24,395 nucleotides of DNA from a virus. This document shows positions 1 to 24,395 of the stretch, one piece after another. The DNA lies in the IMG/VR virus record IMGVR_UViG_3300043496_000246, positions 1-24,395 of that record. One strand, 5' to 3'. Each line of letters opens with the position of its first letter. Position 1 is the stretch's first letter. Position numbers and translations under genes: made by a program. Below the pieces are notes generated by a model. The model made no database searches. It was not told the DNA's origin and saw nothing but the letters and a program-made list of their open reading frames with translations.

Positions 1-2
1 GG

Positions 3-194
3 TACCCGGCCTCGATCGCGGTCGAGCAGCTGTCGCGGCCGGCGACGCCGGGCGAGAAGTTCGACGCGCACAAACTGGCCGGCGAGCTGATCGCGATCGG
101 CGAGAGCCTGACGCCATTGCAGAAGACCATGGACGACGTGTCGCTGCGGCTGCGCGCGCTCGGCATCGCCCTGACCATCAACCTAAAGGGGTAA
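3..194 (+). CDS. C-terminal end of a gene entering from the left (hypothetical)
   Basis: The first codon phase that stays open to TAA at 192-194 gives 63 residues of an unrecognised protein. It reads through GEKFDAHKLAGELIAIGESL and a helical stretch with MDDVSLRLRALGIAL and ends in NLKG. The composition suggests an amphipathic helical C-terminus. The next gene begins 2 bases after the stop, so the two are probably co-transcribed. The start and most of the protein lie outside the window, and no family can be assigned. Confidence 0.6.
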   Translation, partial: YPASIAVEQLSRPATPGEKFDAHKLAGELIAIGESLTPLQKTMDDVSLRLRALGIALTINLKG

Positions 195-196
195 CT

Positions 197-463
197 GTGA
201 GCAGTACCTCAGAACTAATATTGCATCATCGAACGATGCGCGAACTCATAAACATAAAGCACGAAATCGGAAGTAAGATGGATTTGCAGAGTGCCATGCT
301 AGCGGAAATCAAACGCCATCTCGACATCGCCCAAGGCGAATTGCTGCGCCTGACAAACGAAAATATGCGGCTGCGCGAAGCCTTGAAGGACATCGCGGCG
401 CATCACGATGTCGATGCCGACGAATGTATGGGGATTGCGCAGCGCGCACTGGACCAGGATTAA
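197..463 (+). CDS. Small coiled-coil hypothetical protein, 88 aa
   Basis: The gene starts at GTG 197, two bases after the upstream TAA, behind an AAAGGGG Shine-Dalgarno that lies inside the end of the previous gene. The product is strongly helical: residues 15-65 include regularly spaced Leu, Ile and Met (KRHLDIAQGELLRLTNENMR), typical of a short coiled coil. The C-terminus is acidic. There is no signal peptide, membrane segment or catalytic motif. It sits between two other small rightward genes and precedes a convergent helicase gene. The function is unknown. The tight spacing and the helical content argue for a real gene. Confidence 0.6.
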   Translation: MSSTSELILHHRTMRELINIKHEIGSKMDLQSAMLAEIKRHLDIAQGELLRLTNENMRLREALKDIAAHHDVDADECMGIAQRALDQD

Positions 464-475
464 AGGAAGCCTACG

Positions 476-748
476 ATGGCGCCTCGCAAACGCATAAAAA
501 GGCAGAGGTCCATCATGTCAGACGAGTCTATAAAGCTGCGTTTCGTCTATCTGACCCTCCCCGAACGAGATCATCCAATCCTCAACATCAACGTGCAAAA
601 ATTCCATCATCGATTCGAGATCAGCCGCGACCAGTTGTACGACCTCAACAAGCAGATCGCCGACATCCTGGTCAAAGGCAACATCAGCGACAAGAACAGC
701 TTCAACGAGCAGCTGGTGCTGAATCTCGAAAAAGCTGCTACGCTGTAG
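476..748 (+). CDS. Small hypothetical protein, 90 aa (or 77 aa from the inner ATG)
   Basis: ATG 476 follows a good AAAGGAAG ribosome binding site. A second in-frame ATG at 515, behind GGCAGAGG, would remove a very basic 13-residue N-terminus (MAPRKRIKRQR). The core (LRFVYLTLPERDHPILNI, then FHHRFEISRDQLYDLNKQIADILV) looks like a small alpha/beta protein ending in a helix. No family is recognised. Its last 11 bases overlap the 3' end of the convergent SNF2 helicase gene, so the two transcripts meet with no spacer or terminator between them. Confidence 0.6.
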   Translation: MAPRKRIKRQRSIMSDESIKLRFVYLTLPERDHPILNINVQKFHHRFEISRDQLYDLNKQIADILVKGNISDKNSFNEQLVLNLEKAATL

Positions 749-2144
749 CCGTTGACGATTCCTGACCTTGATGACGGCGTAGGTAAGCCTCAAACGCGGC
801 TTGCGCCGTCATCTTTTTATGCACCCGGTCGAGCTTCATTTCGTCGACTGTGTCGGCTGCCGAACAGACACGCACCACCACTGATTTATTTTGCCCGGAA
901 CGATGCAGACGAGCGATTGTTTGCTCCCACAGCTCAGGCGACCAGGTGGGGCAGATCCAGGCCATATCCGAACCGCCATGTTGCAGGTTCAGACCGTGGC
1001 CGCCCGACGCCGGGTGCATCGCCATGAAAGGTAGTTTGCCAGCGTTCCATTGGGTGATGTTGTGATCAGATGCTTTGTCGGTGACCCCGTCACCGAGGTA
1101 CGGAAGATCCTCGCCAAGCAACCCGCGCAGCATTTCCAGATCCTCGCGATATTCGTAAATGAACAGCACTGGCCCCGCCGCATCGTCGATAATGTCCTGT
1201 GCCCACTGCTCCTTTTCCGGGTGGAGCCGGATGGTAGCACCGTCGTCGTAGACGAAACCGTTGGCGATCTGCGCCAGCTTGCCGGTGGCAACGGCAGCGG
1301 TGGAAGCCAGCACGATGCCGTTGTCGTCTCGGAGCATCAGCTTCTCCTCCATGTCGTTGTATTGCTTGCGGGCACTCGGTGGCAGCTCGACCCGGTCGAA
1401 AAGAATCGACAGCTCCGGCAGCTGCGGCAACTCGTCGTCGCGAAGGGTGACGCAAAGCGGTGCCAGCTGGCGGTTGATGACTTCCTCCGCTCCCGGCAGC
1501 GGCGCCCATGTGTAGCCCTGGTAATCAAGCGGGTAGAAACGGTCCTTACGCCAACGGTAGAACGACTTACCCCAGAGCCGCGCACGGGTTACCACCGTGG
1601 CCGGCATGAACAGGTCTTCGGGACCGGACGGCCGCAACGTGCCGGTCAGGCCCCAGATCATGCGCCACCGCTTGGCGTAGCGCAGCAACCGCCGCGCGCG
1701 CACACCGCTGGGCTTGCGCAGCCGCGACACCTCGTCGATCACCAGCAGATCAAACAGCCGTGAATCGTCCGGCAGCTTGACCAAAGCGTCGACCAGCCAC
1801 TCGACGATGTCGATGCCGACGATGGTGATGTCGAACACGCCGGCATGCGCCTCGGCCAGGCCGATCAAGCGTTGCTGCGGTGTGCCGCTCAGCACCTGAT
1901 AGGACAGGCCCTTGGTATGCGCCCAGAGCGCGATCTCGTCCGGCCAAACCATGCGCGCCACTCTTTTCGGCGCGATCACCAACACATGACGAACATGCTT
2001 GTCGCGGATCAGTTCCTCGATCGCGGTCAACGCCGCGACGGTCTTGCCGCCGCCCGGCCGCACCACCGCGATCTTCTCGTCGTTCTCATAAAGCGCGGTG
2101 GCGATGCGGTGCTGATAGGGACGCAGTTCAGATTTCTGTCTCAT
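738..2144 (-). CDS. SNF2-type DEAD/DEAH helicase (SF2)
   Basis: A 468-residue ATP-dependent helicase or translocase of superfamily 2, the kind found in phage replication modules. Visible motifs in order: RPYQ near residue 8; Walker A VRPGGGKT at 28-35; motif Ia VIAPKR at 56-61; motif II DEVS at 137-140, in place of DEAH; motif III LTGT at 166-169; motif V in GGHGLNLQHGG at about 381-391; motif VI ARLHRSGQ at 411-418. Length and motif spacing fit a minimal SNF2 core without extra domains. The start ATG overlaps the stop of the upstream zinc gene (ATGA), which implies coupled translation. It is the last gene of the leftward replication block. A role in replication-fork or recombination remodelling is inferred from family and context. 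Confidence 0.92.
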   Translation of the reverse strand: MRQKSELRPYQHRIATALYENDEKIAVVRPGGGKTVAALTAIEELIRDKHVRHVLVIAPKRVARMVWPDEIALWAHTKGLSYQVLSGTPQQRLIGLAEAHAGVFDITIVGIDIVEWLVDALVKLPDDSRLFDLLVIDEVSRLRKPSGVRARRLLRYAKRWRMIWGLTGTLRPSGPEDLFMPATVVTRARLWGKSFYRWRKDRFYPLDYQGYTWAPLPGAEEVINRQLAPLCVTLRDDELPQLPELSILFDRVELPPSARKQYNDMEEKLMLRDDNGIVLASTAAVATGKLAQIANGFVYDDGATIRLHPEKEQWAQDIIDDAAGPVLFIYEYREDLEMLRGLLGEDLPYLGDGVTDKASDHNITQWNAGKLPFMAMHPASGGHGLNLQHGGSDMAWICPTWSPELWEQTIARLHRSGQNKSVVVRVCSAADTVDEMKLDRVHKKMTAQAAFEAYLRRHQGQESSTATA

Positions 2145-2332
2145 TCAGCTAACCATGAGTCCGGCAGATCATCGAGAGTATCGACGCCGTCAAACAGTAT
2201 TCCGAACACCAACGGTTTTTCAGAATCGCTGTCGTTCTGACAGTCCATGCAGCTACCTTCCATCAACATTGGGTTGCGGTCTTTCTGTACGTGCCACACG
2301 CCGGCACAACGCTCGCAGTAAGCTATGATCAT
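2141..2332 (-). CDS. Small zinc-ribbon-like protein, 63 aa
   Basis: The N-terminal half has two CxxC knuckles, CERC at residues 6-9 and CMDC at about 28-31, separated by about 20 residues. This is the layout of a zinc ribbon or rubredoxin-like fold. The C-terminal half is acidic (VDTLDDLPDSW). Both ends overlap neighbours by ATGA: its start with the stop of the 119-aa gene, its stop with the start of the helicase. Such small zinc proteins often sit between replication genes in phages. No specific function can be assigned. Confidence 0.7.
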   Translation of the reverse strand: MIIAYCERCAGVWHVQKDRNPMLMEGSCMDCQNDSDSEKPLVFGILFDGVDTLDDLPDSWLAE

Positions 2333-2688
2333 GATGTAGACCCCTTAAAAATACGACTACGCCACACTGTAAGCGGCGCCGCATGACGCGAGCGCCGACG
2401 CGACGGAACCCCGACAACATTGGCCTTCTCGCACAGGCCCTCTTTGGCCGCCCGGTTCATGACCGGACCCATGGCGCGATGTTCATGCGTATGCGGCCGT
2501 TTCCATTCCGGTTCGGCGAAGTACAAGTCATACACATCGTCGGTGTTAAAAATCAGCTTAACCCGGCACACATCCCAGACCAGGTCGAGCATATGTTCGA
2601 TCCACAATTGGTTGGCGTTCTCTTCGACTTGTTTCATGCTAGCGCGCTTGGCGCGCTGAGCTGAACTCTCATGGCTACGCTCACTCAT
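2329..2688 (-). CDS. Hypothetical protein in replication block, 119 aa
   Basis: The start is placed at ATG 2688 because it overlaps the upstream stop (ATGA) and follows GGCAGGTG. A longer in-frame reading would begin inside the upstream gene. The product is mixed charged and helical (QRAKRASMKQVEENANQLW, then an acidic NTDDVYDLYFAEPEW). It ends in an Arg-rich segment, RRRSRHAAPLTVWRSRIF. Arg-rich ends with a WRS motif recur in small phage proteins but do not define a function. No enzyme motif is visible. Coupling on both sides suggests it works with the polymerase and helicase. Confidence 0.65.
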   Translation of the reverse strand: MSERSHESSAQRAKRASMKQVEENANQLWIEHMLDLVWDVCRVKLIFNTDDVYDLYFAEPEWKRPHTHEHRAMGPVMNRAAKEGLCEKANVVGVPSRRRSRHAAPLTVWRSRIFKGSTS

Positions 2689-3119
2689 ATTGCACCTGCC
2701 TTCCTCGCCAGATCGCGGATCCAGATCCACTGCTTGTCGGAAAATAAAATCTCATCGTAAATGTCGGCGCGGTCCATCAAGCCAGCGAGAAACTGCCGCG
2801 ATCGATCGTTGAGCGGACTACGCAAGATCAGCTGCACCAGCTGCCGCAGCTCGGCCGCGGTCATGTACTTCATGCCGGGATCGCGCTTCGGCTTGGGCGG
2901 CGGCGGTGGTGGAGGTGGCGCATATGAACGCCCCGCCGGCTGGCCGATCGAGCCGACCACATCATGCCAGTCCAGCCCGTTCTCTTTCAGCAGGCTGGTG
3001 ATCAGGCCGGCGGCGGATGCCCGCTCGCCATCATGAGTGGAGCCGAGCATCAGCATCAGCTTGTCGAGCCGGCTGCGCACTCCGGGCGGCAGCGGGCGGA
3101 CATTGGTTTGCGCGCGCAT
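2685..3119 (-). CDS. DUF2786-like N-terminus with poly-proline linker, 144 aa
   Basis: The start is ATG 3119, which shares its A with the polymerase stop (TGATG) and has a GGGAGGG ribosome binding site about 7 bases upstream. A GTG at 3134 is an alternative. Residues 10-55 (RLDKLMLMLGSTHDGERASA, then LLKENGLDWHDVV) match the pattern of DUF2786, a small domain where a KLLALAxST-type helix is followed by GLD. Then comes a run of eight prolines and a basic KPKRDP linker, followed by a helical C-terminal domain. Two small domains joined by a proline hinge suggest an adaptor. The DUF2786 call is from recognition, without a search. Function unknown. Confidence 0.65.
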   Translation of the reverse strand: MRAQTNVRPLPPGVRSRLDKLMLMLGSTHDGERASAAGLITSLLKENGLDWHDVVGSIGQPAGRSYAPPPPPPPPKPKRDPGMKYMTAAELRQLVQLILRSPLNDRSRQFLAGLMDRADIYDEILFSDKQWIWIRDLARKAGAI

Positions 3120-5272
3120 CACTTGCCCTCCCACTTGGAATAATACGGCTGGATGGTTTCTTCCGACATCAGCGGCAGGCCGTCGGTCCAGTCGAAACCC
3201 TCGCGCATGATCCCGCGCAGCATAGCCACGGCACTTTCGGCGCGATCTTCCGGCACCTCGACCAAAATTTCATCGTGACTGTGGAGCCGCACCGGCAGAT
3301 CGGTCTTTTCCAGCCGCGCCAAGGTGCCGCGCAGAATGTCAGCGGCGGTGGCCTGCACCACGTTCTCGCAAAGTGTGCCGTGCCAGATCTTGGACCGGCC
3401 ATAGCCCCTGGAGAACCGCAGCTGGACCGACTGACCGACGACCTTGTCGTCATCGTCCAGCTCGTCGACCGTTTCGTATTTGATGCCGCGGTAAGCGAGG
3501 CACCGGCCGGACGGCAGTTGGCAATACAACGTGCCCTTGAGGATCTGCGGCAGGTAGACGTAGGTCAGCCGGCCGACGGTCTGGGGCCGACACGGCTGCT
3601 CCAGCGCCCGGTTGGCGGCGCCCCACAGGCCGTAGGAGGAATCCTCGTCATGCTTGCCCCAGAACCGGACACACCAGGGATTGGCCTGCCGCCACTGCGC
3701 GACCGCTTCCTTGGCTTCATGTTCCGGCAGGTAGAGGCCGTAATTGGCGCCCATGTTGGCCAAAGCGCCGACCCCGCCGCCGAAGCCGAGTGCTAATTCG
3801 GCGACTTTGCCACGCTGCCGTAGCGATTTGCTGATTTCTGCCACGGCTACGCCGGACATGGCAGCGGCGGTGCGGGTGTAGAGGTCCGGCAGCGAGGGGT
3901 TGGCGTCGATATCGCGGAAGATCTGCAACCGCTTCAGGGCGCCTTCGGATTGTGGGCCGACCAGCCACGGCAATATTCGCGCCTCAATCTGCGCGAAGTC
4001 GCTGACCACGAACTGATTCGCGTCACCGGCAACAAAAGTGGGGCGAATCAACAACGCCAGCTTGCGCAATACCGGCGTGGCGTCGCCGAGCTGGGCCAGC
4101 TGATTGTAGGTGGCGCCGTCGAGAATCGCCTCGATCGCATCATGTTCGTAGGCGAGAAAGCTCCGCGCCAGGTTCTGGATCTGGACACCGCGGGAGGAAA
4201 ACCGGCCGGTTTGCGGGGCGCCATTGAATACGTACTGCCCATAGACCACGCCATCGACCTGCTGGGCGAGAATTTTCGAATACTTGGCCGGTGTGGTCGA
4301 CCCGCCGTACAAACGCACCTGGAGCGCGCGCAGCGCCCGGTGGTGGCCGATCGCCGTGCAGTAGGGGATCAGCTTCTCGATCCGGCCGCGGGTCAGGCTG
4401 TACTTGGCCGGCCGCTTGATGGTGCCGTCGTCGGCTTCCTCTTCCTCCCGCCTGGTTAGTATTTTAATCCCATCGCCATCCGGCGGCAGCTGGTGGCGCA
4501 GCCAGGTGGTCAGCAGCTTGACTTGGCCGGTGGTGGTGACGGCGCCGTCGGTGATCTCGCGCAGCTCGTCGCAACCGCAAGCCTTGGCGAGCTTGGCCAA
4601 CTTGTCGGCCTTCCTGGCGAATTTCACATCGACGCCGATGCCGCGATCGTTGATGATCTCGGCCGCCCAATACTCTTGCCACTCCCGCTCCGGCAGCTGC
4701 CTGGTTCTGAGGAAGAGACTGCGCATGGCGTCGATGTCGCCGATCGCATAGGCGCAAAACAGCCGCCATTGCGCCGGGTGGCTCTGTGGGGTCGCCGTCG
4801 AATCCGGCAGGCAGAACAGCTTGATGTAGGCGCCGCCGTCCTCGACCTTGAGCGTCGAGCCGCTGGCCTTGCAGGCGCCAGCCAGGTCTGGCGGCAAGCC
4901 CGCGGCAGTGGCCTGCACCGAGGGGTCGATGCACATGTCCGGCCGCAACGGCGGGGCGTTTCGCAGCGCGAAATTCCACACCGCCCGATCGAACCCGGCG
5001 TTGAACGCCGCGAACACGCCGTCGTCGTACCAGGCGCGCTGGTAGAACTCAGTGAAATCCAACGGCAGGTGGTGCCAACTCAGCGGCGCGCCCGGCTCTG
5101 GCGCCATAATCAGCTTGGTCGGACCATGGCCGATCGCGTAGGTCAGGATGATCGCCGCAGCATCGTCATCGCAGGCATAGCGGGTGGCGCCAGCCTTTTG
5201 CAGGTCTTCGCCCGACTTCGTTTCGAAGTCGAACCAGCAAATGTTGTTGGTGTCGAAGGTGCGGGCGGTCAT
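3119..5272 (-). CDS. DNA polymerase, family A, with 3'-5' exonuclease domain
   Basis: A 717-residue replicative polymerase. The start is ATG 5272, which overlaps the upstream stop as ATGA; an in-frame start further upstream at 5329 would lie inside the previous gene. The proofreading domain shows exo I D15-F-E17, exo II N91-AGF-D95 and exo III Y175-xxx-D179. The polymerase domain shows motif A SDFAQIEAR at 424-432, motif B R485-xxx-K489 leading into LALGFGGGVG, and motif C HDE at 666-668. There is no 5'-3' nuclease domain, as expected for this phage subgroup. All expected catalytic acidic residues are present, so it should be active. It is embedded in a coupled operon with the nuclease, SSB-like and helicase genes and should copy the phage genome. 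Confidence 0.95.
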   Translation of the reverse strand: MTARTFDTNNICWFDFETKSGEDLQKAGATRYACDDDAAAIILTYAIGHGPTKLIMAPEPGAPLSWHHLPLDFTEFYQRAWYDDGVFAAFNAGFDRAVWNFALRNAPPLRPDMCIDPSVQATAAGLPPDLAGACKASGSTLKVEDGGAYIKLFCLPDSTATPQSHPAQWRLFCAYAIGDIDAMRSLFLRTRQLPEREWQEYWAAEIINDRGIGVDVKFARKADKLAKLAKACGCDELREITDGAVTTTGQVKLLTTWLRHQLPPDGDGIKILTRREEEEADDGTIKRPAKYSLTRGRIEKLIPYCTAIGHHRALRALQVRLYGGSTTPAKYSKILAQQVDGVVYGQYVFNGAPQTGRFSSRGVQIQNLARSFLAYEHDAIEAILDGATYNQLAQLGDATPVLRKLALLIRPTFVAGDANQFVVSDFAQIEARILPWLVGPQSEGALKRLQIFRDIDANPSLPDLYTRTAAAMSGVAVAEISKSLRQRGKVAELALGFGGGVGALANMGANYGLYLPEHEAKEAVAQWRQANPWCVRFWGKHDEDSSYGLWGAANRALEQPCRPQTVGRLTYVYLPQILKGTLYCQLPSGRCLAYRGIKYETVDELDDDDKVVGQSVQLRFSRGYGRSKIWHGTLCENVVQATAADILRGTLARLEKTDLPVRLHSHDEILVEVPEDRAESAVAMLRGIMREGFDWTDGLPLMSEETIQPYYSKWEGK

Positions 5273-5547
5273 CGCACACGCCCCGAAAACAGACATGACC
5301 GGCAGCCTTTGCCGGCACACTCCGGGCATAGCGGCTTGGCCATTTGCTCGATCATGTCATCGAACTCAAACAGCACATTGCGGGCTTCGTGTTCGGGCGT
5401 CCACGTATCTCCGGGATAGACCCAGGCGCAGCCCAGCCCGCGCACGGTCACGCTCTCCTTATTGATCCAGAGCCGGCCGCGCCACTCCGGGTGGGCGTCG
5501 AGCAGCAATTTGCGCAGTCTGGCCCGGTGAGCGGCACGTGCGAGCAT
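5269..5547 (-). CDS. Small zinc protein upstream of the polymerase, 92 aa
   Basis: The C-terminus carries CPECAGKGCRSC, a DnaJ-like CxxCxGxGCxxC zinc knuckle. The body (DAHPEWRGRLWINKESVTV, then FEFDDMIEQM) is a small mixed fold. The start is uncertain. GTG 5610 gives 113 aa but lies inside a perfect 10-bp hairpin stem and lacks a good ribosome binding site. ATG 5547 has AGGGA about 10 bases upstream and is preferred here. The stop overlaps the polymerase start as ATGA, so it should be translated together with the polymerase. It is possibly an accessory factor; no function is assigned. Confidence 0.7.
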   Translation of the reverse strand: MLARAAHRARLRKLLLDAHPEWRGRLWINKESVTVRGLGCAWVYPGDTWTPEHEARNVLFEFDDMIEQMAKPLCPECAGKGCRSCLFSGRVR

Positions 5548-5589
5548 GGCAAGGCATTCCCTGGGATGAGGGGGAAGGGGTGGCCGAAA

Positions 5590-5616
5590 TAGGGGGTGGG
5601 TTTTAGCCACCCCCTA
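5590..5616 (-). terminator. Perfect 10-bp hairpin between SSB-like gene and zinc gene
   Basis: TAGGGGGTGG at 5590-5599 and CCACCCCCTA at 5607-5616 form a perfect GC-rich stem with a 7-base loop. It begins 10 bases after the stop of the leftward 259-aa gene. On the leftward strand it is followed only by TTTCGG, too short a U-tract for a strong intrinsic terminator. It may instead be an mRNA-stabilising or attenuating structure that lowers expression of the polymerase downstream. Confidence 0.5.
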
Positions 5617-5625
5617 CCGAAGGAT

Positions 5626-6405
5626 TTAGCCGAGCGGCGGCGCCGGACGGCGGCGCTGCCCGGACGCGCGGGCCGGCGCAGGCGCCGGCTCGTCATCCGG
5701 CACCATCGATGGCGCGTCCGCGGTCAGCGGCGGCTTGACCGGCCGGCCGTTGCTGGCCGGAGCCGGCTTGGGATCCGGCGACGTCGCGCCACCCTCCATC
5801 TCGCCGTTGAAGTTGGCCCAGCCGACCACTTCGAAGATCGGGTTGTTGATCCAGCCGTAGTCGGCATGCTTGTACCGCTCCGACTTGAACTGGATCACCG
5901 GGCAAGGGTAAGCGCGGTTCTTGCGCAGCTGCGCCTTGATCTCGTTCACAAGATTGTCGAACCCCTTCAAGGTGCCGCCGCTGCTGTTCTTGAACTGCAC
6001 CTCGACGCCGGCATCCTCGCCATTGAGACACACCGCTTCAAAACTGCGCTGCTCATTGAACGGGAAGCCCTCGATCGGGTCCGGCTTTTTCGGCTTCGGC
6101 TCCGACATCGGGCACATCACCTCGCCGAGCCGTTCGTTCTTCCTGGTCCCCTCGTAACGCGACCAGCAGACATAGCCGTGGCAGATCGATAACAGGTTGA
6201 TCGCCCAGTTAGAGCCGACCTGCATCGGGTCGTCGGCCTGGCCGATGGTCCAGAGGCCGTCAGCCTTGCCGAGCTTGATCAGATCCTTGCCGCCGCCGGG
6301 CACATTGGTGGTGGCCTGCGATTCCTCGATACCTGCTAACAATCTATTAGCGAGATCCTCGGTCAGCGCGGTCGAGCCTAAGCTGCGCTTTACGATGTCA
6401 TTCAT
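5626..6405 (-). CDS. Probable phage ssDNA-binding-type protein, 259 aa
   Basis: The start is ATG 6405, 8 bases after AGGAGAGG; an in-frame ATG seven codons upstream has no ribosome binding site. The N-terminal 100 residues include KDLIKLGKADGLW and NWAINLLSICHGYVCW. The middle domain is beta-rich (FEAVCLNGEDAGVEVQF, NNPIFEVVGWANFNGEMEGG). The last 50 residues are a Pro/Ala-rich disordered tail. It lies between a DUF2800 nuclease and a family A polymerase, the slot that ssDNA-binding proteins of the DUF2815 type occupy in similar phage cassettes. The SSB role is inferred from position and layout, because no OB-fold signature can be read directly. The tail is basic (GQRRRP) rather than the acidic tip usual in bacterial SSB. 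Confidence 0.6.
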   Translation of the reverse strand: MNDIVKRSLGSTALTEDLANRLLAGIEESQATTNVPGGGKDLIKLGKADGLWTIGQADDPMQVGSNWAINLLSICHGYVCWSRYEGTRKNERLGEVMCPMSEPKPKKPDPIEGFPFNEQRSFEAVCLNGEDAGVEVQFKNSSGGTLKGFDNLVNEIKAQLRKNRAYPCPVIQFKSERYKHADYGWINNPIFEVVGWANFNGEMEGGATSPDPKPAPASNGRPVKPPLTADAPSMVPDDEPAPAPARASGQRRRPAPPLG

Positions 6406-6430
6406 AATCTGTCCTCTCCTGTTCATGGCA

Positions 6431-6479
6431 CCGGCTCGATCGAGCCGGCGTAGTTTGCGTCACGATTGTTGTGACGCAA
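6431..6479 (-). promoter_or_regulatory. Two tandem hairpins between nuclease and SSB-like genes
   Basis: TTGCGTCAC at 6455-6463 and GTGACGCAA at 6471-6479 make a perfect 9-bp stem with a 7-base loop that spans the stop codon of the nuclease gene. Just downstream, 6431-6448 is a perfect 18-bp palindrome (CCGGCTCGA and its complement). The leftward sequence then runs through AACAGGAGAGG into the start at 6405. Neither hairpin has a U-tract, so processing, stability or control of the ribosome binding site is more likely than termination. The layout resembles the linker elements at 11560-12629. Confidence 0.55.
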
Positions 6480-7731
6480 TTTGCTTCAGCGCATCCATCA
6501 ACTCGGCCGCGGCCTTGGCGCGATCGATGCGCGGCGCCGGGTCGCTGTCCGGCGCGATGACGGTTTCGTCAGTCTCCGGGATGTAGCGCAACGTGTCGGG
6601 GATCTTGACGCCGAGCTTTTTGGCGACCTTGTCGGTGTGGCCGAAGGTCTGCAACTTCTCTTGCCAGATATCCTCGTCGGCAAAACCCAGCCGCTTCAGA
6701 TTGAACGCCACGGTGTCGCTGTCGATCCACTGGCGCAGCTTGGTCTTAAGCTTGAGCTTCCAGCCCGGCACGGTGCCGCCGTTCTCCAGATAAGAGTGAA
6801 CCTGCTCGTCGACTTGTTTCTTATAGTCGGCGGCCAGATCGGCCAGGTACTTGGCCTTGGCCAGAAACTCACCGTAAGCGGCCGCGTTACCGTCGTCGAC
6901 TACGGAAGCCGTCAACTGCGCCGGCATGATTTCCATGTTGACCAAATCAAACAGCGGCTTGGTGTGCTCGGGGCAACACGGCCGGGCCGGGCACCAGCGG
7001 CAATGCTCGCCGGCTTGCAGCGGCGGGTTCTTGCCGAGCGCCTTGATAATCGCGTGGTCCATGTCCTCGATAAACATCTTCACTTCGGTGCGGGTGATCT
7101 GCGTGTGCGTCAGCGGCTCGCTGGTGCGCGGCTGGATGATGGCGACCGCCAACCGCTTGCCGTGGAAGATCTTGGCCGGCAACGTTTCCATCGCGCCGGC
7201 AAAATAAAACATCAATTGCGGATTAACCCGCTCGCCTTGTTCGTCCTTGTAGACCGCGCGGACCGCCACGCCCTGGCCGAACTTCCAATCGGCCATCAAC
7301 ACTGTCTTGCTGTTCGCCAGCAGCAAATCGCAGGTGCCATAGGCGCCCGGCACGGACGGAAACTTCACGGTCAATTCGTTGGCGACCACAACAAAGCCGC
7401 CGCCATACTCGTCCATCAAATCGTAAAGATTATTGATTGCGGGAATTATCGAATCGTCGAGGTGATGCTGCTCCAGAACGCGATCGAGGAATATAACGCC
7501 GAGCAAGCTGCGCGCGGTGTCGATCATGTCGTCCGGATCGTCGGGTAAAACCTCCTGGCTATATTTAACCAGCAACGCATCCATCACCGTGTGCATTGCC
7601 GAACCGTAGTTGGCATATCCACTGGGGATCGCGGCTTGCTCTGGAATGCGCTGCAACAGCTTGAAGCTGCCGGGACAGTGCAGCATGCGATCGGCGGTCG
7701 AGCCGCCGACAAGATTGGAATGCAGGGCCAT
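6460..7731 (-). CDS. DUF2800 / Cas4-like PD-(D/E)XK nuclease
   Basis: A 423-residue protein of the phage DUF2800 family, related to RecB/Cas4 exonucleases. The opening ADRMLHCPGS is the family signature. Likely catalytic residues are H47 in GSAMH, D135 in YGTCDLLL, and D148-x-K150 in ADWKFG, followed by PQLMFYF. Cysteines C19, C244, C247 and C253 (CRWCPARPCC) have the spacing expected for an Fe-S cluster as in Cas4/AddB proteins; that the cluster exists is inference. It is the first gene of the leftward replication block, starting 62 bases from the divergent VRR-NUC gene behind ATAGGAAA. A role in end resection during phage recombination or replication is likely. Confidence 0.85.
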   Translation of the reverse strand: MALHSNLVGGSTADRMLHCPGSFKLLQRIPEQAAIPSGYANYGSAMHTVMDALLVKYSQEVLPDDPDDMIDTARSLLGVIFLDRVLEQHHLDDSIIPAINNLYDLMDEYGGGFVVVANELTVKFPSVPGAYGTCDLLLANSKTVLMADWKFGQGVAVRAVYKDEQGERVNPQLMFYFAGAMETLPAKIFHGKRLAVAIIQPRTSEPLTHTQITRTEVKMFIEDMDHAIIKALGKNPPLQAGEHCRWCPARPCCPEHTKPLFDLVNMEIMPAQLTASVVDDGNAAAYGEFLAKAKYLADLAADYKKQVDEQVHSYLENGGTVPGWKLKLKTKLRQWIDSDTVAFNLKRLGFADEDIWQEKLQTFGHTDKVAKKLGVKIPDTLRYIPETDETVIAPDSDPAPRIDRAKAAAELMDALKQIASQQS

Positions 7732-7793
7732 TGTCGTTTCCTATTCTCTTCTCTTCTAATCTGTTTGCAGCGCGCATCAGGGCATAGATCGGC
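7732..7793 (+). promoter_or_regulatory. Divergent intergenic region between replication blocks
   Basis: These 62 bases separate the leftward DUF2800 block from the rightward VRR-NUC/primase block, so both promoters should lie here or just inside the flanking genes. A purine/pyrimidine-biased stretch (TTCCTATTCTCTTCTCTTC) supplies the leftward ribosome binding site. I see no convincing -35/-10 pair and no clear palindrome. Confidence 0.4.
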
Positions 7794-8084
7794 ATGGCTG
7801 TCAAATTATCTGTGAGAGAGAACGCGATCGAGCGGCAATTGCGCGAGCGGGTCGAGGCGCTGGGCGGCGAGTGCATCAAGGTGACGGTAATCGGCCGGCG
7901 TGGGTTCTTCGACCGGCTGGTGGTGCTGCCGGGCGGGCGGGTCATATTCGTCGAGGTGAAGCGGCCGCGCGGCGGCAGGACTACGACCCACCAGATGTTG
8001 TGGCACAGCCGCTTCGACCTACTAGGGCTAGCGATTGCGGTGGTGAAGAACTCGGCGGATATTGACGCCTTGCTGAAAAACTAA
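7794..8084 (+). CDS. VRR-NUC domain nuclease, 96 aa
   Basis: A stand-alone VRR-NUC protein of the PD-(D/E)XK superfamily, at the usual phage length of about 90-100 residues. Visible features are the N-terminal helix (RENAIERQLRERVEALGG), catalytic D40 in GFFDRLVVL, and E54-x-K56 in FVEVKRP, followed by the helix THQMLWHSRF. It probably cleaves branched DNA during replication or recombination, by analogy with family members such as FAN1 and phage VRR-NUC proteins. The Shine-Dalgarno before ATG 7794 is weak. The gene ends directly at a strong hairpin and heads the rightward primase/helicase genes. Confidence 0.9.
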   Translation: MAVKLSVRENAIERQLRERVEALGGECIKVTVIGRRGFFDRLVVLPGGRVIFVEVKRPRGGRTTTHQMLWHSRFDLLGLAIAVVKNSADIDALLKN

Positions 8085-8116
8085 AGGCCGAGGAGGTGGC
8101 AATCCTCCCCGGCCTT
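8084..8116. terminator. Strong hairpin after VRR-NUC gene; leftward-oriented terminator look
   Basis: AAGGCCG (8084-8090) pairs with CGGCCTT (8110-8116), and GGAGG (8092-8096) pairs with CCTCC (8104-8108), with one A-C mismatch between them. Read rightward the stem is followed by ATCTGAAG, with no U-tract. Read leftward it is followed by TTTAGTTTTT, a good U-rich tail. It would therefore best terminate antisense transcripts arriving from the right, and may only partly limit rightward read-through into the primase. Confidence 0.55.
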
Positions 8117-8152
8117 ATCTGAAGCCCAGTCATCCCTGAAAGGACATGCAGT

Positions 8153-9124
8153 GTGAACAAGTTTTACCAATCCGAGCCGGCGGCGCAAGCAGAACAATTG
8201 CAGCCGAAGCCAATCCACGCCTACCGCGAGATATGGCGGCGGATCCGCGACAATGGCTACGATGTCATACCCTTACGAGGCCGCGACGGGCCGTTCCGCG
8301 GCTGGCCTAGCCAACCCAACGACGACGCGGCGATCGCCACCTGGCGCGGCCGGGCCGCCGGCATCCGCATGTTCCACAGCACGGCCTTTGTCATCGACCT
8401 GGACGTGCGCGACTTAGGCGTACGCCAGGCGCTGCTCGGCGCCTTGGCGCGGCGCTGGCCGGACTTCATGGCCGAGTGCCTGCGCCGGACCTCCGGCGGC
8501 ACGACGCTCGCCTTGATCGGGCAGGTGGCGACGGCGCGCAAGCGGCTGTGGACGGCCCGGTTTAAGTCGGGGCCGAAGCCGGAGGATAAGCCGCACCTGG
8601 TCGAGTACTTCGCCGGCAACGACAAACGCTATGTCGCGGTACACGGATTCCACTCGCCGGGCCGGATCTACGGCTACCAGGGGCGATCGATCACCGAGGT
8701 GCCGCTGCGCGATCTGCCGTGGTTTCCCGAAGCGGACATCCCTTTGATGATATCCGAGTGCGAGCGAGTGATGGGTGGATTAGGTCTGGAACAGATCAAG
8801 GTCGTGCAGCCGCATCTGCCGGGCGAGCATATCTACGACCTGAAGCCCGAAGATGTACTGATGCTGTCGGACGGCGAGCGAATTGTGCTCAGCGAGTTGG
8901 AAAAGCGCGCCGGCACCCGTAGAATCAAGGCTTACGCGAATATCTGGGATCCGCAAAGCCGCACCGCGGACCGGGTATTGGTGAATATGTCCGGCGCCGT
9001 TGGCCTAACGCTCTGGGACACCAAAACCGGCGTGTCGCACCGCTGGGCGGCGCTGTCGCCGGCCGATGATGTCGAGTTGCGGCGAATGCTGAACAGCATC
9101 AAGCACCCATGGGAGGAACAGTGA
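8153..9124 (+). CDS. Prim-pol (archaeo-eukaryotic type) DNA primase/polymerase
   Basis: A 323-residue protein starting at GTG 8153 behind GAAAGGAC. Residues 30-84 match the bifunctional primase-polymerase pattern: GYDVIPLRGRDGPFRGWPS, then an IATW helix, then the catalytic acidic motif FVIDLDV with D82 and D84. The second motif is RTSGGTTLAL at 112-121, without the histidine often seen after the Gly-Gly. The third strand region is EYFAGNDKRYVAVHGFHSPG at about 151-170. About 150 residues follow the catalytic core with no recognised motif. The stop overlaps the next start (TGATG), coupling it to the helicase. It should make primers at the phage origin. The missing histidine may mean altered nucleotide handling. 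Confidence 0.85.
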   Translation: MNKFYQSEPAAQAEQLQPKPIHAYREIWRRIRDNGYDVIPLRGRDGPFRGWPSQPNDDAAIATWRGRAAGIRMFHSTAFVIDLDVRDLGVRQALLGALARRWPDFMAECLRRTSGGTTLALIGQVATARKRLWTARFKSGPKPEDKPHLVEYFAGNDKRYVAVHGFHSPGRIYGYQGRSITEVPLRDLPWFPEADIPLMISECERVMGGLGLEQIKVVQPHLPGEHIYDLKPEDVLMLSDGERIVLSELEKRAGTRRIKAYANIWDPQSRTADRVLVNMSGAVGLTLWDTKTGVSHRWAALSPADDVELRRMLNSIKHPWEEQ

Positions 9125-10617
9125 TGGCCAAGGTCTATCCAATGCCGGGCCGGCCGGCCGAGACTGATTCGCTGGAGGTGAAGGTGGCTTGGTTGGTGCG
9201 GACGCACGGGTTCGACGCCAGGGCCGGCCGGGTGGTGATGCTGTACGAGCCGTCGGCCAATTGCTCGATGACGGTGCAGTCGTTCAAGGAGGAGTACGCC
9301 GCCTGGTCCGAGCTTCTGCCGCAGATGGGCAAGCGGGGGCCGATCGCGCCCAAGCTTATACTGGCGACCGACCGCTGGTCGCGCAGCGCCAAACGGCTGT
9401 CGATCGCCGGTGTACGGATGCATCCGGCCGAGGACTTCCCGGTCTATGCCGAAGCCGGGCAGGTGTTCAAGAACACCTATCGCCGGCCGGTGCATGAGCC
9501 GGCCGAGGGCGCCGACTTGCAGCCGTTCCTGGATTTCTTGGACAGGTTCTTGCCGGCCGAAACCGAGCGCAACTTCTGGCTCGACTGGATGGCGCATAAG
9601 TGGCTGTACCCGGCGATCCCCGGCAGCTCGCCCTGGTTCGTGGCCGACAGCGACGGCGGGCCGCTCACCGGCAAGTACGGCACCGGCCGCGGGTTCATGG
9701 CGCGGGTGCTGCACAAGCTCTATGGCGAGGCGTACTGCAAGGCCGAGGACTTCGATATCTTAACGGGAACATCCGCGCAGGCGGTCTACACCGACTGGCA
9801 GGCCAATAATCTCTTGGTCACGGTCGATGAGGCGCATGCCTCGCCGACAGCGCACCGCAAGGGCGAGAAGCGCAGCGTGTACACGGCGCTGAAGCATGTG
9901 CTGGACCCAGCGCCGAAGCGGCGCACGTTCAAGGTGAAGGGGCTGCCGGCGTTCGACGGCATGAGCTTCTGCTCGGTGTGCGTGGCAACCAACCACGTCA
10001 ATGCCGCGGCCATTCCAGCGAACGACCGCAGGGTCACTGTGCTGCGCAACGGTCGCGAAATGACGCCGGCCGAGGCCAAGGCCATGGATGTGTGGATTAA
10101 CGCACCAGGGAGCATGGCTGCGCTGGTGGAGTACCTGGAATCGAGCGACCTCTCCCGGTTCGACATGTTCACGCCAATGAAAACCGCTGCCAAGGATGAG
10201 ATGGCGGACCTCGCCAAGAATGATATCGAGCATGCGCTGGTCGACTTTGCCGCGGATGACGAGCGCGGGTTGGTGTTTCCGAAGATGTTCCTGGAGCGGG
10301 CGCTGCTGGAGTACCTCACGGGCGGCAGCGAGCGCGACGGCGGCAACGCCAGCGCCTGGCGCGCGCAGCTGGCCGGCGCGTTCGATGAGCATTGCGCGGT
10401 GGTGAAACTGGACAGCGGCGACAAGGCCAAGATCCGGGTCAACAAGCAGCGTTACACCCTGTATGCGTTCCGCTCGCGGATGGTGGCGGCGCTTAGGTTG
10501 AATGTGACGGAGCGCAGGGCGCAGACCGAGAAATGGTACCCGGTCGATGACATCCAGACGATCCTCCGCGAGGTCAAAACGGGGGACACGGAGGGGACGG
10601 AGACGGGGGACAGCTAG
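9124..10617 (+). CDS. Replicative helicase, DUF5906 / SF3-like
   Basis: The start is ATG 9124, with GGAGGA 7 bases upstream and overlapping the primase stop. The 497-residue product has the layout of the helicase half of phage primase-helicases. The P-loop region is G183-KYGTG-R189-G, Walker B is NLLVTVDEA at 229-237, a sensor-like ATN lies at 288-290, and an Arg-finger-like NDRR follows at 300-303. The invariant P-loop lysine position holds Arg, as LTGKYGTGRG, which is unusual for an ATPase; other members of the phage branch may share this. The C-terminal tail TGDTEGTETGDS is encoded by the first copies of the GGGGAC repeat that continues downstream. It probably unwinds DNA at the adjacent candidate origin. 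Confidence 0.82.
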   Translation: MAKVYPMPGRPAETDSLEVKVAWLVRTHGFDARAGRVVMLYEPSANCSMTVQSFKEEYAAWSELLPQMGKRGPIAPKLILATDRWSRSAKRLSIAGVRMHPAEDFPVYAEAGQVFKNTYRRPVHEPAEGADLQPFLDFLDRFLPAETERNFWLDWMAHKWLYPAIPGSSPWFVADSDGGPLTGKYGTGRGFMARVLHKLYGEAYCKAEDFDILTGTSAQAVYTDWQANNLLVTVDEAHASPTAHRKGEKRSVYTALKHVLDPAPKRRTFKVKGLPAFDGMSFCSVCVATNHVNAAAIPANDRRVTVLRNGREMTPAEAKAMDVWINAPGSMAALVEYLESSDLSRFDMFTPMKTAAKDEMADLAKNDIEHALVDFAADDERGLVFPKMFLERALLEYLTGGSERDGGNASAWRAQLAGAFDEHCAVVKLDSGDKAKIRVNKQRYTLYAFRSRMVAALRLNVTERRAQTEKWYPVDDIQTILREVKTGDTEGTETGDS

Positions 10618-10650
10618 CGCGACACCCCCAAAAAAGTTCCACGCGCGCTT

Positions 10651-10679
10651 GGGACGGGGGACGGGGGACAGGCCGGGGG
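10651..10679 (+). other. G-quadruplex motif on the plus strand
   Basis: Four G-runs (3, 5, 5 and 5 bases) are separated by loops AC, AC and ACAGGCC, which satisfies the standard G3+ N1-7 quadruplex rule. It sits within the candidate origin, where such motifs can stall or position replication. Whether it folds in vivo is not known. Confidence 0.55.
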
Positions 10680-10817
10680 ACAGCGGAGCCTATTGATAAC
10701 ACTCAATAAAGTTAATGTTGTCCCCTGTCCCCTGTGTTTAGGTATATACATGCGAGAGAAATCGTATTTTTTATATATACAGCACTACCCCCCTTAATTG
10801 GGGGGACAGGGGGACAA

Positions 10818-10850
10818 CCCTGCCGGCTATGCCCCCGGCAGGGTCGATTT
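10818..10850 (+). terminator. Candidate terminator between convergent operons
   Basis: CCCTGCCGG at 10818-10826 pairs with CCGGCAGGG at 10835-10843 around an 8-base loop, followed rightward by TCGATTT. The hairpin lies 200 bases after the helicase stop and 14 bases beyond the stop of the leftward 55-aa gene, where the two operons converge. The U-tract is short, so efficiency is uncertain. Confidence 0.5.
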
Positions 10851-10856
10851 CATAGT

Positions 10857-11024
10857 TTAGATGTCGCAAACTTTGCCGATGATTTGACAGCGGAGCATCT
10901 GCAACTGGCGCTCTGTTGGCGCCGGCGGTTTAGGTTTTGATGCCGGCGAGCTGTATTGCATGGCCATACCCCAAGCCAACACTACGGCGATCAGGGCTGC
11001 GGCGTTGAGCAGGCGCTGTCTCAT
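10857..11024 (-). CDS. Small single-pass membrane protein, 55 aa
   Basis: ATG 11024 overlaps the stop of the upstream HTH gene (ATGA), and the frame runs to TAA at 10857-10859. The product begins MRQRLLNAAALIAVVLAWGM: two positive residues and then about 17 hydrophobic ones. This fits a signal anchor with the N-terminus inside. The rest is Pro-rich (SSPASKPKPPAPTER) and ends with a short segment holding two cysteines (RCQIIGKVCDI). It is the last gene of the leftward accessory operon. It may be a small exported or membrane-tethered protein; no family is recognised. Confidence 0.6.
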   Translation of the reverse strand: MRQRLLNAAALIAVVLAWGMAMQYSSPASKPKPPAPTERQLQMLRCQIIGKVCDI

Positions 11025-11212
11025 TGGCGATGCTCCTCCGGGACGCCGAATTTCTCGTACATGTCCATGAGCCTGGCGACGACTTCGGGCACGTCCGAGC
11101 TACCGTCCGCCATGCGGTAGATGGTTGATCTGCCCATGCCTAGGATTTTATGTGCGGTGCTGATGTTGTACCCCAGGGCTGCCAAGCCCTCGATTAGGCG
11201 TTCCTTGGTCAC
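11021..11212 (-). CDS. Small helix-turn-helix DNA-binding protein, 63 aa
   Basis: Residues 17-37 (NISTAHKILGMGRSTIYRMA) form a helix-turn-helix of the XRE/Cro or resolvase type: a TAHKILG helix, a tight Gly-containing turn, and an STIYRM recognition helix. The remainder is helical (VPEVVARLMDMYEKFG), suitable for dimerisation. Both ends overlap neighbours by ATGA. It is the only visible DNA-binding regulator in the accessory operon, so it is a natural candidate to bind the palindromic operator at 13485-13508. That link is inference only. Confidence 0.75.
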   Translation of the reverse strand: MTKERLIEGLAALGYNISTAHKILGMGRSTIYRMADGSSDVPEVVARLMDMYEKFGVPEEHRQ

Positions 11213-11559
11213 GGCTTCACCCCCTGGCCCCTATCTGGGCGGTGTCGACCTTTGATCAGCCGTTTGATTTGGCGGGCTTCCTGGGGATTTATTGGCTGGC
11301 CATGCCGGCCGGATGCGGCAATCGCCCGGTCGATTGCCAAGTCTTGGGGTGACGGCTTGGGTTTAGATTTCAGATAAAATTGATCTTCCCGGCCGTTCAT
11401 GGTCACGCCATCGGTCCAGGTCAGGCCCCAATAGCAATCGTTTACTGTGCAGTGAACGAGCCACTGCCCTACGCTGTCATGCACCACGCGATAGATATCG
11501 CTGGCCCAATGCACGGTATCGCCGCGGAGTACCGCGGCCTTGATTTGTTCAAGTGTCAT
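11209..11559 (-). CDS. Hypothetical phage protein, 116 aa
   Basis: The start is ATG 11559 behind ACAGGAAAGATC, part of the conserved linker. An in-frame reading extending upstream would run through the hairpin and is rejected. Residues 1-60 (LEQIKAAVLRGDTVHWASDI, then SVGQWLVHCTVNDCYWGLTW) look like a compact beta-rich domain. The second half is helical and basic (INPQEARQIKRLIKGRHRP). The N-terminal pattern recurs in small phage proteins of unknown function. The stop overlaps the HTH gene start, so the two should be co-translated. Confidence 0.65.
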   Translation of the reverse strand: MTLEQIKAAVLRGDTVHWASDIYRVVHDSVGQWLVHCTVNDCYWGLTWTDGVTMNGREDQFYLKSKPKPSPQDLAIDRAIAASGRHGQPINPQEARQIKRLIKGRHRPDRGQGVKP

Positions 11560-11634
11560 GATCTTTCCTGTTCTGTTTTCGGCATGATTGCCGCTCATGC
11601 CGCGGGCACTTGCCCGCGGCATGCACTGCGATCA
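11560..11634 (-). promoter_or_regulatory. Stop-to-start hairpin linker, copy A
   Basis: Read leftward, the element begins in the TGA stop of the 60-aa gene (TGATCG) and runs to the start of the 116-aa gene. A perfect 12-bp stem (11596-11607 with 11612-11623, CATGCCGCGGGC and its complement) has a 4-base loop. It is followed by GCGGCAATCATGCCGAAAAC and a ribosome binding site AACAGGAAAGATC. Compared with copies B and C it has an extra AACAG near the ribosome binding site. There is no U-tract, so it is not an ordinary terminator. Confidence 0.7.
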
Positions 11635-11814
11635 AACCTCTTCGATTGCGATGCTATCGCCAGGGTTTAGCGTCCATTCACCGATCATGCGGATTAGTGC
11701 GTTGCCTATGACGGCGCTTTGATCCTGATCTTCGCGCGCATCGATCCGCTGGCGGTCCAACTCTCCGCCATGGTCACCACGCAACACGGCATAGACGCTC
11801 ATATGGTTTCTCAT
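11632..11814 (-). CDS. Hypothetical protein, 60 aa
   Basis: The frame starts at ATG 11814, 4 bases after the upstream stop. An inner ATG at 11802 would give 56 residues; neither has a strong ribosome binding site (GTGAGAAC or GAGAAACC). The sequence is acidic and polar (RGDHGGELDRQRIDAREDQD), then IGNALIRMIGEWTLNPGDSI. The last 15 residues read like an edge of a beta barrel. No family is recognised. Its stop codon forms the first bases of linker copy A. Confidence 0.5.
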   Translation of the reverse strand: MRNHMSVYAVLRGDHGGELDRQRIDAREDQDQSAVIGNALIRMIGEWTLNPGDSIAIEEV

Positions 11815-11818
11815 GTTC

Positions 11819-12061
11819 TCACACTGCTTCCAGATGGATTCGATCTTCGCGGACCAAGTTGCAGTCCAGCACGTTGCTAGGTTTGCTGCCCTTGTCCCAT
11901 TTCACTGTGACCATGTGGACTCCTTCGCGGAGCGGCTTGCTCTGCAACACGACTTCGCCGCGGGCGAACGGTGCCCATCCGGTGAATTGCCCGGTATTGC
12001 GGAGAAACTCCCGCGAGTATGCCACGCGCGCTCCAATGGTTATTTGTCGGTCCGTTTTCAT
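11819..12061 (-). CDS. Hypothetical protein, 80 aa, SH3/KOW-like pattern
   Basis: The start is ATG 12061, two bases after the stop of the 64-aa gene, with a GAAAGGA ribosome binding site inside that gene. The sequence IGARVAYSREFLRNTGQFTG, then FARGEVVLQ, then HMVTVKWDKGS and NLVRED, has the short strand-turn-strand rhythm of a small SH3-like or KOW-like barrel. Related-looking proteins occur in phages and alphaproteobacteria without a known role. It is part of the leftward accessory operon. Confidence 0.65.
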   Translation of the reverse strand: MKTDRQITIGARVAYSREFLRNTGQFTGWAPFARGEVVLQSKPLREGVHMVTVKWDKGSKPSNVLDCNLVREDRIHLEAV

Positions 12062-12063
12062 GG

Positions 12064-12258
12064 TTAGAATCCTTTCCATTCGGCTTGTGCTTCCAGCGGG
12101 ATGACTGTCATCGAATCGCAATCTGCGGGTTCGCGAGCGATGTATTCTTCAACCGCGTCGCGGGTTCGAAATGGACCTAACGCGCGGTAACCATCGCGGG
12201 GATTGCCGACTAAGATAATTTGCAATCCGCCATCTGGCTTATGAATAGAAGAGGCCAT
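12064..12258 (-). CDS. Hypothetical protein, 64 aa
   Basis: The start is ATG 12258 behind ACAGGAAAGATCAGAAAC of linker copy B; a longer in-frame reading through the hairpin is rejected. The product (PDGGLQIILVGNPRDGYRAL, then GPFRTRDAVEEYIAREPADC, then SMTVIPLEA) looks like a small beta-alpha-beta domain in which a GPF turn leads into a helix. No function is recognised. It is followed two bases later by the 80-aa gene. Confidence 0.65.
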   Translation of the reverse strand: MASSIHKPDGGLQIILVGNPRDGYRALGPFRTRDAVEEYIAREPADCDSMTVIPLEAQAEWKGF

Positions 12259-12334
12259 GTTTCTGATCTTTCCTGTTTTCGGCATGATTGCCGCATATGC
12301 CGTGCGATTGCTCGCACGGCATAAACTGCAATCA
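12259..12334 (-). promoter_or_regulatory. Stop-to-start hairpin linker, copy B
   Basis: The element begins in the TGA stop of the 73-aa gene (TGATTG) and ends at the start of the 64-aa gene. A 12-bp perfect stem (12296-12307 with 12312-12323, TATGCCGTGCGA leftward) is capped by GCAA, a GNRA-type tetraloop. An outer 5-bp GATTG/CAATC pairing encloses it across a 5-by-5 internal loop. The conserved tail GGCAATCATGCCGAAAACAG and GGAAAGATCAGAA follow. Stem differences from copies A and C are compensated on the other arm. Confidence 0.72.
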
Positions 12335-12553
12335 GACGCGTTCAACCGATACGATTTCAGCGGTATAGCCGTAGCGTTGCCATTTGCGTTGTTCGCCTTG
12401 GGCCAGGTCAATGCGGCCGCACCAGGTAACAACCTTTGCGGTTTTGCCGTGTCCCCACACGGCTATTGCGTGGGTGTAGATTCTCTGCGCCGCACTCTTT
12501 CGCGTTCCGATTATTTCGCCATTGTGACGTGCGGCATATTTGAAAGCGGACAT
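12332..12553 (-). CDS. Hypothetical basic protein, 73 aa
   Basis: The start is ATG 12553, preceded by ACAGGAAAGATCAGAAT from linker copy C; a longer in-frame reading crosses the hairpin and is rejected. The protein is basic (KYAARHNGEIIGTRKSAAQR, THAIAVWGHGKTAKVVTWC, GEQRKWQRYGYTAEIV) and predicted to be mostly strands. It may bind nucleic acid. No family is known to me. It lies between two linker copies, so it is a single-gene cassette. Confidence 0.65.
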   Translation of the reverse strand: MSAFKYAARHNGEIIGTRKSAAQRIYTHAIAVWGHGKTAKVVTWCGRIDLAQGEQRKWQRYGYTAEIVSVERV

Positions 12554-12629
12554 ATTCTGATCTTTCCTGTTTTCGGCGTGATTGCCGCATATGCCGCGCG
12601 CTATTCGCGCGCGGCATAAGCTCCAATCA
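12554..12629 (-). promoter_or_regulatory. Stop-to-start hairpin linker, copy C
   Basis: The element begins in the TGA stop of the GP88-like gene (TGATTG) and ends at the start of the 73-aa gene. The 12-bp perfect stem at 12590-12601 and 12607-12618 (TATGCCGCGCGC leftward) has a GAATA loop. The outer GATTG/CAATC pairing and the tail (CAATCACGCCGAAAACAGG) are as in copy B, with one T-to-C change in the tail. Confidence 0.72.
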
Positions 12630-13436
12630 TCCCACCACGAATCCGCTTTGATCTTTTTTGCCCAAACCCTTGGCATAAAGCGCAACCGCGCTTGATGCCG
12701 GGTCAATGTGCCGGACGTCTGTATCGTCGCCATCCACCACGGGGAGTCCGCGAAAGGATTCGCCATTGGCCAGCATGGAATTGACCATTGCGCGATTGCG
12801 GAAAACCACGGCCAATCGCATGCCGGCCGCGATTGCCAAGTCGACTTGTTTCTGAAAATCAGGAACGCCAGAATAGCTAAACGTCAAATCATAGTTTGAT
12901 GGCACGTTTTTGCGGTTGGCGAGCTTGGTATAATCGTAAAATTGAACGTCCGGGAAAGCTTGGATGATTCCATAATTTTCCCATCGCAAGTCACTAGTCC
13001 CGTTCAAGCGAACCAACAAAACGAAACCTTGCTTTGCCGCGCGCTTTTCGAACAAGGCTACTTCCGCCTTGATCATGGCAATGCATTCGTCGCGGAATTG
13101 CAGAAAAAACAGAGTCTTGCGCAAGCGCGACATCTCAACCGATTTCATCGCGCCGCGGCCGGCCGATTTCAGGCAAGGGTCAAAGCACTTTGCCAATGCG
13201 GCATTGGCGCAAACATTGACGCCGGACATGGTATAGGGAGCCAAATAGAGAATTGCGGTTTTGAATCCGAGCTTGTTCCCTTTAATCACCTTGGTTGAAC
13301 CATCAAGGCGAAGCATCGCATCGGGTTTTTGCGAAAACCATTTTGTGTATTTGGGCGATGCGAGAATCGCGTCGCGCGTTTCAGGAGCGATGCGGGAAAG
13401 ATCATAGATGATAGTGGAAGCGGAAAAGGCGGACAT
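12627..13436 (-). CDS. GP88-family (gene product 88) phage protein
   Basis: A 269-residue protein matching the pattern of the phage GP88 family, first named in mycobacteriophages. Visible conserved blocks are SGVNVC-x7-C-x3-C (C76, C84, C88) with the nearby GRG, RLNGTSD at 143-149, FPDVQFYDYTK at 161-171, DLTFSYSG at 183-190, LAVVFR at 208-213, VVDGDDTD at 233-240, HIDP at 243-246 and the C-terminal SGFVV. The alternating strand/helix order suggests a barrel-like enzyme, and the three cysteines may bind metal or a cluster, but the activity is unknown. It is the promoter-proximal gene of the accessory operon, starting behind TTAACAGGAATCG. Confidence 0.82.
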   Translation of the reverse strand: MSAFSASTIIYDLSRIAPETRDAILASPKYTKWFSQKPDAMLRLDGSTKVIKGNKLGFKTAILYLAPYTMSGVNVCANAALAKCFDPCLKSAGRGAMKSVEMSRLRKTLFFLQFRDECIAMIKAEVALFEKRAAKQGFVLLVRLNGTSDLRWENYGIIQAFPDVQFYDYTKLANRKNVPSNYDLTFSYSGVPDFQKQVDLAIAAGMRLAVVFRNRAMVNSMLANGESFRGLPVVDGDDTDVRHIDPASSAVALYAKGLGKKDQSGFVVG

Positions 13437-13461
13437 GTTCGATTCCTGTTAAGGTGTTTTG

Positions 13462-13512
13462 TTTGGTTCGTTTCAACAGTCGTGATATTATCCCGATCGG
13501 GACAATATGCAA
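13462..13512. promoter_or_regulatory. Overlapping divergent promoters with palindromic operator
   Basis: A 24-bp near-perfect palindrome spans 13485-13508. Its core is TCCCGATCGGGA, with arms ATATT and AATAT and one mismatched pair. Leftward, TTGCAT (13512-13507) and TAATAT (13490-13485) are spaced by 16 bp, a good sigma-70 promoter, and the palindrome fills the spacer and the -10 box. Rightward, TTGGTT (13463-13468) and TATTAT (13486-13491) are 17 bp apart. A protein bound to the palindrome would therefore block both directions. The predicted leaders are about 42-46 bases. The repressor is unknown; the HTH protein at 11021-11212 is one candidate. Confidence 0.6.
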
Positions 13513-13543
13513 TCCCTATTCTCAAATTAGTTGAGGCGATTTT

Positions 13544-13879
13544 TTGGACAAAAAGAAAAAGCGCGACGCGCGGCCGCAATCAGGCAATGCAGCATGGCGC
13601 GCGGCCGCATTGCGCCAGCGATTTACCAAGGGGCGTCGCAATCGAAGGATATGCAAGGCAATCGCGCGCCATAGTGGTGCGCCATGTGGCCAACTGGCCA
13701 TGAAAGGCGTTTCAGTATGCCGGTATCATGGGGGCAACATGCTGCAAGCTCGCAATCGATCAATCGAGGTAAAGCGCAATGCCAAGCGAAAAGGTAACGC
13801 GACTAGATACGAGGCAAGGCGGTTCAAGCGAAGCACCACTAAAAGCGATAGTTCGTCATGCCCTATTGCAGATTCTTAA
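13544..13879 (+). CDS. HGG-motif zinc-finger-like phage protein, 111 aa
   Basis: The TTG start at 13544 is supported by GAGGCG 7 bases upstream. Residues 37-64 carry C37, C48, C59 and H62, with the terminal HGG at 62-64 (PCGQLAMKGVSVCRYHGG). This is the pattern of small phage proteins named for an HGGxSTG motif, often found near terminase genes; the STG part is not kept here. The protein is very basic at both ends, which fits nucleic-acid binding. The last 101 bases overlap the next gene in another frame, an unusually long overlap. Confidence 0.65.
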   Translation: MDKKKKRDARPQSGNAAWRAAALRQRFTKGRRNRRICKAIARHSGAPCGQLAMKGVSVCRYHGGNMLQARNRSIEVKRNAKRKGNATRYEARRFKRSTTKSDSSSCPIADS

Positions 13880-14054
13880 AGACAGCGAAGCATCGGCGGC
13901 AGCGAAAGCATCGGCCGGCCGGACGCTATTGCAATACTTCAGTGAAGAAAGCGCAACGCAACGCCGCGGCGCGGACATGACAGCCGCTGAGTTGGAACGC
14001 GCCATCGCATCCCACGCGCATCCCAGCACCACGGGCGACGATAGCGATACGTAG
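13779..14054 (+). CDS. Small helical protein, possible small terminase subunit
   Basis: ATG 13779 follows GAGGTAAAG. The 91-residue product is helical (PLKAIVRHALLQILKDSEAS, AAKASAGRTLLQYFSEES) with a separate C-terminal helix (MTAAELERAIASH). Short helical proteins of this type next to HGG-motif proteins often turn out to be small terminases, but the length is below the usual range, and TerL lies about 9.5 kb further right. A later in-frame start at ATG 13977 would leave only a fragment. The TerS call is a guess from context; a transcription factor or hypothetical role is equally open. Confidence 0.5.
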   Translation: MPSEKVTRLDTRQGGSSEAPLKAIVRHALLQILKDSEASAAAKASAGRTLLQYFSEESATQRRGADMTAAELERAIASHAHPSTTGDDSDT

Positions 14055-14264
14055 CAATATCAATAGCTTAGCATGGCAATACCATCTGTCTGCTAAACAG
14101 ATGCCGCGCGCACTTGTGTGGTGAAACGCGGCGACCCACTAGCTATAGCGTGCCGCCCCCTGGCGGGGGCCGATCGACAGGTCGCGCGAGGGCGCAATGC
14201 TCCGTGGCAAAATTTTTGGTTCGTGAAGCTGATTGTTAGTTGTTAGTTGTTAGTTGTTAGTTTG
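14055..14264. other. Structured non-coding region, possible packaging or control site
   Basis: No gene is seen in these 210 bases. CATCTGT (14083-14089) and ACAGATG (14097-14103) form a 7-bp hairpin. GCCCCC (14155-14160) and GGGGGC (14165-14170) form a 6-bp hairpin with a TGGC loop. GCGACC (14131-14136) and GGTCGC (14180-14185) form an inverted repeat around the second hairpin. An A/T run (CAAAATTTTTGG) follows near 14209-14220. The region lies between convergent genes. The structure might mark a packaging site or a bidirectional terminator, but nothing in the sequence decides between them. Confidence 0.4.
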
Positions 14265-14287
14265 TTACTTGTTACTTGTTACTTGTT
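14233..14287 (+). repeat. Heptamer tandem repeat TTGTTAG x4 then TTGTTAC x3
   Basis: TTGTTAG is repeated four times head to tail at 14233-14260. One extra T follows, then TTGTTAC three times at 14262-14282 and a partial TTGTTG. The last part overlaps the 3' end of the leftward 64-aa gene, supplying its final codons and TAA stop. A 7-base unit is not a multiple of 3, so gain or loss of a copy would change the end of that protein. Slippage-prone repeats of this kind are uncommon in phage genomes. Confidence 0.85.
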
Positions 14288-14459
14288 GTAAACACTCATG
14301 CGTCTTGGTCCCGGCCGGCAATCCCTGACAACCGAACGCTGTCATCACCGGCTTGCCTTGCGCTGCCTGCTTGCGCGCCTCTGCGCAATCGGCGCGGTGC
14401 GCCAGCACGGCGCCGTCTTCGATCGTGAAGGCGTAGTCACGTTCTTCGCGGTCGTTCAT
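14265..14459 (-). CDS. Hypothetical protein, 64 aa
   Basis: ATG 14459 overlaps the stop of the upstream 176-aa gene (ATGA). The product has three cysteines (ADCAEARKQAAQG, AFGCQGLP, HECLQQ) and a charged N-terminus. Its last residues, VTSNK, are encoded within the heptamer repeat. No family is recognised. The tight coupling to the upstream gene supports its reality. Confidence 0.55.
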   Translation of the reverse strand: MNDREERDYAFTIEDGAVLAHRADCAEARKQAAQGKPVMTAFGCQGLPAGTKTHECLQQVTSNK

Positions 14460-14986
14460 GGCGCGTCCAATGCGCGGATGAACTCCTCGACCCAGCGATC
14501 CTCGACCCAGATGCCGGTGATGCCAGATGCCACCCCGGCCGCGCGCAGCATCTCTTGCCGCCGCGACTCTGCGATCGGCAGCGGCTCCGGCGGCGCTTCC
14601 GGCGGCAGTTCAAGATCGGCCAGCTTCGCCTGCAAGCCTCTGTTGATGTGCTGCGGCGAGGCCATGGGGTCGTCATCGACTACTGCGCCGGTGCGGTCGA
14701 CCACGCAGTGGTTTTTCCAGTATGCCAGTGGCGTCCGATCGATCGGCGCCTTCGGCACCTGCATCTGATGCACCGACAGGTCGCAAGACTGATCGTCGCT
14801 GTTGATGTGGATCCGCCGCGCGCCGCGCCGCAGGTAGATCCGCCCGGCCTCGGTCAGGCCAAGATAGCCCCAGTCGTTGCTGGCGTAGCCGGCCTCGATC
14901 AGCTCGCGCGCCACGCTGTGCATCGTGTTGAAGCGCGCGCCGCTTTCGAGCTGCGCCAGCGCCTCGGTCGCCTGGTCGGAAATCAT
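14456..14986 (-). CDS. Hypothetical protein with winged-helix-like N-terminus, 176 aa
   Basis: The start is ATG 14986 behind AGGGGAAGC. Residues 1-55 (ALAQLESGARFNTMHSVARE, LIEAGYASNDWGYLGLTEAG) read like a small winged helix with an LTEAGR wing. The rest holds a polar beta segment with cysteines (DDQSCDLSVHQMQVPKAP) and a helical, Pro-rich C-terminal half (LELPPEAPPEPLPIAESRRQ). Its role is unknown; if the fold guess is right it could bind DNA. It is divergent from the late genes across a 54-base gap. Confidence 0.65.
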   Translation of the reverse strand: MISDQATEALAQLESGARFNTMHSVARELIEAGYASNDWGYLGLTEAGRIYLRRGARRIHINSDDQSCDLSVHQMQVPKAPIDRTPLAYWKNHCVVDRTGAVVDDDPMASPQHINRGLQAKLADLELPPEAPPEPLPIAESRRQEMLRAAGVASGITGIWVEDRWVEEFIRALDAP

Positions 14987-15040
14987 CTTGCTTCCCCTTT
15001 TTGTGGTTCAATGCGATAAATGCCAGGGAGGAGACGCTTC

Positions 15041-16432
15041 ATGGCAGCGATCGTCCGGCCCAAGCAACCAATTTTGTTCTCCGACCGCCCGCGCGGCGTC
15101 GTCACCGCCGACTTGCTCGACGCGCAGATCCATAATCTGGTCGAGGCCATCCACTCAACGCAGCAAGCCCTGGAAGATATCCGCCGCGACGACGGCAAGC
15201 TGAAAAATAACATCATCGGCCGCGATCAGCTGGTCACCGAGCTAAAGCACAGCCGGCAAGAGATCGATTCGGTCGAGCAGCGCACCCACGCGGCCGCGCA
15301 AGCCACCATCGATGCCGCCGCCAGGACCGTCAATACCATCCGCGACGTCGACCTGCGCGCTCGCGACGCCGAGGCCGCGGCTGTTTCCGCCGCGAGCATG
15401 CTGTCGGCGATCTCACATGGCAACGTCAACGCGCTGGGTAGCGCCGACGATGCGGAAAACTCCGCCGATCGGGCCGAATCCGCCGCGATCTCCTCGGAAA
15501 ATTGGGCCAATCACAGTTTAGCCAACTCCGACAACGCCATCGCCGCTAAAAACGAGGCCACGCAATGGGCCGAATACCTCGCCGGGCCGGTTGTGAACCC
15601 GGAAATGGCGCCTGAGTACATCTCAAAACACCCGTTTGGCCATGGTTTGTATTACCAACCAGTCGAGGGCGGCCTCGCCGGGCTTTGGAGCGCCAAGTGG
15701 TGGGCGCTTTATGCCCAGCAGCTGGTCGGCCACTGGAATTTCTACTATTTGGGCGCCTGGGCGCAGCCGCCGATGCCCGGCAGCACCAATCCTGAGACGG
15801 GATTGACCACGCCAAGCCCGTTATTGCCCGGATCCTTCTACTACAACACCGATGCCAACCAATTGTACATCTGGGACGGCACCCAGTGGGTCAGCCCGAT
15901 CAAATTGACGCCGGCGTATCAGTCCAATTACGTTTACGTCGCCACCGCCGGCCAGAAAACCTTCAGCGGCGCCGATTTTCACGGCAACATCCCGCTTCTG
16001 TCCGATAACGACACCGACGTGCATCTCAACGGCATCCGATTGGTCGGCGGCACCGACTACACCGTCGATAAAGCGACTAACAGCCTCACTCTTGCTGTTG
16101 GCGCGACCGCTAACAGCATGGTGCAGTGGGATTTGCTGGTCGAGGCGAGCGCGCTCGCGCCCGGCGCCATTTCCGTCTTCAAAATCAAAATTACGCCGGT
16201 GCCGGACGGCGTAAACAAGAATTTCACCATGACTTATCCGAATCCGACCCTCGGCGACCAACCCGTCGCCGCCACGCAAGTCGCCGAGGTGGCGATCTCG
16301 ATCGACGGCATCGTCCAAGAGCCGGCGGTCGACTTTTCCACGTCCGCCAACACGCTAACGTTCTCGACTGCGCCGCAGCTGGGCTGCCGAATATGGGGCA
16401 CCTGGCATGCCTCGGACATCATCATCCCATGA
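15041..16432 (+). CDS. Tail fibre-like structural protein, 463 aa
   Basis: The start is placed at ATG 15041 behind GGGAGGAGA; an in-frame ATG at 15020 precedes that ribosome binding site and is less likely. Residues 20-180 are a long helical Ala/Asp-rich shaft ([37 protein letters not shown]) of the coiled-coil type seen in podovirus fibres. Residues 215-285 are Trp/Tyr-rich ([19 protein letters not shown]). From about 295 two copies of a small fibre repeat follow: GQKTFSG ... [16 protein letters not shown], and GVNKNFTM ... [14 protein letters not shown]. It is probably an adhesion or fibre-shaft component. The stop overlaps the collagen-like gene start (ATGA). Confidence 0.78.
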
Positions 16433-16857
16433 CCCAGAACGCCCGCGTCGCGCTATGGCTGCCGACCAGTGACGACGCCGATCCGGCCGAGGCGGTCACC
16501 GCCACCGGCCCGTCCGGCGCCGGCAAGGTCATCCCGACGGCTTTCTCCGCCGCGGTCGGCCCGCCCGGCCCGGCCGGCCCGCAGGGCGTCGCTGGTCCAC
16601 CAGGACCAGTCGGTAATGTCGGTCCCTCCGGCGGCGCCGGCCCGGCCGGTCCCACCGGCGCGCAAGGGCCACAGGGAACGCAAGGGCCGCAAGGCGCGGT
16701 TGGCCCGCAAGGGCCGATCGGCTTGACCGGCGGCACCTTCCCGGACGCGCCCAATGACGGTTTGCAATACGCCCGCATGGCCAGCCCGCCCGGCGGCTTG
16801 ATGGTCTGGGCCACGGTCAGTTCGATGCCCGCGGTCATCGACGCCGGCACTTTCTGA
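16429..16857 (+). CDS. Collagen-like phage tail/fibre protein, 142 aa
   Basis: ATG 16429 overlaps the upstream stop as ATGA. Residues 44-102 contain 19 uninterrupted Gly-X-Y triplets, mostly GPP, GPA, GPQ and similar, which should form a collagen triple helix. They are flanked by a 43-residue N-terminal segment ([19 protein letters not shown]) and a 40-residue C-terminal head ([20 protein letters not shown]). Phage collagen-like repeats usually make rigid trimeric fibre shafts. Its place between two fibre genes supports this role. No enzymatic motif is seen. Confidence 0.85.
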
Positions 16858-16914
16858 GAGTACTGTCGCGCTGGCGCTCGTTCGCCGAGATTACGCACTG
16901 ATTACGAGGGATAG

Positions 16915-18693
16915 ATGACATCCCAATACCGCCACCGGCGCACATCCACGCCGGCGACACCGTTTCCGACGCTTGAGCCTGGCGAGATCGCGGTCAATAC
17001 TGCGAATAGACAGATCTCCGTTGGTGATGCCGCGACGCCGACGCTCGGCACGCCAAAACCTCTTCTAGCAATTCGCTTCTTTGACATCGCCGCGATCTAT
17101 GCGATCGGCGACATCGTCACCAACGCCGACAAGATCTGGCGCGCCATCGTTGCCAACGGGCCGGGCGCGTTCAATGCCGCCAACTGGGAGCTGGCCGCCT
17201 CGCAGGTGACCATCGCCGCCGACCCGCCGTCCAACGCCGTCGCCGGCAGCATGTGGTGGGACAGCGACAACGGCATGCTCTACGTCCGCTACAACGACGG
17301 CGATTCTTCGCAGTGGGTGCAGGCCACCGCCATGCCGGTGGTCGACACCTCGGCGTTTGTTGCCAAGGCCGGCGATACGATGACGGGCGAATTGATACTC
17401 TCCTACGCCACCAGCCCGACGATAAGTCTGAGGAAACAGGTAGCAGGAACGAACCCGCAGATCAGAGGATACAACGCCAGTAACTTGCCGCGTTGGACCG
17501 TAAACTTCTGCGATGCCGCCGCTGAAGCGGGGAGTAATCAGGGATCCAACTTTCAAATCGGCAGATTTGATGACGCGGGCGGGTTTATCGACGGGCCGCT
17601 GTACATTTCTCGTTCGACCGGATCGGTTTCTGTTTTGACCGACCCGACTATTCCGCTCGGCGTCGCCACCAAACAATACGTCGACGCCCGCGCCGGCGAT
17701 GCGATGGCCTACTCCGGCATGCAGCACAACGGCAGCTTTGAAGTTAGTCAGGAGAACGGCGTAACTGCTGTCAGCGTGACAAGCGCCGCATCTAAATATG
17801 TTTTAGATGGCTGGCTCGGACAGATTTCTGGACCCGGTACTTTATCATTATTCAAGAATGTGAGTTACGTACCACTTGGATACCCTGCATCTTTGGTCAT
17901 GAATGTTACTGTTGCTAACGCCTCGCCTGCTGCTGGTAATTACGCGGTGCTTACACATGCTATCGAAGGCTATCGCATGTCACGATTGCTGTTTGGTACA
18001 GCAAGTGCACGGTCGATAACACTTGGGTTCTGGGTCAACTCATCGCGAACAGGACTGTTAAGCGGTGCTTTACTCAATGGTGCAGCTAACCGTTCATGCA
18101 CATTCTCGTATACAGTAAACGCTGCCAATGTTTGGGAGTATAAGACTGTCACGATTCCAGGCGACATAACGGGTACTTGGGCAAAAGATCACACAGCGGG
18201 TGTATTTCTATCTTTTGCAATGATGGCGGGGTCTACAGTTTGCACAACACCAGGTGTGTGGACTGCTGGTTTGTTTTGGGGCGCACCCGGCACCGTTAAC
18301 TGCTGCGCTACTACATCAGATAACTTTGCTATTAGCGGCCTCGTCGTCCTCCCTGGCACTCAGGCGCCCACCGCCGCGCAGTCGCCGCTGCTGATGCGGC
18401 CGTATGATCAGGAGCTGGCGACGTGTCAGAGATATTATCAAAAGATGGATGTGCCGATAATATATCAAGGCTATGCCGCAGGTGCCGGTGCAGTGGTTTA
18501 CGGTACTATGCCGTACAAGGTGCCGATGCGCTCTGGGCCAACTATCACGTTTCTTGGTGCTACGTACTTTAATGCGAGTGCGCTTGCGGTTTATGGTGTC
18601 CCTCAGCTGACGCATTTTGCTTTTCAATATACCATTTCAGCGGCAGGTGCCGGTTTCTTCAATTCCGGGTTCATCATGGACGCGAGGCTCTGA
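16915..18693 (+). CDS. Tail fibre protein 1 (receptor-binding, modular), 592 aa
   Basis: The start is ATG 16915 behind GAGGG. The N-terminus (TPATPFPTLEPGEIAVNTAN, then ISVGD) matches the tail-fibre N-terminal repeat seen in Mtd-type and other fibres. Residues about 110-140 (GSMWWDSDNGMLYVRYNDG) and the GDTMTG ... TKQYVDA module are shared with fibre 2. From about residue 265 (AMAYSGMQHNGS) to the C-terminus the protein is homologous to fibre 3, including GPF-free tail motifs such as VTIPGD, QAPTAAQSP, RPYDQELATCQRYY and the final DARL. The segment encoded by about 17760-18340 is visibly more AT-rich than its flanks. It should bind a host surface ligand. Confidence 0.82.
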   Translation: MTSQYRHRRTSTPATPFPTLEPGEIAVNTANRQISVGDAATPTLGTPKPLLAIRFFDIAAIYAIGDIVTNADKIWRAIVANGPGAFNAANWELAASQVTIAADPPSNAVAGSMWWDSDNGMLYVRYNDGDSSQWVQATAMPVVDTSAFVAKAGDTMTGELILSYATSPTISLRKQVAGTNPQIRGYNASNLPRWTVNFCDAAAEAGSNQGSNFQIGRFDDAGGFIDGPLYISRSTGSVSVLTDPTIPLGVATKQYVDARAGDAMAYSGMQHNGSFEVSQENGVTAVSVTSAASKYVLDGWLGQISGPGTLSLFKNVSYVPLGYPASLVMNVTVANASPAAGNYAVLTHAIEGYRMSRLLFGTASARSITLGFWVNSSRTGLLSGALLNGAANRSCTFSYTVNAANVWEYKTVTIPGDITGTWAKDHTAGVFLSFAMMAGSTVCTTPGVWTAGLFWGAPGTVNCCATTSDNFAISGLVVLPGTQAPTAAQSPLLMRPYDQELATCQRYYQKMDVPIIYQGYAAGAGAVVYGTMPYKVPMRSGPTITFLGATYFNASALAVYGVPQLTHFAFQYTISAAGAGFFNSGFIMDARL

Positions 18694-20090
18694 TGGGCAT
18701 CAACTTCCCCAACGCCCCCGCGGTCGGCGAGCTGCACCCCACCCCGCCGCAAGCCGGCGTCCCGCAGTATCGCTGGGACGGCGTGGCCTGGGTGGCGCAG
18801 TCGCAGGACCAGCTCGCCTTCGTCAAGCGCACCGGCGATACCATGTCCGGCGCGCTCACCCTGCCGGCCGATCCGGCCGCGGCGTTGCAAGCCGCCACCA
18901 AACAATACGTCGACGCCAAGTCCTCGCTCTACATCAGCGATAATCCTCCCACCCTGCCGCCGGACGGCTCGATGTGGTGGGACAGCGACAATGGCCTGCT
19001 CTACATCCGCTACAACGACGGCGCCGGCCCCTCGCAGTGGGTGCAGGCGGTCGCCACGCCGGCAATTGATAGTTCTGTGTTCGTCAACAAGGCCGGCGAC
19101 ACCATGGGCGGATTGCTGAAACTGTCAGGCAATCCAGTAGCCGCGCTTGATGCTGCGCCGAAGCAGTATGTTGAGGCGTTTAACGGCAGCAGCAACTTTG
19201 CTGCGGGCATGAGCAATGGCGCGATCGTTGCCACAGCAACGGCTGGCGCTCTCACGATTGCTCTCAAGACGGCGGCTCGCGCCGATCCAAGTGTTGCAGA
19301 TCCAGTATATTTCTATTTTCACAGCAACGACGGCGGTTTTGTCCGCGTTGCAGTGACAGCACCGCTGTCGCTTGTCATACCGGCGACCAAGACGCTTGGC
19401 TTTACTAATGGCATTGCCGGGCGCGTTTGGATTACCGCACACAACAATGCCAACACCTCTGTTGTGCTTGGTGTCATCAAATGCTCAGACGTGAATGGCT
19501 ATATTCGTCCGCAAGAAACATTGATGTACGGGACATACGTTCCTGGGAATACTGCAAAATCATTTTACACTGCGGCTCCCATAACAGCCTCGTTCCGATT
19601 TATTGGCTTCTGTGAGTGGGACAACCTAGTCACCGCTGGGACGTGGACGGCACCTGATCGCACTTACTTGTTTCTCCCTGGTATGCCGAAGCCGGGTGAT
19701 GTCGTTCAGAAAGCACAAATTGCATCAGGCAGCCCAACAACAGTGGGTACCACATCGTGGACGACAACTGCGCTTGTGCTAAGCATCATAATGTCAAGCA
19801 GGGCGAATTTGTTGGAGCTATTTGCGTCAGGGGCTATTTCTATTGCTGGGCTAACCTACGGCATAACATCGATCTTTAAGTACGCCACCTCGTCGCCGAT
19901 TGGTAATTCGGCGGTTTCGTATGCAGCCGCAGCGGGAACCGTAGGAACCAACACCAATTACGCACTTGATTTTCCAAATACGGCGACAGCGAATTACACT
20001 GTTGCCCTCTCAAACAACAACAACGTGGCGACGGTCACCTACCCATCTTACGGCAGTGCTGTTTTTGTCGCCAACGAATTGATGGGGTGA
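18693..20090 (+). CDS. Tail fibre protein 2 (modular), 465 aa
   Basis: ATG 18693 shares its A with the fibre 1 stop (TGATG). The N-terminal block (MGINFPNAPAVGELHPTPPQ, then PQYRWDGVAWVA) is shared with fibre 3. Two GDTM ... KQYV modules (residues about 47-75 and 131-160) flank a WWDSDNGLLYIRYNDG module shared with fibre 1. From about residue 165 the sequence is unique in the window: beta-rich, Ala/Thr/Ser-rich and more AT-rich (for example GGFVRVAVTAPLSLVIPATK). It lacks the RPYDQELATCQRYY tail of fibres 1 and 3, so it probably recognises a different ligand or acts as an alternative head. Confidence 0.8.
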   Translation: MGINFPNAPAVGELHPTPPQAGVPQYRWDGVAWVAQSQDQLAFVKRTGDTMSGALTLPADPAAALQAATKQYVDAKSSLYISDNPPTLPPDGSMWWDSDNGLLYIRYNDGAGPSQWVQAVATPAIDSSVFVNKAGDTMGGLLKLSGNPVAALDAAPKQYVEAFNGSSNFAAGMSNGAIVATATAGALTIALKTAARADPSVADPVYFYFHSNDGGFVRVAVTAPLSLVIPATKTLGFTNGIAGRVWITAHNNANTSVVLGVIKCSDVNGYIRPQETLMYGTYVPGNTAKSFYTAAPITASFRFIGFCEWDNLVTAGTWTAPDRTYLFLPGMPKPGDVVQKAQIASGSPTTVGTTSWTTTALVLSIIMSSRANLLELFASGAISIAGLTYGITSIFKYATSSPIGNSAVSYAAAAGTVGTNTNYALDFPNTATANYTVALSNNNNVATVTYPSYGSAVFVANELMG

Positions 20091-20093
20091 ACC

Positions 20094-21317
20094 ATGGGCA
20101 TCAACTTCCCAGCCGCTCCGATCATCGGCGAGCTGTACCCGACCCCGGCTATTGCCGGCATCCCGCAATACAAGTGGGACGGCACCGCCTGGCTGGCGAT
20201 GACCCCAAGCGCGCTGACCTATGTCCAGCGCGGCGGCGATACCATGACCGGGCATCTGGCGCTGCCGACCGCGCCCGCAGCTGCCAATGCCGTGCGCCGC
20301 GACTTTGTCGAGGCTTACGCCGCGCCGTTCGACGCGATGGCCTACAGCGGCATGCAGATCAATGGCAGCATGGATGTCAGCCAGGAACTTGGTGCTGGGA
20401 CTAAGACTGGGAATGGATTTATCTGCGACGGTTGGCAACAGGCGGCTGTTGGAACAGCGGTTATTTCAGGTGGTCGAGCGGCAGGTGGCGGCGTCGTCAA
20501 CATGCAGTTTTCTAATTATTGTTATGTGAATACAACGACGGCTCAGGCATCTATGGGAGCCGGTGATTTTGTCGCTCTTGTGCATAACGGCGAGGGGTAT
20601 CGTTTTGCTCGTTTGAATTGGGGCGCCGCTAATGCGAAGCCGATTACAATCGGCTTTTGGAGTGCTCACAACCCTGTCGGCACATACAGTGGGTCTATTC
20701 GTAACCACGATGGCACTCGATCTTATGTATTCACCTACACTCAGAATGTAGCGACGGTCGCGGAGTACAAAACCGTAACCATTCCAGGTGACACTGCCGG
20801 AACATGGAAGACCGATAACGGAATTGGTCTGACGCTTACGTTTGCGATGGCGTGTGGTGCAACTACTACTGCGCCAGCCGCGAACACTTGGTACGCCGCT
20901 CAATATCTCGCCGCGCCAGGACAGATCAACGGTGTGGCGGCAATTAACAATGCCATGCGTATTTCCGGCGTTGTCATCCTCCCCGGCAGCCAAGCGCCGA
21001 CCGCCGCGCAGTCGCCGATGATCATGCGGCCATATGATCAGGAGTTGGCGACATGTCAGAGGTATTTCAACAAGTTCTTAGGCATGAGCGTTAGCGGATT
21101 TCATTCGTCAGGAGGTTCGTGGATATTTACTATGTATCCTCTTGTACCAACGATGCGCGGTTTGCCAACGCTAACTTACGCAGACATTTCTTATAACAAT
21201 GCGTCCGCACTAACTAACTCTGCCCTTGCTCCTAACATTGCACAATTCAGAGCTACGACTACGGCTCCCGGTAGTGCGGCCGCATCGTTTACTATGTCTT
21301 ATGACGCGAGGTTATGA
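20094..21317 (+). CDS. Tail fibre protein 3 (modular), 407 aa
   Basis: It starts 3 bases after the fibre 2 stop. The N-terminal block (INFPAAPIIGELYPTPAIAG, then PQYKWDGTAWLA) and one GGDTMTGHLALP module are shared with fibre 2. From AMAYSGMQINGSMDVSQELG on it parallels fibre 1: EGYRFARLNWG, ITIGFW, VAEYKTVTIPGD, SQAPTAAQSP, RPYDQELATCQRYF and the final DARL. The intervening loops differ strongly. Thus it combines the head type of fibre 1 with the base of fibre 2. It is a likely receptor-binding protein. Confidence 0.82.
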   Translation: MGINFPAAPIIGELYPTPAIAGIPQYKWDGTAWLAMTPSALTYVQRGGDTMTGHLALPTAPAAANAVRRDFVEAYAAPFDAMAYSGMQINGSMDVSQELGAGTKTGNGFICDGWQQAAVGTAVISGGRAAGGGVVNMQFSNYCYVNTTTAQASMGAGDFVALVHNGEGYRFARLNWGAANAKPITIGFWSAHNPVGTYSGSIRNHDGTRSYVFTYTQNVATVAEYKTVTIPGDTAGTWKTDNGIGLTLTFAMACGATTTAPAANTWYAAQYLAAPGQINGVAAINNAMRISGVVILPGSQAPTAAQSPMIMRPYDQELATCQRYFNKFLGMSVSGFHSSGGSWIFTMYPLVPTMRGLPTLTYADISYNNASALTNSALAPNIAQFRATTTAPGSAAASFTMSYDARL

Positions 21318-21320
21318 CAC

Positions 21321-21644
21321 ATGTCTGAATATCAACTCACTGCTACCGAAAGCTCCGTCATCCGCACCGAGGATGGCGCGTGCATCCCCAACGATCCGGC
21401 CAACCGCGACTACGCCGAGTACCAGAAATGGCTCGCCGTGCCGAACACACCGGATCCTTACGTCCCGCCGCCGGAGGTCGAGCCGCAGCCGACCAACGAG
21501 CAGATCGTCTTGTACGATCACGAAAACCGCCTGCGCGCCCAGGAGGGTACGCCGCCGCTGACGCTCGACGCTTTCATCGTTAAGATGAACGAGCCGGCCA
21601 AGCAGAACCATAAAGCGCCAGCGCCGGCCAAAAAGAGGAGATGA
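21321..21644 (+). CDS. Fibre-associated / tail fibre assembly-like protein, 107 aa
   Basis: It starts 3 bases after fibre 3. The N-terminal 50 residues (YQLTATESSVIRTEDGACIP, NDPANRDYAEYQKWLA, then PNTPDPY) are the common phage pattern DGAxIPxDPxNxDYxxYxxWLAxGNxPxP found in proteins next to tail fibres. The rest is Pro/Glu-rich with a helical segment (NEQIVLYDHENRLRAQEG) and a very basic tail (PAKKRR). It probably helps assemble or decorate the fibres. The specific role is inferred from position. Confidence 0.7.
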   Translation: MSEYQLTATESSVIRTEDGACIPNDPANRDYAEYQKWLAVPNTPDPYVPPPEVEPQPTNEQIVLYDHENRLRAQEGTPPLTLDAFIVKMNEPAKQNHKAPAPAKKRR

Positions 21645-21646
21645 GC

Positions 21647-21820
21647 ATGGCCATTCACTATGAAGTTCAGGCCGGCAAGACGCTGGTGATCGACGGCCCG
21701 GCCAATGTCGTCGTCAACACCGGCAAAGTGCCAATCATCGGCACCGGCGTCGTAAAAACACCGGAACCGGCACCGGAGGACGATGTTGAGACAGCGGCCA
21801 ACAAGAGAAAACGCTCATGA
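21647..21820 (+). CDS. Hypothetical protein, 57 aa
   Basis: ATG 21647 lies 6 bases after AGAGGAG; an in-frame ATG at 21641 is too close to that site. The product is beta-rich (HYEVQAGKTLVIDGPANVVV, then GKVPIIGTGVVKTP), followed by an acidic EPAPEDDVE and a basic NKRKRS end. Its stop overlaps the next start as ATGA. No family is recognised. It fits the small genes that follow fibres in tailed phages. Confidence 0.6.
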   Translation: MAIHYEVQAGKTLVIDGPANVVVNTGKVPIIGTGVVKTPEPAPEDDVETAANKRKRS

Positions 21821-22254
21821 TGGTCAAAAAGCGGAAAAAGCGCCCGGTTGTTGCGCGCAAGCGCAAGGTTTCCGCGCGCCCACGGCCCGCTGCACCCCGC
21901 AAGAAGAGGAAGCCCAAGATGTCCAAGAAGTCGCACGACGACGACGACGACAAGGAAGACTCTCGCTCTCGCTCTACCGCAACGCAATACGGTGAAACCC
22001 GCCAGGCCGGCACCACCCCGGAGCAGCGCGCTGAAAAGCCGAAGACCACCATGTCCGGCAACGATCCCGAACCGGACGGCGACCCGATGGGCAAGCCGCC
22101 CGACAGTCCGCTCAATCCTAACATGCCGCCGGACCAGCCGGGACAACCCGATCCGTTGCAGCGCGCCAACCCGTCGGTTTCGGCGGACGAACGCGACCAG
22201 CGCGCCGATCGAGCCGACCAGCGAACCCACCGAGCCGACCGCGACGACAAATGA
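21817..22254 (+). CDS. Low-complexity basic/acidic hypothetical protein, 145 aa
   Basis: ATG 21817 overlaps the upstream stop. The first 38 residues are extremely basic (VKKRKKRPVVARKRKVSARP), then comes an Asp run (SHDDDDDKEDSRSRS), then a long Pro/Asp/Asn-rich disordered stretch and a final Arg/Asp repeat (DERDQRADRADQRTHRADRD). No fold is expected for most of it. It might bind nucleic acid or capsid surfaces. The ATGA junctions on both sides argue that it is translated. Confidence 0.55.
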   Translation: MMVKKRKKRPVVARKRKVSARPRPAAPRKKRKPKMSKKSHDDDDDKEDSRSRSTATQYGETRQAGTTPEQRAEKPKTTMSGNDPEPDGDPMGKPPDSPLNPNMPPDQPGQPDPLQRANPSVSADERDQRADRADQRTHRADRDDK

Positions 22255-22538
22255 CCGAGTGGCCGAAGAACCCGGCTCTGCACATCACCGGCACGGTAGA
22301 GCCGGCCGGGCCAGTCAACGTCTTCAACGAAAAGGTGGCGGTCGCCGACGCCGTGAATAGGGCGATCGCCACCAAGACCAGTTACGACACTGCGCATCCG
22401 CCGCCGGCGCCGATAACGCCGGAGGTGGTGCCGCCCGGCACACCGATCAGCGCCGGCGGTCCTGTTATCGTTGACGAATCCAGGTATATGATCGATCAGA
22501 CGTTTATGGGGTTTGGGGTTTCTCCCCGCAGGCGGTAA
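22251..22538 (+). CDS. Hypothetical protein, 95 aa
   Basis: ATG 22251 overlaps the upstream stop (ATGA). The N-terminus (EWPKNPALHITGTVEPAGPV) and the helix VADAVNRAIATK are followed by a Pro-rich segment (HPPPAPITPEVVPPGTPIS). It has no signal peptide, membrane helix or catalytic pattern. Function unknown. Confidence 0.55.
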   Translation: MTEWPKNPALHITGTVEPAGPVNVFNEKVAVADAVNRAIATKTSYDTAHPPPAPITPEVVPPGTPISAGGPVIVDESRYMIDQTFMGFGVSPRRR

Positions 22539-22544
22539 GCCGCG

Positions 22545-22745
22545 ATGCCATTCAGCGAGGCCCTCAAGGCCGCGGTCGGCTCGATGACGGGCCATCCGAT
22601 CGCTATTGCGCTGCTGATGGTCAACATCGCCTTCCTGGTCTTTGTCACCATGCTGATGAACGACGTGGCGGCCAACGCCAGTTCGCGCGACAAAGCCAAT
22701 TCCGAGCTGATCGCGCAACTCATCCAGGCTTGCAAGAGGAGCTAG
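22545..22745 (+). CDS. Small single-pass membrane protein, holin-like candidate, 66 aa
   Basis: Residues 18-37 (PIAIALLMVNIAFLVFVTML) form one clear transmembrane helix, followed by a polar helix with Lys/Arg near the end (SELIAQLIQACKRS). Size and topology fit a class III-type holin or an anti-holin. It lies directly before another small membrane protein and a lipoprotein, a grouping that resembles a lysis cassette, although no endolysin is in the window. The Shine-Dalgarno is weak (GGCGGTAAG). The lysis role is inference. Confidence 0.55.
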   Translation: MPFSEALKAAVGSMTGHPIAIALLMVNIAFLVFVTMLMNDVAANASSRDKANSELIAQLIQACKRS

Positions 22746-22747
22746 CC

Positions 22748-22921
22748 ATGTCGATAGGTTTATTGTTTTGGGTTTTGATGGTGCTGTGGTTCTTTAGCTG
22801 GGTTACCAACACCTACTCGCCGGGACAATTCCCTTGGGCTGTTCACGCCAGCAACTTGCTGTTCTTCGTACTGCTGTTTCTACTTGGCTGGCATGCCTTC
22901 GGGTTTGTGATCCATGCCTAG
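22748..22921 (+). CDS. Small two-helix membrane protein, 57 aa
   Basis: ATG 22748 lies 7 bases after GAGGAG; a TTG start at 22730 within the previous gene is less likely. Two hydrophobic stretches (IGLLFWVLMVLWFFSWV at about 3-19 and LLFFVLLFLLGWHAFGFVI near the C-terminus) flank a short loop with NTYSPGQFPW. This fits a two-pass membrane protein, possibly a holin or a partner of the preceding one. The stop overlaps the lipoprotein gene by 8 bases. Confidence 0.55.
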   Translation: MSIGLLFWVLMVLWFFSWVTNTYSPGQFPWAVHASNLLFFVLLFLLGWHAFGFVIHA

Positions 22922-23096
22922 AGTCATCGCCCTGGCGCTTATCGCCATCTTGTTGTCTGGTTGCATCATAACCACCGTGACCGAGCGCCCGCCGTTTTAT
23001 ACCAGATACGAAATCGACGCGATCAATGCCGAGAGTGCCTGCCGCAATCTGGCGCGAACAATTATCCAACTGGAACGCTGCACGGTGCGAAGATAA
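22914..23096 (+). CDS. Small lipoprotein, outer-membrane spanin-like candidate, 60 aa
   Basis: The N-terminus (MPRVIALALIAILLSGC) is a lipoprotein signal with the lipobox LSGC at residues 14-17. The mature part is about 44 residues with two further cysteines (AESACRNL and LERCTVRR). A short lipoprotein after two small membrane proteins resembles the outer spanin Rz1, but it is not proline-rich and is not nested in a partner gene. It may instead be an unrelated phage lipoprotein. Confidence in the lipoprotein call is high; that in the role is low. Confidence 0.6.
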   Translation: MPRVIALALIAILLSGCIITTVTERPPFYTRYEIDAINAESACRNLARTIIQLERCTVRR

Positions 23097-23151
23097 AGCA
23101 GTGCCAGAAGATTGGTTTTCAGATGCGTTACGGCATCAGGAAGGAATGAAT

Positions 23152-23316
23152 ATGGCCAAGCTGCCCCAGGACGTGTTCGTCGCCGACGACGATATCGTCA
23201 AGCCGCTGACGCCGCGCATCGATGTGGCGCTGACTATACCCAATGGCGTTGACCTGCAAATCACCATCAACGGTGTCAGGGTGCTGCTCGACGACGAAGA
23301 GGACGACGCCGGCTAG
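23152..23316 (+). CDS. Small hypothetical protein, 54 aa
   Basis: ATG 23152 lies 6 bases after AGGAAGGA. An in-frame ATG at 23146 touches the ribosome binding site, and GTG 23101 would add VPEDWFSDALRHQEGMN. The product is acidic and probably beta-rich (DVFVADDDIVKPLTPRIDVA, then DLQITINGVRVLLDDEED). No family is recognised. It lies between the lipoprotein and a Pro/Lys-rich small gene. Confidence 0.5.
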   Translation: MAKLPQDVFVADDDIVKPLTPRIDVALTIPNGVDLQITINGVRVLLDDEEDDAG

Positions 23317-23358
23317 CCCAAAAATTTTTTCGGATTTTCAACTAAGGGGAACTCAAAC

Positions 23359-23586
23359 ATGCCTTCCAAGATCGGCAAGACCGTCGCGATCAAGCCGCCG
23401 CCGGCGCCCAAGGCGCCGCCGCTATCCAAAACCAAAGATGAGTTCACCCACCACACCTCGCCGGTGAAGGGTCCGCAGCCGACGCCGGTCGAGCCGAACA
23501 CCATCAGCTCCAAGCCGAAGGTGACGATCAAGAAGCTGCCGGACGCGCCGATGGCGAAGTACAAGCATACTGATGACGGATTCTGA
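23359..23586 (+). CDS. Proline/lysine-rich hypothetical protein, 75 aa
   Basis: It is preceded by AAGGGGAAC. The product is rich in Pro and Lys (VAIKPPPAPKAPPLSKTKDE, SSKPKVTIKKLPDAP) and should be mostly disordered. The last 14 bases overlap the TerL gene start. No enzyme or fold motif is seen. Its reality is supported by the overlap and ribosome binding site; the function is unknown. Confidence 0.5.
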   Translation: MPSKIGKTVAIKPPPAPKAPPLSKTKDEFTHHTSPVKGPQPTPVEPNTISSKPKVTIKKLPDAPMAKYKHTDDGF

Positions 23587-24395
23587 TCGAGACATTCGGC
23601 TCAAGCTGCTGAAGCGTCAGCGCGCGATCCTCGCCGCTCGCGACGATCTGATGGCGTTCACCCAGCTGATGATGCCGGATCCCAACTTCGACGACGACGT
23701 CGAGCAGTCGCGCTACAAGCCGCAGCCGTTTCACCGCATGATCGCCACCTCGCTGGAGAAGATCGAGCGCGGCGAAGACCGCAGGTTGATGATCAATGTT
23801 GGCCCGCGGTTTGGCAAAACTACTCTGGCCAGTGCCATGTTCCCAGCTTGGTACATTGGTCGACATCCCGAAAGGAGCATTATCGTCGCCACCTACAACG
23901 AACATTACTCCTGGGATTTGGGACGCCGTGTGCGCGATATTATGGAGACGCCCGAATACAAGCAGGTCTTCCCCGACGTCGAAATCAAGGTTGGCGCCAA
24001 TGCGGTCAACAGGGTCCAGACCACTAGAGATGGAGTGGTCTTCAGTGTGGGACGCGGCTCCTCGATCACCGGCCGTGGTGGCCATTGCATCCTCCTCGAT
24101 GACCCAATTAAAGACCGTACTGAAGCGGACTCAGTCATTGTCAGAGAAAAGCTTTGGCAATGGTACAATCAAGTCCTCAGAACTCGCCTCATGGATTCGA
24201 CTGGCACTATCGTCATCGTCCAAACGCGGTGGACCGAGGATGACTTAGTCGGGCGCCTGATCGACCCGATGAATCCCTACTACAACGTCGAAGAAGCCAA
24301 AGCCTGGCACAAGATAGACCTGCCGGCGCTGGCCGAGGATAACGACATTCTCGGCCGTAAGCCTGGCGAGGCGTTGTGGCCGGAGCGTTTCACCA
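23573..24395 (+). CDS. Terminase large subunit, N-terminal 274 residues (cut by window edge)
   Basis: ATG 23573 begins inside the last codons of the previous gene, and the frame stays open to the right edge. Visible ATPase motifs: Walker A GPRFGKTT at 77-84, the adenine/VATYNE region at 105-110, Walker B CILLDDP at 172-178 and coupling motif VIVQTRW at 214-220. The N-terminal KPQPFHRMIATSLEKIERG is typical of the family. The C-terminal nuclease domain would lie beyond the window. It packages DNA into the prohead with a portal and a small subunit. The small subunit is not certain here (candidate 13779-14054). Confidence 0.92.
   Translation, partial: MTDSDRDIRLKLLKRQRAILAARDDLMAFTQLMMPDPNFDDDVEQSRYKPQPFHRMIATSLEKIERGEDRRLMINVGPRFGKTTLASAMFPAWYIGRHPERSIIVATYNEHYSWDLGRRVRDIMETPEYKQVFPDVEIKVGANAVNRVQTTRDGVVFSVGRGSSITGRGGHCILLDDPIKDRTEADSVIVREKLWQWYNQVLRTRLMDSTGTIVIVQTRWTEDDLVGRLIDPMNPYYNVEEAKAWHKIDLPALAEDNDILGRKPGEALWPERFT

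Follow-up and report, generated by a model that had tools for sequence, protein, structure and literature searches.

The stretch of DNA analysed here (the window) is the entire IMG/VR virus record IMGVR_UViG_3300043496_000246, a linear fragment of 24,395 bases. Besides the genes in Table 1, it encodes a large terminase (detected with PHROGs), tail fibre proteins, a PolA polymerase, a DUF2800/PD-(D/E)XK protein and a SNF2-type helicase. The presence of the terminase, tail fibres and PolA identifies it as a fragment of a tailed phage, not of a satellite. A Pfam TerL_ATPase search across the related contigs described below gave no match, and scans of GTDB genomes detected no relatives.

Table 1. 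Positions of genes and sequence features at and around the iteron site of the window.
Feature	Position	Strand	Remark
Probable PrimPol-type (AEP) primase gene	8153–9124	+	Pfam Prim-Pol PF09250, E 0.0014, just under the cut-off
SF3/DUF5906 helicase gene, proposed origin-binding initiator	9109–10617	+	Pfam DUF5906, E 2.5e-7; likely start codon at 9124
Helicase C-terminal domain, predicted winged-helix topology	10159–10551	+	AF2 models; pLDDT about 78–87 over most of the domain
Iteron 1, GGGGACA	10582–10588	+	within the helicase gene
Iteron 2, GGGGACG	10593–10599	+	within the helicase gene; sole copy not changed in concert relative to L003
Iteron 3, GGGGACA	10606–10612	+	within the helicase gene
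AAAAAAGTTCC element, not itself an iteron	10630–10640	+	conserved in 7/9 closest genomes
Iteron 4, GGGGACG	10657–10663	+	
Iteron 5, GGGGACA	10664–10670	+	
Iteron 6, GGGGACA	10676–10682	+	
Reverse doublet, iterons 7 and 8	10719–10732	-	adjoins the AT core on the left; layout position kept in relatives
AT-rich core, probable melting site	10733–10799	.	67% AT, compared with 40% overall
ACTACCCCCCTTAATT, edge of the AT core	10784–10799	.	found by eye; TACCC-like motif recurs in most relatives
Iteron 9, GGGGACA	10802–10808	+	right of the AT core
Iteron 10, GGGGACA	10810–10816	+	right of the AT core
Hairpin ACCCTGCCGG/CCGGCAGGGT	10817–10844	.	possible terminator between convergent operons
Small HTH protein gene	11021–11212	-	Pfam HTH_8

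Exact copies of GGGGAC cluster within 235 bp (10582–10816), eight of them direct and two inverted. An earlier sequence-only reading of this region had counted at least nine direct copies, but the ninth requires the truncated TGGGAC at 10650; its two inverted copies are present, at 10720 and 10727 on the minus strand. Outside the cluster, the word occurs just twice in the contig (6146 and 12451, both on the minus strand). The total of 12 equals the expectation from composition (12.0), and the signal therefore lies in the clustering and not in the total. GGGGACA occurs eight times in 450 bp around the helicase stop, whereas the commonest 7-mer reached at most three copies in 300 dinucleotide shuffles. 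As the sequence-only reading had it, the iterons run into the helicase gene, where they encode its tail up to the stop, KTGDTEGTETGDS.

The AT-rich block said to be bounded by GTATATA and its complement was also found, with the two motifs at 10742 and near 10774. Nearest-neighbour stability over 50 bp reaches its minimum for the entire contig inside this core (approximately 10737–10786). A 16-base inverted repeat pairing 10717–10732 with 10802–10818 held up in part: the pairing exists, but it is imperfect, consisting of 11-nt and 9-nt perfect matches in different registers. Its left arm carries two words 7 nt apart and its right arm two words 8 nt apart, and its outer AAC is absent from the closest relative, L003. 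Because this outer end is not kept, the structure is best seen as two iteron pairs in opposite orientation.

A search of the iteron site against Rfam gave no match. The AAAAAGTTCC element near the iterons (10630–10640) is a possible priming or factor site. When used as bait, it recovered no new candidate origins beyond the known ones, save an uncertain one in another viral contig (L083:3640-3960), where AAAAAAGTTCCACCGCGC lies beside five GTTGCA-type repeats, perhaps another origin of the same kind.

Elsewhere in the window, a 70-nt element with a strong hairpin is present in three copies (61–100% alike; 11568–11637, 12268–12337 and 12562–12631) at intergenic positions in the minus-strand operon. 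L003, L016 and L036 carry related copies, and the element has no Rfam match. Several tail fibre-like genes (16915–21317) contain repeated blocks common to L003 but out of order, which suggests shuffling of receptor-binding modules.

Layout and iteron words in related phages

Relatives were collected by scanning IMG/VR with the helicase, which gave one at 92% identity (L003), followed by groups at 56–68% and 32–43%. Attention had been drawn to relatives that keep the genes and lack the repeats as the case that would count against an origin. Among 15 distinct relatives, the same layout is retained directly after the orthologous helicase gene, nearly every phage having its own word; no clear repeat was found in four more distant relatives (L034, L038, L040, L042). 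Forward copies lead out of the helicase gene; next come a doublet in reverse orientation (one copy in some phages) and the AT core, after which usually one to three more forward copies follow, the arrangement in L024 being more mixed. In 15/15 phages tested, no 50 bp of the DNA examined is less stable than the AT core.

Each cluster is built from one word of 7–9 bases that is mostly private to its phage, with about 14 words in all: GGGGACA (window), GTGGACA (L003), GGGCCAC (L014), AGGCCAC (L015), TGACCCA (L016, L022), GGGCTCA (L017), GGTCCAC (L018), GGGTCCA (the near-identical phages L019–L021), GAGGGCA (L023), CGTGTCA (L024), GGTCTCA (L033, L035), TTGTGTC (L036), TTGGGAT (L037) and GTGGGCA (L041). 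For L033 and L036, the word count by itself is only marginally above shuffles, and the argument rests on layout. Private repeats also follow more distant SF3 helicase genes in cyanophages, an E. coli prophage and two plasmids, while four database phages showed no clear repeats after the helicase gene.

The step separating the window from L003 was examined base by base. In the iteron region, 62/364 aligned bases differ. The second base of the word shows the same G-to-T change in 9/10 copies, compared with 2/60 changes at the other word positions (binomial p 6e-11, if copies change independently at the background rate; Fisher p 8e-9). Two of these changes fall inside the helicase gene, where TGD becomes TVD in the C-terminal tail. 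Since the peptide is altered, selection there appears to act on the DNA word rather than on the protein. The concerted change itself could result from selection by a changed reader, or from gene conversion among the copies.

Relatives from the same metagenome always differed in iteron word, in a small set (L014/L021/L022; L016/L019; L023/L036); different words within one metagenome are what incompatibility would predict. One 95 kb contig, IMGVR_UViG_3300021082_000020 (L021, L022), carries two related replication modules approximately 47 kb apart with different words, and represents either tandem prophages or a chimeric assembly.

Alternative roles of the repeats and exchange of the helicase gene

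The proposal of a phage origin at this site is supported by its layout, its position and the comparison with relatives. GC skew, which had been suggested as a check, did not agree: neither the window nor the 39.8 kb L003 contig has a negative-to-positive turn at the site. In the L003 contig, the cumulative skew has its minimum near 20 kb and a local maximum near 30 kb, with the candidate origin near 26.9 kb. The skew seems to follow gene direction.

We consider it improbable that the repeats serve incompatibility or copy control, with the main origin located beyond this fragment. Such an arrangement is known from P4, where crr lies directly 3' of the alpha gene and the annotated ori, with the same word, lies elsewhere; the window is itself a fragment. 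However, the word forms no further cluster in the 24.4 kb window, nor does the L003 word in the surrounding 21.5 kb, and the melting-prone core sits at the iteron site itself.

Comparison of the window with L036 bears on which protein reads the word. At the DNA level, the two are 80–100% identical across most of the primase gene and upstream of it, and 100% identical over 1 kb downstream. In between, the helicase gene and iterons are 30–70% identical, the helicase proteins are approximately 40% identical, and the words are unrelated. The same pattern was seen independently in L003 and L016 (primase 93–100%, downstream 88–96%, helicase and iterons different). The converse was seen between the window and L003, in which the helicase-iteron cassette is 81–97% identical and the downstream DNA mostly unalignable. 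Judged from these alignments, the helicase gene and the putative origin are exchanged as one cassette. These patterns imply that the helicase and iterons are co-inherited, and that the word is set by neither the primase nor the HTH protein.

On this evidence, it is very unlikely that the small HTH protein reads the repeats as an operator or silencer, even though a gene for a DNA-binding protein lies approximately 200 bp from them in most relatives. The HTH protein of L036 is identical to that of the window, yet its word is TTGTGTC instead of GGGGACA. The recognition helix (GRSTIYRM) is unchanged among phages with different words, which argues that the HTH protein is not the word reader. Reading by the primase or by a host protein is likewise very unlikely. 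The primase gene is adjacent and its product may need a start site, but the primase proteins of the window and L036 are 91% identical despite their unrelated iterons, which points to the helicase, and not the primase, as the likely iteron binder. Nor would one expect, if a host protein were the reader, each phage to have a private word that moves with the helicase gene. A dispersed REP-like element, a terminator array or chance G-rich sequence would account for the short G-rich repeats and the hairpin at 10817–10844, but can practically be dismissed, because the GGGGAC word is confined to the site, Rfam contains no match, and the layout stays the same although its letters differ between phages.

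The helicase and its C-terminal domain

By sequence profile and fold, the helicase matches the SF3 hexameric helicase region of phage NrS-1 (PDB 6K9C); the fold match of its model to SaPI5 7OLA is weak (E 0.07). The catalytic lysine of the Walker A motif is replaced by arginine (GxGRG or GxGRS) in 17/17 family helicases checked, including that of the window (P0001, residues 188–196; 9670–9696), whereas it is retained in NrS-1 (PMC7102993); this replacement weighs against the origin-helicase reading. In AF2 models, the elements of the C-terminal domain follow the order alpha-beta-alpha-alpha-beta-beta, as in a winged helix, with an H3-like helix at about residues 414–428. A fold search of this domain against the PDB returned nothing significant, the P4 winged helix included (1KA8, E 1.9).

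Among the nine closest phages, word distance tracks the C-terminal domain over and above the core of the helicase (partial Mantel r 0.62, p 0.0015), and shows no association with the N-terminal domain (r 0.01). For the 15-genome set, the effect beyond the core was not significant (partial r 0.16, p 0.11). As the C-terminal domain and the iterons are neighbours, the signal could be plain linkage. The H3-like helix alone did no better than the rest of the domain (partial r 0.13, p 0.22), which leaves a residue-base code as a lead and no more. In this helix, S415N and A419G separate the window from L003, alongside the one-base difference in their words; WxGM accompanied GGCC words and WxGQ accompanied GTCC words. 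These associations come from few sequences and were chosen after being seen. Tentatively, a few C-terminal residues might set the address of interchangeable origin cassettes through a readable residue-to-base code; attack directed at the origin, or incompatibility between phages infecting the same cell, would have diversified the cassettes.

Proposed mechanism and comparison with known systems

Taken together, 10582–10816 is very probably a replication origin, at which the phage's own SF3 helicase would bind the GGGGACA iterons, melt the core and load itself; helicase and iterons would form one cassette, with the word as its private address. What the sequences show is the clustering of the repeats, their layout and the instability of the core, together with the concerted change and the cassette exchange, which tie the word to the helicase; iteron binding, core melting, helicase loading, priming and origin activity are inferred. 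In line with the account known for SaPI Rep and P4 alpha, we propose that the helicase binds the iterons through its winged-helix-like C-terminal domain and assembles to either side of the AT-rich core. It would then melt the core and load itself to act as the replicative helicase, after which synthesis would be started by the PrimPol-type primase together with the phage's own DNA polymerase A. The word would change by exchange of the cassette and by concerted change of all copies.

This organisation resembles that of PICI origins, in which iterons directly 3' of an SF3-type initiator gene flank an AT-rich region (PMC6092414). In SaPIs, the C-terminal domains of Rep and Cch2 recognise iterons directly downstream of their own genes (PMC7581432). 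The SaPI/PICI pri-rep-ori module shares with the window the placement of iterons immediately 3' of the initiator helicase gene, in two sets with an AT-rich region between them, as well as element-specific words and, in many cases, a separate primase gene (PMC6092414, PMC7581432). Its initiator is a self-loading SF3/AAA+ helicase; for that of the window, DUF5906 and the NrS-1 fold match favour SF3, but the match to SaPI5 is weak and the protein lies far from the SaPI helicases. The elements differ in being satellites, whereas the phage encodes its own PolA, terminase and tail fibres.

In P4, as here, the iterons of crr-ori lie directly 3' of the helicase (alpha) gene, and its word GGTGAACA is one base apart from GGTGGACA in L003. 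P4 alpha has a C-terminal winged-helix origin-binding domain, as summarised in PMC4234260, citing Yeo 2002; the AF2 models here show the same element order, but the match to the P4 structure is not significant. P4 differs in its fused Toprim primase, where the window has a separate gene with a weak AEP Prim-Pol match, and in its separate ori; the 24.4 kb of this incomplete genome contain no further cluster of the word.

Of the solved SF3 helicases, the NrS-1 primase-polymerase is the nearest in both sequence profile and fold (PMC7102993). It differs in being one fused protein and in its Walker A lysine, for which the window family has arginine. The lambdoid O protein is not a helicase, and its iterons lie in the middle of the O gene rather than at and after the end of a helicase gene. 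As here, however, the iterons and AT-rich region overlap the initiator gene, and word and protein constrain each other (PMC7466680). In Vibrio cholerae PLE, initiator and origin likewise covary and are swapped as a module, PLE pairs working only when cognate (PMC8263062); unlike here, the initiator is of the RepA_N type with no helicase, and the iterons are about 30 bp long. From these comparisons, a self-recognising origin of the P4/SaPI type in a PolA-encoding phage appears to be the best reading.

What is added here is this probable origin type in a family of PolA-encoding tailed phages, a fixed layout with many private words, a concerted step of one base, and exchanges in shared backgrounds. 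No paper describing this was found in the literature searched, most subscription journals lying outside its scope. The satellite-type (SaPI/P4) origin, an organisation once described as confined to PICIs, would thus extend to PolA-encoding tailed phages, which offer a phage system for studying how such helicases choose their own origin. The family provides a natural data set, with about 14 words in a single fixed layout, one concerted step of a single base and cassettes cleanly exchanged in shared backgrounds. On it, the old question of how the specificity of an initiator and that of its many binding sites shift jointly can be tested directly. In PLE satellites, selection for origin exchanges is proposed to come from a nuclease aimed at the origin (PMC8263062); by analogy, origin words may be contested in phages as well.
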